Positions 1-64,000 of a stretch of 64,000 bases of DNA are shown one piece after another. The notes beneath the pieces are model-generated. The model saw only the letters and a program-made list of their open reading frames with translations. It did no database searches and was not told the DNA's origin. The translations under genes and the position numbers were made by a program. Source of the stretch: Flavobacteriales bacterium (GTDB lineage Bacteria > Bacteroidota > Bacteroidia > Flavobacteriales_F > PHOS-HE28); contig JAIOIH010000026.1 in the NCBI GenBank assembly GCA_019912395.1, positions 84,812-148,811 on the forward strand, in the 5' to 3' direction. Each line of letters begins with the position of its first letter. The stretch's first letter is position 1.

Positions 1-50
1 TGCGAAAATCCCGGCAGGCACCGAGCGGTGACCGGATCGGCAACGGAATA

Positions 51-82
51 CGAACAGGCCGCCCCCCGGGGCGGCCTGTTCG
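51..82. terminator. Perfect 15-bp hairpin, probable terminator
   Basis: The arms 51-65 and 68-82 are exact reverse complements with a 2-nt loop and a GC-rich base. The downstream T tract is weak on either strand (cgttct on plus, tattcc on minus). It lies 30 nt beyond the stop of the minus-strand operon that ends at 113 and may also serve a plus-strand gene outside the window. The hairpin is seen directly; its role is inferred. Confidence 0.6.
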
Positions 83-112
83 CGTTCTGAAGCTTGGGGA
101 AGAGCGCTTTCT

Positions 113-484
113 TCACTTGGGTCGGAGCACCAGGTCGAAGCGGAACCGGGCCACGCCCTCCGGGATCACCGGTGCTGACCTGCGCATTTCATAGTATCCG
201 TTCTCGTGTTCAATGCGCAGTTCGAAGGGCATGTGCCCGGGGATGAACATGGAGTAGATGCCGTCACTGTTCACCGACGATATGGACAGTCGCTGGCCAT
301 CGATGTCGTAGTATTCCACGAGGCAATCATAAACGGGCTTGCCGGTGATGCTGTCCGTGACCGTACCGAAGATCTGCAGGCGTTCCGGGGAACCTTCCGG
401 AGATACGGCAAGGTGGGGGCGCTGAGCGTGGAGCGTGAAGCAGAGCAGTGCCAGGAAGGCGGAATGCCACATGCGCATGGGCAT
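113..484 (-). CDS. Small secreted protein with carboxypeptidase-regulatory-like fold
   Basis: A 123-residue protein with an N-terminal signal peptide (hydrophobic AFLALLCFTL, then HAQ, cleavage near residue 21). The segment from about residue 38 (FGTVTDSITGKPVYDCLVEY) is the typical start of a CarboxypepD_reg-like beta-sandwich, which in Bacteroidota is common on outer-membrane or periplasmic proteins. No other domain follows, so it is a stand-alone sandwich. Start codons at 484, 478 and 472 are all possible. It starts 2 nt after the EI24-like gene stops, so it is probably the last gene of the yidC operon. Substrate and partner are unknown. Confidence 0.75.
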   Translation of the reverse strand: MPMRMWHSAFLALLCFTLHAQRPHLAVSPEGSPERLQIFGTVTDSITGKPVYDCLVEYYDIDGQRLSISSVNSDGIYSMFIPGHMPFELRIEHENGYYEMRRSAPVIPEGVARFRFDLVLRPK

Positions 485-486
485 TA

Positions 487-1296
487 TTACGCCTGCCCGG
501 TCGGGAGGGTTCGGCGGGCGGACCCCACGGATGCCAGCACGGCCCCCACGGCACCCAGCAAGGGAGCGGTGATCATGCCCAGTACGGGTACCTTCATCAG
601 CAGGTTGAAAAGCAACCCGTTGGCGAGGACCATACCGCCCCGGTCACGAGCGGCGCGCACACTGGCGCGAAGTCCCAGTCCCCGGCGCTCGTGTACATAA
701 TCGAACATGGAGAAGCCGTAGAACCAGCAGGAGACGCCCCAGAGCACCAAGGCGGTGATCGGCGAGAGGAGCGGCAGGAAGAAGGTGATCGCCCATGCCG
801 CGATGGTGATCAGTAGTTCCACCGATCCGTTCCGCAGGGCCATCGCCATGCCGCGCAGCACTTCCCGCAGCCAGCGTGCAACGTGAAAGGGTGTGATCAC
901 CCCGGTCAGGATCTCCTCGGCGCGTTCGCTGGCATGGGCCAAGAGCGGAGAGAGCAATGCCAGCACCACGTACTTGCCCACCACGCTCACCAGCCAGAAG
1001 ATCGCCAACTTCAGCACGAGCCATACGAGCACATCGCGGGTGCCGTTCACCACGGCCTTCAGATCATCCCAGAACCCCGGCCATCCTTCGCGACCCGTGG
1101 AGGGAACATCCAGCCCCAAATAGTTCTCCGACCATGCCTGTACGGCATCCACCAGCCAGTTCCCGGTTTGGAACAGGCCCAGGGCGAAGAGCGCCCAGAG
1201 CAGGACCGGGGCGAGGAACATCCAGCCCATCCGGTTCCGCAGGATGAAGCCGAAGGCCCGTGCGAATCCATCAAGACCACGTGTGAAACCGTACAT
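487..1296 (-). CDS. EI24/CysZ-like integral membrane protein
   Basis: A 269-residue polytopic membrane protein with hydrophobic segments near residues 27-45, 90-115, 150-185 and 225-250, and the layout of the EI24 domain family (N-terminal FTRGLDGFARAFGFILRN, central GVSCWFYGFSMFDY with a DY..ERRGL motif). E. coli CysZ, a sulfate permease, belongs to this family, but Bacteroidota members are mostly uncharacterised and no sulfate genes are nearby, so transport of sulfate is only one possibility. The gene lies 33 nt downstream of yidC on the same strand, suggesting co-transcription. Confidence 0.8.
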   Translation of the reverse strand: MYGFTRGLDGFARAFGFILRNRMGWMFLAPVLLWALFALGLFQTGNWLVDAVQAWSENYLGLDVPSTGREGWPGFWDDLKAVVNGTRDVLVWLVLKLAIFWLVSVVGKYVVLALLSPLLAHASERAEEILTGVITPFHVARWLREVLRGMAMALRNGSVELLITIAAWAITFFLPLLSPITALVLWGVSCWFYGFSMFDYVHERRGLGLRASVRAARDRGGMVLANGLLFNLLMKVPVLGMITAPLLGAVGAVLASVGSARRTLPTGQA

Positions 1297-1329
1297 GCTT
1301 CAGCCTGTCCCTGCCGTTCGGGGCATCGA

Positions 1330-3216
1330 TCAGCGACGCTTCTTGCTCGCTTGTTGCTGCTTCTGGATCTCCTCCATGCGCTGCTGCCACTTGCTCTTCT
1401 TGCGGGGCTTTTTCATGTTGGCCAGCAGTTGGGCGCGCAGCTTGTCCTCGTCCAGGAACCACTTGGTGATCACCGTCATCTGCAGGATGCTGATGAGGTT
1501 GGCCAGGAAGTAATAGTAGCTGAGGCCGGCGGGCAGGGAGTTCATGAAGAAGAGCATCATCACCGGGAAGAGGTACATCATCACCTTCATGTTCGGCATG
1601 CCTTGCTGCTGGGGCATGTGCTTGCTGTTCACGAGGGTATACACGATGGTACTGGCGGCCATCAACAGGGTGAAGAGGCTCACGTGGCTCCCGTATGCCG
1701 GGATGTGGAAGGGGAGTTGCGCGATGCTGTCGTAGCTGCTGAGGTCATCCGCCCAGAGGAAGGATTGTTGGCGCAATTCGATGCTGCTGGGGAAGAAGCG
1801 GAACATGGCATAGAGCACCGGCATTTGCAGGAGCATGGGTACGCATCCGGCCACTGGGCTCACCCCGGCCTTTCGGTAGAGGTCCATGGTGGCCTGCTGC
1901 TTCTTCATGGCATCATCGGAGCCGTATTTGGCGGTGATGGCGGCGATCTCCGGCTTCAGCGCCCGCATGCGGATGCTGCTTTTCTGGTTGCGATATGCAA
2001 TGGGCAACAGCAGCATCTTGATCACCACGGTGAGCACCAGGATGATGATGCCGTAGCTGAGGTTGAACTGGCTGAGGAAGTTGAAGATGGGGATCACCAG
2101 AAAGCGGTTCATCCAGCCGAAGATGCCCCAGCCCAGGTCGATGATGCGGCTGAACTCGGGGATGTCCGTTTGGCGCAGGGTGTTGTACTGGTTGGGGCCG
2201 AGGTACATCTGCATGGCGAGGGTAGCGTGCTCGCTGGGTTCCTGGCCGAAGAACAGCTTGGCGTCATAGCGCTTGGAGTAGAGGGTGTCGTCCGGCAGGG
2301 TGGTGATGGAGATCTCCGATCCATTGCTGGCGAAGCCGTCCTTCTTGATCATGGCCACGGTGAAGAAGTCCTGCTTGAAGGCCACCCAGTTGGTCTTCGC
2401 TTCCAGTTTCTTCACATCGTCCTTGCTCTCGCTCAGGTAGTCCCGGTCGTCATTGAGGTATTTGTAGTAGACCGTGCATTGGTGCTCCTCGGTGGGGCGG
2501 TGTTTTTCATTGTGGTAGCCGGTGAGGTTCCAGTGGAACATCACGTTGCGCGGGTCCACCTCGGGCAATCCGACCAGCTCCGCGGTCACGTTCATGAACC
2601 ACGTGGCACTGTCCAGCTGGTAGGTGATCCGGAAGTACTTCGAGGGGTCGGTGGTGGCGGCGGTGAGCTTCACGCCTGTGGTCCCGATCTTCTCCGCCGC
2701 GAAGTTCATGTCCTTCGTGCTGATCTTCCGGTTGCCCATGAAGAAGTTGTACTCGTACGCTCCGCTATCAGGCACGGAGAGCAACAGCGGCTTGCGGCCG
2801 TGGTAGGTCTTGTAGCCCTTCAGGCGGATCACATTGGGCCGTGCGCCGAAGGTGTTGATGGCGACCTGCAGGTTCTCATTGGCGATCGTGATCACCTCAT
2901 TGCGCCCGCTTGCGGTGGGGCCGAAGATCCCGAAGCGGTCAAGCTGTTTGGCGGCGAGGATGCTGTCGGTGTTGACACTGTCGGCGACCAGGGCGGTATC
3001 GACCGGGGCCGTGGCAACGGCCTCCTTCACCTCCTGCTGTTGCACGGACAAGGCGGAATCCGCGTGGTGGGCCTGTTTCTGGATGGCCACCTCGGCGATG
3101 CTGTCCTGCTCGTGCTGCATACGGGCGCGTTCCTCCGCGCTCGGCATGGTGAGGTACTGGTAGCCGAAGAGGATGGCTATGATGAGGAGGATGCCGATGA
3201 TCGAATTACGGTCCAT
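1330..3216 (-). CDS. yidC: Membrane protein insertase YidC
   Basis: A 628-residue Bacteroidota-type YidC. TM1 is at residues 6-23 (IIGILLIIAILFGYQY). A large periplasmic beta-domain follows, then the conserved insertase core from about residue 360 (IPIFNFLSQFNLSYGIIILV, later PVLYAMFRFF) and a strongly basic C-terminal tail (KKPRKKSKW to the end) that would touch the ribosome. It inserts membrane proteins alone or with SecYEG. The frame stays open upstream, but the ATG at 3216 (MDRNSI) is chosen because it begins directly before TM1 and a -7 promoter element lies at 3256-3263. It follows pyrG and precedes the EI24-like gene. Confidence 0.97.
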   Translation of the reverse strand: MDRNSIIGILLIIAILFGYQYLTMPSAEERARMQHEQDSIAEVAIQKQAHHADSALSVQQQEVKEAVATAPVDTALVADSVNTDSILAAKQLDRFGIFGPTASGRNEVITIANENLQVAINTFGARPNVIRLKGYKTYHGRKPLLLSVPDSGAYEYNFFMGNRKISTKDMNFAAEKIGTTGVKLTAATTDPSKYFRITYQLDSATWFMNVTAELVGLPEVDPRNVMFHWNLTGYHNEKHRPTEEHQCTVYYKYLNDDRDYLSESKDDVKKLEAKTNWVAFKQDFFTVAMIKKDGFASNGSEISITTLPDDTLYSKRYDAKLFFGQEPSEHATLAMQMYLGPNQYNTLRQTDIPEFSRIIDLGWGIFGWMNRFLVIPIFNFLSQFNLSYGIIILVLTVVIKMLLLPIAYRNQKSSIRMRALKPEIAAITAKYGSDDAMKKQQATMDLYRKAGVSPVAGCVPMLLQMPVLYAMFRFFPSSIELRQQSFLWADDLSSYDSIAQLPFHIPAYGSHVSLFTLLMAASTIVYTLVNSKHMPQQQGMPNMKVMMYLFPVMMLFFMNSLPAGLSYYYFLANLISILQMTVITKWFLDEDKLRAQLLANMKKPRKKSKWQQRMEEIQKQQQASKKRR

Positions 3217-3255
3217 GCTGATCCGTGGTCGCTTTGGAGGTGACGGGAAAGGGCG

Positions 3256-3263
3256 CGAAGATA
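3256..3263 (-). promoter_or_regulatory. -7 promoter element of yidC (TATCTTCG)
   Basis: Read on the minus strand this is TATCTTCG, matching TAnnTTYG, 39 nt before the yidC ATG. No convincing -33 TTTG was seen. The assignment rests on similarity to the Bacteroidota TAnnTTTG element and on the same motif recurring before other genes here. Confidence 0.5.
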
Positions 3264-3346
3264 GCCTTGCACGCTCGTGGGGTGCCGTCCTTTTCGGCGG
3301 TCGATCGCACGGCTTTTCCGCAGCGGATGGATCCAACCGGCAGTGC

Positions 3347-7502
<4,156 letters not shown>

Positions 7503-7775
7503 CAATAAAGGGCTTCCTTGCGGGGGCGGCTAAAGTAGGTGAAGCGACCGGGAGGAACGATCGCGAACTTGGGGAACGGTAGGAAGGCTGCGGTGCGATG
7601 GACGCTCATGGACCTCTCGGAGCGGAACTTCCGCCTTCGGTACACAGGGCATTGACCGCACCCGGGAAAACACCCAAGCGCCGGGATGGAGCGCGCCGAG
7701 CGCGGGGGGAGATCGGTCCCCTGCGGCCTGTCCCGCACCACGTCTCACCGCTACCGCTATCTTGCTACACTTCCC

Positions 7776-10700
7776 ATGGCCGACCGCAAGCCCCATTTCC
7801 ACTGCTGGCGTACGGTACTGCTACTTGCCTGTGTTCCGTTGTATGGATCCGGGAGTGCCCAGGTCGGCACCATTGCGGTGCATCACCTCACCATCACCGA
7901 CGGGCTCAGCCAGAACTCGGTGAATGCGATACTGCAGGACCGCCATGGATTCCTGTGGTTCGGTACCCAGGACGGGCTGGACCGGTACGATGGACGGACG
8001 TTCACGGCCTATCGCAACAGCGCGCGCACGAACAGCTTGTCGAACAACTACATCTGGGCCCTCCACGAGGATGCTGACGGAATGATCTGGATCGGCACCT
8101 TCGGTGGTGGCCTCGATCGGCTGGACCCGAACACCGGACTGTTCAAGCACTACCGGCACGATCCCGCCGACACCACCACCCTGCCGTCGAACCGGATCTT
8201 CAGCATCGTAGAGGATGCGGGAGGCACGCTATGGCTCGGTACCAACAATGGCTTGGCGGCTTTGGACCCTCTGACCGGACGGGTACGCCGCTATCTGGTG
8301 AACGGAAGGACGGATCGCGGGGCCAAGGACCACTTCGTCAGCGCATTGGCGATGCAAGACGAGATGCTTTGGATGCGATCCGATTCCGGATTGACCTGCT
8401 TGGATAGGCGGAACCTCGTGCTGTCCCACTTCAAGCGCTTGCCCTTTTCGCACGGTGCCGAACTCGGCAATGTGCAGAGCCTAACGGTTCGGGGCGACGA
8501 GGTCTTCGTGACCTGTGCTGCGGGCCTGGTACGCTTCAACACTGCGGACCGGACCGATGAGGTCCTGCTGGCCCCGTCTCAGGTCGTCGGCCTGCAAGAG
8601 GGCGCGGGTTTTACGCGGCTGTGGATCGATGGGGACCACTGGTGGATCGGCAGCACCCGCGGGCTGGTGCATTGGCATCGGGGAAGTGGCCGCGCCACCG
8701 TCCATCGGCATCGGGCCAGCGATCCGCAAAGCCTCGCCCACAACAGCATTCTGGCGCTGTTCCAAGGCCGTGGCGGTGAGCTGTGGGTCGCCACGCGGAA
8801 CGGTCTGGACCGGATCGATGATGCCGATCCGCCGCTGCACCTCCTCCGTAGCATTCCCGGCCAGGCGAACACGTTGTTCGACAAGATCATCGGTGCCATG
8901 GCCGAGGATCATCTGGGCAACATCTGGATCGGCACCCCGAGCGGACTCAACATCTGGGACCGCGCTCGCGACACCCTGCTCCACTTCGCGCACGACCCTG
9001 CCGATCCAATGTCCCTGCCGGGGGATCATATCCTGGTGTTGACCCCGGACCCGCGTGGCCTGATGTGGATCGGTACCAATGGCCATGGGTTGGCAATGGC
9101 CCGGTTGGACCGGGACGGGCTGCAGTGCAGGCGGTTCGAGGCGGGCGATGCGATCGGTTCCCTCAGCTCCAACAGGGTGCATGCGTTGATGATCGCGCGG
9201 GAGGGGGCGCTATGGGTGGGCACGGCCGGTGGTGGCGCGTGCCGCATGGACACCGCGCGCGGCACCTTCACCTGCTACCCGGCTACCGGTGATGCCCGCG
9301 GACCGAGCCACCCGTACATCTACTGCATCGCGGAAGAGGCGAACGGACTACTGTGGATGGGCACACCCACCGGAGGACTGGACCTGTTCGATCCGGGAAC
9401 GGAGAAGTTCATCGCACTGAAGAACGACCCGGATGACCGCACCTCGTTGAGCAATGACATCGTTCTCGCACTTCACCGGAAGGATGATGCCCTGTGGGTG
9501 TGTACGGCGAACGGATTGAACGAATTGACCCTCACCGATGCCTTGTTCCGGGACTTGCTCCGCGGACAAAAGGAGGAAGCCCGCTTCACCCGGTACGGTC
9601 GTGCCGAGGGCCTGCCGAACGAAGTGGTCTATGGCCTGCTCGAGGACAGGCGCGGCCACTTCTGGCTCAGCACCAACCGGGGATTGGCGGAATTCGATCC
9701 TGCCGAAGGCCGCGTACGGCGCAGCTTCACGGCCGCCGATGGCCTCCAGAACGATGAGTTCAACCAGAACGCCTTCGTGCGGTCGCGCACGGGCACACTT
9801 TACTTCGGCGGGGTGGACGGGATGAACTGGTTCGATCCGGAGGAGCTCGTGCCGAACCCGAGCGTGCCGCCCGTTCACATTACGCAATTGCTCCTGATGA
9901 ACGAACCCGTTGGTCTGGTATCGGACAGCACGGGTGATGGGCCCGCACTCGAGCAAGCCATCCATACGCTGACCGACATAGACCTGTCCTGGCGCGACAA
10001 GGTGATCGGATTTGAATTCGCGGCGCTCAATTTCCGAAGCCCCGAAAAGAACCGCTACCGGTACATGCTCGAGGGCTTCGATGCGGATTGGGTGGATGCC
10101 CGGCATCGCAACGCCGTGACCTATACCAACCTGGACCCGGGGGACTATCGCTTTCGCGTGCAGGGGGCGAACAACGATGGGGTTTGGAATAAAGAGGGTG
10201 CTTCCTTGGCCCTGCACATTTCCCCGCCACCTTGGCGAAGGTGGTACGCCTACGTGCTGTACTTCGGGGTCACCCTCGGCCTGATCGCGGCGTATTTCCG
10301 CTTTCGCCTGCGCAGGGCAACGGAGGAACTGGAGACCATGGCCCGCATCGAACGCGCACGGGTGGCGGACCGCGAACGGTTTCGCAGGAAGAGCGCGGCC
10401 GATTTCCACGATGAATCGGGCAGCAAGCTCACGCGGATCAACCTCCATGCCGGCCTGGCCAGGCAGCGGGCAGCAAGCGACCCGGCGCTCTCCGGGCACC
10501 TGGCCCACATTGAACAGGCCCAGCGCGAGCTCTCCGCCGGCATCCGCGACCTGATCTGGACCATGGACCCGGGCCGTGACACCTTGCGCGACACCCTGGA
10601 CCGGTTGTCGGCCTTTGCCCTTACGCTTTTTGACGGCAGTCGTACGCGCTTTACCGTGGAGGGCGGCACCGATGCCATGCGGACGATCGCGCTCGACATG

Positions 10701-11009
10701 GAACAGCGACGGGCGATCACCTTGATCCTGAAGGAAGCGATGAACAATTGCGCGAAGTATGCCGAAGCCGAACAATGCACGCTGTCCGTGGATTATTCGG
10801 ATTCGCGGATCCAATTTGCACTTCGCGATGATGGCAAGGGATTCGACCCCTCAGCGGCCGGGATCGGGGACCGGTATGGACTGCGGACCATGGCCGAGCG
10901 GGCCATGGGCATTGGTGGGGAATTCCGGGTTGAAAGTGCGCCGGGCACGGGCACCACCGTCCATCTTTCCATCGAATTGGCCCCGATCACCAAGATCGGG
11001 TTAACTTGA
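7776..11009 (+). CDS. Hybrid-propeller sensor histidine kinase (reg_prop / Y_Y_Y / HisKA_3)
   Basis: A 1077-residue sensor kinase. A signal peptide (LLACVPLYGSGSAQ) leads into two periplasmic beta-propellers of reg_prop repeats, seen as recurring LWFGTQDGLDRYD and IWIGTxxGL units. A Y_Y_Y domain follows at about 760-820, then one TM helix at about 823-845 (WYAYVLYFGVTLGLIAAYF). The cytoplasmic dimerisation domain has an H-box DFHDESGSKL (His near 877), and a HATPase domain ends the protein (LILKEAMNNCAKYAE, DDGKGFD). This is the architecture of Bacteroidota one-chain periplasmic sensors. The ligand cannot be read. The ATG at 7776 is chosen because the signal peptide follows. The response regulator starts 6 nt downstream. 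Confidence 0.93.
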   Translation: MADRKPHFHCWRTVLLLACVPLYGSGSAQVGTIAVHHLTITDGLSQNSVNAILQDRHGFLWFGTQDGLDRYDGRTFTAYRNSARTNSLSNNYIWALHEDADGMIWIGTFGGGLDRLDPNTGLFKHYRHDPADTTTLPSNRIFSIVEDAGGTLWLGTNNGLAALDPLTGRVRRYLVNGRTDRGAKDHFVSALAMQDEMLWMRSDSGLTCLDRRNLVLSHFKRLPFSHGAELGNVQSLTVRGDEVFVTCAAGLVRFNTADRTDEVLLAPSQVVGLQEGAGFTRLWIDGDHWWIGSTRGLVHWHRGSGRATVHRHRASDPQSLAHNSILALFQGRGGELWVATRNGLDRIDDADPPLHLLRSIPGQANTLFDKIIGAMAEDHLGNIWIGTPSGLNIWDRARDTLLHFAHDPADPMSLPGDHILVLTPDPRGLMWIGTNGHGLAMARLDRDGLQCRRFEAGDAIGSLSSNRVHALMIAREGALWVGTAGGGACRMDTARGTFTCYPATGDARGPSHPYIYCIAEEANGLLWMGTPTGGLDLFDPGTEKFIALKNDPDDRTSLSNDIVLALHRKDDALWVCTANGLNELTLTDALFRDLLRGQKEEARFTRYGRAEGLPNEVVYGLLEDRRGHFWLSTNRGLAEFDPAEGRVRRSFTAADGLQNDEFNQNAFVRSRTGTLYFGGVDGMNWFDPEELVPNPSVPPVHITQLLLMNEPVGLVSDSTGDGPALEQAIHTLTDIDLSWRDKVIGFEFAALNFRSPEKNRYRYMLEGFDADWVDARHRNAVTYTNLDPGDYRFRVQGANNDGVWNKEGASLALHISPPPWRRWYAYVLYFGVTLGLIAAYFRFRLRRATEELETMARIERARVADRERFRRKSAADFHDESGSKLTRINLHAGLARQRAASDPALSGHLAHIEQAQRELSAGIRDLIWTMDPGRDTLRDTLDRLSAFALTLFDGSRTRFTVEGGTDAMRTIALDMEQRRAITLILKEAMNNCAKYAEAEQCTLSVDYSDSRIQFALRDDGKGFDPSAAGIGDRYGLRTMAERAMGIGGEFRVESAPGTGTTVHLSIELAPITKIGLT

Positions 11010-11015
11010 GCCACC

Positions 11016-11651
11016 ATGCACGCCCTTCCAAAGGTGATCACTGCTGCCGTGGTGGAGGACGACCGCGGATCGCGCGAGGCATTGGTTGCGGCCTTGTCCG
11101 CCGTCGATGGATTCCATTGTTCGGGGGCGTTCGCATCCGGAGAGGAAGCCGTGGTGCAGCTGCCCGAGCTGTTGCCTGACGTGGTGCTCATGGACATTCA
11201 GCTTCCGGGGTGGAACGGTATCGAGACCATCCAGCGGCTCAAGGAGAAGATGCCCGGTTCGGACTTCATCATGCTCACGGTGCTCGATGACGAGGAAAGC
11301 GTTTTCCGTTCCCTGTGCGCTGGCGCTTCGGGTTATCTGCTGAAGCATGCATCGGTGATGGAGATCCTGGAGGCCATAAGGGTGGTGCATGAAGGGGGGG
11401 CCGCGATCACCCCGGACATCGCGCGCCTGGTGGTCCGTTCCTTTCAACCACAAAGCACGCCCGGCCTGTCACACCGGGAGAGCGAGGTGCTCGGGAGATT
11501 GTGCGAAGGCGAGAATTACCGCAGCATCGCGGAAGCGCTCTTCATCAGTACCAACACCGTGAAGGCACACATCAAGGGCATCTACGGAAAGCTGCATGTG
11601 AATACGCGTGCCGGAGCGGTGAAGCGGGCGCTGCGGGACCGCTTGGTGTGA
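11016..11651 (+). CDS. NarL/FixJ-type response regulator (LuxR HTH)
   Basis: A 211-residue two-domain regulator. The receiver domain carries the acidic pair in VVEDDRGS (residues 14-16), the phosphoacceptor Asp near residue 60 (VVLMDIQLPGWNG) and a conserved Lys in GYLLKHAS. The LuxR-type HTH is at about 145-205 (LSHRESEVLGRLCEGENYRS, TVKAHIKGIYGKLHV). It sits 6 nt after the sensor kinase and is almost certainly its partner. A palindrome 3 nt past its stop is a candidate binding site. Targets could include the two T9SS cargo genes downstream or the divergent TonB receptor; this is inference. Confidence 0.95.
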   Translation: MHALPKVITAAVVEDDRGSREALVAALSAVDGFHCSGAFASGEEAVVQLPELLPDVVLMDIQLPGWNGIETIQRLKEKMPGSDFIMLTVLDDEESVFRSLCAGASGYLLKHASVMEILEAIRVVHEGGAAITPDIARLVVRSFQPQSTPGLSHRESEVLGRLCEGENYRSIAEALFISTNTVKAHIKGIYGKLHVNTRAGAVKRALRDRLV

Positions 11652-11654
11652 TCC

Positions 11655-11666
11655 ACCCATATGGGT
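11655..11666. promoter_or_regulatory. Perfect 12-bp palindrome acccatatgggt
   Basis: The sequence is self-complementary over all 12 bases and lies 3 nt after the response-regulator stop and 53 nt before the next gene. Its half-sites resemble the TACYYMT heptamer bound by NarL-type regulators, though without the usual 2-nt spacer. It could be an operator for the adjacent regulator; that is inference. Confidence 0.4.
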
Positions 11667-11719
11667 AATGGCGCATTCATTCCGTAGGTACTTGCTTTGT
11701 CTCCCAAAGGACACACCTC

Positions 11720-12562
11720 ATGAGAAAACCCATACTCCTCTTCTTCGCCATCCTAACATTCAGTGCATACGCACAGATCCCGAACCCGGGTTTCGAGGAT
11801 TGGCCGGGGCTGGACCCGGTTTCCTGGACCACCTCCAACATTCAGGGCGTGGTCACCTGCGTCACTGCTTCCAGTGATGCGCACAGTGGTACCAAGGCCG
11901 CACGCGGTGAGATCGTGACCTTCTCCGGGAATCCGTGGCCTCCGATCCTGCATATTCCCGCAGGCTTCCCCATCTCACATGCTTACGGGGAACTGCGCGG
12001 CTTCTACAAGTTGATCACCAGCGCCAATATTGAAATGTTGGTGGTGGTAATACTGATGGACGCGGGTGGTCAGCCGGTCGCCATTCAGGAGAGCGAGCTT
12101 CCGCCATCGGCCTCCTACCAGGAGTTCGTGCTGAACCTGGACTACAGCTTGGGCAGCGGCAATCCGCCAACGACCGCCCAGATCCAGTTCAATTTCAGCG
12201 ATGGGGCGGGTGAACCCGGAACACTGGGGGCCTTCTACCTCGTGGACGACCTCTCATTCACGGGCACGGGAACCGGGATCACCGAGGCAAGCCTTGCCCG
12301 GATACCCCTGACAGTAGCACCGATGCCCGTTATGGATGCCACATCGGTCTCCTTCACGCTGCCCGCAGCGATGAACGTCCGTATGGAAGTACGCGATGCT
12401 TTGGGCCGCCACGTGGAGGACCTGGTCAATGGGTCGCTTTCAGGCGGCGAGCATCGCATCGAATGGACGCCGGCATCCGATATGGCCGATGGCGTCTACT
12501 TCCTTTCGCTCCGGCATGCAGGTATCACCACCAACCAGCGCCTTGTGTTGGCGCGCAATTGA
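11720..12562 (+). CDS. T9SS-secreted protein with jelly-roll-like domain
   Basis: A 280-residue exported protein. The signal peptide is residues 1-19 (LLFFAILTFSAYAQ). The mature N-terminus (IPNPGFEDWPGLDPVSW) is typical of PCMD/carbohydrate-binding-like jelly-roll domains of Bacteroidota. A T9SS type A sorting domain occupies about 200-280, with APMPVMDATSVSFTLPAA, then GRHVEDLVNGSLSGGEHRIEW and DGVYFLSL. The protein should therefore cross the outer membrane and be attached or released there. The ligand is unknown. It lies 6 nt before a second T9SS cargo gene, so the two are probably co-transcribed. Confidence 0.85.
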   Translation: MRKPILLFFAILTFSAYAQIPNPGFEDWPGLDPVSWTTSNIQGVVTCVTASSDAHSGTKAARGEIVTFSGNPWPPILHIPAGFPISHAYGELRGFYKLITSANIEMLVVVILMDAGGQPVAIQESELPPSASYQEFVLNLDYSLGSGNPPTTAQIQFNFSDGAGEPGTLGAFYLVDDLSFTGTGTGITEASLARIPLTVAPMPVMDATSVSFTLPAAMNVRMEVRDALGRHVEDLVNGSLSGGEHRIEWTPASDMADGVYFLSLRHAGITTNQRLVLARN

Positions 12563-12568
12563 TCCCCC

Positions 12569-13591
12569 ATGAGAACCCTTTCCATCCTGCTCACCGCCAT
12601 GGTCACGGCCACGGCATGGGCACAGCCCGTCATCAACGTGCAGAACGTGCCCATCATCGGGGACATCACCACCATCGGCCTGTGCGACGACATCGTGGAT
12701 GCCGCAAGCTTGAACGCCGCTTCCGGAGCCATGGTGACCTGGGATTTCAGCGACCTCAACGAGACCTCCGAAGAGCAGTTCACCTTCGTGGACCCGGCCA
12801 CCACCCCTTGGGCAGCCGATTTCCCCAATTCCAACCTCTGCGGCGTAAGCTGGGACGATGCGTACAGCTATTACATCGTAGGGGGCGGTGCCTTGCAGAC
12901 AGAGGGCAATGCGATCGTCATCCCCGGCACGCCCCCCGAGGATACCGCGAAGATCCTGATGGCTTCCGACCCGGAGCAGATCATCGAGCTGCCGTACACC
13001 TTCGGCGATGGGTTCACGGACAACTTCAGCGGCACGTTCCAAGCGGGTGTGTTCGCGGGGACCCTTGCAGGCTCCATCGACCAAAGCGTGGACGGCTATG
13101 GCACCTTGATCCTGCCGAACGCCACTTACACCAACGTGGTGCGCTACCACTTCAACCGCGTTCAGGTGAACACCGTCCTGGGGAACACCTCCACGCAGAC
13201 CAAGGAACAATGGGCCTGGGTCTCGCCGGACCACCGCTTCTGGCTGCTGCTCATGGAGATCAATGGTGATGGCTTCGGCATGAGCGATCTGGTCTGGTAC
13301 GACAAGGACCCCGCGCCCGCCGGCCCCGCATCCATTACCGAGGCGAACAATATCACGTTCAGCGTCCATCCCAACCCGGTATCTGTCGGCTCCGCGATCA
13401 ACATCAACACATCCCGCGATCTGGCCGGAACGAAGGTCCAGCTCACGGATGCCACCGGCCGCCTCGTTCGCACCTATGCCAACGTGGGCAATGCGCTCCC
13501 GACGGACGGGTTGATGGCAGGGGCCTACGTGCTCCGGTTGACCGACGCTCATGGAACTACGATGGCCAACACGCGCGTGATTCTTCGCTGA
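12569..13591 (+). CDS. T9SS type A sorting domain protein
   Basis: A 340-residue secreted protein. The signal peptide is residues 1-18 (ILLTAMVTATAWAQ). The body (about 20-250) has no family I recognise; it contains WDFSDLNETSEEQFTFVD, a pattern common in Bacteroidota extracellular proteins. The T9SS sorting domain is at about 262-340 (FSVHPNPVSVGS, VQLTDATGRLVRTY, AGAYVLRLTD, RVILR at the end). It sits between another T9SS cargo gene (6 nt upstream) and an OmpA-family gene (19 nt downstream), suggesting a secreted-protein operon. The function of the body is unknown. Confidence 0.85.
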   Translation: MRTLSILLTAMVTATAWAQPVINVQNVPIIGDITTIGLCDDIVDAASLNAASGAMVTWDFSDLNETSEEQFTFVDPATTPWAADFPNSNLCGVSWDDAYSYYIVGGGALQTEGNAIVIPGTPPEDTAKILMASDPEQIIELPYTFGDGFTDNFSGTFQAGVFAGTLAGSIDQSVDGYGTLILPNATYTNVVRYHFNRVQVNTVLGNTSTQTKEQWAWVSPDHRFWLLLMEINGDGFGMSDLVWYDKDPAPAGPASITEANNITFSVHPNPVSVGSAININTSRDLAGTKVQLTDATGRLVRTYANVGNALPTDGLMAGAYVLRLTDAHGTTMANTRVILR

Positions 13592-13610
13592 TCCGCGTAA
13601 AATTTCAACC

Positions 13611-14585
13611 ATGTTGCACCGCACTGTTTTCTGCGCATTCGTGTCCGTTCTGCTAGCGTTACCCACGCTTGCACAGGATGCCAGCGGTTGCACCGACCAC
13701 CCCGTGATCACCCGCTATCCGGGTTCAGCGCTCGCTTGGTGCGAGGAGCAGAACCATGTGGAGTACGCCATTGCGCGCGGCCCCATCACCGGTTACCGGC
13801 AGATCGCGGACTGGACCGAGGTGAGCGGCAAGCGAACACGCTTGTACTACGTCATCAAGGGCACCACCTCCCTGCGCGACATCTACCTGAACTACCAGAA
13901 CGCACTGAAGGGTGCGCAGGCCACCATCCTGGCGCAGGGGACGCAGGAAAAGAGCACCTCGCCGGAGATCGGTAGCCGCACCTTCCTGGGCGTTTTCCTC
14001 TCGCGGAACGAACTGCCATCGAGCGCCGGCCTTAAGCTCCTGAACGGCTCGGCCACCTCGGGCGGCACCTTCTACATCGCCGGGAGCATGAGCGCCGGCG
14101 GTGTGCCGGTGCATGTGGTGGTGAGCGGCGCTCAATACAGTAGCGAGGAGAAGCTGGTGCTCGTGGACATCATCGAGGAGGTGGCCATCGCCACGGACAA
14201 GATCAAGGTGAACGCCGAGTGGATGAAGCAGCAGCTGGAACTTTACGGGAAGGTGGCGATCAACGACGTCCTCTTCGATACCGACAAGGCCACTGTACAA
14301 GCTTCCTCACTGCCGGTGATCGCCGAGATCGCGAAGGTGCTCGGCATGCTGCCCAAGCTGAACGTGTACATCGTGGGCCACACCGACATGACGGGGACAT
14401 TGCACCACAACATGGAGCTATCGGGCGAACGCGCCAACGAGGTGGTGCGCATCCTCACCACCGACCACGCCGTCGCCGCTGCACGGATGGAGGGCTACGG
14501 CGTAGGTCCGTTGGCACCGGTGGCGACGAACAAGACCGATGAGGGCAAACAGCTGAACCGCAGGGTGGAGCTGGTGGCACGTTAG
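13611..14585 (+). CDS. OmpA-family outer-membrane protein
   Basis: A 324-residue protein with signal peptide (FVSVLLALPTLAQ), an unassigned N-terminal region (about 25-205) and an OmpA C-terminal peptidoglycan-binding domain at about 222-324. That domain shows VLFDTDKATVQ, then VGHTDMTG, MELSGERANEVV and NRRVELVAR, with the Asp and Arg positions that contact diaminopimelate in the family. It likely tethers the outer membrane to peptidoglycan. No beta-barrel is obvious in the N-terminal half, so a periplasmic or lipid-associated protein is also possible. It converges on the minus-strand gene that ends 10 nt away. Confidence 0.88.
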   Translation: MLHRTVFCAFVSVLLALPTLAQDASGCTDHPVITRYPGSALAWCEEQNHVEYAIARGPITGYRQIADWTEVSGKRTRLYYVIKGTTSLRDIYLNYQNALKGAQATILAQGTQEKSTSPEIGSRTFLGVFLSRNELPSSAGLKLLNGSATSGGTFYIAGSMSAGGVPVHVVVSGAQYSSEEKLVLVDIIEEVAIATDKIKVNAEWMKQQLELYGKVAINDVLFDTDKATVQASSLPVIAEIAKVLGMLPKLNVYIVGHTDMTGTLHHNMELSGERANEVVRILTTDHAVAAARMEGYGVGPLAPVATNKTDEGKQLNRRVELVAR

Positions 14586-14595
14586 TGCGGGGACC

Positions 14596-15270
14596 TCATC
14601 CCTTGTACCGCATCGCCACGATGCCCGCCGCGATGAGCCAGCCGATGCCGATGGGAATAATGAGCGTGGCATAGGTGCTGCGATCACCCAGTACGAGACC
14701 CAGCAATGTGAGCACACCGGCCACACCGATGAAGTAGGACCAGATGAACAACCAACGCGGCACCCAGGTGTCGCGGCCTGCATTTGCGACCGACATGCCG
14801 CCCACGGCAAGGATCATGACCGTGGCGAGCCAGTCCGCAGTGGTCGCACCATGCCCGAGTGCGGTGGCGAAAGCGCTGACATCAGCACCGGCGGTCTGCG
14901 CCGGTGAGAGGCCCACGATGATGCCGTACCACAGCGGAAAGAACACGATGGCCGATGCCGCACCCACCGCGTATGCGAAGGACGCGAGTGCTGCGGGTTG
15001 TGGTCGGGCACGACCGAGCATGGCGAGTTGCACGCCACCGGCGCACATCACCACCGCACCGATGGTCCAAAGCGCAATGTTGACGGCCAAGGTTCCGGTC
15101 TTCGCGTGCGTGGCGATCAGGTAGTCCGCCACGGTTCCGCCCATCAGCGCGGCATCGAGGTCCGTGCCGGTGGACATCCAAGTGCCCGCACCGGACAGCA
15201 TGATGATGGCGCCGATGATGGTGCAGGCCCCGGCGACGCGTGGGTTCACGATCGTGTTGGTGGTCGTCAT
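14596..15270 (-). CDS. Six- to seven-helix membrane protein, unknown function
   Basis: A 224-residue polytopic membrane protein. Hydrophobic segments are seen near residues 15-35, 60-85, 95-125, 140-160, 170-190 and 195-220. No family is recognised with certainty. The ATG at 15270 (MTTTNTIVNPRVAG) is chosen over the longer frame because the first helix follows directly. It lies 72 nt downstream of the AraC-type regulator on the same strand and may be co-transcribed with or regulated by it. Confidence 0.8.
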   Translation of the reverse strand: MTTTNTIVNPRVAGACTIIGAIIMLSGAGTWMSTGTDLDAALMGGTVADYLIATHAKTGTLAVNIALWTIGAVVMCAGGVQLAMLGRARPQPAALASFAYAVGAASAIVFFPLWYGIIVGLSPAQTAGADVSAFATALGHGATTADWLATVMILAVGGMSVANAGRDTWVPRWLFIWSYFIGVAGVLTLLGLVLGDRSTYATLIIPIGIGWLIAAGIVAMRYKG

Positions 15271-15342
15271 GGTTGGCTTGTTCGGTCGGTGAGAACGCAA
15301 AGCAAGCTTCTTCGCCCCAGCCCCGCTTGTACGGGTGTAACA

Positions 15343-16149
15343 TCACAACGCGAGTTGTCCGGGCAATTCCGTTCGCAGCGCGCGGTAGCGACCCGGTGCC
15401 ATTCCCGCGAAATCCTGGAAGCTGTGGATGAAGTGGGCTTGGTCGTGGTAGCCGTTCGCATAGGCCACGGAGGTCAGTTCGTCCGAGCTGCCGTGCAGGT
15501 GGTGTACCGCACCGACGAAGCGTTGCAGTCTCAGGAAGGCACCGGGCGGCAGCCCCATCCACTCCTGGAAGAGGCGGTTGGTGTGCATGCGCGAATAGCC
15601 CAAGCGGTCCTCGGCCCGCACGCGTTGGCCCTCCTTGCCTTCGGCCACCATCACCGCCACCGCGCCGCGCAATTGTACCGCCCGTTCAAGGTCCGGTGAT
15701 CTTGCGAGCAGCCCGTGCAGAAGTCGTTCGAGCCAACACGCTTTCTCGTGGAAGGTGCCAGGGCCGCGCAGGTGATCCTCGATCATGCGGATCTCCGCCA
15801 AGAGCTCCTCCCCGTGTACGGCCCAGTCGCGCACCTCTTCGCAGGGGATGCCGAAAAGGGCCTTCACCGCGATCGGTTCCATCTGTACACCGATCACGTG
15901 GAAGTTGTGGAAGCTCATGTCCAAGGGCCGCGTGTGCAGGCCGGAGAGGAAGCAGAACCAGGCCGTGGGGTCGAAGGAGCCGCCCACCCGCTTGCCCTCC
16001 ACCCGGTCCATGGGCGGGCCGAGGTTGAAGATGAGTTCCACCTTGCCGCTGGGAAGAATACGCCACGCGCTACTGCCTGGCGAGCGCTGTTCCCAGATCA
16101 CATGCACCAACGGTGCGAGCGAATGCGGAATATGGAAGTTGGCCTCCAT
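15343..16149 (-). CDS. AraC-family transcriptional regulator
   Basis: A 268-residue regulator. The N-terminal half resembles the DUF6597/cupin-like sensor domain of AraC proteins (HSLAPLVHVIWEQ, SGKVELIFNLGPP). The C-terminal AraC HTH spans about 165-262, with RLFQEWMGLPPGAFLRLQRF and the signature SVAYANGYHDQAHFIHSFQD. The ATG at 16149 is chosen; a TTG three codons upstream is also in frame. Its inducer is unknown. The next gene on the strand is a small membrane protein, a plausible target. Confidence 0.9.
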   Translation of the reverse strand: MEANFHIPHSLAPLVHVIWEQRSPGSSAWRILPSGKVELIFNLGPPMDRVEGKRVGGSFDPTAWFCFLSGLHTRPLDMSFHNFHVIGVQMEPIAVKALFGIPCEEVRDWAVHGEELLAEIRMIEDHLRGPGTFHEKACWLERLLHGLLARSPDLERAVQLRGAVAVMVAEGKEGQRVRAEDRLGYSRMHTNRLFQEWMGLPPGAFLRLQRFVGAVHHLHGSSDELTSVAYANGYHDQAHFIHSFQDFAGMAPGRYRALRTELPGQLAL

Positions 16150-16236
16150 CGCGATCAAGATGCCGCCGGAACAACCGGCCGCGCATGCAACTTACGGAAG
16201 CGACGCGGGACTTGGCGACCGGTACCGAACTGGATC

Positions 16237-17742
16237 TCAACGCGCAATAACGAAGGAGGCTCGGTACACTTGGGGGCCATCGCTCAGCACCAGTTGGTAG
16301 GCCCCCTCGGCAAGGCCATGCACATCCACCACAGATGGACGGGTGGTGCCGAGTTGCCCCCGACCAACGATACGACCGATGGCGTCATGGATGCGCAACT
16401 CGAAGGCATGACCGGGATCCGGAAGGGTAAGCTGGATCAACTCCGTAGCGGGGTTTGGCACTACCACCAGTGGTGCAGCGGCCTCCCGCGTGGCTATCCC
16501 GGAATACGTGCCAGCTGTAAAGCGGGCCACCATGCCGTACGTGTACAGGCCACCAGCCCAGCTACCGCCCAGCAGGACCTTTCCATCGGCCTGCAACGCA
16601 AGGCATGTACCGCTCCCTCCGAATTCGAATTCGGTCATGGCCGTACCATCAGTGCCGAAGGTGGGATCCGGTGTACCGCTAAGCGTTCGCCGTGTAATGG
16701 TGGCCTGTGGCATGCCTGCGGGCCACGCCTCACCACAGGTAAGGATCAGGTCGTCCCGGTCCAACAACACATCGTTGTACCGGTCCAAGCCCGCAGCCAC
16801 ATCCACCAAAAGCCAGCCATTGGTGCCGAAGCCGGGATCCAACTGCCCCATTGTGCTGAACATGCCCAGGAATGCATCCGTGTCGGTCTCCGACCGTTCC
16901 ACCCAGCCTGCTGCAACAATGGCCCCGCCCGGTGCAAGTGCCATGCCTTGGATCGCCTGTGCGCTGTACCCGAGATCCAGATCGACCATGCCATCGGTGC
17001 CAAAGGATCCGTCCAATTCACCATTGGCCAACAAGCGCGCCAGGAGCATGTGCTTCGTCCCGCTTTCCATGCTGTACCCACCGATCAGGATCCCGCCATC
17101 CGGCAGCAGCAGCAGGTCCTCGGCAACTGTGGCATCGCCCACGTCCAGGAACAACAGTCCGGTCCCATTGAAGGTGGGATCCAGCGAACCATCCTCATGG
17201 AAGCGGCCCACCAACACCCGCTCGCTGCTACTATCCCGCACGGAACCGGCAAGCACCATCCTGCCATCGGGCAGGAGTTCCATCGCGCTCACGTGTACCT
17301 GATCGACATCCGGAAAAGGATGCAACACCACGCCATCGGTGCCGAAGCCGGGGTCCAGTTCACTGTTGGTCGCATAGCGCAATAAGCGGAGGTCGTTCGC
17401 AGCCGTCAGGCCCATAACGGCGACCACGACTTTCCCGTCCGGCCGCTCCACGATGTTACCCGTTGGATATGCCATGGCCGTATGGGCGTATGTGTACCAT
17501 TCCGGATCGGCCACGGCAACGGACGATAGCAGGTCCGTTTGGATACTTATGGGCCCTAAGGTGGACACGAGGATGTCGCCATCGGCCTGATGGATGAGCT
17601 TATTCACGGCACTGTTGCCCATGGCTTGCCCGGTTATGGCATATCCCGTGGGGCCGAAGCTCATGTCCAGTTCACCGTACTGGCCGGTGCTCGTAAATGG
17701 CAATAGGAACAAGGGTAGAACGCATAGCGAAGTGTAGTTCAT
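16237..17742 (-). CDS. Delta-60 repeat protein with T9SS sorting domain
   Basis: A 501-residue secreted protein. The signal peptide is residues 1-20 (LCVLPLFLLPFTSTGQ). At least six delta-60 type repeats follow, each with LDPxFGTDG or similar plus a DGxIxxGG stretch (for example LDPGFGTDGVVLHPF and LPDGGILIGGYS), likely folding as a propeller-like array. A T9SS type A sorting domain ends the protein (about 425-501: VVVPNPATELIQLTL, IHDAIGRIVGRGQ, GAYQLVLSD). Function is unknown; the repeat family is common in secreted Bacteroidota proteins. The ATG at 17742 directly precedes the signal peptide. Confidence 0.88.
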   Translation of the reverse strand: MNYTSLCVLPLFLLPFTSTGQYGELDMSFGPTGYAITGQAMGNSAVNKLIHQADGDILVSTLGPISIQTDLLSSVAVADPEWYTYAHTAMAYPTGNIVERPDGKVVVAVMGLTAANDLRLLRYATNSELDPGFGTDGVVLHPFPDVDQVHVSAMELLPDGRMVLAGSVRDSSSERVLVGRFHEDGSLDPTFNGTGLLFLDVGDATVAEDLLLLPDGGILIGGYSMESGTKHMLLARLLANGELDGSFGTDGMVDLDLGYSAQAIQGMALAPGGAIVAAGWVERSETDTDAFLGMFSTMGQLDPGFGTNGWLLVDVAAGLDRYNDVLLDRDDLILTCGEAWPAGMPQATITRRTLSGTPDPTFGTDGTAMTEFEFGGSGTCLALQADGKVLLGGSWAGGLYTYGMVARFTAGTYSGIATREAAAPLVVVPNPATELIQLTLPDPGHAFELRIHDAIGRIVGRGQLGTTRPSVVDVHGLAEGAYQLVLSDGPQVYRASFVIAR

Positions 17743-18274
17743 GCGGAGGGGAGTGTTGCAGTTCAAATGCAAGATAGCAGGTTCATGCAGCGCTGCTCAT
17801 CCCCAATTCGGGGGATGCGCTGACGGATGACCATTGGTGCTTGTTGCTTCCCTGCCGGTTCGAGGGAGGCGCGGCCCACTCCCAGGAACAACGTCACTAC
17901 GGCCCGTCGTCCCGGGTTGGACCCGGGACGCATCTCCCCGCTCTCGCAATTTATCCCGGCCAAAGGCGAATAGGTTCTCTTGAACAAATGGGCCGGGGCG
18001 ACTTGTGGGTTTGTTCGCAAGAGCTGCCCATGGAACTGATGCTCCCGGCAGGCTTCGGACTGCCACACGGAACCAGCTCACGCGTTCATGGTCCGGAAGC
18101 CCAAGCGTGTTAGTTTCGTTGGGAAAAGTCTGGAGACTTCATCTCCATGCGCGAACTGATGTACAGTCCATGGCCCACAAGTTGCCCCCGCCGTTGGCTG
18201 TGGAACGCAGAGCATGGTTAGCGGGGAAGAGTTGCGGGTGCCTGACGGCCTTTTGATCGTCGTCGAACTCTGCC
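17743..18274. other. 532-bp gap without a convincing gene
   Basis: Short frames here lack protein-like composition. Two things are visible. A hairpin at 17908-17930 has arms cgtcccggg and cccgggacg around ttgga, without a T tract. A plus-strand TAGTTTCG at 18111-18118 matches the window's -7 promoter motif and is followed by small hairpins and only a 24-codon frame from 18147. A small RNA is possible but weakly supported. Confidence 0.4.
18111..18118 (+). promoter_or_regulatory. Orphan -7 promoter-like element (TAGTTTCG)
   Basis: An exact TAnnTTYG match on the plus strand inside a gap between two minus-strand genes. No -33 TTTG was found at the right distance and no convincing gene follows, so it may be a chance match or drive a small RNA. 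Confidence 0.25.
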
Positions 18275-20800
18275 TCAATACAGCAGCTCGTTCGTATTCC
18301 CGAAAGGCCTTCTTAACTCGTACTTCAGGTCCTGTAGCACGCTGGCCTTCACGCTGATGCGGAAGGTGAAGCTCTTGCGCACGCCCATCGGGATCACGTT
18401 CGCGTTGAATTCCCAGCAGTGCAGGTCCCAGTAGAGGTTCAGCGAGGTGGGCGTCCATTCCTGGGCCTCCATGTCGTACCCGCTACTGAAGCCGAGCTTC
18501 CAGTACTTGAGGATGTTGATGTCCCCGCTGAAGAGCACGCTCTGTGTCTGCTGTTCGGTGTACTCCTTTGCGCGGTAGTTGCGTGCCATGCCCCAGCTGT
18601 AGTTCACCCGCAAGTGCCAGGGGATGCTGAAGTTCACCCGGGCTCCCTTGCTGGGGTCGGCCTCGGCCACCACCTGCTCATCGCTGTTGGGCTCACCCAG
18701 GGGCTTACCATGGCGCTTGCTCTGCAGGTCGAAGCCCAAGGCCGCGGTGGCACTGCTCGGGTGAGCGAGCGACCCGTCCAGCGAGCGTGTGGGGCGGTCC
18801 ACATTGCGGCCCAAGCTGTCCGTAGCGTAAGGGTTCCAGTTGCTGGCGAGGTTGAGGTCGAGGAAGTTGAGGAGCCTGGTCCGCGCTGCGATGTTCACGG
18901 GCGACCAGTTCACGGAATCCTTCAGCAGATCGTAGTTTGCATTGATGCCGAGGTAATCCAGGACCTTGATCTTGGTGAACTGCGGATCACCCTTGGCATC
19001 GGGCTTCCGCGATAGCATCTTGCCCTCCACACTTTGTACCAGCCCCAGTGAGACCAAGCCGCTGGAGTTAGGTGAAGGCTGGCCGAAGATGCCGATATCA
19101 TAGGGTGAATAACTGCCGGTGCTTCCTCCGGGACCGTATGGACCGCTGATGCGGGTATCCTTCCCCGGCAGGTAGGTGAGCGAGGCGGAGGGGGTGATCA
19201 CGTGGCGGATGGCCTTCAACCTGCCGCTGCGGAACGAATACATGCCGTACAACTTGCTGGTGGCGGTAGCCCCGATATTCCAGTTGAACACGTTGTTGAA
19301 CCCGGGTATGGTATCCACGGCAACGGAATCATTTGCGGGATAGTAGGTCTTGTTCAACGCATCGAAGTAGGTGCGGTCGGTGATGTTCAACTGGGGGTTC
19401 AACGTGAAGGCGCGGGTCTTGATGGAGGTGCTCATCGAACCGGTATGGCGCACGCCATTGCGCATCTGATCGATCAGGTTCGGGATGTTCTGGATGGAGA
19501 TCTGGTCCTCCGTGGTGTTCAGCCGGTTCTCGAAAACCGAGTTCCACGTGACGCCGATGCGCTCGAACCATTTCTGCCGGGTGGCGGTCTCCGGCCGGAA
19601 CCATGCGCCCGGGAAAAAGCGTTGCACGTTGAAGTTCATCGAAGGCAGGGTGACGTCGAAGGTGCGGTTGATGGTGTTCTGGCTATGGCGGGCGGCCACG
19701 CTGAGGCTGTATGGCTTTCCGGGCCATAGGTGGCTCCAGTTCACGTTGCTTTGGAAGGTGTTGCTGAGGTAGTCCTGGGTGGAGCTGTTGAAGTTGTTGG
19801 TGAAGTTCTGGCTGGAGCCGATGTTCACGCTGGCATTGAAGTGGTTGGTGAGGCTGGCACGCGGGTCCATCAGGTGGTTCCAGCGGACGAAGAAGGTGCG
19901 TTGCTCGCTGAAGTCCGGATATTCACGGATGCTGTTGAGCTTGTCGCTGTACTGCAGGTCCATGGAACCGCCGAAGCGATAGCGTTTTTTGTAGCGTGTC
20001 ACGGAACGCAGCCCCCAGCTGCCCTTGCTGTAGATGTCCCCGGTGAGCTGCTCGTCAAAGTTGTCACTGATGGGCAGGTAGTAGCCGCCGTTCAGCAGGA
20101 AGAGACCGAACTGGTCCGAGGTGCCCCAAGTGGGGATGAGGAGACCAGCGGAGCCACCTTTGTGATTGGGGAAGAAGCCGAACGGTGCCACCAAGGGTGT
20201 GGGCACATTGCCGACCTTCATGATGGCCGGCCCCATCACGATCTTGTCGTCGGGGATCACCATCATTTTGGTCACATCGAAGCGGTAGTGGGGGTGGGGG
20301 CGATCGCAGGTGGTGAGGCTGCCGCCACGGCTGTGGATCTCGCCGTTCGCATGGCGCTTGCTCAAATGCGCCAAGGCGTACATCTGGGATTCCCGGGTCC
20401 GCACCTCCCTGATCAGACCTTCCTTGGTCCTGAAATTATAGCGGATGCTATCCGCCGCTACCTCCTGCCCACCTTGGGTGAATTGCGGGGATCCCACGGG
20501 CATGCCGGTGCTGTCCAGCGTGCCGAACGCCTGCACTTCCTCATGCGCCAGGTCCAGCATGATCCGGTCCGCAGTGAGCTCCACGTCCTGGTATTTCACG
20601 GTGGCCGCACCAAAGAGGTACACCGTTTGCTTGGCCAGATCGTAACGCATGCTGTCCCGCGCACTATACTTCACTTCACTTTGCAGGGCCTGTGCCGTCG
20701 CGGTAGCCGTCGCGGTTACTGACATCAACGTGATGAAAATCGCGCGGGCCGCTGTCCCGGTGCGAAAAGGAAGGGGGATACATTCGCGGCGTCGGGCCAT
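18275..20800 (-). CDS. lptD: LPS-assembly protein LptD-like outer-membrane protein
   Basis: An 841-residue protein of the Bacteroidota LptD/OstA type, which inserts LPS into the outer leaflet. A signal peptide (ITLMSVTATATATAQA) is followed by an LptA-like N-terminal region (YDLAKQTVYLFGAATVKYQD, VELTADRIMLDL). A long barrel follows, with conserved GPAIMKVGNVPTPLVAPFGF and FFPNHKGGSAGLLIPTWG. The ATG at 20800 (MARRREC) gives the best signal peptide; 20842 is an alternative, closer to the promoter element at 20872-20879. It is divergent from the amidase gene, and the 5' ends appear to overlap. A larger reading frame extends to 21136 but would run through the amidase coding sequence. Confidence 0.9.
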   Translation of the reverse strand: MARRRECIPLPFRTGTAARAIFITLMSVTATATATAQALQSEVKYSARDSMRYDLAKQTVYLFGAATVKYQDVELTADRIMLDLAHEEVQAFGTLDSTGMPVGSPQFTQGGQEVAADSIRYNFRTKEGLIREVRTRESQMYALAHLSKRHANGEIHSRGGSLTTCDRPHPHYRFDVTKMMVIPDDKIVMGPAIMKVGNVPTPLVAPFGFFPNHKGGSAGLLIPTWGTSDQFGLFLLNGGYYLPISDNFDEQLTGDIYSKGSWGLRSVTRYKKRYRFGGSMDLQYSDKLNSIREYPDFSEQRTFFVRWNHLMDPRASLTNHFNASVNIGSSQNFTNNFNSSTQDYLSNTFQSNVNWSHLWPGKPYSLSVAARHSQNTINRTFDVTLPSMNFNVQRFFPGAWFRPETATRQKWFERIGVTWNSVFENRLNTTEDQISIQNIPNLIDQMRNGVRHTGSMSTSIKTRAFTLNPQLNITDRTYFDALNKTYYPANDSVAVDTIPGFNNVFNWNIGATATSKLYGMYSFRSGRLKAIRHVITPSASLTYLPGKDTRISGPYGPGGSTGSYSPYDIGIFGQPSPNSSGLVSLGLVQSVEGKMLSRKPDAKGDPQFTKIKVLDYLGINANYDLLKDSVNWSPVNIAARTRLLNFLDLNLASNWNPYATDSLGRNVDRPTRSLDGSLAHPSSATAALGFDLQSKRHGKPLGEPNSDEQVVAEADPSKGARVNFSIPWHLRVNYSWGMARNYRAKEYTEQQTQSVLFSGDINILKYWKLGFSSGYDMEAQEWTPTSLNLYWDLHCWEFNANVIPMGVRKSFTFRISVKASVLQDLKYELRRPFGNTNELLY
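20779..20786 (+). promoter_or_regulatory. Candidate -7 element of the amidase operon (TACATTCG)
   Basis: This TAnnTTCG match lies 12 nt before the ATG at 20799, a spacing like that seen for other genes in the window. It lies inside the signal-peptide codons of lptD, so it could be a chance match. Confidence 0.35.
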
Positions 20801-22052
20801 GCGGTCCGGGTTGGGATCGGATATGCAGGGTTCAAGGGACATCAGCAGGAGCGCCTGCTTGGCGACCGCGCCGAAAGTAGCGGTTGGCCCGCGTGCGGCA
20901 CGGCGTTTCATCAGGAATGCGGGCGGTGGATGGGTGCTTGTGGCGGTTTTTGTGCTGGCCTTCTCCGCATACGCCATGCCGCAAAAGTCGGCAAGCAACG
21001 CCAATCGCGTCGGAACCGTGGTGTTGGACGCCGGCCATGGTGGCAAGGATCCCGGAAATCTCGGTACCAAGCGGTACAAGACCACCGAGAAGGACATCGC
21101 CCTGGCCATCACCCTGCTGGTGGGCAAGTACATCAATGAGAACCTGCCGGAGGTGAAGGTGCTCTACACCCGGGAGGACGACCGCTTCATCGAACTGATG
21201 GAGCGCAATAACATTGCGAACAGGAACAAGGCCGATGTGTTCATCAGCATCCACTGCAATGCCAACTCCCGCTCGGACCCCCATGGCTGCGAGACCTATG
21301 TGATGGGCCTGCACAAGACCGAGGCGAACATGCGCGTGGCCATGAAGGAGAACGAATCCATCCTCCTTGAGGACGACCACGAGCTGAAGTACGACGGTTA
21401 CGACCCCAAGGATCCCGAGAGCATGATCGCGCTGAGCCTGCGCCAGAACGCCTACCTGGACCACAGCCTGCTGCTGAGCTCCTTGATCCAGGAGCAGTTC
21501 AAGGACCGGGTGGGGCGCGTGGACCGGGGGGTGAAGCAGGCCGGCTTCCTCGTGATCAGCTACACCACCATGCCGGCGGTACTGGTTGAGCTGGGATTCC
21601 TCACCAACCCCAGCGAGGAGGACTTCCTGCAGAGCACCAAGGGCCAGGAATACATGGCCTCGGCCATGTACCGCGCCTTCAAGGAATACAAATCGCGGAT
21701 CGAGCACAAGGATGTCAACTTTGACCTGGAGGCCAAGGCGGAAAGCACCTTCGTGGACACCTCCGGGAACGCCACGGACCCGGTGGCTGACCATGGGGTC
21801 CGCTTCAAGGTGCAGATCATCACCAGCAGCAAGCGGATCCCTGCGGGTTCCCCCAAGTTCCAAGGGCTGGAAGTGGAGGAGATGCAGGCCAATGAACTTT
21901 GGCGGTACAGCGTGGGCAGCGCAACCGACCTTGCCGGTGCCCGGAAGATCCAGCAAACCTGCAAGGACAAAGGGTTCAATGATGCGTTCATCACCGCGTG
22001 GAGGAAGGGGGAGCGCATCGATCTGCAGCAAGCCGTTAATTTGGTCCGGTAA
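20799..22052 (+). CDS. N-acetylmuramoyl-L-alanine amidase with SPOR domain
   Basis: An Amidase_3 (AmiC-like) zinc hydrolase that cleaves the stem peptide from MurNAc. Zinc ligands are seen in DAGHGGKDPGN, in the Glu of YTREDDRFIEL and in ISIHCNAN; the catalytic Glu is in VELGFLTNPSEE. A C-terminal SPOR-like domain (about 335-417, FKVQIITSSKRI to ERIDLQQAV) should target it to denuded glycan at the septum. The hydrophobic export segment (VLVAVFVLAFSAYA) is preceded by about 45 residues, so the start is uncertain: ATG 20799 or 20823. It begins an operon with an MlaD-like gene and two Fe-S genes. Confidence 0.92.
   Translation: MRSGLGSDMQGSRDISRSACLATAPKVAVGPRAARRFIRNAGGGWVLVAVFVLAFSAYAMPQKSASNANRVGTVVLDAGHGGKDPGNLGTKRYKTTEKDIALAITLLVGKYINENLPEVKVLYTREDDRFIELMERNNIANRNKADVFISIHCNANSRSDPHGCETYVMGLHKTEANMRVAMKENESILLEDDHELKYDGYDPKDPESMIALSLRQNAYLDHSLLLSSLIQEQFKDRVGRVDRGVKQAGFLVISYTTMPAVLVELGFLTNPSEEDFLQSTKGQEYMASAMYRAFKEYKSRIEHKDVNFDLEAKAESTFVDTSGNATDPVADHGVRFKVQIITSSKRIPAGSPKFQGLEVEEMQANELWRYSVGSATDLAGARKIQQTCKDKGFNDAFITAWRKGERIDLQQAVNLVR
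20872..20879 (-). promoter_or_regulatory. -7 promoter element of lptD (TACTTTCG)
   Basis: Minus-strand TACTTTCG, an exact TAnnTTYG match, lies 29 nt before the ATG at 20842 and 71 nt before the ATG at 20800. The element is inside the amidase coding frame. Inference by motif and position. Confidence 0.5.
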
Positions 22053-22062
22053 TTACCGGACC
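22043..22062. other. Perfect 20-bp palindrome over the amidase stop codon
   Basis: The arms ggtccggtaa and ttaccggacc are exact reverse complements with no loop and include the amidase TAA at 22050-22052. The mlaD-like gene begins 26 nt later. It could form an intercistronic hairpin (RNA processing or stability) or a protein-binding site. No T tract follows, so it is not a classical terminator. Confidence 0.6.
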
Positions 22063-22088
22063 GCGACCGACAACAACACACACCGCCC

Positions 22089-23111
22089 GTGCCCAAGATC
22101 AAACGCCAGTATTCCATCGCGCTCATGGTGATCGGAGGCATCGTCCTGCTGATCTTCGGGCTCAACTACCTCAAGGGGCTGGACCTCTTGCAGCGAAGCA
22201 ACATCTACCATGCCGTGTATAATGATGTTTCCGGCATCAACGATGCCACCCCGGTGCTTTATCACGGATACAAGGTGGGGCAAGTGGTGGGCACGAACAT
22301 GCTGCCGGACGGCTCCGGCAGGATCGCGGTTACCATGCAGATCAACGAGGACCGCCTGAAACTGACCAAGGATACCCATGCGGAACTGTACAGTGCCGAT
22401 CTCTTCAGCCGTGCAGTGCGCATCCAGTTGGGCACGGGCCCCGAGGCGCAGCGCGGCGATACATTGCTGGGCGGTACCGAGATGAGCCTTACGGAGTCGG
22501 TGGGTGCCCAGATCGATCCTCTGAAGCGAAAAGCGGAAGGCATGTTGGCCAGCGTGGATTCGCTGCTCAGTGCCATGCAGCTGATCCTCAACGAGAATGC
22601 GCGCGGCGACATCGATGCCAGCTTCACCAACCTGCGGGAAACCCTGGAAAATATCAACTCCACCACCCATAATCTCGATCTGCTCATCGCCAAGGAAAGT
22701 CAGCACATCAGCAGCATCCTCTCCAATGTGGACCGGGTCACCGCCAACTTGGCCGCCAACAACGACCATCTCAACAACATCTTCGCCAACATGGACAGCG
22801 CCTCGGCCGCTTTGGCCAATGGCCGCCTCGAAAAAATGATGGCCAACCTGGAGTCCACCTCCGCGGACCTGAAGGCAGCCATGGCACGGCTCAATAGCGG
22901 GGAGGGCACCTTGGGCAAGTTGATGACCGACGACAGCCTCTACAGCAACCTCAACGCCGCCACCCGGCAGATGGACCTGTTGATGGAGGATCTGCGCCTC
23001 AACCCGCACCGCTACCTCTCCATCTTCGGCCGCAAGGACAAGTTGCCCAAGCTCAGCGGCTCGGACATCGAGCGCATCCGCGAGGCCTATCCGCCAAAGA
23101 CCACCCCATGA
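22089..23111 (+). CDS. MlaD-like MCE-domain protein
   Basis: A 340-residue protein with one N-terminal anchor (IALMVIGGIVLLIFGLNYL, about residues 10-28). An MCE domain follows at about 38-115 (YNDVSGINDATPVLYHGYKV, ADLFSRAVRIQLG), then a long helical tail (150-330) like that of phospholipid-shuttling MlaD/Mce proteins. These work with an MlaE/MlaF ABC module in lipid traffic between the membranes; no such module is in the window. The start is GTG at 22089. It follows the amidase and overlaps the Fe-S gene by 4 nt (ATGA), so the redox genes are translationally coupled to it. Confidence 0.9.
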   Translation: MPKIKRQYSIALMVIGGIVLLIFGLNYLKGLDLLQRSNIYHAVYNDVSGINDATPVLYHGYKVGQVVGTNMLPDGSGRIAVTMQINEDRLKLTKDTHAELYSADLFSRAVRIQLGTGPEAQRGDTLLGGTEMSLTESVGAQIDPLKRKAEGMLASVDSLLSAMQLILNENARGDIDASFTNLRETLENINSTTHNLDLLIAKESQHISSILSNVDRVTANLAANNDHLNNIFANMDSASAALANGRLEKMMANLESTSADLKAAMARLNSGEGTLGKLMTDDSLYSNLNAATRQMDLLMEDLRLNPHRYLSIFGRKDKLPKLSGSDIERIREAYPPKTTP

Positions 23112-24433
23112 GCTTCAGCGCGATCGTATTCCTCCTTGCGTTCGCGGCCGCCGTGTGGTGGTTCACGCGGAATGTGCGGCGCATCCGCAGGAACATCCTG
23201 CTGGGACGGGAGGAGGACCGCACCGACCGCTCCGGGGAACGCTGGGCCTTGATGGCCAAGGTAGCCTTGGGCCAGAGCAAGATGGTGGTGCGTCCGATCG
23301 CGGGGATCCTGCACATCGTCGTTTACGCGGGTTTCGTGATCATCAACATCGAAGTGCTGGAGATCATCATCGACGGCATCTTCGGTACGCATCGGGTGCT
23401 CAGCTTCATGGGCGGCTTCTATGACTTCCTGATCGGTAGTTTCGAAGTACTGGCAGTTCTTACGTGGCTTGGCTGCGCGATCTTCCTCGTCCGCCGTTTC
23501 ATCCTGCGGATCAAGCGCTTCTGGATGCCCGAGATGACGGCATGGCCCCGCACGGACGCCGGGTTGATCCTCACGTTCGAGATCTTGCTGATGTCTGCCT
23601 TCCTCCTGATGAACGCTGCGGACCATACGCTGCAAGGCATGGGTGTGGAACATTACGTCGTGGCCGGTGCCTTCCCGGTAAGCGCGCACCTCGCCCAGCT
23701 CTTCCACTTTTCAGCACTTGCACCATCCACTCTCATCGGTATTGAGCGCTTCAGCTGGTGGTTCCATATCATAGGTATCCTCGGTTTCCTCAACTACCTG
23801 CCGTACAGCAAGCACTTCCACATTCTGCTGGCCTTCCCCAACGTGTGGTACAGCAAGTTGAAGCCGAAGACGGAGATGTCGGAAATGCCGCGCGTGACCG
23901 GGGAAGTGAAGAGCATGCTGGACCCGTCCATTCCGCCGCCTGCGCCACCCGCCGAACCCGCGAACGGCCTGCCGTCCGAGCACTTCGGCGCGAAGGACGT
24001 CTTCGACCTCACCTGGAAGAGCCTGATGGACGCCTACACCTGCACCGAGTGCGGGCGTTGCACCAGCGAGTGCCCGGCCAATATGACCGGCAAGCTCCTC
24101 AGCCCACGCAAGATCGTGATGGACACCCGCGACCGTCTGGAGGAAGTGGGCAAGGTGATCGATGCGAAAGGCCAGTGGGAGGACGATGGGAAGAGCCTTT
24201 TCAGCCGCATCAGCGAAGAGGAGCTATGGGCCTGCACCACTTGCAATGCCTGCACACAGGCCTGCCCGGTGAACATCGACCCGGTGGAGATCATCCTCGA
24301 CATGCGCCGCTACCTGGTGATGGAAGAGAGCAAGGCCCGCCAAGAGCTCAACGCCATGTTCACCACGATCGAGAACAACGGCGCGGCATGGGCTTTTGGG
24401 CCGGACCAACGCATGAAGTGGACCGAAGAATGA
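23108..24433 (+). CDS. Membrane-bound 4Fe-4S dicluster protein (HdrD/NarI-like)
   Basis: A 441-residue electron-transfer protein. Its N-terminal half has about five TM helices (near 1-20, 60-85, 110-130, 155-175, 205-235) in a NarI/cytochrome-b-like arrangement. The cytoplasmic part holds two 4Fe-4S motifs, CTECGRCTSECPA (about 311-323) and CTTCNACTQACPV (about 376-388). It resembles heterodisulfide-reductase-related membrane subunits and may move electrons between quinones and a soluble partner, probably the CCG-domain protein encoded next. The true reaction in Bacteroidota is not established. It overlaps the mlaD-like gene by 4 nt. Confidence 0.9.
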   Translation: MSFSAIVFLLAFAAAVWWFTRNVRRIRRNILLGREEDRTDRSGERWALMAKVALGQSKMVVRPIAGILHIVVYAGFVIINIEVLEIIIDGIFGTHRVLSFMGGFYDFLIGSFEVLAVLTWLGCAIFLVRRFILRIKRFWMPEMTAWPRTDAGLILTFEILLMSAFLLMNAADHTLQGMGVEHYVVAGAFPVSAHLAQLFHFSALAPSTLIGIERFSWWFHIIGILGFLNYLPYSKHFHILLAFPNVWYSKLKPKTEMSEMPRVTGEVKSMLDPSIPPPAPPAEPANGLPSEHFGAKDVFDLTWKSLMDAYTCTECGRCTSECPANMTGKLLSPRKIVMDTRDRLEEVGKVIDAKGQWEDDGKSLFSRISEEELWACTTCNACTQACPVNIDPVEIILDMRRYLVMEESKARQELNAMFTTIENNGAAWAFGPDQRMKWTEE

Positions 24434-24456
24434 GCGATCGCGGCCCCCGTTTGGCC

Positions 24457-24484
24457 TTTTACCTTTTACATTCTACATTTTTCG
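24457..24484. repeat. Short 7-bp-period tract before the CCG-domain gene
   Basis: Four consecutive heptamers ttttacc, ttttaca, ttctaca and tttttcg run directly up to 4 nt before the ATG at 24489. It is an AT-rich island in GC-rich DNA and contains TACATTTTTCG, which could also act as a promoter element inside the operon. Confidence 0.65.
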
Positions 24485-24488
24485 TTCC

Positions 24489-25280
24489 ATGAAAGACCCC
24501 ATCAAAGTCCCCACCATGGCCGAGTTCGCGGCCACAGGTGAAGTCCCCGAAGTACTCTTCTGGGTAGGCTGCATGGGTTCCTTCGACGACCGTGCACGGA
24601 AGATCTCCAAGGCTTTCGTGCGCATCCTTACTGCCGCCAAGGTGAAGTTCGCCGTGCTGGGGCAGGAGGAAAGCTGCACCGGTGATCCCGCACGGCGCGC
24701 TGGCAACGAGTTTCTCTTCCAGATGCAGGCGCTGCAGAACGTCACCGTGCTCAACGGGTACGGTGTGAAGCGCATCGTTACCGCGTGCCCGCACTGCTTC
24801 AACACCATCAAGAACGAATATCCCGCGCTGGGCGGCCAGTACGAGGTGATGCACCACACGCAGTTCATCAATGCACTGCTGAAGGAAGGCCGCATCACCG
24901 TTGACGGTGGCAGCTTCAAGGGTAAGCGCATCACCTTCCACGATCCCTGCTATCTGGGGCGGGGGAACGGCGAATACGAAGCCCCACGCGAGGTACTTCT
25001 GAAATTGGACGCCGCCTTGGTGGAGATGAAGCGCAGCAAGGAAAAGGGCCTGTGCTGCGGTGCCGGGGGCGCACAGATGTGGAAGGAGGCCGAGCCCGGC
25101 AAGAAGGAGGTGAACGTGGAGCGCACCGAGGAAGCCATCGGCACGGAGGCGACCATCATCGCAGCGGGCTGCCCCTTCTGCAACACCATGCTCAACGACG
25201 GCGTGAAGCACTTCAACAAGGAGGGCGACGTGGTGGTGAAGGACGTGGCGGAGCTGATCGCAGAGGCAGGGGATCTGTGA
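24489..25280 (+). CDS. CCG-domain (Fe-S)-binding protein, HdrB/LutA-like
   Basis: A 263-residue soluble protein with two cysteine-rich CCG domains. The first has VGCMGSFDDRA, ESCTGDPARRAGNE and CPHCFNTI; the second has FHDPCYLGRGNGEYEAPRE, GLCCGAGGAQMW and CPFCNTML. Such domains bind a non-cubane or [4Fe-4S] cluster in heterodisulfide reductase HdrB, GlpC and LutA. Together with the membrane dicluster protein 55 nt upstream it forms a plausible HdrDE-like module linked to the quinone pool; substrate unknown. Confidence 0.9.
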   Translation: MKDPIKVPTMAEFAATGEVPEVLFWVGCMGSFDDRARKISKAFVRILTAAKVKFAVLGQEESCTGDPARRAGNEFLFQMQALQNVTVLNGYGVKRIVTACPHCFNTIKNEYPALGGQYEVMHHTQFINALLKEGRITVDGGSFKGKRITFHDPCYLGRGNGEYEAPREVLLKLDAALVEMKRSKEKGLCCGAGGAQMWKEAEPGKKEVNVERTEEAIGTEATIIAAGCPFCNTMLNDGVKHFNKEGDVVVKDVAELIAEAGDL

Positions 25281-25288
25281 TCCAGCTC

Positions 25289-25310
25289 TCTCAGAGGACC
25301 CTGAGATCAG
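25289..25310. repeat. GACCCTGAG hairpin repeat, copy upstream of the MORN gene
   Basis: The arms tctcag and ctgaga (25289-25294, 25301-25306) flank aggacc, giving the word gaccctgagatcag. The same gaccctgag word recurs as paired inverted copies at 26739-26826 on the other side of the gene at 25321. Confidence 0.55.
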
Positions 25311-25320
25311 TACGTATCAG

Positions 25321-26724
25321 ATGCGAATCTCAATTCTTCTCGTCCTCCTCTTTTTCATTGGCGGAAACATCTTCGCGCAGCAGCTCAATGCCGACAGTCT
25401 TGAGCTGCGCGACGGGATCGGTTATGCATTCGGTTCTACTGTGCCTTACACCGGTACCGTGGTCGTGATCAACGAGATAGGTACAAATGAATCCTCGGTG
25501 GAATACAAGGACGGCGAGCCCAATGGGAAACTGCGCTCTTGGTACCTGAACGGGAACAAGCAGATCGAAGGCGAGCTGCATGGAACGACACAAGCCGGTA
25601 TTTGGAAGGCTTGGTATGAGAGTGGTCAGTTGAAGCGGCAGGGGGCTTTCAAGGACGGTAAGGAAGAGGGCGTGTTCACGTGGTACTTTGACGACGGCAG
25701 GAAAAGCAAGGAGGGCTCCTATCACGAAGGTGTAGCGATAGGCGAATGGTCGTGGTACCACGACAATGGCCAATTGATGCAACAAGGAGAGTTGAAAGGG
25801 GATACGAGCATCGGCATCTGGAAAGAGTGGTATCCGGACGGCAAACCCAGGATGGTCGGCGATTTCCTGAACGGACAGAAGCACGGGGAATGGACCTGGT
25901 GGGATGCCAAGGGCAACAAGAGTACAAAGTCCTATGCAACGGGCAGCATCACCCAAGCTTCGGACAGCATCGATCTCTACATCGAGCGCACGAACGAGGA
26001 GATGGGGAAGCGTGACTTCAACGCTTCACTCGTTAGCGTTCAACAGGCGATCGATCTCGTGACGGATCGTTCCGAGGGTAACCCGGAGTACATGTGGCTG
26101 GTTATCCTAAAGGCCGGGATATACGAGCATTTCCAGCACTTGGAGGCGGCGCAGTCCACACTATTGGACGCCACTGGTATTCCGGTCGAAGACCTTCGTG
26201 TGATCGTGGGTGCGCATGACAGCAGCGCATTCGGAGCGCTTCGCAGCATAGCTGGAAAGATGGCCGGATATCCGGCCATGGCAACTCGCTTGGGCCCGCA
26301 TGTGGCATTGGCGCTGGTGCACAACATGCTGGGCGACTCCGTGGCCATGCAGGCCGAACAACAACTGATGATGGACCGCGCGGACACCGTGAATGAGGAC
26401 TGGATATTGCGGATGTCCTTGAACCTGTACCGACTCCAAGCGAACAAGGAAGTGGCCTATGCGAAGCTTGCTTCCGTGCGGAGCGAGATCACCACGGAAG
26501 GGGAGACCCGCGCGAATCAACTCGCTCTTGCGGCCTACCTCACCGACTTGGGCCGCTTCACGGAGGCCGCACCCATCGCGGACAAATACCTCACCTTGGA
26601 CCCTGAGGACTTGGATTTCCTCATCGTAAAAGTGAACATCGCGATGGGTAACGGTCACGTGGCGGAGATGGAAAAGTGCAGGACCGAAGCGCTGCGTATC
26701 GATCCCCGCGCGCTGGACGAGTGA
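25321..26724 (+). CDS. MORN-repeat (YwqK-type) and TPR lipid-envelope protein
   Basis: A 467-residue exported protein. The signal peptide is residues 1-20 (LLVLLFFIGGNIFAQ). About five MORN-like/YwqK repeats (25-205) follow the pattern G-x-W-x-x-W-Y-x-x-G-Q, for example GIWKAWYESGQLKRQGAF and GEWSWYHDNGQLMQQGEL. The C-terminal half (215-467) is helical with TPR-like units. Databases often call such proteins 'YwqK family antitoxin', but no toxin lies beside it, so that name should not be taken literally. The gene is bracketed by the GACCCTGAG hairpin family, and it separates the Fe-S genes from the small gene at 30192 that I would expect nearer to them in relatives. Confidence 0.82.
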   Translation: MRISILLVLLFFIGGNIFAQQLNADSLELRDGIGYAFGSTVPYTGTVVVINEIGTNESSVEYKDGEPNGKLRSWYLNGNKQIEGELHGTTQAGIWKAWYESGQLKRQGAFKDGKEEGVFTWYFDDGRKSKEGSYHEGVAIGEWSWYHDNGQLMQQGELKGDTSIGIWKEWYPDGKPRMVGDFLNGQKHGEWTWWDAKGNKSTKSYATGSITQASDSIDLYIERTNEEMGKRDFNASLVSVQQAIDLVTDRSEGNPEYMWLVILKAGIYEHFQHLEAAQSTLLDATGIPVEDLRVIVGAHDSSAFGALRSIAGKMAGYPAMATRLGPHVALALVHNMLGDSVAMQAEQQLMMDRADTVNEDWILRMSLNLYRLQANKEVAYAKLASVRSEITTEGETRANQLALAAYLTDLGRFTEAAPIADKYLTLDPEDLDFLIVKVNIAMGNGHVAEMEKCRTEALRIDPRALDE

Positions 26725-26738
26725 GCGGTTTATAGCTC

Positions 26739-26826
26739 CCTCAGGGTCTCGCCAACCGGCATCTCCGATACATAGCGGACCCTGAGGTCAGAAGAAGCTC
26801 AGGGTCCCGAGGCGGAGACCCTGAGC
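26739..26826. repeat. Two nested GACCCTGAG hairpins downstream of the MORN gene
   Basis: Hairpin one pairs cctcagggtc (26739-26748) with gaccctgagg (26778-26787). Hairpin two pairs gctcagggtc (26797-26806) with gaccctgagc (26817-26826) around a 10-nt loop. They lie between two convergent genes and have no T tract. The repeated word matches the copy at 25289-25310, so this is a repeat family and not only a terminator. Confidence 0.7.
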
Positions 26827-26840
26827 GAGCATTTGCCTGA

Positions 26841-29800
26841 TCACTCCATCACCGCTTTCACAGCGGCACTGATCTGCTGATCCGTTCCCGTACTGAGCAA
26901 GCCGGGTTCAGCGGCCTGCCGCACGTCCGGCTCCAGCTCCTGGTTCTCCAAGTACTTGCCACTATTATCCACCATGCCCACTTCGGGGATGCCGAAGATC
27001 ACGTCGTTCTGCAGCCGCTCCCACCATACGGCGGTGCCGGTGCCGGCCACGGGCATGCCCACCAGCTTGCCGATGCCGAGCGCCTTGTAAGTGAAGGGGA
27101 ACATGTGCGCATCCGAGTAGTTGGACTCGTTCATCAGCACCACACTGGGTTTGGACCACTTGAACTGCGGTTCCGTGCCGAGGTCCTGCCCGCGTGGCCG
27201 CAGGTGCATGTAAACGTGGCCGCTGAGGAAGGTGGCGAGGTCATCGTGCAGCCAGCCGCCACCGTTGTAACGGGTGTCCACCACCAGCGCGTCCTTGTCG
27301 TGGTACTTGCCGAGCACCTCTTCGTACACGGTCTTGTAGCTGTCGTTGTTCATGCCGCGCACATGCACATAGCCCACACGGCCCCCGCTGATGCTGTCGA
27401 CGTCGTGTCGGTTCCGCTCCACCCATCGATGGTAGAGCAGTTCGTTCTCCTCGCCGCCATCGATCGGCTTCACGGTTTCTTCCCAGCGCTTCCCGGTCGT
27501 GGGGTCGAACAGCGAAAGCAGCGTGTTGCGATCAGCTTTCCGGTCCAGCAGACGTGCGGGGTCTTCCTTGCTGGTGATCGCTTGGCCATCGATCTTCTCG
27601 ATCACCGTGCCGGCCTTGATCTTCGAGCCTGCCTTCACCACGGGCGAGCGCTCCATCACCTCGGCGATGGTAAGCCCAGGCGTGGTGTCGTTGGCATAGA
27701 ACAGACCGAGGTGTGCGGTCACATCGCCCTGCGGGCTTCCGCCACGGTAGTATGCCCCGGTATGTGAGGCGTTGAGCTCACCGAGCATCTCGCTCAGCAG
27801 CTCCGCGAAGTCATTGTCGTTATTGATGTACGGCAGGTATTGCGCGTACTCCTTCTTGTAATAGTCCCAGTCGGTGCCTTGCATGTCCTTCACATAGAAT
27901 TTCTCTTTCGCTTGGCGCCATACGTGCTCGAAGAGGTAGTCGCGTTCGGCCACGGCATTCAGTGTCATTTCGCCATTGATGCCCACGCCCTTCACCTCGC
28001 CCTTGTCCAGGTCCACCTTGGAGATGCCGCCGTTGTTGAGGAAGTAGAGGTTCTTGCCTTCCTTGTCCATCTCCAAGCTGCCTGCGCCTTCCGCGCCGAT
28101 CTTCACCAGCAACTTCGTCTCCTTGCTGCGCACGTCCGTCTCCCAAAGGTCATACCCTTTCTCGAAAGAGGCCAAATAATAGAGCTTCTCACCATCCTTT
28201 GAAAGCACGGCGTCAGCGAGGTCGGAAGAGTTGATGGTGAGCCGCACTTTCCGGTTCTCGATCCCGTCCAACTCAAATTTTAACGGAGCTACGGTGCTGT
28301 CCTTCTTCTCCTCTTTTCCCTTCTTGCCGTCCTTGTCCTTCTTATCCTTTTTGTCGCCCTTTTCATCCTTGTCGGCGGTATCCGTGTCCCCACTCTCCTT
28401 CTTCAGCAGTTCGAATTCCTCCTTGTTCAATTTGAAGGTGTCCAGCGCGGCCTGCGTGAAGAACATGGCGTACACATCTTCCTGCCCGCCCCAGCTCGCT
28501 TGGTTCTTCATGCCATCACGGCCGCTGAACCAGAGCATCGCCGTGCCGTCCATGGCCCACTTGGGGTGCGCACCGCCGTGGCCGCTCTTGGTGAGGTTCA
28601 CCACCGGTGAATCACCCGTGGCGCTCACCAGTCCGCATTGCGTGATCCACTGCTTGTTCTGAAGGAACTCCACAAGTAACCACTTGCTGTCCGGCGACCA
28701 GGAGAAGTACTGGTCGCCATCACTGTAGCTGTAGTTGCGGTCGCCCGGCAGGATGGTGCGCGTCTTCTTACTGGCCAAATTGAGCACCCTTATGGTAGTG
28801 CGGTTCTCCAAGTAGGCCACTTCCTTTCCGTCGGGCGAGAACACGGGCTGGAACTCTTCCGCCGGCGTGGCCAGCACAGCTTCCTCCTTCAGCACCGTGG
28901 CATTAAAGAACTGCTTCTCGGACTCGCGGGTGAGCGACGAGCGGTAGAGGTCCCAGCTGCCGTTGCGCTCGCTGGCGTAGATGATGCTGCGACCATCGGG
29001 GCTGAAACTGGCCGAGCGCTCCTGCTCCGGTGTGTCCGTGATGCGGCGGGTGGTGCCTTCTTTCACGGAGGTGACGAAGACCTCGCCGCGATGCACGAAG
29101 ACCACTTCGTTGCCGTTCGGCGAAAGGTTGACCTCGGATGCATCGCCCTTTACGGGAATGGTCTTTTCGGAGGCATAGCGGCTGTCGGTGGCGGTGCTGA
29201 CGGTGATGCGCTGGGGGGCCGCACCGGATGCCATCGTGTACAGCGCGCCACGGAAGGAAAAGCAGAGCGTTCCGGTGTTGCTGATGGAGAGGTAGCGCAC
29301 CGGGTCTTTCTCCAGAAAGGTGATCCGCGTGGAAGCTCCACCTGTCGCGCTGGTGCGATATACGTTCAGCGAACCGTTGGCTCCGCTCAGAAAAAATACC
29401 TGCTTCCCGTCCGGGCTGAAGACCGGGTCCAGGTCCTCGCCTTTGAAAGTGCTGATCTGCGCATACTGCTTGCTCGCCACGTTGAAGGTCCAGATGTCGC
29501 GCGTCACCGAGGAGGTGTGGTGCTTGCGGAAGGTGTTCTCGTAGCCTTTGATGTCCTGGTAGACGATCGTGGAGCCATCCGGGCTGTAGCGCGCATTCAC
29601 GGCAGCGGTGGGCATCACACGTAACGCTTCGCCGCCGCTGATGCTCACTTGGTACAGATCACCGAAGCGACCGCTGGGGAATTGCCTGTCGGCCGCGCTG
29701 TACAGGCGGTTGCTGCTGAAGAGCACGGCGGAGTTGTCCGGCGTGAAGTCACTGGGAACATCATTGGCGCTGTTGTACGTGAGCCGCGTGGCCGGACCAC

Positions 29801-30095
29801 CGGTGCTCGGCATAACGAAGACATCATTGTTGCCATGGCGGTCGCTGGCAAAGGCGAGCCATTTACCATCGTGCGACCACACCGGTGAATGCTCGTAAGC
29901 CTCGTTGGTGGTGAGCAGAGAGGCTGTTCCTCCGGAAGCATCCACCCGCCAGAGGTCGCCTTGGTAGCTGAAGACGATCGATCTTCCATCCGGTGAAATG
30001 GCCGGATAGCGCAGCCACCGCGCCTCGGTCTGTGCCATCGAGGCCAAGGGGAAGAGGAGGAAGGCAAGGAACAAGGGGGCGTTGGTACGGGACAT
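26841..30095 (-). CDS. Tricorn-like S41 protease with PDZ domain
   Basis: A 1084-residue periplasmic protein. After a signal peptide (LAFLLFPLASMAQ) come WD40/PD40-type propeller repeats (RYPAISPDGRSIVFSYQGDL, PVFSPDGKQVFFLS), a low-complexity Lys/Asp linker at about 575-600, a second propeller and a tricorn C1 region. A PDZ domain (about 800-890, PVVKAGSKIKAGTVIEKIDG) and a C-terminal S41 catalytic domain follow, with VVDTRYNGGG, NESNYSDAHMFPF (probable nucleophile Ser) and the Glu of NQELEPD. It likely degrades peptides. No aminopeptidase partner is adjacent. A TAGCTTTC element 28 nt upstream may be its promoter. Confidence 0.92.
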   Translation of the reverse strand: MSRTNAPLFLAFLLFPLASMAQTEARWLRYPAISPDGRSIVFSYQGDLWRVDASGGTASLLTTNEAYEHSPVWSHDGKWLAFASDRHGNNDVFVMPSTGGPATRLTYNSANDVPSDFTPDNSAVLFSSNRLYSAADRQFPSGRFGDLYQVSISGGEALRVMPTAAVNARYSPDGSTIVYQDIKGYENTFRKHHTSSVTRDIWTFNVASKQYAQISTFKGEDLDPVFSPDGKQVFFLSGANGSLNVYRTSATGGASTRITFLEKDPVRYLSISNTGTLCFSFRGALYTMASGAAPQRITVSTATDSRYASEKTIPVKGDASEVNLSPNGNEVVFVHRGEVFVTSVKEGTTRRITDTPEQERSASFSPDGRSIIYASERNGSWDLYRSSLTRESEKQFFNATVLKEEAVLATPAEEFQPVFSPDGKEVAYLENRTTIRVLNLASKKTRTILPGDRNYSYSDGDQYFSWSPDSKWLLVEFLQNKQWITQCGLVSATGDSPVVNLTKSGHGGAHPKWAMDGTAMLWFSGRDGMKNQASWGGQEDVYAMFFTQAALDTFKLNKEEFELLKKESGDTDTADKDEKGDKKDKKDKDGKKGKEEKKDSTVAPLKFELDGIENRKVRLTINSSDLADAVLSKDGEKLYYLASFEKGYDLWETDVRSKETKLLVKIGAEGAGSLEMDKEGKNLYFLNNGGISKVDLDKGEVKGVGINGEMTLNAVAERDYLFEHVWRQAKEKFYVKDMQGTDWDYYKKEYAQYLPYINNDNDFAELLSEMLGELNASHTGAYYRGGSPQGDVTAHLGLFYANDTTPGLTIAEVMERSPVVKAGSKIKAGTVIEKIDGQAITSKEDPARLLDRKADRNTLLSLFDPTTGKRWEETVKPIDGGEENELLYHRWVERNRHDVDSISGGRVGYVHVRGMNNDSYKTVYEEVLGKYHDKDALVVDTRYNGGGWLHDDLATFLSGHVYMHLRPRGQDLGTEPQFKWSKPSVVLMNESNYSDAHMFPFTYKALGIGKLVGMPVAGTGTAVWWERLQNDVIFGIPEVGMVDNSGKYLENQELEPDVRQAAEPGLLSTGTDQQISAAVKAVME

Positions 30096-30191
30096 GGTTT
30101 ACTGGTTTCGGGAACGATCGGCCGAAAGCTATGCCGTCATGCTTTTACGGAGGGAGGGAATAGGATGGGCGGTAGTACCGACCTTTGCACC

Positions 30192-30689
30192 ATGGAAGTA
30201 AAGACCACCCGACCGGCATTCGTCGCCATGCCTGCCCATTCTCGTGTGTGGGCCTACAAGAGCGCCACGGCATTCACTCCGGAGCAGCAAGCCCTGATCC
30301 GTGAGCGGGGAGAAGCATTTACCGGGCAATGGACCTCGCACGGCGATGACGTGGCAGCGGCCTTTGCGCTATTGGACGGGCATTTCGTGGTGATCGCTGC
30401 CGACCTCCAGGACATGAAGCTCTGTGGCGGTGCCATCGATGCCAGCGTACAATTCATCCAGGCACTGGAGCAGGAGCTGGGCCTCACGCTCACCGATCGC
30501 ATGGTAGTGCTCTTCGAAAAGGACGGCACCGTGCGCTCGTGCCGCGTCCCGGAAGTGGAGGATCTGCTGAGGAGCGGTACACTGACGGCCGATACCATCG
30601 TCTTCGACGACCTTGTGGCCACCAAGGCCGACATGGATGCCCGCTTCCGCACGCCCTTGCGGAACACGTGGATGGCGCGGTATCTCTGA
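30192..30689 (+). CDS. Small conserved Bacteroidota protein, often misnamed 'ABC transporter ATPase'
   Basis: A 165-residue protein. The segments MPAHSRVWAYKSATAFTPEQ, FTGQWTSHGDDVAAAF and DASVQFIQALEQELGLTLTD match a family of about 160 residues that Bacteroidota annotations label ABC transporter ATPase. No Walker A, signature or Walker B motif is present, so it cannot be such an ATPase. It is cytoplasmic and has no signal peptide. I recall it often following the CCG-domain Fe-S gene in Flavobacteriales; here two genes intervene. The ATG at 30192 is chosen because the family begins there. Function unknown. Confidence 0.82.
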   Translation: MEVKTTRPAFVAMPAHSRVWAYKSATAFTPEQQALIRERGEAFTGQWTSHGDDVAAAFALLDGHFVVIAADLQDMKLCGGAIDASVQFIQALEQELGLTLTDRMVVLFEKDGTVRSCRVPEVEDLLRSGTLTADTIVFDDLVATKADMDARFRTPLRNTWMARYL

Positions 30690-30751
30690 CGATCCAGGAA
30701 TACACCACATTGGAGTGAGATCTTCGCTCTCCCGACCTGCATTCCGTGGAT

Positions 30752-30815
30752 GATGCCTTATGTCCTGTGCAGATCCAAAGCACGGGACATTTGACCCAGG
30801 ACAAGCGCACACCTC
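30752..30815. repeat. Hairpin phrase repeat at the 3' end of the lipoate ligase gene
   Basis: On the minus strand this reads as heptamers tgtcctg, ggtcaaa, tgtcccg and tgctttg, followed by the hairpin arms gtcccgtgc and gcacaggac (one G-T pair). About three quarters of its positions align with 32077-32130. Both copies sit within 30 nt downstream of a minus-strand stop codon, which suggests a hairpin end element. Confidence 0.65.
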
Positions 30816-30819
30816 CTCT

Positions 30820-31809
30820 TCAATACAACAGCTTCACCAGCTCGTCGATGCCCACGCCCTCGAAGATCTCCTCGGCATGCACGGCGCATGCTGCCTCGCG
30901 CACATCATCCGGATGGTATCGGATGCCGCTGAGCGCCTTTTCCAGGTCGCCGATGTCGCGCTTGCTGAAGAAGTCGCCATAGAACTTCGCGTTCTTCACG
31001 TGGCCTTGCTCCACCATCAGGCGCGCATCCAGCTCCCCGATGGCGAAGCGCTGCACGCGTTGAAGGTTGAAGGCGGGTGATTCCCCGAAGTTCCAATCCC
31101 ATGTGCGGTACTTGCTGTCCGCCAAGGCGGTCACCTTCGTCCAGTCTGCATCGGAAAGTTGCTGTATGGGCGGTGTACTGGTGCCGGGGAAAAGGTGGGT
31201 GAGCAACGCGCTCCGGAAGGCTTCCATGTCCACGGTGGCGGGTAGGAAGTCACCGATGTTCACCACGCGGCTGCGGATGGACTGGATCCCCTTGGAGATC
31301 ATTTTGCCCGGCTTGGGCTTCAGGGCATGCACCACATCCTCCAGTTCCGAGCGGAAGAGCAGCGTGCCATGGCTTACCATGCGATCGCGGCGCACGGCCT
31401 GTGCGTTGCCGGAGACCTTTCGGCCTTCCACCAGGATGTCGTTGCGCCCGGACAGTTCCGCCCGCACGCCCAGCTCGTTCAGTGCGGCCACCACCGGCCC
31501 GGTGAATTCGCGGTAGTTGTTGAAGTGCTTTGGGTCGAATCGCTTGATGAAACTGAAGTTGAGGTTGCCCAGGTCGTGGTATACCGCGCCACCGCCGGAG
31601 ATGCGCCGCACCACGCGGATGTCGCGCTCCTTCACGAAGTCCGTATCGATCTCCTCCAAGGTGTTCTGGTGCTTGCCGATGATGATCGAAGGGGCGTTCA
31701 CGTAGAAGAGCAAGTAGCTCTCGTCGATCGGCAGGTTCAGCAGGCAGTATTCCTCCAACGCCAGGTTTAATGAAGCATCGAGGTTGCCTTTGTTATCAAT
31801 GAAGAGCAT
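30820..31809 (-). CDS. lplA: Lipoate--protein ligase
   Basis: A 329-residue LplA-type enzyme. It attaches lipoate to the lysine of 2-oxoacid dehydrogenase E2 and GcvH proteins. Seen motifs include RRISGGGAVYHDLGNLNFSF (substrate-binding RRxSGGGxVxHD), VSGNAQAVRRDRMVSHGTLL and a C-terminal accessory domain (WNFGESPAFN). An lpdA gene, whose product works with lipoylated E2, lies 22 kb away. A TAATTTCG promoter element is 18 nt upstream of the ATG. Confidence 0.95.
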   Translation of the reverse strand: MLFIDNKGNLDASLNLALEEYCLLNLPIDESYLLFYVNAPSIIIGKHQNTLEEIDTDFVKERDIRVVRRISGGGAVYHDLGNLNFSFIKRFDPKHFNNYREFTGPVVAALNELGVRAELSGRNDILVEGRKVSGNAQAVRRDRMVSHGTLLFRSELEDVVHALKPKPGKMISKGIQSIRSRVVNIGDFLPATVDMEAFRSALLTHLFPGTSTPPIQQLSDADWTKVTALADSKYRTWDWNFGESPAFNLQRVQRFAIGELDARLMVEQGHVKNAKFYGDFFSKRDIGDLEKALSGIRYHPDDVREAACAVHAEEIFEGVGIDELVKLLY

Positions 31810-31827
31810 GATGGGTGGATAGGGATG

Positions 31828-31835
31828 CGAAATTA
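31828..31835 (-). promoter_or_regulatory. -7 promoter element of lplA (TAATTTCG)
   Basis: Minus-strand TAATTTCG lies 18 nt before the ATG at 31809, giving a predicted leader of only about a dozen nucleotides. The upstream repeat array starts 20 nt further out. Confidence 0.5.
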
Positions 31836-31854
31836 GTGGAACGGGTGCTGTCGT

Positions 31855-32069
31855 ATTCCTGTTGTCCTATGCTGGTTGTCCTATGTCTTATGCGCGTACC
31901 GGAGCCGCAGGGTCCGCTGTTCGTTGGAATTGCGGCATGGCGAGACCCCGCGGAAGGAGTAAATTCCTGTTGTCCTATGGTGGTTGTCCTATGTCTTATG
32001 CGCGTACCGGAGCCGCAGGGCCCGCTGTTCGTTGGAATTGCGGCATGGCGAGGCCCTGCGGAAGGAGTA
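31855..32069. repeat. 107-bp direct repeat, two tandem copies
   Basis: Copy 1 (31855-31961) and copy 2 (31963-32069) differ at only four positions that I can see and are separated by one base. Each copy opens with heptamers tgtccta, tgctggt or tggtggt, tgtccta, tgtctta and continues into an 80-bp GC-rich part (cgcgtaccggagccgcaggg and on). It is a recent duplication of a unit that contains the local 7-bp phrase. Confidence 0.9.
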
Positions 32070-32076
32070 GGTGAGT

Positions 32077-32130
32077 GATGTCTTATGCGGATCCAAGCAT
32101 TGGACATTAGACATAAGACAAGTCAGCACC
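32077..32130. repeat. Hairpin phrase repeat at the 3' end of the alpha-2-macroglobulin gene
   Basis: Read on the minus strand: tgtctta, tgtctaa, tgtccaa, tgcttgg, then gcataagaca. The outer arms tgtcttatg and cataagaca pair exactly and an inner tccaa/ttgga hairpin is nested inside. The element begins a few bases past the stop at 32137 and resembles 30752-30815. Confidence 0.7.
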
Positions 32131-32136
32131 TCCGGC

Positions 32137-35100
32137 TCACTCTCCCGGCTTCACCACCGTCACCCATTGCCCTCCGTTCCTGGCGTTCACGGTGTTGTCG
32201 TACATCGCCGAACAGGTGGTGCTGGGCAGGTGGAAGCGACCGGTGTACGCGGCGTTGAGGAAGACGCGGTAGGTCACGCTCTGTCCGGCGCCGAGGTTGA
32301 AGTAGGTCAGCACGCGGTCATCGCGAATGTCCTGGTAATTGAAGGTGCTGTTGCGTTGTGCCTCCTCCGTGCCTTCGAGCCTGCTGTTGCGGATCTCCCA
32401 GCCGCTGGGGAACACCTGCGTCAGCGCAAGCTCCTGGTAGGTGCCGCGCGTGCCGGGGTTCTGCACGGTCACTTCCGCTAGGAAGTCGGTGGCTTGGTCC
32501 AGGCGTGCCGGGTTGATCACATGGCCGTCCATCGTCTTGTAGACCACGCTCAACGCGAGGCCGTTGCTGGCCGGGGTTTCCTCACCGGCCACAGGCGTGC
32601 CGGTGCGAACGAGCCGCAGGTAGATCAGGTTTTTTCCGGTGTTTGCGATGGTCACGCGCCGCTTGCCGTCCGGCACGGGAAGGTCCAGGCGGACGATGGG
32701 TTTCGCGCTCACGCGATTGTCCGCCTTGCTGGCGATGGTGGAGGTGAAGTGCATGGTCTTGTCCAGCTCGTTGTTGGCGGCGAAACGGCTCACGGCGTAC
32801 ATGGCCCATGCCGTGCTCTGTGTACTGTACCAGCCTCCACTGCTGAGCTGCTGCCCGATGCGGCGCACCACGCCAGCGGCGGCGGCCTTGTCGTCCATGC
32901 GCATCAGTGCTTCGGCGATCACGGCTTCGTCGCGCAGGTTGCTGCCGTAGGTCCAGGACATTTCCCGGTAGGGGGAAACGTTGGTGGCGAGGTCCTTCAC
33001 GATCTCTCGTGCCACATCCTTGCGGTTGTTGGTGGCGTATGCGGCGGCAAGCATCCACTTCGCCTGGTCGCTGAGCAGGGGCGTGGTGCGCAGGCGGTTC
33101 ATGGCACCGGCCTCGGCGCTGTTGCCCAAGGCGAGCACATACAGTCGATAGGCCTGCGCCAATTGGCTGCTCCTGCGGCTCCATTCCTTCCTTTCGTTCG
33201 GAGCCCAGTCCCTGGCCTGTTTGCGGGTGAACGTCAGCCACGCGTTCTTCACACCGGCCGGTGGTGCGAACCCCTTGCGTTCCGCCTCGATCAGGAAGTG
33301 CCCCGCGTAGGTGGAGGTCCAGTCATTGGGAGTGCGGTCGCCGGGCCAGTAGCCGAAGCCGCCGCCCGCCGTTTGGAACTGCCTCAATTTGCCGAGGCCG
33401 GCCTGCACATTGCGGCGCAGTTCGTCCACGGTGGCATCGCTCGTTTCCATCACGTCGGCGATGTACAGCTGCGGGAAGGCCTTGCTGATGGTCTGTTCCA
33501 GGCAACCGTGCGGATAGTCGATCAGGTATTGCAAGCGGCGACCGAGGTCCACCGGAGGCATGGTGCTCAGCTCCAAATAGGCGCTGTTGGTACCGGCCAC
33601 GCCGAGCGCTTCCGGAGCGGCGTCCCAGCTTGTGCCCGGCTCCACGATCACCTCGGTGGTTTCGGTTTCCGGCTGTCCCGCCTGCCGCACGTCCAATTCA
33701 ATGCTCTGCGTGGCTTTCTCCCCGGCACCTTCGGCGGTCAACGTCACCTTGCCGACACCGACGCGGTGCTTCATCTTCACGCGGAACATCACTACCTGCT
33801 CACCGGTCTTGCTGAAGGAAAGCACCTGTTCGGCCGGGCCTTCCAGGCTGAAGAGTTCGTTCGCCGCGAGGCTGAGCTTCACGTTCTTCACTTTCGGGTC
33901 CATGGCGAACACCGTCACGGGCAGGTCCACGGTTTCCCCGGGCCCCACCACGCGTGGCAGCGTGGCCAGCAGCATCAGTGGCTTCTTGACAGGCACGGCT
34001 TTTTCCGCATTGCCATACGCGCCTGCCGGTGTGCTGGCCACCACCATGATGCGCACGCTGCCCACATAATTGCTGATGGTGAAACTGTGCGAGGCCTTCT
34101 TGCCCTTGGCCAAGGTGAAGGGTCCCACATAGCGTACCACCGGCTTAAACCGCTGGGCCTTCGCGGCCTCAGCGGGATTGGCCTGGTCGCTACCGCCGAG
34201 GGCGAGGATCCGCCGCAGGCGTTGTCCGAACGCACCGATCACCTCGTCATACAGGTCCCAAGTGCGTACGCCGAGCGCTTCACGGGCATAGAAATAATTC
34301 CAAGGGTCAGGTGTTTTGAAGCGCGTAAGGTCCAGCAATCCCTCGTCCACGATCGCGAGGGTGTATGTCATGGCCTTGCCGTCCTTCTCGCTCACGTCCA
34401 CGGTGAAGGCTTCATCGGTCTTGAATTCCTTGGCGCTGCCGATCACCGGGGTGAGATGCGTGGCCGCGTTCTCCACGCGGATCGGGATCACGCCGTAGAG
34501 CCGGATCGGAAGGTCGTTGCCCGCGCTTTCGGCACTGTCCGGCATGGCAGTGTTCGCATGCGGCTGTACCAGCGTGACGTAGGCATAGATGTTCGGCGCC
34601 ATGGCCTCGGTGATGGCGAAGCTGTACTTCGTCTCCTTGTCCTTCAGCTCGATCCACTTCGCTTCGATGATGCGGCTGCCGGTCTCCAAGCTCACCAGCG
34701 CGCGTCCTGCTCCGGAGCTCGGAATAGTTAGTTCACAACGGTCGCCCACGGCGTATTTTTCCTTGTCGCTGTTGAATTGGAGCATGGCGGCCGCCTTTCC
34801 CTCCTCGCGCCTGCTTCGGCCACCATATCCGGGCCAGTCCAAGTAGAGCTGTGCGGCGGAGACATGGCCGCTGGAGAGGTCGGTAAGGCGGACGATGAAG
34901 CGACCCCATTGCGGACGGTCCACGCGGAAGCTGAAACTGGCCTTTCCGTTACCGTCGGTGGTGATGTCCTCTTCACTGATCACGCGCGAGCTTGGTGCCG
35001 ACATGTAGTTGGAGGGATCGTCCATGTTCCCGCTCCACCACCAGTTGGACCCCACCTTCACCACCTGCGCTTTCAATGCGTGGTGCGCGAGCGGCTTTCC

Positions 35101-37740
35101 ATCGGCATCCACGGACACGGCGGAAATGGAGTAGGTGGTGTCGGTGAAATAGCTGCCCCAGTAGCTGGAGCTTTCCGGCATGCGCAAGCCGGCGTAGGAC
35201 GCGTACGGATAGTACTGCACATCGGTACGGTCGATGCTGGCATCACCGCCGGCCTCGAACACGCGCGTCACGATGTTGGCCTTCACGGCGGCCGGCGCAC
35301 GACCGTTCATCTTCAGGTCGAAGGGGAAGGAGGCATGTCCGTTCGCGTCCAATTGGCCCTCGTAGATCGGTGACTCCTCGGTGTTGAGGTCGCTGTTCAG
35401 GTCGTTGAAATCGTACTGCTCAAAACCGGTGAAGCTGGCGTTGGAGCGGGAAAGACTCACGGTGACGCGGGCGGTGAGGTCCTTCGCGGGAGCACCGTGC
35501 AGCCAATTGCTCTGCAGTTGCACCGGCTGGGTGGCGAGCTTGGTCAGCCGTGTTCCACCGAGGTCCAGGAGGATCTTCAGCCGGTTGGGCTTTACTGTTT
35601 CGATGCGGATGGGTTTGTAGAACGAGGTGCCTCCCACGTGTACACGCGCCCCCCACACACCGGTGGGCGCATCCGCTGAAGTGGCGCAGCGGAACGCATA
35701 GGTGCCTTCCACACCGGTGGTGCGCACGAGCCGTTGGTCGAGCCGTCCTTGCGGGTCGGTGAGTTCCAGCGTTACCGGAATGTCCTTGGGTAGTTTCTGC
35801 TGCGCTTGTTGCAGGATGAAGGTGAGGTAGAGGGAATCGCCGGGACGCCAGACACCGCGCTCACCGTAGAGAAAGCCCTTTAGGCCCTTGTCCACGTATT
35901 CACCGCTCACATCGAAATTGCTAACGCTCAACGCGCTGCCGTCATCGAGCTTCAGGTAGCCGCGCTGCTTGTCCTTGGAGGCCACCAACAGGAAGGGTTT
36001 GTGCGCCGTGGCCGGCAGGGTGATCATGCCGTCCTTGTCCGTCTTTTGGGTGGACATGGCGCGGTGCTGGAGGTCCAGCACCTTTACCTCCACCCCGTGG
36101 ACGGGCGCCGTGGTGCGCAGGTCGCTCACGGCGATCAGCAGGGAGCCGTCGTTGCCGCGCTTCGCGATGATGCCGAGGTCCGAGGCGAGGATGTTGCGTT
36201 GCACCACGCTGCCCTTGTTGCGGTAATAGCTGGGGGTGCACGGGTCATCACGGTCCTTCCAATTGTACTCCTCGTCGTAGTAGCCGTAGTCATCGTCGTA
36301 GTAATAATTGTCCGGCGTGTCCCACGCTCCCTCACCCGTTTCTTCCGGCTCCTGGACGATCAAGGGTGCCGCGGTGGGTGTACTTCCGCAGGGATAGGCC
36401 GAATAGGCCTGCCGGAAGCCGAGGCTGATGCGATAGATAGCCCCGGGTTCGGCCTTGATCAGTTTATCCAGATCTAGATAGTACCGTCCCCATTGGCCCG
36501 CACGCACGTTCTCCTTCGCGTCCAGCGGCACGATCTTCTTCAACACCAAGCGACCGGTGCGAGCGAGTTCCCGGCTCCCGTCGAGGTTGTTCACCTGTAG
36601 GAATTGTGGCACGTTGTCCGCGTAGATGCGCACCACGCGCACGTCCACGGCGTTGAGGTTCACGGCTTCGAAGGGAAAGAGCAGGCCATCCGTGCTTGGA
36701 AGAATGGTTCCGGTGCCCACTGCGCGCACGTTCGGTTTTACCTCGTGGAAGGTGAGGTCCACCGTGAGGTCCTGGCCGAGCGCGCGACCGTTCACGTTCT
36801 TCAGCCCCGCTGCCACGAACGCCGTCTGATCGCCGGTCAAGCGTTGCTCGGGATAGAGCATCAGCTTGTTGCCCGTCACGGAGAGCCGCACCTTGTCCGC
36901 CCCGGCGATGCCTGCCAGGCCGCTGAGGTCCTGCGCGGCATCAAGCGGGTCGCTGAAGAGCAGCGTGGCGTACTGCTCGCCTTCGGTGAAGGTCTCCGTG
37001 GTGATCAGCTGGAGGTCCCCGATGGCAGGCACTTCGAACGTGGTCGTTCCTTTCCCCTTGCCTTCGATCTTGCTTGCATCCCACGTGAAGACGACGTTGC
37101 TGGCCTGCTCACCTCGGTGAACGCTGTCCGCCACGGCGCGGTGAAGCGTGCCACCGGGTTCATGCTCCCAGGTCATCTTCAACGGTTGTCCATCCTGCGT
37201 GGCGGTCACGCTGCCTTCCAGGTCCTGTCCGGTGGCGTCATCGCTGGTGAATACGCCCACGACCACGCGCTGCCAGGTGAGGTCGATAGGGGAGAGTGAC
37301 TGGAGATCGTTCACGCGCAGGTCGATGCCTTGCTCGAAGGTGGTCACACTGAATTTGAAATCCTGGAACTCCTTCGGCACTTCGGCCAAGCGGCCCAGAT
37401 CGAATGTGATGGTATAGTCCGTGTTCTGCTTGAGCCGCTCGCGGGGTTGGAAGGCGAGCGTGTGCGCATCCTGCCAGGTCACGATGCCTTCCGCGCTTGG
37501 ACGCAGGCTGAAGAGTTCCTGCAATGCGGCCTCGGAGGTGTCCTTCATGGCCAACCCCTCGGCGATGCGTACGCGGATGGGTGCACGTGCGGAAATATGC
37601 CCTGCGGTGAAGGCGGGGATGTAGGGAATGAACGTGGCGTCCGGCCGGATGGGTTGCTTGTCCGTGCGGCAAGCGGTGACGAGGAGCAGTGCCAGAAAAG
37701 GGATCAGGAGGGCACGGAAGATTCGTTGGCTGTGCTGCAT
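32137..37740 (-). CDS. Alpha-2-macroglobulin-family lipoprotein
   Basis: An 1867-residue bacterial alpha-2-macroglobulin. It traps proteases in the periplasm through a reactive thioester. The lipobox LVTAC puts the lipidated Cys at residue 24. MG domains are followed by the thioester motif PHGCLEQTISKAFP near residue 1411 and a receptor-like C-terminal domain. The Tyr/Asp-rich segment near residue 480 (YYYDDDYGYYDEEY) is an acidic loop. Many relatives sit beside a class A PBP gene (pbpC); none is present here. The ATG at 37740 (MQHSQRIF) starts the signal peptide. A TACCTTTC element is 20 nt upstream. Confidence 0.95.
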   Translation of the reverse strand: MQHSQRIFRALLIPFLALLLVTACRTDKQPIRPDATFIPYIPAFTAGHISARAPIRVRIAEGLAMKDTSEAALQELFSLRPSAEGIVTWQDAHTLAFQPRERLKQNTDYTITFDLGRLAEVPKEFQDFKFSVTTFEQGIDLRVNDLQSLSPIDLTWQRVVVGVFTSDDATGQDLEGSVTATQDGQPLKMTWEHEPGGTLHRAVADSVHRGEQASNVVFTWDASKIEGKGKGTTTFEVPAIGDLQLITTETFTEGEQYATLLFSDPLDAAQDLSGLAGIAGADKVRLSVTGNKLMLYPEQRLTGDQTAFVAAGLKNVNGRALGQDLTVDLTFHEVKPNVRAVGTGTILPSTDGLLFPFEAVNLNAVDVRVVRIYADNVPQFLQVNNLDGSRELARTGRLVLKKIVPLDAKENVRAGQWGRYYLDLDKLIKAEPGAIYRISLGFRQAYSAYPCGSTPTAAPLIVQEPEETGEGAWDTPDNYYYDDDYGYYDEEYNWKDRDDPCTPSYYRNKGSVVQRNILASDLGIIAKRGNDGSLLIAVSDLRTTAPVHGVEVKVLDLQHRAMSTQKTDKDGMITLPATAHKPFLLVASKDKQRGYLKLDDGSALSVSNFDVSGEYVDKGLKGFLYGERGVWRPGDSLYLTFILQQAQQKLPKDIPVTLELTDPQGRLDQRLVRTTGVEGTYAFRCATSADAPTGVWGARVHVGGTSFYKPIRIETVKPNRLKILLDLGGTRLTKLATQPVQLQSNWLHGAPAKDLTARVTVSLSRSNASFTGFEQYDFNDLNSDLNTEESPIYEGQLDANGHASFPFDLKMNGRAPAAVKANIVTRVFEAGGDASIDRTDVQYYPYASYAGLRMPESSSYWGSYFTDTTYSISAVSVDADGKPLAHHALKAQVVKVGSNWWWSGNMDDPSNYMSAPSSRVISEEDITTDGNGKASFSFRVDRPQWGRFIVRLTDLSSGHVSAAQLYLDWPGYGGRSRREEGKAAAMLQFNSDKEKYAVGDRCELTIPSSGAGRALVSLETGSRIIEAKWIELKDKETKYSFAITEAMAPNIYAYVTLVQPHANTAMPDSAESAGNDLPIRLYGVIPIRVENAATHLTPVIGSAKEFKTDEAFTVDVSEKDGKAMTYTLAIVDEGLLDLTRFKTPDPWNYFYAREALGVRTWDLYDEVIGAFGQRLRRILALGGSDQANPAEAAKAQRFKPVVRYVGPFTLAKGKKASHSFTISNYVGSVRIMVVASTPAGAYGNAEKAVPVKKPLMLLATLPRVVGPGETVDLPVTVFAMDPKVKNVKLSLAANELFSLEGPAEQVLSFSKTGEQVVMFRVKMKHRVGVGKVTLTAEGAGEKATQSIELDVRQAGQPETETTEVIVEPGTSWDAAPEALGVAGTNSAYLELSTMPPVDLGRRLQYLIDYPHGCLEQTISKAFPQLYIADVMETSDATVDELRRNVQAGLGKLRQFQTAGGGFGYWPGDRTPNDWTSTYAGHFLIEAERKGFAPPAGVKNAWLTFTRKQARDWAPNERKEWSRRSSQLAQAYRLYVLALGNSAEAGAMNRLRTTPLLSDQAKWMLAAAYATNNRKDVAREIVKDLATNVSPYREMSWTYGSNLRDEAVIAEALMRMDDKAAAAGVVRRIGQQLSSGGWYSTQSTAWAMYAVSRFAANNELDKTMHFTSTIASKADNRVSAKPIVRLDLPVPDGKRRVTIANTGKNLIYLRLVRTGTPVAGEETPASNGLALSVVYKTMDGHVINPARLDQATDFLAEVTVQNPGTRGTYQELALTQVFPSGWEIRNSRLEGTEEAQRNSTFNYQDIRDDRVLTYFNLGAGQSVTYRVFLNAAYTGRFHLPSTTCSAMYDNTVNARNGGQWVTVVKPGE

Positions 37741-37908
37741 GTGAGGGATCGTGTGGGCTTGAAAGGTAACGGCCATGATCCTGCTATTCGTCTTTCGGGG
37801 CTGTGGTATTGCAATCCATCGTTCGTCACGGGAGGACGGCTGATTGCCGGAGGTGCCGTGTTGGCCTAACGCCCGCGCCAGAGATATGGGAAAAGAGAGA
37901 AGTGCTGA

Positions 37909-37992
37909 CAACTGCCAACTGCCTGCTGCCTGCTGCCTGCTGCCTGCCGCCAACTGCCTGCTGCGCGCTGGCTACTCCTTAGTGCCTACTGC
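37909..37992. repeat. Heptamer tandem tract (consensus CWRCTGC)
   Basis: Twelve consecutive 7-bp units without a register break: caactgc twice, ctgctgc three times, ctgccgc, caactgc, ctgctgc, gcgctgg, ctactcc, ttagtgc, ctactgc. It overlaps the stop codon (37986-37988) of the next minus-strand gene. The word gggcagtaggca at its edge recurs at 63772-63782. Confidence 0.9.
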
Positions 37993-40067
37993 CCGTTCAG
38001 CAGCTTCTCGGCATCCTCGGCCTGGATGATGCGGCCGTTCATTTCACCCACCACGAAGGCATCCTCGAAGCCGAGGTTGCGCAACTCCTTGCGGGCTTCC
38101 TCGGCCGCGGTTCGGGTGGGGTACTCCCCATAGAGGTAGCGTACGGCACTTTGGCTGGCCACCGGCTTCACATTGCCCAGGTCCACGTACTTGCTCATCG
38201 TCTCCATCGGCACGTTGCCGGCGAAGGTGCCCAATTGTACGCGGAACTTAAGGTTGTCCGTATTGATGCTACCCAATGGAATGTCGTCCAGGTTCTCCGG
38301 TCCGGTAAGCTGGGCACCGGCCTCGGTGATCGAGACGCGCTTTCCATCCTTGAAGGCCACCAGGAACGCCCCCTCGAAGCCGTTGAGCAGCATGTTCACC
38401 TTGTGCTTGGCCGCCTCGTTGATATCGGTGAAGGAACCCGTGTAGTAACGGGTGAGGCCATCATTGCCCTTCAGCGTTACGAGGTCGGATATGCCCGTGA
38501 AGATGTTCTGCGACAACCGGTGCCGGAACGCACCCAATTGCACGCGGACCACCACTTTGCCCGGCTGCTCCGGCGTGCTGGGCGTTAACTTGGTAAGCAC
38601 TTCCTCCTCGCGAGGCGTGATGCCGCCACTGGGCAGGTCGAGCAACTTGCCGTTCTGCTCCATCATCACGGTGCCTTCAAATCCTTGTCCCTTCAGCTGC
38701 AGTTCCCGCTTGATGGCTTCCGGCAGATCGTCATAGCTGCCCACGATATAGAAGGTGGTATCGCCGCGCTCGATGGTGCGAACGTCCGGCAGGCTGAGGA
38801 TCCGCTGGATCAATTCCTCGCTGATCCCCTCCACCTGCGAGCCCACTTTCACCACGTATGTGCGCTTGGCAGGCGTGGCTGCGCGCGTCACTTTAGGCTT
38901 GCCCACCGGCCCGAAGGATTCAACCCGGCTGGTGATGATGGTGACATTTGCGGAGTCCTTGAAGTTGAGCCAGGCGCGCAGGAGGTCGTCATCGGTGATG
39001 GTTACGCCACGAGCGTCCACCGGTGCCCCCGCCAAGGTGCCTGCCTCGTCATCCCGATAGTCAGGTACTCCGTCGCCATCACTGTCCAAGGGGCAGCCAT
39101 GCTGGTCCACGGCCACACCGGGCGGGGTATGCGGGCAGCGGTCGTTCCAATCCATCACCCCGTCGCCATCCTCGTCATCATTGAAGGCAATGGCATCCAT
39201 CTGTTCGGGTGAGAGGGTGGGCTTCCACTTCTTCTTCCTCGGCTTGGTGCTGATGGCATAGCCCACGGAAAAGGAGGTGAAGAGGAAGCGGTCGTTGCGG
39301 CCGTCCCCTTTGCGGTCACCAAGACTATTGGAGGACACCCCGTCGATAAAGTCGGTACCGGTGAAGTGCATGGTGGCCCCGATCCTCGCATCGAAGCCGT
39401 GGGGAAGGAGCATCTTCACACCCACGCCCACGGGTACGGCCCAGGTCTGCTCCTCGTACTTTCCAAAACCATCGACGTTGCTCTCGCGCACATCGCTCTC
39501 GTAGGAGTAGTCGCGCTGTATCTCCACCGCGTTCTCAGCGTTCGGCGCGTCCTCGGCAATGTCGCGGATGGTGCCGTCGCTCCAGTAGTTGTACCGCCGG
39601 CCCTGCGCGTCCATCAGGTCGGTCTTGCTCAGGAATTCCAAGGACTCGAAACCGATGCTCACCCACGGTTCCACGGTCCGCCCCGGCTTCAGCAGGTGAT
39701 GGAAGTTGTAGGTGAACTGCAATCCTCCGGTGGTGATGCGCGATTCGAAGTTCAGGTTGCGCGATGGGCTGCGTTCATTGGCGCTCATGCGCCCGTGCAG
39801 GGCAAAGAGTCCCACCTCCAGCCATTCGGTTACCGGGGCCGAGGCCCGCAGTTCATAGCCGATGCGCGAGACCAGAGGGCTGTAGCTCTTGCTTTGAAAG
39901 CCGACATCGCCATAGAAGCCCAGCATGCCGGTGCCCAGGGAGAAGGTCGGTTTCAGCTGTACACGGGAGGAGTCGGACTGGGCCTGAACCAACTGACCCA
40001 TGCCGATCGCCACTGCGGCACCCATCGCCAAGGTGCGGAACTGGGAGGGCATGGCCGGGGTGCGCAT
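37986..40067 (-). CDS. Outer-membrane barrel protein with TSP3 and three SPOR-like repeats
   Basis: A 693-residue envelope protein. The signal peptide ends near residue 30 (GMGQLVQAQ). A beta-barrel-like region covers about 35-275. Calcium-binding thrombospondin type-3 repeats lie at about 297-350 (DEDGDGVMDWNDRCP, DSDGDGVPDYRDD). Three SPOR-like units follow at about 403-477 (YVVKVGS), 505-578 (VVRVQLGAF) and 606-685 (KFRVQLGTF). SPOR domains bind denuded peptidoglycan, so the protein may bridge outer membrane and wall. The ATG at 40052 is an alternative start. It lies 25 nt after a second SPOR-like gene. Function beyond this is unknown. Confidence 0.85.
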   Translation of the reverse strand: MRTPAMPSQFRTLAMGAAVAIGMGQLVQAQSDSSRVQLKPTFSLGTGMLGFYGDVGFQSKSYSPLVSRIGYELRASAPVTEWLEVGLFALHGRMSANERSPSRNLNFESRITTGGLQFTYNFHHLLKPGRTVEPWVSIGFESLEFLSKTDLMDAQGRRYNYWSDGTIRDIAEDAPNAENAVEIQRDYSYESDVRESNVDGFGKYEEQTWAVPVGVGVKMLLPHGFDARIGATMHFTGTDFIDGVSSNSLGDRKGDGRNDRFLFTSFSVGYAISTKPRKKKWKPTLSPEQMDAIAFNDDEDGDGVMDWNDRCPHTPPGVAVDQHGCPLDSDGDGVPDYRDDEAGTLAGAPVDARGVTITDDDLLRAWLNFKDSANVTIITSRVESFGPVGKPKVTRAATPAKRTYVVKVGSQVEGISEELIQRILSLPDVRTIERGDTTFYIVGSYDDLPEAIKRELQLKGQGFEGTVMMEQNGKLLDLPSGGITPREEEVLTKLTPSTPEQPGKVVVRVQLGAFRHRLSQNIFTGISDLVTLKGNDGLTRYYTGSFTDINEAAKHKVNMLLNGFEGAFLVAFKDGKRVSITEAGAQLTGPENLDDIPLGSINTDNLKFRVQLGTFAGNVPMETMSKYVDLGNVKPVASQSAVRYLYGEYPTRTAAEEARKELRNLGFEDAFVVGEMNGRIIQAEDAEKLLNGQ

Positions 40068-40092
40068 CCGAGGGGTGGGGGGTGGGGTCAGT

Positions 40093-41508
40093 TCACTGGA
40101 CCGAACTTTGCTTGGCGATCATCAAGGCCTCCTGCACCGTGATGCGCTCACCATTGTTGTACGCGGTAACGAAGGGTCCGGGGAAGTTGTAATTGGCATC
40201 AAGGTAGGCCTGGCGTTGATCTCGGGCCGAACGATAGCGGTCGAACATGCCCGTGACGTACTTGATCCATCCATCGTTGTGCTCGATGCTGAAAGGGCCG
40301 TCATACCGGTGGCGCTGGATGAAATAGGCCTGACCCACTTCGCGATGGGCCGCAGTGATCTGCACTTTGAAGGTGATGCCGGATTCCGGTGCCGGGGTGC
40401 TGGACGCTTTCGGAGTGGTTGCTTGGGCGGTGGTGCCATTCTGCTTGGGAGCGCCCTCCTGGCTCTGCGCGTTGGTGGTGGGCGAGGTCACTGCGGGCTT
40501 GGCCGCCTCCTGTGAAGTCCCGGTCTGTTGGTTGGCCGGAGGGGTTGCTTCAGGTTGTTGGGTAGGCGGTATTTCCGCGGCCATGGCCTCGCTGTCGAGG
40601 GTGAAGCTGGTGCTGCCCACCACGGCGCGTTGTGTGAGGTCGTTCAGGAGATAGCCGAACTCACCGTTCACCGTGAACGTGCCGGAAGCACCCGTTGGCG
40701 CCAGTAGGCGATAGGATACCTTGATCTCGCTTTTCGAGGGCAGGTTCAACCAGACGAATTTCGCAATGCGGTCCTTCGTGCTGAATATGGCATCATCTTC
40801 TTCCTTCACCACCGCCGTGAATCCCTCCGGGAGGTTCTCCTGCAGTTTTCCGAACCCGCGCAGCAGGCCCTTCTGCACGGTGACTTCCACGAGCAGCTCG
40901 GTATTGCTCACCGCCGTGATGGTGCGCGTGGCGCTCACATCGCCAGGTCCCTTTTGCGAGGGGAGGTCGGGGGTGTCGGTCACTGCGACATCGGGGATCA
41001 TTCCGGTTTCCGCCGCACTGGCAAGGTCCATGGCGTTGCTCGCCGCATCGGGCGCGGGAACAGGGTTGGATGCCACGGCGGTGCCACTTCCCACGGTGAT
41101 GGTGGCCGGGGCCATGTCCGCGGTCTTGCGCTCGTTGTCCTCGATGTAGGAAAGGCGCGCGGTCACCGGGAAGGTGCCATTGGCATCGGCATCGGCGCTG
41201 AGCGTGTAGCTCACCTTGAAGGAGGATTGGGTGGGCAGCGCCATCCAAATGAACTTGGCCTTGCCGTCGGCGAAGGTGAAGGAAGCTCCCCTTGTGTCGA
41301 TGGCTGTTGCCGTGAACCCAGGGGGAAGATCGATCTGCAGTTTGGCGAATCCGGAGATCTGGGCCTTGGTCACCGTGACGGTAACGCGGACTTCCGTGCC
41401 GGGATCGATCCGTTCCGGCATGTTCTGTACGATGCTCACATCGCTGCCCAGGAGCATGTTGAACAGGAACAGGCCAACGACGTTGAACAGGGTAAACAGC
41501 TTGATCAT
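40093..41508 (-). CDS. Anchored protein with duplicated beta-domain and SPOR-like C-terminus
   Basis: A 471-residue protein not assigned to a named family. It has an N-terminal hydrophobic anchor (residues 6-20) and two related domains: 24-138 (ISGFAKLQIDLPPGFTA, AKFIWMALPTQSSFKVSYTL) and 192-304 (LRGFGKLQENLPEGFTA, AKFVWLNLPSKSEIKVSYRL). A Pro/Thr/Gln-rich linker (305-376) leads to a SPOR-like domain (377-462, ITFKVQITAAHREVG, ending NNGERITVQEAL). The duplicated domains look like immunoglobulin-type sandwiches. It probably spans the periplasm to bind glycan. It is first in a two-gene operon with the barrel/SPOR gene. Confidence 0.8.
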   Translation of the reverse strand: MIKLFTLFNVVGLFLFNMLLGSDVSIVQNMPERIDPGTEVRVTVTVTKAQISGFAKLQIDLPPGFTATAIDTRGASFTFADGKAKFIWMALPTQSSFKVSYTLSADADANGTFPVTARLSYIEDNERKTADMAPATITVGSGTAVASNPVPAPDAASNAMDLASAAETGMIPDVAVTDTPDLPSQKGPGDVSATRTITAVSNTELLVEVTVQKGLLRGFGKLQENLPEGFTAVVKEEDDAIFSTKDRIAKFVWLNLPSKSEIKVSYRLLAPTGASGTFTVNGEFGYLLNDLTQRAVVGSTSFTLDSEAMAAEIPPTQQPEATPPANQQTGTSQEAAKPAVTSPTTNAQSQEGAPKQNGTTAQATTPKASSTPAPESGITFKVQITAAHREVGQAYFIQRHRYDGPFSIEHNDGWIKYVTGMFDRYRSARDQRQAYLDANYNFPGPFVTAYNNGERITVQEALMIAKQSSVQ

Positions 41509-41548
41509 GGTGACGGGCTTCGCGTATGTATGCTTCTTGCGACGCGAG

Positions 41549-41556
41549 CAAAACTA
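41549..41556 (-). promoter_or_regulatory. -7 promoter element (TAGTTTTG) of the SPOR operon
   Basis: Minus-strand TAGTTTTG matches the Bacteroidota consensus TAnnTTTG exactly, 40 nt before the ATG at 41508. Confidence 0.55.
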
Positions 41557-41690
41557 TCCGCATGCCCATCGGCCCGTTCCCTTCCCCTTGTGCATCTTCC
41601 AACAACAGCGTGTTAACGAGCACTGTCCCCGGCACCGAAAGATCCCATGGATCTCGTGCGCACGTCGCGATGGTCAACAGGGAGAACAGT

Positions 41691-44570
41691 TCAGCCAAAG
41701 AGCTCCTTCTCGAGGAACTTGGCCGTGTGGCCCTTGCCCATCAGCGCCACTTCCTCGGGCGTGCCGCGGGCCACGATGCGTCCGCCGCCCTCACCGCCCT
41801 CGGGTCCCATATCGATCACATGGTCCACCACCTTGATGATGTCCATGTTGTGTTCGATGGTAAGCACCGTGTTGCCTTGGTTCACCAGCTTGTCCAGCAC
41901 ATGGATCAATTGGCGGGTGTCCTCGAAGTGCAAGCCCGTGGTGGGCTCGTCCAGGATGTAGAACGTACTGCCGGTGTGCCGCTTGCTGAGCTCGGTGGCG
42001 AGCTTGACGCGCTGGGCCTCGCCGCCACTGAGCGTGGTGCTTCCCTGCCCGAGGGTGATGTACCCTAAGCCCACGTCGAGCAGGGTGCTGAGCTTCATGC
42101 TGATGTTGGGGATCTCACTGAAGACCGTCATGGCTTCCTCCACGCTCAGGCCCAGTACGTCGGCAATGTTCCTTCCCTTGAAGCGCACCTCCAACGTTTC
42201 CCGATCGTAGCGTTTGCCCCGGCACGTTTCGCAGGGCACGGCCACGTCCGGCAGAAAGTTCATCGCGATCGTGCGAACGCCGGCACCCTTGCAGGTTTCG
42301 CAACGGCCGCCCGGAGTATTGAAACTGAAACGCCCGGCCTTGTACCCGCGGATCTTCGCGCTCGGCAATGCGGCGAAGAGCTGCCGCACATGGTCGAACA
42401 GACCGGTATAGGTGGCCGGATTGCTGCGTGGGGTGCGGCCGATGGGCGATTGGTCCACCTCGATCACCTTGTCCAGGTGCTTCAACCCTTCAATGCCCGC
42501 GTATGGAAGGGGTTGGGTTTGTGCGCGATGAAAGGTCTTGCTCAGGATCGGGTACAGCGTATCGTCGATCAGGGTGCTCTTGCCGCTTCCGCTCACACCG
42601 GTGATGCAGATGAAGGTGCCCAGCGGAAGCCGGAGGTCCACGTTCTTGAGGTTGTTCCCTGCGGCTCCTTTGAGGTGCAGCACATGGCCGTTCCCTTTCC
42701 GCCGCTTGGCGGGCACGGCGATGCGCTCCCTGCCCGTGAGGTATCGGGCGGTGAGCGAATCGCTCCGCATCAATTCCTGCGGTGTTCCCTGTGCCACGAT
42801 GTGGCCGCCATGGATGCCCGCACCGGGGCCGATATCGATGATGTGGTCCGCGTGTCGCATCATCTCCTTGTCGTGCTCCACCACCAGCACGCTGTTCCCG
42901 CCATCGCGCAGGTCGCGCAGGCTGTCGATCAGGCGGTGGTCGTCGCGCATGTGGAGACCGATGCTGGGTTCGTCCAGAATGTAGAGCACACCGGTGAGCT
43001 GGCTGCCGATCTGCGTGGCCAGGCGGATCCGTTGGGCTTCCCCGCCGCTGAGGGTGCGCGCACTGCGGTCCAGCGTGAGGTACTCCAATCCCACGTCCAA
43101 CAGGAACTTGCTTCGCGAGGCGATCTCCTTCACCACTTCATGGGCGATCACGGCCTGGCGTGCATTGAGCATCCCCGGCAACGCGAGCATGTGGTCGTGC
43201 AGCTCGTTGATCGGCAGGTGCGCAAGTTGCGCGATATCCTTGTCTGCGATGCGGAACCAGCGTGCCGTTTTCTTCAACCGCGTTCCCTCGCACAGCGGGC
43301 ATTCCACCATCCGGGTGAATTGCGCGGCCCACTTCCGCGCGCTCTGCGGCCCGTCCTGGGCTTGCTCCAGAATGAACGGAATGATCCCATCGAAGCGCAC
43401 GGTACGGTCGCTCAGCCCGGCCTTGCTCACGATGCGCAACGGCTCGTCAAGGCCATTGAGGATGCCCGTGAGCACCTCGTCCTCCATCTCCTCGAAAGCG
43501 GTGTTCGCATCGTGGCCGAAGTGCTCCAGCACCGCCTCCACCTGCCGGAAAATGCCCATGGGCTTGAAGTTGCCCAACACGGGTATGGCACCGCGCTTCA
43601 AGCTCTTCGAGCGGTCGGGCACGATCTTTTCCGGTGCTGCTTCAGTAACCTGGCCCAAGCCCCCGCAACGCGGGCACGCACCGTAGGGGCTGTTGAAGCT
43701 GAAGAGGTTCGGTTCGGGTTCCTCGTAGGCGATACCGCTCACGGGGTCCATCAGGTGGCGGCTGAGGTAGCGCGGGGCATCGGGCTGGTCCACGTTCAGC
43801 GCGATCATGTTGCCCTTGCCGTATTTCAACGCCATGGCGCTGCTTTCACGCAGGCGCTTGGCCTGTGAAGCGCTCACCTTCATCCGGTCCACCACCAGCT
43901 CGATGTCATGGATCTTGTACCGGTCCAAGCGAGGCCGACCGGTGATGTCGATCACCTTGCCATCCACCCGCGCACGCAGGAAGCCTTGCCGGATCAATTG
44001 CTCGAAGAGGTCGCGGTAATGGCCCTTGCGCCCGCGCACCAGCGGCGCGAGGATCAGCAGGTCCTGTCCGTCATGTTCGTTCAATAGCAGCTCGGTGATC
44101 TGCTTGTCCGTATAGCGCACCATGCGCTCCCCGGTCACGTGGCTGTAGGCTTCGCCCACGCGGGCATAGAGCAGGCGCAGCAGGTCGTAGATCTCCGTGA
44201 TGGTGCCCACGGTGCTGCGCGGGTTCCGGCTGATGGTCTTTTGCTCAATGGCGATCACCGGGCTCAGTCCGGTGATCAGGTCCACGTCCGGACGCTCGAT
44301 GCCGCCAAGGAATTGCCGTGCGTATGCGTTGAAGGTTTCGATATAGCGGCGTTGCCCCTCGGCATGTATGGTATCGAACGCCAGCGAGCTCTTCCCACTT
44401 CCGCTCAGGCCGGTTACCACCACCAACTGATCGCGGGGGATCCGCACATCGATGTTCTTCAGGTTGTGTACGCGGGCACCGAACACCTCGATGTATTCCG
44501 CCTCCGGCGGTAGCTGTTCCGTTGGGGTGTCGGCCTCCGCTTCCTGAAGGATCTTCTCCTTATTATTCAT
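41691..44570 (-). CDS. uvrA: Excinuclease ABC subunit A
   Basis: A 959-residue UvrA, the damage-recognition ATPase of nucleotide excision repair. Walker A motifs are GLSGSGKSSLAFDTI (near residue 55) and GVSGSGKSTLIDDTL (near 660); ABC signatures are TLSGGEAQRIRLA and TLSGGEAQRVKLA. Zinc-binding cysteines appear in CPRCGGLGQ and CPLCEG and in the C-terminal pair CETCKGAG and CETCRGKRY. Length is normal. The start ATG overlaps the end of the lytic transglycosylase gene by 8 nt, placing uvrA last in the exopolysaccharide transcription unit, which is unusual company. Confidence 0.97.
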   Translation of the reverse strand: MNNKEKILQEAEADTPTEQLPPEAEYIEVFGARVHNLKNIDVRIPRDQLVVVTGLSGSGKSSLAFDTIHAEGQRRYIETFNAYARQFLGGIERPDVDLITGLSPVIAIEQKTISRNPRSTVGTITEIYDLLRLLYARVGEAYSHVTGERMVRYTDKQITELLLNEHDGQDLLILAPLVRGRKGHYRDLFEQLIRQGFLRARVDGKVIDITGRPRLDRYKIHDIELVVDRMKVSASQAKRLRESSAMALKYGKGNMIALNVDQPDAPRYLSRHLMDPVSGIAYEEPEPNLFSFNSPYGACPRCGGLGQVTEAAPEKIVPDRSKSLKRGAIPVLGNFKPMGIFRQVEAVLEHFGHDANTAFEEMEDEVLTGILNGLDEPLRIVSKAGLSDRTVRFDGIIPFILEQAQDGPQSARKWAAQFTRMVECPLCEGTRLKKTARWFRIADKDIAQLAHLPINELHDHMLALPGMLNARQAVIAHEVVKEIASRSKFLLDVGLEYLTLDRSARTLSGGEAQRIRLATQIGSQLTGVLYILDEPSIGLHMRDDHRLIDSLRDLRDGGNSVLVVEHDKEMMRHADHIIDIGPGAGIHGGHIVAQGTPQELMRSDSLTARYLTGRERIAVPAKRRKGNGHVLHLKGAAGNNLKNVDLRLPLGTFICITGVSGSGKSTLIDDTLYPILSKTFHRAQTQPLPYAGIEGLKHLDKVIEVDQSPIGRTPRSNPATYTGLFDHVRQLFAALPSAKIRGYKAGRFSFNTPGGRCETCKGAGVRTIAMNFLPDVAVPCETCRGKRYDRETLEVRFKGRNIADVLGLSVEEAMTVFSEIPNISMKLSTLLDVGLGYITLGQGSTTLSGGEAQRVKLATELSKRHTGSTFYILDEPTTGLHFEDTRQLIHVLDKLVNQGNTVLTIEHNMDIIKVVDHVIDMGPEGGEGGGRIVARGTPEEVALMGKGHTAKFLEKELFG

Positions 44571-45525
44571 CGTCCGCGCTGGCCTTGTCGAAGTCCTTGT
44601 CCGGCAACAGCACCGTGTAGGTTTTGCCTTGGTGATCGGACAAGGTGTTGTCCCGAAGCCACGGGTTCAACAATTTCAAGGTCTTATAGTTCGTGCCATT
44701 GGCATTGGCGAATGCGTTCAGGTCGGCCACCGGAGGCACCAGCTTGGCGGCATGGGTGCGATAGGGTGGGTACAGGTCCTTCTTGCGCAGGTGGAAGCCG
44801 TACCGTTCCGGATCGTTGAAGATCGCCTTCATGGCCAGGATCCGGAATATGTACCGCGAGGTCTCTTCCGGCAGAAGGAGGTCGAAGTAGTTGTTCTCGT
44901 TCTGGCGCCCGAGCTGGCGCTGCATGTTTCCTTCTCCCAGATTATAGCTGGCTGCGGCCATCGCCCATGATCCATAACGGGCATGAGCTTCCTTTAGGAA
45001 GGCACAAGCGGCTTCGGTACTGCGCTCCACATTGTAGCGCTCGTCCACTTCACTGTTCACCTCCAACCCGTGGGCCATGGCGGTGGGTTGCATGAACTGC
45101 CAAAAGCCCACTGCCCCCGCCGGGCTCACTGCATTGGTGAGGCCGCTTTCCACCAAAGGGATGTACTTCAAGTCCTCCGGGACACCTTCCCGCTCCAGGA
45201 TCTCCGTGATCAAGGGGAACCAGCGGTTGGCGCGCTTTTGTGCCAGGAGCGAACTGCTCTGCCAGTAGGTGTTCACCAGCAGTTCGCGGTCCAGCCGTTC
45301 CCGGACGTCCAGCAATTCCAGTGGGACCGGCTCCCCGCAAAAGTCAAGATGCGTGGGCAGGTTCAGGCTGAAAATATTGTAGCTCTCGTTGAAGCGCCGC
45401 TGATGTTCCAGGTCCGTGCCTTCACCGTTGGTGCTGAAGGTGAGGAGCTGCAGGACGAGCGCGCCGCCACCGATGAGCAGCAGCATCAGCAATGACTTGC
45501 CAATGATGGAGGGAGAATTGCGCAT
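44563..45525 (-). CDS. Membrane-anchored lytic transglycosylase
   Basis: A 320-residue SLT (family 1-like) lytic transglycosylase. It cleaves the MurNAc-GlcNAc bond of peptidoglycan. An N-terminal anchor (about 9-28, LLMLLLIGGGALVLQLL) is followed by the catalytic domain with the Glu of IPLVESGL, GAVGFWQFMQPTA (GLxQIMP variant) and ASYNLGEGNM. A short LysM-like end (YKTLKLLNPWL) may bind glycan. The ATG at 45525 is chosen. It lies 5 nt after the WecA-like gene and overlaps uvrA. Within an EPS operon it may open the wall for export machinery; inference. Confidence 0.93.
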   Translation of the reverse strand: MRNSPSIIGKSLLMLLLIGGGALVLQLLTFSTNGEGTDLEHQRRFNESYNIFSLNLPTHLDFCGEPVPLELLDVRERLDRELLVNTYWQSSSLLAQKRANRWFPLITEILEREGVPEDLKYIPLVESGLTNAVSPAGAVGFWQFMQPTAMAHGLEVNSEVDERYNVERSTEAACAFLKEAHARYGSWAMAAASYNLGEGNMQRQLGRQNENNYFDLLLPEETSRYIFRILAMKAIFNDPERYGFHLRKKDLYPPYRTHAAKLVPPVADLNAFANANGTNYKTLKLLNPWLRDNTLSDHQGKTYTVLLPDKDFDKASADDE

Positions 45526-45530
45526 GGAGA

Positions 45531-46613
45531 CTACAAAGGTCGGTCGATCCCCGGCCTTTTGGTCGATCCGAAAAGGAAAAGAAACACCAGTGCCGCATAG
45601 CCGAGGTAGAGCAGGGTATGCAGCAGGTGCCATTCGGGAATGAAGCGGAGCGCGATGTAGCTAAGAAAGCCCGACATCAGTCCCACACCCCCGAACCCCA
45701 TGGCCACCTGGGAATCGGTAAGGCCGATGTAGCTGAGGAAATGGGTGGTGTGGTCCTTGCCACCGACGAACGGGGATCGGCCACGAAGCATCCGGTTGAT
45801 CGTTACGGTGGTGGTATCGGCCAGGGGCAGGATGAACACGACAATGGAAACGGAGATCTGGCGCCACGGCTCAACAACACCGTCCAGCGATTGGCCATTC
45901 CAGAAATAACGGATTCCCATGTAGGCGAGAAGCACGCCCAGGAATTGGCTTCCGGTGTCGCCCATGTACATCCGCGAAGGGTGCCAATTGAAGAACAGGA
46001 ATCCGCCCAGTGCGCCGCACACCGCGATGATCAGGATGGTGTTGATGTCCGATGCGGCGTTCGTGAGCAGCTGCACCGCCAGGGCGGCGATGAAGATGGC
46101 CAGGGACACCACCGTGGTGATCGCGTCCATGTTGTCCAGCATGTTGATCGCGTTCATCATGCCCACCACCCAGAGGATCGTGAGGGAATTGTCCACCCAA
46201 GGGACATTGAAGAGGTGAATGCTTGTCCCGGTGGCCAGGAGCAGCGCCCCGCAGAGCACTTGGGTCACGAATTTCAGGAGTGGACGCGTGTTGTAGGCAT
46301 CATCCGCCAGGCCCATGAGAAAGCCCAGTCCCGTGGCCGCCAGCAGCCCGATGAGCTCCGGTTGAAAGGGGTCGGTGCTATTGGGGAACAGTACGCCATA
46401 TGCGGCGAAGGCAAAGAGAAAGACGATGAAAAAGCCGATCCCTCCGAAGGCAGGCTTGGAGGAGGCATTCCAGCGCACCATCGTCGGGGCGTTCTCACGA
46501 ATGCCGAAGGTGCGGAAGAACCGCATGAAGACCGAATTGACCAGGAGGGTGAACACCAAGGCCAGGAAGAACAGGCCGGCGAGCAGGAAGAACAGTTGGT
46601 TCGCGGAGTACAT
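45531..46613 (-). CDS. WecA/MraY-family undecaprenyl-phosphate sugar-1-phosphate transferase
   Basis: A 360-residue polytopic enzyme with about ten TM helices. It probably starts repeat-unit assembly by moving a HexNAc-1-phosphate from UDP-sugar to undecaprenyl phosphate. Family motifs are MGLADDAYNTRPLLKF (Mg-binding DDxxx...K), NMLDNMDAITT (NxxDxxD) and GGKDHTTHFLSYIGL (HxxH-type loop). The sugar cannot be deduced. It lies 3 nt after rfbC and 5 nt before the lytic transglycosylase. Confidence 0.93.
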   Translation of the reverse strand: MYSANQLFFLLAGLFFLALVFTLLVNSVFMRFFRTFGIRENAPTMVRWNASSKPAFGGIGFFIVFLFAFAAYGVLFPNSTDPFQPELIGLLAATGLGFLMGLADDAYNTRPLLKFVTQVLCGALLLATGTSIHLFNVPWVDNSLTILWVVGMMNAINMLDNMDAITTVVSLAIFIAALAVQLLTNAASDINTILIIAVCGALGGFLFFNWHPSRMYMGDTGSQFLGVLLAYMGIRYFWNGQSLDGVVEPWRQISVSIVVFILPLADTTTVTINRMLRGRSPFVGGKDHTTHFLSYIGLTDSQVAMGFGGVGLMSGFLSYIALRFIPEWHLLHTLLYLGYAALVFLFLFGSTKRPGIDRPL

Positions 46614-46616
46614 GGG

Positions 46617-47165
46617 CTACTTCTCCCAGAGCCGATCGGCGAACCGCGATCCAGCCAGGTCCTTATCACTGATCACCGGGTCCTTGATCCCCCAGTCGAT
46701 CTTCAGGTCGGGATCGTTCCAGAGAATGGTACGCTCCGCTTGGGGCGCATAATAGGCCGAGCATTTGTAGGAGAACACGGTATTGTCCTCCAAGGCCAGA
46801 AATCCATGGGCCATGCCCTCAGGTACGTACAGCATTTCGTGGTCCACCGCGTCCAGCCGGGCACCGAAGTGCTCGCCGAACGTCCGGCTGTCGGGGCGCA
46901 AGTCCACGCAGATGTCCAGGACCGCACCGGCGGAAACCCGTACCAGCTTGGCTTGTGCATGCGGGGGCGCTTGCAGGTGCAGCCCGCGCAGCACTCCCGC
47001 GTGCGAGCGACTTTCATTGTCCTGCACGAAGGTTGCGGTGATGCCGGCGGTGGCTGCGAATGCCGATATGTTGAATGTTTCCAGAAAATGTCCCCGTGGA
47101 TCGGCGAACACCCGGGGGCGCAACCGCAACAGACCGTCGATGGGCGTTCGAATGACCTCGATCAT
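46617..47165 (-). CDS. rfbC: dTDP-4-dehydrorhamnose 3,5-epimerase
   Basis: A 182-residue RmlC-type epimerase of the dTDP-L-rhamnose pathway. Seen are VQDNESRSHAGVLRGLHLQ (catalytic His in RGLHxQ), LRPDSRTFG and VPEGMAHGFLALED with its Tyr/His pair. Length is as usual. rfbA, rfbB and rfbD are absent from the window, so the rest of the pathway must be elsewhere, or the enzyme makes a different dTDP-sugar. The ATG at 47165 overlaps the end of the Wzc-like gene by 4 nt. Confidence 0.94.
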   Translation of the reverse strand: MIEVIRTPIDGLLRLRPRVFADPRGHFLETFNISAFAATAGITATFVQDNESRSHAGVLRGLHLQAPPHAQAKLVRVSAGAVLDICVDLRPDSRTFGEHFGARLDAVDHEMLYVPEGMAHGFLALEDNTVFSYKCSAYYAPQAERTILWNDPDLKIDWGIKDPVISDKDLAGSRFADRLWEK

Positions 47166-49606
47166 GGACGATTGAAGAGCTTGGTGAACCAATTGCCTTG
47201 AAGGGCCTTGGCACGGTCCTCGTAATATCCGTAACCGTAGCCATACCCATACCCATAGCCGTAACCGTACGAATAGCCGTACTTGTTGCGGTCCACGTCC
47301 ACCCCGTTCAGCACTGCGCTAAGCCTGGTGATATGGTTCTCGTTCATAAGGCGGTCCACGTTTTGCACGAAGGCCTTCTTCGAATAGTCCGCCCGGAAAA
47401 TATAGATCGGAATGTTCGCTTCCTGGATAATGGAGATGCCATCGGTGACCAGGCCCACCGGCGGTGTATCGATCAGTACCACATCATATTCCTGCTTGAG
47501 TTCCTCCTGGATGCGGTTCATGTTGCTGCTGATGATCAACTCGCTGGGGTTCGGAGGAATGGGGCCTGCAGTGATGAAATCCAGCCCGGGCAGGCTGCTG
47601 CGCTGTATACAGCTCTTCACATCGTCCTTGCCGATGAGCAAGGTGCTCATGCCGCGTTTATTCTCCACGCCAAAGCCCAAATGGATCTTCGGTTTGCGCA
47701 TGTCCAGGTCCAGGATCACCACACGCTTGTCGCTGAAGCTGATGATGCCGCCCAGATTGATGGCCACGAAGGTCTTGCCCTCGCCGGAGATCGTGCTGGT
47801 CACCGCGATCACTTTCGGCCCTGGCGTGTTGTCCACGAACTGAAGGTTGGTGCGCACGCTGCGGAAACTTTCCGCGATCAGGGATTTCGGGTTCTTATCC
47901 ACCAGCAACTGGCTCACCGGGATTTCCTTCTTGTACTTGGGCACCATGCCCAATATTCCCACCGAGGCATTGCTCGCCTTGGCAATGTCGTTCAGCGAGG
48001 TGATGTTGTTGTGCAGGATATAGCGCACCATCACGATGAGCACCCCGAGGATCAGGCCCGTGAGGATGTAGGAGAGCATCACCATGCTCCTGTTGGGTGA
48101 GACCGGCTGGGTGGGCAGCGTGGCGGATTCCAGCACGCGGTTTTCCGGAACAAAGCCGGCCTTGCTGATCCGGTATTCAATGTCCTTTTCCAAGAGTTGG
48201 GTATAGTACTTCTCGTTGATATTGAACAACCGTGCGATGCGCGCATAGGCCAGTTCCTTCTCCGGCAGCTGGCTGAATCGCTGCTCATACTCCGTCAGTC
48301 GGGCATGGTAGTCCGTCATGCGCGAGGCGATCCTTTCACGCATGGTGGCGATGCTTTCCATGATCAGGTTCTGCTGCAGCTCGATCTGCCGGTCCTTCAT
48401 CCTCAAGTTCTCGTTCTCCCCGGTCACCTCAAAGGCCATCTCCTCCCGCTCCTTGAGCAGCTTTCCAAGAACGCCGATCGACTCCTCCAGGGAACCCGCG
48501 AGGTCGGTTCCGGCCAACAGGGGCATGAGCTGGTACACGTCCATATGACCCTCGTCGCGCCTGGCTGCATGCTCGATCTCCTTGAGCAGGTTGTCCTCCA
48601 TCCGCAGCTTCAGCATCTCGTCCTCATATTCGTCGGAACGCTTCAACAGCAGCGGTGTGAGCTGGTCCATGTTCGCCACCCGGTTGTCGCGCTTGAAGAC
48701 GCCAAGCTGCAGCTCACTGTCCCGCAGTTCCGCGAACACCGTATCCTTCTGGTTTTCGATGAAGCGCAGGATGCTCTCGGCACTTTCCGACTTCCGCTGA
48801 AGATCATAGGTGATGTAGGCGTCCGCCATGGCTTGGCAGAGGTCGCGGGCCAGCATCGCATTGTGGTCCTTGTACGCGATGAGTATCGTCTTCGCATTGG
48901 GGTCCGCGATGGACACCGCTATCTGGCTGGCGAATTCACTGGTCAAGGATCGGGTGTCGTTGAGCGTGAAATAATAGGTGCCCCGATCCTGGTCGGAGAG
49001 CCATTGGCGACGACCGGTAAATTCCAGCATCGCGTTGAAATGCGGTGTGGAGAAGAGCTGGCCGGGTGTCACCTGGAAGGTGAAGGCATTCGGGCCGATG
49101 ACATAGGATAACTGCACGTTCCCGTTCTCGAGCCTGCTTATGCTGATGGGGCGGCCACGCACGGACGCATCGGTCACCTCCAGTTGCCCGATCCTGTAAA
49201 ATGATTGCCTGTAGTGCTCCTCGGTAAGGATCTGCCCGCGGAAGAAATAGCGCACCTCCAGCGGGAGCAGCGCTACCGCCTTGGCAATGAAGAACTTGGA
49301 GCGGAGCATCTGTACGTCCGCCTGCAGGTTGTTGTCCTCGATCAGGTTGTTCACCTTCAGGACGGATTGCGCATTGTTGCTCTGACCCAATTGCAGGACC
49401 ACGCTGCTGGCATAGGTGGGAGCGGTATAGCGGAGGTACAGGTAAGCCGCACCGAATGCCAGCAGCAGGCACATGGTGATCCAGATCAGGGTCCGCTTTA
49501 CGATGTAGACGAACAGGCCGAGATCGAACTCATTGCTGAAGTTGGTGATGCGATCACGGTAGCTGTCCAGTTGGGCAGCTTGATTGCTCACATCATCGTT
49601 CAACAT
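47162..49606 (-). CDS. Polysaccharide co-polymerase / BY-kinase (Wzc-like)
   Basis: An 814-residue inner-membrane protein. TM1 lies at about 28-50 and TM2 at about 505-525, enclosing a Wzz-type periplasmic coiled-coil region. The cytoplasmic BY-kinase domain follows with Walker A STISGEGKTFVAINLG, Walker A' VVILDLDMRKP and Walker B DVVLIDTPP. The C-terminal tail (about 776-795) alternates Tyr-Gly with at least nine tyrosines, the autophosphorylation cluster of this family but with an unusually regular repeat. It sets chain length and drives export with the Wza-like protein 8 nt upstream. Confidence 0.95.
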   Translation of the reverse strand: MLNDDVSNQAAQLDSYRDRITNFSNEFDLGLFVYIVKRTLIWITMCLLLAFGAAYLYLRYTAPTYASSVVLQLGQSNNAQSVLKVNNLIEDNNLQADVQMLRSKFFIAKAVALLPLEVRYFFRGQILTEEHYRQSFYRIGQLEVTDASVRGRPISISRLENGNVQLSYVIGPNAFTFQVTPGQLFSTPHFNAMLEFTGRRQWLSDQDRGTYYFTLNDTRSLTSEFASQIAVSIADPNAKTILIAYKDHNAMLARDLCQAMADAYITYDLQRKSESAESILRFIENQKDTVFAELRDSELQLGVFKRDNRVANMDQLTPLLLKRSDEYEDEMLKLRMEDNLLKEIEHAARRDEGHMDVYQLMPLLAGTDLAGSLEESIGVLGKLLKEREEMAFEVTGENENLRMKDRQIELQQNLIMESIATMRERIASRMTDYHARLTEYEQRFSQLPEKELAYARIARLFNINEKYYTQLLEKDIEYRISKAGFVPENRVLESATLPTQPVSPNRSMVMLSYILTGLILGVLIVMVRYILHNNITSLNDIAKASNASVGILGMVPKYKKEIPVSQLLVDKNPKSLIAESFRSVRTNLQFVDNTPGPKVIAVTSTISGEGKTFVAINLGGIISFSDKRVVILDLDMRKPKIHLGFGVENKRGMSTLLIGKDDVKSCIQRSSLPGLDFITAGPIPPNPSELIISSNMNRIQEELKQEYDVVLIDTPPVGLVTDGISIIQEANIPIYIFRADYSKKAFVQNVDRLMNENHITRLSAVLNGVDVDRNKYGYSYGYGYGYGYGYGYGYYEDRAKALQGNWFTKLFNRP

Positions 49607-49614
49607 GCCCGGGC

Positions 49615-50373
49615 CTATTTCAGCGATTGTACGACACCCACCACGAGTATGGTCATGGTAAGCAGCGAAATTATCGGATTGAGCTGCTGCAGAATGCCCT
49701 GGGCGAGTTCCGCGTTCGGTTGCACGTATACCACATCGTCCGCCTGCATCACCACGTCGGCGAACTTGAGATTGTCGATATCCGAAAGGTCGAATTGAAT
49801 CACCTTCCGCCCGTCTTCTTCGCGGCGGAACAATTTCACGCGGTGGGCATCACCCCGGGCGGCAATACCACCAGCTTTGGCCAGCACTTCCAATAGCGTG
49901 GTGTTGTTGTTCTCCAAGTTGATCACCTTGGCATCCCCTCCACGACCGGGGAACACCACTACCCGCCGGTTGCCAACGGTCAAAAGCACGAACGGCTTTT
50001 GGTAGTACATCGAATACCGCTCTTCGAGGAGCAATTCGGCCTCCCGAACGCTCAGTCCGGCCACACGGGTCACCCCGATCACCGGGAGGGTGGCGGTCCC
50101 ATCCGGATACACGGGGTAGTTGAACTGCAAACGGTTCGATGAGGCCAAGCTCGCCCTGTCCTCATTGATCAGGTCGATCATCTTGAACCCGTCGTTGGAG
50201 AACAGTTTGAAGGAGAGGACATCATTGGGCTGGATCTTGAACTCCGTATCCAAGGTGTCCGAGACCGTGTCGAACTGGTAACCGCGCGGCGTTTTGAACA
50301 TGATGTCCCGGTTGATCGCGCAACCGGTGAACAATAGCGCTGTTATCGCCACTGCGATCGATACCTTCCCCAT
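49615..50373 (-). CDS. Polysaccharide export lipoprotein (Wza-like)
   Basis: A 252-residue outer-membrane polysaccharide export protein. The lipobox LLFTGC sets the lipidated Cys at residue 18. A Poly_export domain (FKIQPNDVLSFKLFSND) and an SLBB domain (VVVFPGRGGDAKVINLEN) follow, and a hydrophobic C-terminal helix (PIISLLTMTILVVGVVQSL) ends it. It forms the outer-membrane channel for EPS. The ATG at 50373 is chosen over 50403, because the -7 promoter TACTTTTG (50391-50398) is directly before it and would overlap the longer form. Confidence 0.95.
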   Translation of the reverse strand: MGKVSIAVAITALLFTGCAINRDIMFKTPRGYQFDTVSDTLDTEFKIQPNDVLSFKLFSNDGFKMIDLINEDRASLASSNRLQFNYPVYPDGTATLPVIGVTRVAGLSVREAELLLEERYSMYYQKPFVLLTVGNRRVVVFPGRGGDAKVINLENNNTTLLEVLAKAGGIAARGDAHRVKLFRREEDGRKVIQFDLSDIDNLKFADVVMQADDVVYVQPNAELAQGILQQLNPIISLLTMTILVVGVVQSLK

Positions 50374-50390
50374 TCCTTTCGGATTTCGCG

Positions 50391-50398
50391 CAAAAGTA
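50391..50398 (-). promoter_or_regulatory. -7 promoter element of the EPS operon (TACTTTTG)
   Basis: An exact TAnnTTTG on the minus strand, 17 nt before the chosen ATG of the Wza-like gene. It decides the start codon, since a longer frame would include the promoter. Confidence 0.6.
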
Positions 50399-50417
50399 AC
50401 CATTGGTGCCCCTCCGC

Positions 50418-51644
50418 TCAGCCGATCAATTCGGTATAGAGCTTCGCGGTGTCGCTCACCAATCGGGAATAGTGGTAGCGCTCGCCCACATTGGACCAGC
50501 CCACGGCGGACATGCCCGAGCGCAAACCCTCGTCCTCAACGATCCGCAACAGGTTCTCTCCGAATCCTTTCGCATCGTTATTGAGGCTGAGCAGCCCGGT
50601 AACACGATCCTCCACAACGTTCTCGATACCCCCCACACGGGTGCTCACCACCGGTCGGCTTGCTGCTTGCGCCTCGATCAGGCTCACCGGCGTGCCTTCA
50701 TTGAAACTGGTCAATGCGATCACGTCCACGCCGGCATGCACGATATCGATCTCGTTCACCCAACTGGTGAAGGTGATGTCCGCACGGCCCACCACGGGCT
50801 TGCCGTTCACGCCATGGCCGAACCCATGCCCGTTGAAGGAGGTGGCATGGGCCATGCTGAGCCCCAATGCGGCCGCTTGTCGTTGGATGTTCTCCCGCTC
50901 TTCCCCGTCGCCCACAACAAAGGCCCTCACCTTTTTGCCCGTGCGCTCCTGCACATGCTTCAAGCCTTTCAGGAAAAGGCCATGGTTCTTCACGGGGACC
51001 AACCGCCCGACGATGCCGATGGCGATCTCATCGTCCGCGACACCATATACACGACGGAACAAGGCGCGCTTCTCGGCTTGGCCCTCACGGAACTTGGACA
51101 GGTCGAAACCCAAGGGGATCACAGACACCTTTTCGGAACGGCAGATCCGGTGCTCGTCCACCAGTTCGTTCTTCTGCTTGTCGCTGATGGCGATGATCTG
51201 TGAGGTGCGATGGGAGAGGAAGCGCTCCACGTTCTTGAATACCGAGGTGCGCACAGGGCCGAAATAGCTGTGGAAGACGTGGCCATGGAAAGTGTGTACC
51301 ACCGCTTTCACCCCCAGTTCACTGGCGGCGAGCCTGCCCACGGCACCGGCCTTGGCGGCATGGGTATGCACCACGTCCGGCTTGAAATCCCTGATGATCT
51401 TCTTGATGCGCCGATAGGCTGAGCGGTCCTTCCAGGGCGAGACCTCCCTGCGCATTTCCGGAAGAATGGTCGCTTCGATGCCCAAGGATGAAAGGATATG
51501 CCCACTGCCCTCTTCGTTCTCCCCTTGGGGTCCGCCTACCAGCAGCGTCTCGAAATCCGATGGCAGGTATCGGGTGAGGTAGGCGGCATTGTGCGTGGGA
51601 CCGCCGAGGTTGAAGCGGTTGATGATACGGAGGACACGAGGCAT
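50418..51644 (-). CDS. Glycosyltransferase family 4
   Basis: A 408-residue GT-B fold retaining glycosyltransferase. The N-terminal part has RFNLGGPTHNAAYLTRYLP and DVVHTHAAKAG. The C-terminal donor domain has VSVIPLGFDLSKF, AIGIVGRLVPVKNHGLFLK and the EX7E motif SFNEGTPVSLIEAQAASRPV. It adds a sugar to the lipid-linked EPS repeat. The donor is not predictable. It has its own TACTTTCG promoter element 12 nt upstream and stops 44 nt before the Wza-like gene. Confidence 0.94.
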   Translation of the reverse strand: MPRVLRIINRFNLGGPTHNAAYLTRYLPSDFETLLVGGPQGENEEGSGHILSSLGIEATILPEMRREVSPWKDRSAYRRIKKIIRDFKPDVVHTHAAKAGAVGRLAASELGVKAVVHTFHGHVFHSYFGPVRTSVFKNVERFLSHRTSQIIAISDKQKNELVDEHRICRSEKVSVIPLGFDLSKFREGQAEKRALFRRVYGVADDEIAIGIVGRLVPVKNHGLFLKGLKHVQERTGKKVRAFVVGDGEERENIQRQAAALGLSMAHATSFNGHGFGHGVNGKPVVGRADITFTSWVNEIDIVHAGVDVIALTSFNEGTPVSLIEAQAASRPVVSTRVGGIENVVEDRVTGLLSLNNDAKGFGENLLRIVEDEGLRSGMSAVGWSNVGERYHYSRLVSDTAKLYTELIG

Positions 51645-51656
51645 GGGGAGCGGGTG

Positions 51657-51664
51657 CGAAAGTA
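51657..51664 (-). promoter_or_regulatory. -7 promoter element of the GT4 gene (TACTTTCG)
   Basis: Minus-strand TACTTTCG lies 12 nt before the ATG at 51644, implying a 5' leader of only a few nucleotides. Confidence 0.55.
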
Positions 51665-51680
51665 GGGTTCGGCAGCGGAC

Positions 51681-53558
51681 CTATCTGTTGATATGGGTTC
51701 TCCACCACGATACATAGACGATCAAAGCGTGTACGGTTGCCTGTGCATGGCCCGGATCGGCGGAGCGTAACTGCCGTACGGCCATCGCCACCCGTTCCTT
51801 GTCCAACCCGGACTGGGCGACCAATTCCGGCGCAAGAAGCTCATCCACCAAGTGCTGTAAGGGTCCCCGGAGCAGGGATAAAAGGGGAACCTCGAACCCT
51901 TTTTTCGAGCGGGACATCACGGAAGCAGGCACCAGGTCCCCGAATGCTTCCCGGAGGATGTGTTTTCCCGAACCTTTTCGGAGCTTCTCCTCCGGGGGAA
52001 GGCTGAAGGCCAATTCCACCACACGACGGTCCAGGAACGGAGTGCGTACCTCCAGACCGTGGGCCATGCTGGTGAGGTCCACCTTGTACAACATGTCGTT
52101 GGGCAGGGTGGAGGCTACATCCGCGAGCAGGACCCCGTTCATGCCGGGCATTTGCCGGAAGGCCTCCATTAGTAGCGCATCACGCGTCTTCAAGTCACCA
52201 GCGTCGATCGGTCCGGATACCAGCGCTTCGGCCTCCTCCGGAGGAATGAAGGCGGCCAATTGCAGAAAGCGATGTCCTGCATTGGTGCTGTTCATCCGTG
52301 CGAACCGGTCCAGTTGTCGCACGCGGTCCTGCAGCGGGCTGTTACGGCTGCGCGGAAGTACGCGCCACAATGGAGCGAGCAGGGCCACGGCCTTTTCCGC
52401 TGCTCCGGGATCCCGCCAGCGGAGCTCGGCCTGGTGTTTCCGGTAGCCTCCGAAGACCTCGTCCGCACCATCACCGCTGAGTGCCACGGTCACTTGTCGA
52501 CGTGTACGCTCGCACAGTAGAAAGGAGGGCAGGGCAGAGCTGTCAGCGAACGGCTCATCCAGTGCGTTCAGCAACCGCACGTAGCCATCCGCCATTTCTT
52601 CGCGGGAAAGCTTGAAGGTGCTGTGCTCACTGCCGATGTGGCGGGCAACCTCTTCCGCATAGCGCGTCTCGTCGAAATAGGGATCGTCCGTGTAGCCGAT
52701 GCTGAAGGTGTGCAATCCGTTGTGGTGGCGGGCGGCAAGGGCGCTTACAATGCTGCTGTCCACGCCACCACTGAGGAAGGCCCCCACCGGAACATCCGAG
52801 ATCAGTCGCAAGCGGACGGCATCGTCCAGCAGTTCGCGCAGTTTCGATCGCGGGTCAGCAGGACGTGCCACCTTTGAACTGGCCTTTACCAGGTCGTACC
52901 AGCGCTGCTCCTTCACCCCGTGGGCATCCACCAGGAGCGCGTGCCCGGGACTCAACTTATGGGCAGCCCTCAGCGCGCTGTGCGGTGCGGGAATGAAGAG
53001 GTAGGTAAGGAACTGGCGCAGTGATCCGAGGTCCCGATCCGTGCTTGCCCCCAGTGCCAGCAGGGCGCGCAGTTCGCTGGCGAAAAGAAAGCGCCCGTCC
53101 ACCTCGGCCCAATGCAGCGGCTTCACGCCGAAGCGGTCGCGGGCGAGGAATAGCGTGTCCTTTTCCGCATCATGGATAGCCAAGGCGAAAAAGCCGTTCA
53201 GGTCATGCAGGAAGGCGGGACCTTTCAGGACATAGAGGCGAAGAACCACCTCGGTGTCCGTATGGCTGCGGAACTGGTGCCCATCGGCTTCCAGTCCGGC
53301 ACGCAGCTCTTGGAAGTTGAACGCTTCACCGTTGAAGACGATGGTATAGCGTCCATCGTTGTCGGTGAACGGCTGATGGCCCAGCGCCGAAGTGTCAATG
53401 ATGCTGAGCCTCCGATGTCCCAGTACCGCCCGGCCCTTCCCGTATCTGCCTTCATCGTCGGGGCCGCGGTGTGCGAGGCAGCGCAGGGCATCACCGATCC
53501 GATCACCGGTGACTGGCTGCCCTGGGTCGAGCTGGAAGGAACCCGCTATGCCGCACAC
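51681..53558 (-). CDS. asnB: Asparagine synthase (glutamine-hydrolysing)
   Basis: A 625-residue AsnB-type enzyme. The class II glutaminase domain begins MCGIAGSFQLD with the N-terminal nucleophile Cys2 and has LGHRRLSIID. The synthetase domain has the PP-loop SGGVDSSIVSALAA and LSGDGADEVFGGY. Members inside polysaccharide clusters often amidate sugar acids rather than make free asparagine, and the gene lies next to GT4, so either role is open. The start is GTG at 53558, fixed by the Cys2 requirement. Confidence 0.93.
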   Translation of the reverse strand: MCGIAGSFQLDPGQPVTGDRIGDALRCLAHRGPDDEGRYGKGRAVLGHRRLSIIDTSALGHQPFTDNDGRYTIVFNGEAFNFQELRAGLEADGHQFRSHTDTEVVLRLYVLKGPAFLHDLNGFFALAIHDAEKDTLFLARDRFGVKPLHWAEVDGRFLFASELRALLALGASTDRDLGSLRQFLTYLFIPAPHSALRAAHKLSPGHALLVDAHGVKEQRWYDLVKASSKVARPADPRSKLRELLDDAVRLRLISDVPVGAFLSGGVDSSIVSALAARHHNGLHTFSIGYTDDPYFDETRYAEEVARHIGSEHSTFKLSREEMADGYVRLLNALDEPFADSSALPSFLLCERTRRQVTVALSGDGADEVFGGYRKHQAELRWRDPGAAEKAVALLAPLWRVLPRSRNSPLQDRVRQLDRFARMNSTNAGHRFLQLAAFIPPEEAEALVSGPIDAGDLKTRDALLMEAFRQMPGMNGVLLADVASTLPNDMLYKVDLTSMAHGLEVRTPFLDRRVVELAFSLPPEEKLRKGSGKHILREAFGDLVPASVMSRSKKGFEVPLLSLLRGPLQHLVDELLAPELVAQSGLDKERVAMAVRQLRSADPGHAQATVHALIVYVSWWRTHINR

Positions 53559-53631
53559 GTGTCCGCCGAAGCTTTAGCGAAGGTGGATGGTATTCCCCAA
53601 GCAAGTTCCATATTGGGATGATCATCCGCCC

Positions 53632-55020
53632 CTACAGGTGGATCACCTCGCCGTAGGCCGCAGCGGCTGCCTCCATGATGGCTTCGCTCATGGTGGGGTG
53701 GGGGTGTACCGTTTTGATGATCTCATGGCCGGTGGTCTCCAGCTTGCGCATGGCCACGCACTCGGCGATCATCTCCGTTACGTTCATGCCGATCATGTGC
53801 GCACCCAGCAGTTCGCCGTACTTAGCATCGAAGATCAGCTTTACAAAGCCGTCCTTGGCCCCGGCGGCGCTGGCCTTGCCGCTTGCGCTGAAGGGAAACT
53901 TGCCGATCTTCAGCTCATACCCTTTTTCCTTGGCGGCCTTCTCGGTATAGCCCACGCTGGCCACCTCCGGCGAGCAGTAGGTGCAGCCCGGAATGTTGTT
54001 GTAGTCCAGCGGCTGGGGGTTCTTGCCCGCGATCTTTTCCACGCAGATGATGCCTTCCGCACTGGCCACGTGTGCTAGCGCCTGGCCGGGGGTCACGTCA
54101 CCGATGGCATAGTACCCGGGGATGTTGGTGGCACTGAAGCCGTCCACCGTGATCTTGCCCTTGTCCGTTACGATGCCCACGTCCTCCAGACCGATGCCTT
54201 CGATGTTGCTCGCGATGCCCACCGCGCTCAGTACGATGTCGCATTCAATGGTCTTGTCGCCCTTCGGGGTCTTTACGGTGACCTTGCAGCCCTTGCCGCT
54301 GGTATCCACTTTGGTCACCTCGCTGGAGGTCATTACTTCGATACCTTGCTTCTTAAAGCTTTTCTCCAACTGCTTGCTCACGTCCTCATCCTCCACGGGC
54401 ACCACATTGGGAAGGAACTCCACCAGGGTGACCTTCGTTCCCAGCGCATTGTAGAAGTACGCGAACTCACTGCCGATGGCACCACTGCCCACCACCACCA
54501 TGCTCTTCGGTAGGGCGGGTAATGACATCGCCTCGCGATAGCCGATCACCTTTTTGCCGTCCTGTTTCAAGGAGGGCAGTTCGCGGCTGCGCGCACCCGT
54601 GGCTATGATGACGTGCTTGGCCTCCAGCGTTTGCTTCTTGCCGTCGGATCCCGTCACCTCCAGCTTCTTGCCGGGCTTCAGCACGCCGGTGCCCATCACC
54701 ACGTCGATCTTGTTCTTCTTCATCAGGAACTGCACGCCACTGCTCATGGCCTTGGCCACATCGCGGCTGCGCTGCACGATCCCTTTGAAATCCGCCGTGG
54801 GTGCTCCCACGGTGATCCCGTAGTCCTTCGCGTGGTTGATGTACTCGAATACGTTGGCGCTCTTCAGTAGGGCCTTGGTGGGGATGCAGCCCCAGTTGAG
54901 GCAGATGCCACCAAGTGCTTCCTTTTCAACAACGGCCACCTTAAGGCCTAGTTGGCTGGCGCGGATGGCGGCCACATAGCCGCCGGGGCCGCTGCCGAGA
55001 ACGATCACATCATAGGTCAT
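53632..55020 (-). CDS. lpdA: Dihydrolipoyl dehydrogenase
   Basis: A 462-residue E3 component of 2-oxoacid dehydrogenases and the glycine cleavage system. FAD-binding GSGPGGYVAAIRASQLG is followed by the redox disulfide in GGICLNWGCIPTKALL. The NAD domain has VVGSGAIGSEFAYF and the C-terminal dimer interface has the catalytic His in TVHPHPTMSEA. The ATG at 55020 is chosen; the frame upstream runs through a promoter element. No E1 or E2 genes are adjacent. Confidence 0.97.
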   Translation of the reverse strand: MTYDVIVLGSGPGGYVAAIRASQLGLKVAVVEKEALGGICLNWGCIPTKALLKSANVFEYINHAKDYGITVGAPTADFKGIVQRSRDVAKAMSSGVQFLMKKNKIDVVMGTGVLKPGKKLEVTGSDGKKQTLEAKHVIIATGARSRELPSLKQDGKKVIGYREAMSLPALPKSMVVVGSGAIGSEFAYFYNALGTKVTLVEFLPNVVPVEDEDVSKQLEKSFKKQGIEVMTSSEVTKVDTSGKGCKVTVKTPKGDKTIECDIVLSAVGIASNIEGIGLEDVGIVTDKGKITVDGFSATNIPGYYAIGDVTPGQALAHVASAEGIICVEKIAGKNPQPLDYNNIPGCTYCSPEVASVGYTEKAAKEKGYELKIGKFPFSASGKASAAGAKDGFVKLIFDAKYGELLGAHMIGMNVTEMIAECVAMRKLETTGHEIIKTVHPHPTMSEAIMEAAAAAYGEVIHL

Positions 55021-55093
55021 CTTCGCAGATATGGATTTTGTTGATCTCGCTTCCTCTCCGGCATCCGATGGATATCCCGGAAGAAATGCGGCG

Positions 55094-55101
55094 CGAAGGT
55101 A
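55094..55101 (-). promoter_or_regulatory. -7 promoter element of lpdA (TACCTTCG)
   Basis: Minus-strand TACCTTCG lies 73 nt before the lpdA ATG, the longest leader among the matches here. It is identical to the element at 63877-63884. Confidence 0.45.
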
Positions 55102-55265
55102 GGCCGGGGGACCGAAGGCATACACCTTCTGCTCGAAAACACCACTGCCGCATCCAGCCCGTTCCCCGCATGAAAGCCTTGCCAGCAGCCGCGGGACCGG
55201 ACGTTATCAACGATCGCAGGGCAAAACCCAAGGGTCGAGCTTGGCCGTCCATGGTGTGATCACCC

Positions 55266-55273
55266 TATTTTCG
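55266..55273 (+). promoter_or_regulatory. -7 promoter element (TATTTTCG) with TTG upstream
   Basis: Plus-strand TATTTTCG lies 26 nt before the ATG at 55300. TTGG at 55241-55244 sits about 21 nt further upstream, near the expected -33 position. Confidence 0.55.
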
Positions 55274-55299
55274 TTCAAACCAAACCAAACTACACGGAC

Positions 55300-55806
55300 A
55301 TGAGCGACATGAATACCCCACCAGTTGGCACATCGGTGACGCGGCCCACCCTCCTTACGGTGATCTGTATCCTCAGCTTCATCATGGGGGCTTGGGGCAT
55401 ATTCAGTGGAATTCAGACAATGACGACCGACCAGACCGCTGCGATCGAGGAAGCGCGGACAAAAATGGAGGAAGCAAAAGCACAATTGGGCGATCAGGCG
55501 GACGGGATGGCCGGCCGAATGATGGATTCAGCCATGGAGATCACGGAACGCGCTGCCCAGAACGCAAAGCCCATGGGTATTGCAGGGATCGTTCTGGCGC
55601 TCATCAGCTTGCTCGGCGTATGGCAGATGTGGAACCTGAAGAAAAGTGGCTTTTGGCTCTATCTTCTCGCCGCCATCGGTGGTTTGGCAGTGCCCATCAT
55701 TTACCTCGGTGGCAGCGTGGTGGCCTTGGCCAGCGTGGGCTTCATGGGCTTCTTCTCCCTCATCTTCATCATTCTCTATGCGGTGAACTTGAAGTACATG
55801 CACTAG
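55300..55806 (+). CDS. Four-helix membrane protein, unknown function
   Basis: A 168-residue membrane protein. TM segments lie at about 14-33 (LLTVICILSFIMGAWGIFSG), 88-107, 113-132 and 140-165, with a charged amphipathic stretch at 40-80 (EEARTKMEEAKAQLG). The N-terminus (TRPTLLTVICILSFI) resembles that of the next gene (ARPRMLTWLCVASFI), so the two are probably paralogues. A promoter element precedes it and a clear terminator follows 20 nt after its stop, so it is a single-gene transcript. Confidence 0.8.
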   Translation: MSDMNTPPVGTSVTRPTLLTVICILSFIMGAWGIFSGIQTMTTDQTAAIEEARTKMEEAKAQLGDQADGMAGRMMDSAMEITERAAQNAKPMGIAGIVLALISLLGVWQMWNLKKSGFWLYLLAAIGGLAVPIIYLGGSVVALASVGFMGFFSLIFIILYAVNLKYMH

Positions 55807-55824
55807 CCTTTGCGGAACCTGATG

Positions 55825-55855
55825 AAAGAGCCCTCGACAGTGTCGGGGGCTTTTT
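55825..55855 (+). terminator. Rho-independent terminator
   Basis: The arm gccctcgac pairs with gtcgggggc (one G-T), extended by aaaga/tcttt-like pairs, and is followed by TTTTT at 55851-55855. It closes the gene at 55300-55806 and shows that the next gene must start downstream of about 55855. Confidence 0.85.
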
Positions 55856-55869
55856 CGTTGCTTCGTGGC

Positions 55870-56349
55870 GTGGAACAACGGACAAACACGGGAGCGGAGG
55901 AAGCGCGCCCACGCATGTTGACCTGGCTCTGTGTGGCCAGTTTCATTAACCAGGGCGTGGTCTTTCCCATTTACCTGGCGGGCATGCTGGTTTCCCTTGC
56001 CATCCGGGACATGGCCCCGGAGGAACTCCACAAGCTGGTGGAGACCACCTATTATTCGTTCATTCAACCGAGCCAGCGGGAGGCCGCACTGGAATATGCG
56101 GACCTGCTGCAAGCCCACGGGCTGGCCCTGATGGGGGTGTTCGCCCTACGCACGCTCGTGCGGTTCATCGGGACCTTCCGCATGTGGCAGGGGTGGAAGG
56201 ATGGATTTCACATCTACACCAGCGCACAGTTATTGGGCATGCTCGTTCCCATCCTCATCGCCGGGCAACAAACCCTCAGTTTCGTGGGCTTCATCCTCGC
56301 CCTGAACTGGTGCTACCTCTACTTCACCCAGCGGAAGGCCCTGCGGTAG
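55870..56349 (+). CDS. Four-helix membrane protein, paralogue of its neighbour
   Basis: About 159 residues with TM segments near the start (LTWLCVASFINQGVVFPIYL), at about 82-100, 115-130 and 135-152. It starts like the upstream gene but lacks its long amphipathic helix. Start choice: the frame is open from 55810, but the terminator at 55825-55855 rules out the first ATGs. GTG 55870 or ATG 55915 remain; GTG keeps the ARPRMLTW segment shared with the paralogue. Function unknown. Confidence 0.7.
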   Translation: MEQRTNTGAEEARPRMLTWLCVASFINQGVVFPIYLAGMLVSLAIRDMAPEELHKLVETTYYSFIQPSQREAALEYADLLQAHGLALMGVFALRTLVRFIGTFRMWQGWKDGFHIYTSAQLLGMLVPILIAGQQTLSFVGFILALNWCYLYFTQRKALR

Positions 56350-56393
56350 CACCGGGTGATCCCGTGGATGCGTTGGTTGCGACGCAGGGGCGT

Positions 56394-56771
56394 TCAACGC
56401 ATCGCGATCCCGCTGATCTCCACGTTCACGCCACGCGGAAGGCCAGCAACACCAACCGCTTCACGGGCCGGAGGGGCATCCTTGAAATAGGTGCCATAGA
56501 CTTCGTTCACTGCTGCATAGTGGTCCATGCTGCTGAGGAAGATCGTACACTTCACCAAGTGCTCATAGCCTAGACCGGCGGCCTTCAGTAACTGGCCCAG
56601 GTTCTCCATCACCTGCTTCGTTTCCGCAGGGATACTGGACATCTGTAGTTCACCAGTATCGCCCACCAAGGCGATCTGGCCACTGAGAAAAACCATGCCG
56701 TTCACTTCGATCGCGGGGGAGTAGGGGGCGAGCGGTTTGGCTGCACCGACTGGGAAAATGGGCTTCTTCAT
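56394..56771 (-). CDS. ridA: RidA-family enamine/imine deaminase
   Basis: A 125-residue RidA protein. It hydrolyses reactive 2-aminoacrylate-type enamines formed by PLP enzymes. The family markers are YSPAIEVNGMVFLSGQIALV, QVMENLGQLLKAAGLGYEHL, VKCTIFLSSMDHYAAVNEVY and the conserved Arg in PPAREAVGVAGLPRGVNVEI. Length is usual. It is divergent from surE across a region holding an inverted phrase repeat. Confidence 0.95.
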   Translation of the reverse strand: MKKPIFPVGAAKPLAPYSPAIEVNGMVFLSGQIALVGDTGELQMSSIPAETKQVMENLGQLLKAAGLGYEHLVKCTIFLSSMDHYAAVNEVYGTYFKDAPPAREAVGVAGLPRGVNVEISGIAMR

Positions 56772-56790
56772 GGCGCGAAGTTCGGGATGG

Positions 56791-56905
56791 ATCAGGCGAC
56801 CGGAAAATCAGATGATCGGAAAATGCTTGGCCCGTGCATTCGGCAGGAAGGCGCGACAAGTGCATCGCGGATACCGTCATCTGATCGCCCGATTTTCTGA
56901 TCCTC
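56791..56905. repeat. Inverted phrase repeat in the ridA-surE divergent region
   Basis: The left side has two 16-bp units (56791-56806, 56807-56822) of the form atcagrygaycggaaa. The right side (56878-56905) holds inverted counterparts, catctgatcgcccgattttc and then tgatcctc. About 55 bp separate them. The tract ends 10 bp before the surE promoter element. Confidence 0.7.
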
Positions 56906-56915
56906 AGCGCCCGCT

Positions 56916-56923
56916 TAGCTTTG
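56916..56923 (+). promoter_or_regulatory. -7 promoter element of surE (TAGCTTTG)
   Basis: An exact TAnnTTTG only 7 nt before the surE ATG at 56931. If it is used, the mRNA is leaderless or nearly so. Confidence 0.6.
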
Positions 56924-56930
56924 GCCCCGC

Positions 56931-57710
56931 ATGAAGAAATCCGATCGCCCTTTGATCCTCGTCACCAACGACGACGGCATTTTTGCGCCGGGCATCATTA
57001 CCCTCGCGGAGGAAATGAAGGCTTTTGGTGATGTGCTGGTGGTGGCACCGGACAAGCCGCAGAGCGCGATGGGGCACGCGATCACGATCCATAATTTCCT
57101 CCGGCTCCGGGAGGTGGAATTCATGGAGGGCGTGCGGGCCTTTAGTTGCACGGGAACGCCTGTGGATTGCGTGAAGCTCGCGGTTTACCACATCATCAAG
57201 GGCCGCCCGGCCTTGCTGGTCAGCGGGGTCAACCATGGCAGCAACCTCAGCATCAACGTGCTGTACAGCGGTACCATGAGCGCGGCGGTGGAGGGGGCGT
57301 TGGAAGGGGTCCCCAGCATCGGGTTTTCCTTGATGGAGTACGGGATCGAGGCCTCCTTTGAGCATACACGGTCCGTGGTACGTTCCGTCACCACCAATGT
57401 ACTGAAGAACGGCTTGGGAAAAGGATGCTGCCTGAACGTGAACATTCCGCCCGTTTCCGCCGGACCGCTAAAGGGGATCCGGGTCTGCCGCCAAGCCCTT
57501 GGGCACTGGGAAGATGCCGTGGAAACCCGCAGGGACCCGGCCAACCACGAGTACCACTGGCTCAAGGGCATGTTCATTGCCAACGACAAGGGTGAGGATA
57601 CGGATGTGTGGGCAACGGACCACGGCTATGCCAGCCTGGTACCCGTGCAGTTCGATATGACGGCACACCACGAAGTGGGCAACATCAACACGTGGGACCA
57701 TGCGCTTTGA
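56931..57710 (+). CDS. surE: 5'/3'-nucleotidase SurE
   Basis: A 259-residue SurE phosphatase acting on nucleoside monophosphates. The N-terminal metal site is ILVTNDDGIFAPGI; further motifs are APDKPQSAMGHAIT, CTGTPVDCVKLAV and SGVNHGSNL. The surE-lpxB neighbourhood is common in Bacteroidota. Here a small membrane gene lies between them, overlapping surE by 11 nt. Confidence 0.96.
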   Translation: MKKSDRPLILVTNDDGIFAPGIITLAEEMKAFGDVLVVAPDKPQSAMGHAITIHNFLRLREVEFMEGVRAFSCTGTPVDCVKLAVYHIIKGRPALLVSGVNHGSNLSINVLYSGTMSAAVEGALEGVPSIGFSLMEYGIEASFEHTRSVVRSVTTNVLKNGLGKGCCLNVNIPPVSAGPLKGIRVCRQALGHWEDAVETRRDPANHEYHWLKGMFIANDKGEDTDVWATDHGYASLVPVQFDMTAHHEVGNINTWDHAL

Positions 57711-58020
57711 TACTGTTCGCTTCGGGTTCCTTTTGGGGCTCTTGGCACCAGCCGTAGGGCTGCTCGCCTATTCCACCTTCGCCGTTACCGTGCTGCGGCC
57801 GGAACTGGAATTGGGCTTCCTGTTCAAGCGGATGCTTTTCGGCATCCGGAGCAACATCGCGCCAACGCTCTCCCTGAGCCTGCTGGCGGATGTGGTGTTG
57901 TTCTTCGCCCTGGACCGGAGACGGATGCTCAAGGCCATGCGCGGGGTCATCGCTGCAATGCTGGTATATGGCGCGGTGATCGTGCTGTTGCTGCTGCTAT
58001 GGGGAAGAAGCTTTATGTGA
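57700..58020 (+). CDS. Three-helix small membrane protein between surE and lpxB
   Basis: A 106-residue protein with TM segments at about 5-28 (RFGFLLGLLAPAVGLLAYST), 50-70 (LSLSLLADVVLFFALD) and 80-103 (GVIAAMLVYGAVIVLLLLLW). No family is recognised. It overlaps surE by 11 nt at its start and lpxB by 22 nt at its end, so translation of all three is probably coupled. Its position suggests a link with LPS synthesis or with LpxB at the membrane; inference. Confidence 0.8.
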   Translation: MRFDTVRFGFLLGLLAPAVGLLAYSTFAVTVLRPELELGFLFKRMLFGIRSNIAPTLSLSLLADVVLFFALDRRRMLKAMRGVIAAMLVYGAVIVLLLLLWGRSFM

Positions 58021-59123
58021 TAGCGGGAGAAGCCAGTGGCGACCTCCATGGGGGAAACCTGGTCCGCGCATTGAAGGACCGAGCGGGCGGGGAGGAACTC
58101 GCTGTGCGGGCATGGGGCGGCGACCACATGCAAGCAGCCGGCGCGGAAGTGGTGAAGCACTACCGCGACCTGGCTTTCATGGGCTTCACGCAAGTGCTGA
58201 TGAACCTGCCCGCTATCCTCGGCAACATCAAGGCGTGCAAGGCGGATATCCTTGCATTCAAGCCGGATGCGATCATTCTCATCGACTATCCCGGCTTCAA
58301 CTTGCGGATCGCCGAGTTCGCGCATGCCCAGGGGATCAAGGTGTTCTATTACATCAGTCCGCAGGTATGGGCGTGGAAGGAAGGCCGCGTGAAGTTGATC
58401 AAGCGCGTGGTGGACAGCATGTTCGTGATCCTGCCCTTTGAAAAGGACTGGTATGCGGAACGCGGAGTCGAAGTGGAGTTCGTAGGCCACCCCTTGTTGG
58501 ATGCGATCGCGCAGGAGAACCCTGATCTCGACGATCCGGGCATCACCGCCGATCCACGCCCATTGGTGGCCTTGCTTCCCGGAAGTCGCATGCAGGAGAT
58601 CAAGCGCATGCTCCCTGTAATGCTCTCCGTGGTAAGGCACTTTCCCGATCATCGCTTCGTAGTGGCCGGTGCGCCTTCCGTTCCGGAGGAAGCATACCGC
58701 TCCTGCTTTGGTTCAACGCCGGTGGAACTCATCACCGGCCGTACCTATGGCCTGCTCCGAAAAGCGAAGGCGGCCCTGGTCACCAGTGGCACGGCCACCT
58801 TGGAGACCGCCCTCATCGGTACGCCCGAAGCGGTATGCTACGGCGGTGGTGCGGTGAACGTCTGGCTCGCCAAGCGCTTCATCAAGGTGCCCTTCATTTC
58901 CTTGGTGAACTTGATCATGGGGCGCGAAGTGGTGCGGGAGTTGATCCAAGGGGCATTGAAGCCCAGCGAACTCCGTGCGGAACTGGACCGATTGCTCAAC
59001 GATACGGCCTATCGCGAGCGGATGAAAGCCGATCTGCGTGACCTCCGCGAGAAGCTCGGCGGCCCTGGTGCATCCGAACATGTGGCCGATCGGGTGTGGA
59101 AAAGTCTGTACGGCAAGGTCTGA
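57999..59123 (+). CDS. lpxB: Lipid-A-disaccharide synthase
   Basis: A 374-residue LpxB (GT19). It joins UDP-2,3-diacylglucosamine and lipid X to make the lipid A disaccharide. Markers are AGEASGDLHGGNLVRALK, AWGGDHMQAAGAEVV, YPGFNLRIAEFAH, YYISPQVWAWKEGRVKLIK, FVGHPLLD and LLPGSRMQEIKR. Length is usual. It and lptD, 37 kb away, both serve LPS. Confidence 0.96.
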   Translation: MGKKLYVIAGEASGDLHGGNLVRALKDRAGGEELAVRAWGGDHMQAAGAEVVKHYRDLAFMGFTQVLMNLPAILGNIKACKADILAFKPDAIILIDYPGFNLRIAEFAHAQGIKVFYYISPQVWAWKEGRVKLIKRVVDSMFVILPFEKDWYAERGVEVEFVGHPLLDAIAQENPDLDDPGITADPRPLVALLPGSRMQEIKRMLPVMLSVVRHFPDHRFVVAGAPSVPEEAYRSCFGSTPVELITGRTYGLLRKAKAALVTSGTATLETALIGTPEAVCYGGGAVNVWLAKRFIKVPFISLVNLIMGREVVRELIQGALKPSELRAELDRLLNDTAYRERMKADLRDLREKLGGPGASEHVADRVWKSLYGKV

Positions 59124-59141
59124 GCCGTGTAAGGCAGCGGA

Positions 59142-59149
59142 TAGTTTCG
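59142..59149 (+). promoter_or_regulatory. -7 promoter element (TAGTTTCG) of the SpoIID-like gene
   Basis: Plus-strand TAGTTTCG lies 7 nt before the ATG at 59157, the same spacing as at surE. Confidence 0.55.
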
Positions 59150-59156
59150 CGCCGTC

Positions 59157-60323
59157 ATGAAACGTATTCCCCCCTTGGTGGCGGCCATTTTTCTATCGTT
59201 CACGGCCCTGGCACAGTACGCCGATATGCGCGTAGGGCTGCTGCGGGACAGCCCCACGCGGCACATCATGGTGATGGGTGACGGTGGCCCATTGACCGTA
59301 TGGGTGGATGGCAAGCAGGTGGCCGAACTTGCCGTGTCCGATGGGCTGGTGCTGAAGTACACCGAAAGCGGTATCCATGCGAATTCGTTGAAGCTGGACC
59401 TTACCGCCAGGAAGAGCATGACCTTCCGCTCACCGGCGGGAAGAGGCTTCCGCTTGCGGAACATGTCCCCGAAAACCCGGGAGCGGTCCTATCCGGGATC
59501 CCTGCATGTGAGCACGGCTGGTGGTAATTTCCTGATGGTGGCCACGGTGCCGCTGGAGGAATACGTGGCCGGTGTGGTGCAGGCCGAGGCCGGAAAGGGG
59601 CATTGGCTGGAGTATTACAAGTTGCAATCGGTCAGCTGTCGTACCTACGCACTGGCCAATAAACGGCGCCATGCCGGGGATGGCTTCGAGGTGTGTGACG
59701 GCACGCACTGCCAAGTGTTCCAAGGCCGCAACCAGCAGGATAGCATCCGGCAGGCCGTGGCCCTCACCCGTGACCTGGTGGTGGTTGACTCCCATATTCA
59801 GCTGATCCATGCCACCTTCCACAGCAATTGCGGAGGTGAAACCACCAATGCCGAGGATGTCTGGAGCAAGAGCGAACCCTACCTCGTGAGCACCATCGAT
59901 ACCTTCTGCCTGCGTGAACCGCATGCCGTGTGGCAGCAGAGCGTTCCGCGCACCAAATGGCTGAACTACCTGCACAAGGAATACGGGGTGAACACCGACG
60001 ATAGCAATGTGGTGGCCAGCGTTACGGAGCATGTGCCCGAATGCCGCGAACTCTTTCTGGCCAACATCAGCCCGGAGGTGTCATTGATCCGCTTGCGCCG
60101 GGATTTCCACCTGCGTTCCGCCTACTTCAGCGTGCATCCCGAGGGCGATATGGTGGTGCTCACCGGCAAGGGGTTCGGCCACGGGGTCGGGCTCTGCCAG
60201 GAAGGGGCCATGCACATGGCCCGCAACGGGTACACCTACACGGACATCCTGCACCATTACTTCACCAACGTTCACTTGGTGAAGCTCCAGAACCTGGACT
60301 TCTTCCGGGATGATGGCTTGTGA
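59157..60323 (+). CDS. SpoIID/LytB-domain protein
   Basis: A 388-residue exported protein. The signal peptide is residues 1-18 (LVAAIFLSFTALAQ). A SpoIID domain covers about 95-375, with VPLEEYVAGVVQAEAG, QSVSCRTYALAN, FHSNCGGETTNAEDVW and GKGFGHGVGLCQEGAMHMAR. SpoIID of Bacillus is a lytic transglycosylase for naked glycan in sporulation; Bacteroidota do not sporulate, so here it probably trims peptidoglycan in growth or division. It could act with the SPOR proteins of this window. It converges on the gene ending at 60337. Confidence 0.93.
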   Translation: MKRIPPLVAAIFLSFTALAQYADMRVGLLRDSPTRHIMVMGDGGPLTVWVDGKQVAELAVSDGLVLKYTESGIHANSLKLDLTARKSMTFRSPAGRGFRLRNMSPKTRERSYPGSLHVSTAGGNFLMVATVPLEEYVAGVVQAEAGKGHWLEYYKLQSVSCRTYALANKRRHAGDGFEVCDGTHCQVFQGRNQQDSIRQAVALTRDLVVVDSHIQLIHATFHSNCGGETTNAEDVWSKSEPYLVSTIDTFCLREPHAVWQQSVPRTKWLNYLHKEYGVNTDDSNVVASVTEHVPECRELFLANISPEVSLIRLRRDFHLRSAYFSVHPEGDMVVLTGKGFGHGVGLCQEGAMHMARNGYTYTDILHHYFTNVHLVKLQNLDFFRDDGL

Positions 60324-60336
60324 TACCAAGCTGCGC

Positions 60337-60999
60337 TCAGTCCTGCGCTTCTTTTTCGAGCCGCTTCTGGTCCTTTTCCGCTTGGGTGGCAAAGCGCCAC
60401 GCCACTTGGAACGAGTATACCACGTTGTGGGAGCGGACCAATCGGTCAAAGGTGTTCAAACTGCTTTGGCCGCGCAGTTCCAACATCCAATGCCCCTTCT
60501 CGTGGCCCAGGCCCACCGCAGCGCTCCACTGGCTGCGGTTGGTGGTGCCCGTTGGAGAAAAGTCGTAGGTGCTCTCCAAATTCCCATCGCGGAAGTTCTT
60601 GATCTTTCCATGGAGGAAATATCCATACATCAGACCGCCGGTAAGAAATAGGCCCTGCGGGTCCGGGTTGGTGCTCACCTTCAGCAAGAGGGGTAGTTCC
60701 ACGTAGTTCAGGGCGACCGAACTGCGTGTTTTCAATTGGCTGTTCACCGTCACGCTGCCCTTGCCGATGTACATCGGCTCGATCAGCAGGCTCACCTGTG
60801 AGGTTACCGGTGCCTCAAAACTCCAGCCTGCGACGGGACCGAGCTTGGGTAAACCGCTCCAGGCGAGGAACTGCCCAGCCGTCTGGGTAGCGATGCCCAA
60901 ACCGATCTTCGGGCCGTTGCGGGATTCCTGGGCCGCAACGGTCAGCGGCAGCAGAAGGAGAGCGATCAAATTCGCTCTGAAAGGAAGGCAGGATCTCAT
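60337..60999 (-). CDS. Outer-membrane beta-barrel protein (PorT-like)
   Basis: A 220-residue barrel with a signal peptide (LIALLLLPLTVAAQ) and alternating strands such as VSLLIEPMYIGKGSVTV, ALNYVELPLLLKVS and GLFLTGGLMYGYFL. It belongs to the OMP_b-brl type shared with PorT of the T9SS, but similar proteins of other function are common, so it is not named porT. A basic tail (ATQAEKDQKRLEKEAQD) ends it. The ATG at 60999 precedes the signal peptide; CATCTTCG at 61018-61025 is a likely -7 element. Confidence 0.82.
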   Translation of the reverse strand: MRSCLPFRANLIALLLLPLTVAAQESRNGPKIGLGIATQTAGQFLAWSGLPKLGPVAGWSFEAPVTSQVSLLIEPMYIGKGSVTVNSQLKTRSSVALNYVELPLLLKVSTNPDPQGLFLTGGLMYGYFLHGKIKNFRDGNLESTYDFSPTGTTNRSQWSAAVGLGHEKGHWMLELRGQSSLNTFDRLVRSHNVVYSFQVAWRFATQAEKDQKRLEKEAQD

Positions 61000-61068
61000 C
61001 TTGGTCCAAGGAAGGGGCGAAGATGCAACACGGAGCGTGAAAGCCATCCCAATTGACAATGATCTGCA

Positions 61069-61099
61069 TTTGAGGCTTTGGACGGGATGGGTATCCTCG
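61069..61099 (+). promoter_or_regulatory. Candidate promoter TTTG-N19-TATCCTCG
   Basis: TTTG at 61069-61072 and TATCCTCG at 61092-61099 are 19 nt apart, the usual spacing for Bacteroidota promoters. The -7 part has one mismatch to TAnnTTCG. It would drive the small ORF at 61193. Confidence 0.35.
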
Positions 61100-61192
61100 T
61101 ACGCATTGTGGCATTCGTCGAAGAAAAACCATTGTTCGTCTTGACAATGATGGTGTTCGACCCCCATCTTGCGGCGCTCAACCCAAAGAAAC

Positions 61193-61366
61193 ATGTGGCC
61201 CGTAATGACCCTCACCCTCCTGCTCCAGCTCACCGAAGAGGAGCAGCTTTTCGCCCAACAATTGCAACCCGTGGTGCAACCACAAGTGGAAGAGCAAGTG
61301 GCCCCGGCCACGATTCCCGAGGAGGCATGCGCCCAATGGCCGGAGGCCGACCCCGCCGGTTGCTGA
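61193..61366 (+). CDS. Candidate 57-residue small protein
   Basis: A short frame (MWPVMTLTLLLQLTEEEQLF onward) with a hydrophobic N-terminus and a Gln/Glu/Pro-rich acidic tail ending PEADPAGC. Third codon positions are mostly G or C, as in neighbouring genes. It is bracketed by a candidate promoter (61069-61099) and a plus-strand hairpin terminator (61405-61436) that no other plus-strand gene explains. No homologue is recognised. It could instead be a non-coding RNA. Confidence 0.4.
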   Translation: MWPVMTLTLLLQLTEEEQLFAQQLQPVVQPQVEEQVAPATIPEEACAQWPEADPAGC

Positions 61367-61404
61367 ACCCAATGGACCGGTGGCGTTGGTCGCCGGCACT
61401 TCGG

Positions 61405-61436
61405 AAGCCCTGACGCTCCTTGCCGCGTCGGGGTTT
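61405..61436 (+). terminator. Hairpin terminator of the small transcription unit
   Basis: The arm ccctgacgc (61408-61416) pairs with gcgtcgggg (61425-61433, one T-G pair), extended by aag/ttt. The T tract is short (ttt, then cc). It lies 40 nt past the small ORF stop and 35 nt before the M14 peptidase gene. Confidence 0.6.
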
Positions 61437-61470
61437 CCTCATTTCCGGAGGGTGCGCTCCATCTTTGCGC

Positions 61471-63198
61471 ATGCCCTTCTCCTATCGCCTATCCCTGTTC
61501 CTGACCGGACTGCTGTTCAGCGCAGCCACCCGGGCACAATTGACATTTGAGGGAAATGCATCGGCCACTTGGCAGGAGGCCATTGCGCGTTATCAACGCA
61601 TGGATTCGCTGTACAGTGGAGCCAAGCTCACGGTAATCGGCCACGACGATGGCGGCCAACCCATCCACCTCTTTATCCTGAGTGATGGTAGTGGCTTCAC
61701 GCCGGACAGCATCCGGGCGGCCGGAAAGAACATTCTCTGGATCACCAACGCGATCCATCCGGGAGAGCCGGATGGTATCGATGCCAGCCTGATGCTGGCC
61801 CAAACCCTGCTCGATAGTGATCAGCTCATGGGCCTGCTGGTGAATACAGCCGTGTGCATTGTGCCGGTATACAATGTGAGCGGTGCCTTGAACAGGGGTA
61901 GCTACAGCCGTGCAAACCAGAACGGACCGCTGGAATACGGCTTCCGCGGGAACGCCCGGAACTTGGACCTCAACCGCGACTTCATGAAAATGGACTCGGA
62001 GAATGCCCGTTCCCTCGTGAGCGCGCTCACGCGCTGGGATCCGGACATCTATTTCGAGACGCACGTGAGCGATGGCGCGGACCACCAATACATCATGGCG
62101 TTGTTGGCCACGCAGAAGGATAAGCTCGCTCCGGCATTGGCGAAGTTCATGACCGAAGTGCTGGTGCCGGAACAGTACAAATGGATGGGGGAGAAGGGCC
62201 TGCTGATGTGTCCGTACTTCGAAACAGGGGGCAAGGCACCGGAGCTGGGATTGCGCGGATTCTACGACAGCCCCCGCTACAGTACGGGTTACAACGCGCT
62301 GTTCGACCGCATCGGGATCGTCAGTGAAAGCCATGTGTTGAAACCATACGCGGAGCGTGTGAACGCCACGTACCAGCTGCTTCTGGGGACACTGGCTGCA
62401 ATGGATCAGTCCCCCCGGGATCTCCGCAAGGCGCGTGCTGCCGCCAAGGAGCATACGCGCACACGAACATCCTTCGGGATGAACTGGCGTTTGGACACCA
62501 CGGTGGTGGACAGCATTCCTTGGAAGGGATACACCGCCCGCACGGATACCAGCATCGTCACCGGTCTTCCTCGGCTCCGCTACGATCGAGAGGCCCCCAC
62601 GGATACCCGCGTTCCATGGCGGGATACCTACCGGCCATCGCTGATCGTCACTAAGCCCAGTGCCTACATCGTTCCCCGGCAGTGGCATGAGGCGATCGAC
62701 CGGTTGCGACTGAACGGCGTGGAAATGAGACTGCTGGCGAAGGACACCGTGTTGCTCGCGGAACAGGACAGCATAGGGGACTTCAGTACGGTGCCCATGG
62801 CCTACGAGGGCCATTCCCTGCACAAGAACATCGAAGCGACACGGCAGTTGAAGAAGGTGCCCGTGCATGCGGGGGATGTGCTCATTCCCATGGGCCGCAC
62901 TACGGACCGCTACGTGATCGAAGCACTGGAAAGCCGTGCCGAAGATGGCTTTTTCGCATGGAATTTCTTCGATGCGATCCTGCAGCAAAAGGAGTGGTTC
63001 GATGGCTACGTGTTCGAGGACCTCGCTGCGCGATTATTGGCACACGATCCCGGATTGAAGGTTGCTTTTGAGGAGAAGCGTGCCAGCGACCCCATGTTTG
63101 CAAAGGATGCTGACGCGCAACTGGCCTGGCTCTATCGGCGGTCGCCATGGATGGAATCCACTTGGCGGAAGCATCCTGTACTTCGTGTGGTGGAATGA
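61471..63198 (+). CDS. M14-family zinc carboxypeptidase
   Basis: A 575-residue secreted metallopeptidase. After a signal peptide (LFLTGLLFSAATRAQ) the M14 domain shows zinc ligands in NAIHPGEPDG (His near 96, Glu near 99) and the His of IYFETHVSDGAD near 197. A candidate catalytic Glu is in VSESHVLKPY near 286. The C-terminal 230 residues have no assigned fold. The enzyme should trim C-terminal residues from peptides in the periplasm or outside. The ATG at 61471 is preceded by CATCTTTG 3 nt upstream, a one-mismatch -7 element implying a leaderless transcript. Confidence 0.92.
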   Translation: MPFSYRLSLFLTGLLFSAATRAQLTFEGNASATWQEAIARYQRMDSLYSGAKLTVIGHDDGGQPIHLFILSDGSGFTPDSIRAAGKNILWITNAIHPGEPDGIDASLMLAQTLLDSDQLMGLLVNTAVCIVPVYNVSGALNRGSYSRANQNGPLEYGFRGNARNLDLNRDFMKMDSENARSLVSALTRWDPDIYFETHVSDGADHQYIMALLATQKDKLAPALAKFMTEVLVPEQYKWMGEKGLLMCPYFETGGKAPELGLRGFYDSPRYSTGYNALFDRIGIVSESHVLKPYAERVNATYQLLLGTLAAMDQSPRDLRKARAAAKEHTRTRTSFGMNWRLDTTVVDSIPWKGYTARTDTSIVTGLPRLRYDREAPTDTRVPWRDTYRPSLIVTKPSAYIVPRQWHEAIDRLRLNGVEMRLLAKDTVLLAEQDSIGDFSTVPMAYEGHSLHKNIEATRQLKKVPVHAGDVLIPMGRTTDRYVIEALESRAEDGFFAWNFFDAILQQKEWFDGYVFEDLAARLLAHDPGLKVAFEEKRASDPMFAKDADAQLAWLYRRSPWMESTWRKHPVLRVVE

Positions 63199-63234
63199 TC
63201 ACGGCACGTATTATTGCGGAATAACAAAGCGTTC

Positions 63235-63771
63235 ATGGAACTCTACGACATCGGCATCGGCGCACGTGTGAAGCACCCATCGTTGGGCTTGGGAGTGGTC
63301 TACAATATCGACCCAAGCTCCATTCACATCTTCTTCCGCGAGCACGGCGAGAAGCCCATCGCCCGTTCCTTCGAGGACCTGGTGGTGATCGCTCCCGGCG
63401 CGGAGGTGGAACCGCCGGAACTCGACATTGAAAGCGTGAAGGACGCACTGCGCGAAGTGCTTGACGAGGACAACAGCCTGAAGAAACCGGTGCCTCTGGC
63501 GCGTCGCTGGCAGAAGGGCATGCTGGTAATGAAGCCAGCCGACCCCAGCCTGAAAAGCAAGGAGGTCCCCATCGAGGATTTCTTCCACAAGATCGTCATG
63601 ATGCGCGACCGCTTCCGCGTGCTGGAACAGCGGATCAACTCCCACACGGGACTGAGCGATCAGGATAAAGTGGAGCTGCAGCAATACATCACCCGTTGCT
63701 ACGGAAGCCTCACCACCTTCAACATCCTCTTCGAGGACAAGGAGGATCACTTTGTGGGACAGAAAGGGTAG
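63235..63771 (+). CDS. Conserved hypothetical with Tudor-like N-terminus
   Basis: A 178-residue cytoplasmic protein. Residues 5-45 (GARVKHPSLGLGVVYNIDP, IHIFFREHGEKPIARSFEDL) resemble the small Tudor/CarD-like folds found in UvrD tails and CarD proteins, which bind RNA polymerase or nucleic acid. The C-terminal half is helical (FFHKIVMMRDRFRVLEQRIN, LQQYITRCYGSLTTFNILFE). It could be a nucleic-acid or polymerase-binding protein; this is a guess. The ATG at 63235 is preferred. A heptamer tract starts 1 nt after its stop. Confidence 0.75.
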   Translation: MELYDIGIGARVKHPSLGLGVVYNIDPSSIHIFFREHGEKPIARSFEDLVVIAPGAEVEPPELDIESVKDALREVLDEDNSLKKPVPLARRWQKGMLVMKPADPSLKSKEVPIEDFFHKIVMMRDRFRVLEQRINSHTGLSDQDKVELQQYITRCYGSLTTFNILFEDKEDHFVGQKG

Positions 63772-63772
63772 G

Positions 63773-63821
63773 GCAGTAGGCAGCGGCATTGGGCAGCAGT
63801 CGGTACCCGATACCCGAACCA
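63773..63821. repeat. 7-bp-period phrase tract after the last gene
   Basis: Consecutive heptamers gcagtag, gcagcgg, cattggg, cagcagt, cggtacc, cgatacc and cgaacca. The first two are the reverse complement of the words in 37909-37992, so two tracts 26 kb apart share vocabulary. Confidence 0.65.
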
Positions 63822-63852
63822 TTCATCCACAACGATCCGTTCAAATCCCATA

Positions 63853-63884
63853 TTTTGCTTTCCTGCGCGATCGCATTACCTTCG
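63853..63884 (+). promoter_or_regulatory. Well-formed promoter TTTTG-N19-TACCTTCG
   Basis: TTTTG at 63853-63857 and TACCTTCG at 63877-63884 are spaced 19 nt apart, the best two-part match to the Bacteroidota promoter in the window. It directs plus-strand transcription out of the window. Confidence 0.6.
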
Positions 63885-64000
63885 ACCCACTGACACGTTC
63901 TTTCTCAGCCGTGCGCTGATCAACAGACAGCCCACATAGGCCATAGGTTCTCAAAACCAACATTTCTACCTCAGGGAGGGAAGATCCAAAGGGCAAGGGC
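63885..64000 (+). other. Long leader region at the window edge, no ORF start seen
   Basis: Over 100 nt follow the promoter without an evident start codon and reading frame. It may be the 5' leader of a gene beyond the window. I see no recognisable riboswitch. Confidence 0.35.

Follow-up and report, generated by a model that had tools for sequence, protein, structure and literature searches.

The window, by which we mean the whole 64,000-nucleotide stretch of DNA analysed here, contains a divergent gene pair in which lptD is read from the minus strand and an N-acetylmuramoyl-L-alanine amidase gene from the plus strand (Table 1). The amidase gene is followed by a gene for an MlaD-domain protein and, after that, by a gene for an Fe-S protein. 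With the phase set by 20823 and 20842, the third codon positions of lptD and the amidase gene coincide across the region of overlap. The named close relatives are uncultured Flavobacteriales bacteria, represented by metagenome assemblies.

Table 1. Features of the lptD/amidase locus, in window positions
Feature	Position	Strand	Basis
lptD (LPS-assembly barrel, LptD_2)	18275..20842	-	Pfam PF19838, E 2.6e-132; preferred start ATG 20842
N-acetylmuramoyl-L-alanine amidase (Amidase_3)	20823..22052	+	Pfam PF01520, E 1.7e-50; preferred start ATG 20823
Likely CDS overlap, head-to-head, 20 nt	20823..20842		coordinates of two conserved starts
Amidase promoter -7 element, within lptD	20779..20786	+	strict TAnnTTYG in 41/42 genus loci
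lptD promoter -7 element, within amidase frame	20872..20879	-	strict TAnnTTYG in 28/42 genus loci
Predicted antisense overlap of mRNA 5' ends, 77 nt, containing both start codons	20791..20867		inferred from -7 position and the -12 to -5 rule
CATG of the initial annotation, probably unused as start	20798..20801		in phase at that offset in L001 and L002 only
MlaD-domain gene, next after amidase	22089..23111	+	Pfam PF02470, E 1.1e-10

We found that both promoter elements, TACATTCG on the plus strand and TACTTTCG on the minus strand, are perfect matches to the local -7 consensus, and that they face each other at a distance of 93 nt, start to start. The motif is concentrated before genes: across roughly 400 kb of the genome, TAnnTTYG occurs at 41 sites (21 TAnnTTTG and 20 TAnnTTCG) in the -50 to -10 bins of the 185 gene starts that have an upstream gap of at least 60 nt. 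About 1.0 site is expected there from overall density, and the reverse-oriented control (CGAA..TA) yields 2. Pooling 76 sites from this genome and a second one of the genus gave the consensus TACcTTYGC, with C at position 7 in 58% of the sites and T in 42%; no -33 box was visible in this pool. Both elements are of the kind known for Bacteroidota sigma-A, namely TAnnTTTG-type boxes shortly upstream of gene starts. As described in PMC9723704 and PMC7366714, Bacteroidota sigma-A promoters share this -7 element and likewise show no clear -33; the present, G+C-rich genus differs in having C at position 7 at least as often as T. A scan of the locus for sigma70-type promoters and terminators returned no promoter-like site, as expected for a host that belongs to the Bacteroidota.

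In F. psychrophilum, according to PMC9723704, the -7 box lies at -12 to -5. Applied to the two elements, this rule predicts 5' ends at 20791 (plus) and 20867 (minus), so that the two mRNAs would be antisense to each other over 77 nt; the initial annotation, which had also pointed to the matching -7 elements, put this figure at about 75 nt. Could the two motifs instead be halves of an operator, or a product of chance? Their near-inverted relationship and the failure to find a -33 box would fit such a reading, but throughout the genome the same motif precedes unrelated genes by 4-50 nt, the two copies stand anywhere from 51 to 120 nt apart within the genus, and shuffles do not reproduce the pair. 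We regard this reading as very improbable. Judged from the sequence, the crossed promoters at lptD/amidase are real.

Conservation was assessed in the 44 of 118 searched genomes that share the window's genus, the window's own not counted. With the window's locus included, the genus set comprised 43 loci, of which 42 carry both genes; the remaining one (L010) lacks lptD and was left out. Two genomes (G003, G025), in which the amidase gene is cut at contig ends, contributed no locus, L017 and L018 are nearly identical, and L064-L071, which seem to be the same contigs as genus loci, were not counted. Where the minus box departs from the consensus (14 of the 42 loci), TACTTTTC, TAATTTTC or TACTTTGC stands at the same place. 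When the 31 loci of equal distance were anchored on the lptD core, the fixed motif positions of the plus box carried 1.8-2.0 bits, the wobble positions of both frames among them; most flanking columns carried 0.1-1.0 bits, and a few just downstream 1.2-2.0. For the minus box, anchoring 18 loci on the amidase core likewise showed a conserved island. The crossed order to which the initial annotation had drawn attention, with each -7 element inside the other gene, is conserved in the genus, and it recurs as opposed pairs across the class.

Three other features were examined in the genus. The SM5-type box TAnnTTGY added no clear opposed pair at the 42 loci, five of which carry one such box on the lptD side. 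Helical phasing, considered on account of 21-nt steps in the -7 to -7 distance (51/72/93), was rejected, since the number of events behind these steps is small and spacings of 75, 78, 78, 90 and 120 nt also occur. On the lptD leader strand, an inverted repeat of 6 bp was noticed by eye at about 20844-20859; it is, again by eye, not preserved in L003 and was dropped.

The spacing of the two elements changes within the genus only in steps of three, which places each promoter within the other gene's reading frame. The lptD core and the plus box are separated by 102-165 nt, a distance that is 0 mod 3 at 42 of 42 loci, with at least 10 length changes on the tree; the plus and minus boxes by 51-120 nt, likewise 0 mod 3 at all 42, with at least 7 changes; and the minus box and the amidase core by 125-317 nt, 2 mod 3 at every locus, with at least 19. 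These counts are minima on a tree of both proteins, and the chance of retaining the phase is about 1/3 per change. In contrast, the core-to-core distance at 17 outgroup loci is 2 mod 3 in 10 cases, 0 in 5 and 1 in 2.

The frames that run across the promoters are also free of stops. We counted none in 2554 codons of the lptD frame between its core and the minus -7 element (40 and 100 in the other frames), and none in 2005 codons of the amidase frame between the plus -7 element and the signal peptide (16 and 60 in the others). The amidase frame is stop-poor outside its coding sequence as well, with 6 stops in 1533 codons upstream of its promoter, and openness alone is therefore weak evidence. 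The antisense-like openness of the locked phase lowers the number of stops in any case. Taken together, frame lock and stop absence are, at the level of sequence, the hallmark of translation through both promoters. Codon-phase entropy in the N-terminal extensions revealed no wobble excess (permutation p 0.49), which indicates that the amino acids of the extensions are not conserved; in our reading, the extensions are n-regions of signal peptides, translated but with amino acids that are free to change.

The initial annotation had proposed that lptD and the amidase gene start on one shared CATG. This tetranucleotide is indeed present and supplies the amidase frame with ATG 20799 (plus strand) and the lptD frame with ATG 20800 (minus strand), but these starts are found only in L001, the window's own locus, and in L002, its nearest relative, and the CATG is probably not used in this genome. 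ATG 20823 of the amidase gene and ATG 20842 of lptD, on the other hand, have homologues throughout the window's clade, at each of its 10 loci (L001-L009, L011), and it is from this pair of codons that the actual overlap of the coding sequences likely results. The idea of a shared start fares better elsewhere in the genus: at 20 of the 42 loci, a different in-phase CATG, located 40 nt beyond the first position of the plus box, provides the ATG of lptD together with one for the amidase. The phase that is locked (core distance 2 mod 3) is precisely the one that lets a CATG serve both genes with an ATG in frame. A shared CATG may be how the phase of the two genes was set. The CATG at 20798-20801 is poorly conserved. 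An in-frame lptD ATG lies between the -7 elements at all 42 loci and an in-frame amidase ATG at 39, the exceptions being L025, L038 and L041. With its frame lock, its lack of stops and its clade-conserved starts, the pair has the properties of a divergent overlap, in which opposite-strand coding sequences share their 5' ends, the start codons themselves being predicted. A coding-score gene caller put the two gene starts at 20977 and 20934; in this genus, automatically called starts of the two genes are probably incorrect.

The promoters might, alternatively, be crossed without any overlap of coding sequences, if the amidase were translated from a codon beside its signal peptide (GTG 20934 here, ATG in many relatives) and the lptD promoter lay in an untranslated leader. 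Consistent with this, 28 of the 42 loci also have an in-frame ATG between the lptD -7 element and the signal peptide, several loci then give short, ordinary-looking signal peptides by eye, and the extension shows no wobble excess. The other 14 loci, the window's included, lack such an ATG, however, and each of them has an ATG between the two -7 elements. Even there, the minus -7 element is frame-locked to the amidase core (7 changes). From the minus -7 element to the signal peptide, the amidase frame has no stops in 1152 codons, whereas the other frames have 8 and 49. For the window itself, an amidase start downstream of 20930, which the initial annotation had named as contrary to its proposal, could only be GTG 20934 or a later codon, and the signal peptide would then lack a charged start. 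We consider an arrangement without coding overlap improbable; very probably, the architecture is that of opposed promoters, each lying within the other gene's reading frame. The 28 loci with a proximal ATG may make a second or shorter form of the amidase.

For other families, the class was sampled with 60 of 73 same-class genomes. Six of the 79 outgroup loci were without lptD, and L142 (lptD N-terminus unaligned) and L170 (cores 1404 nt apart) were dropped, which left 71; 19 loci (L072-L090) may duplicate other genomes in the outgroup set. We found TAnnTTYG boxes opposed at 20-60 nt at 46 of the 71 loci, compared with a mean of 1.2 and a maximum of 5 in 300 shuffles, and at least one opposed pair in 26 of 41 families. 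The spacing clusters at 28-38 nt and is 13-63 nt for most loci, and the opposed pair of Kordia algicida (L080) has a spacing of 53; back-to-back -7 pairs occur at 11 of the 71. Among the 25 loci lacking an opposed pair at 20-60 nt, a search for TAnnTTGY gave no clear opposed pair beyond L155, where an SM5-type minus box lies 9 nt from the plus box. Open frames leave no space for a coding overlap at 12 of 17 outgroup loci inspected and could overlap at the other five (L044, L045, L060, L061 and L063).

Compactness without function could produce the same picture: close divergent genes, short of space, would have had their -7 elements crossed and kept so by inertia. As controls, we scored other divergent pairs for -7 elements opposed at 20-60 nt: in G048, a genome from the class, 4 of 38 had them, and in two genomes from the genus 0 of 90 (1 of 90 at 8-130 nt). 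Three of the four G048 cases have called gaps below 90 nt. The geometry is therefore not unique to lptD/amidase, and compactness has to be taken seriously as its cause; the variable spacing in the class also fits it. Against it, the crossed order is kept far more often at lptD/amidase (46/71 vs 4/38; Fisher p 2.6e-8, relatedness ignored), and over the many families noted above; the corresponding Fisher figure for the genus, 28/42, counts pairs at any spacing, and its control of 0/90 those at 20-60 nt. Moreover, rather than uncrossing, the genus shows predicted transcript overlaps of 35-104 nt, as opposed to roughly 12-22 nt predicted at the commonest class spacings. We put compactness without function at not far short of an even chance. 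Overall, we favor, with moderate confidence, opposed embedded promoters with mutual interference as the best explanation.

The two sigma-A-type promoters of the divergent genes face each other, that of the amidase in lptD codons and that of lptD in amidase codons. As we envisage the interference, each RNA polymerase would have to pass through the opposite gene's promoter and start codon. The firing of one promoter would occlude the other, and the 77-nt complementary leaders could pair over both start codons, with the outcome that both genes would be held low and reciprocally balanced. We propose a functional effect of this sort, transcriptional as well as antisense, only tentatively. Rather unlikely, in our estimate, is its broadest form: a class-wide, conserved cis switch of the Bacteroidia in which two opposed promoters would couple lptD, and with it LPS export, to wall hydrolysis by the amidase. 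In this genus, each promoter would have been absorbed into the other gene's frame, so that transcription and translation starts share one 100-nt stretch and are mutually exclusive. If the opposed promoters do interact, much of the class would balance LPS export against peptidoglycan cutting in cis, without a regulator. A search of the literature, by titles only, found no description of the lptD/amidase arrangement, and promoters concealed in the opposite gene's codons are seldom looked for.

Two known arrangements invite comparison: the excludon, with overlapping 5' transcription, reportedly described by Sesto et al. in 2013, and the bidirectional promoter with a symmetric -10 element, said to have been described by Warman et al. 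in 2021. According to PMC7154746, an excludon consists of divergent genes whose mRNAs are mutually antisense at their 5' ends, each able to act on the other, and the same is predicted here. There, however, one long transcript covers a neighbour, whereas here the overlap would be about 77 nt and reciprocal, as predicted from -7 positions alone; also unlike an excludon, each of two promoters lies within the opposite coding frame, an arrangement that the genus retains. We infer that lptD/amidase would work like a small reciprocal excludon, the likeness being one of predicted layout and not of membership. Bidirectional promoters, as described in PMC10268837, have start sites separated by 7-25 bp, most often 18, and a single symmetric element that serves both. 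Close opposite-strand start sites between divergent genes, here predicted ones, are common to both arrangements, but lptD/amidase has two separate -7 elements, 93 nt apart and facing, and its transcripts would overlap; a symmetric bidirectional promoter was therefore rejected.

Divergent overlaps of coding sequences are strongly underrepresented in the data of PMC2174442 (331 of 14958 overlaps, summed from its table), a scarcity attributed there to upstream regulatory needs. Unlike the divergent overlaps as presented there, lptD/amidase retains both promoters inside the opposite gene. Its phase (123:213) is the commonest among the divergent overlaps tabulated there, at 59% of the 331.

We assessed the spacing between the two -7 elements (TAnnTTYG-type boxes of sigma-A promoters) in the 42 loci of the window's genus that carry both lptD and the amidase gene. 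Measured from start to start, 37 of these loci have a distance of 51, 72 or 93 nt, values that differ in steps of 21 nt. The remaining five exhibited spacings of 75, 78, 78, 90 and 120 nt. In-frame insertions of about 85-175 nt, located between the lptD -7 and the amidase signal peptide, are present in loci L034, L040 and L030/L033/L036/L037, and result in a longer N-terminal extension of the amidase without a stop codon.

On the lptD side, five genus loci (L030, L032, L033, L036 and L040) carry the -7 sequence TACTTTGC, which matches TAnnTTGY, the form of the alternative SM5 promoter of F. psychrophilum. The SM5 targets listed for that species include LptE and further LPS genes (PMC9723704). 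lptD may have undergone a sigma factor switch in these five loci.

In stretches L091-L130, which come from the window's own genome and from genome G010, many TAnnTTYG boxes lie just 4-11 nt upstream of a called start codon, although start calls are approximate. These distances, subject to the same approximation, hint at leaderless or near-leaderless mRNAs in the genus.

Finally, in G048, a genome of the same class, three stretches (L175, L186 and L188) contain opposed -7s, 26-55 nt apart, at further divergent gene pairs. Overlapping divergent 5' ends, as predicted from such arrangements, may therefore be a wider habit across Bacteroidia.
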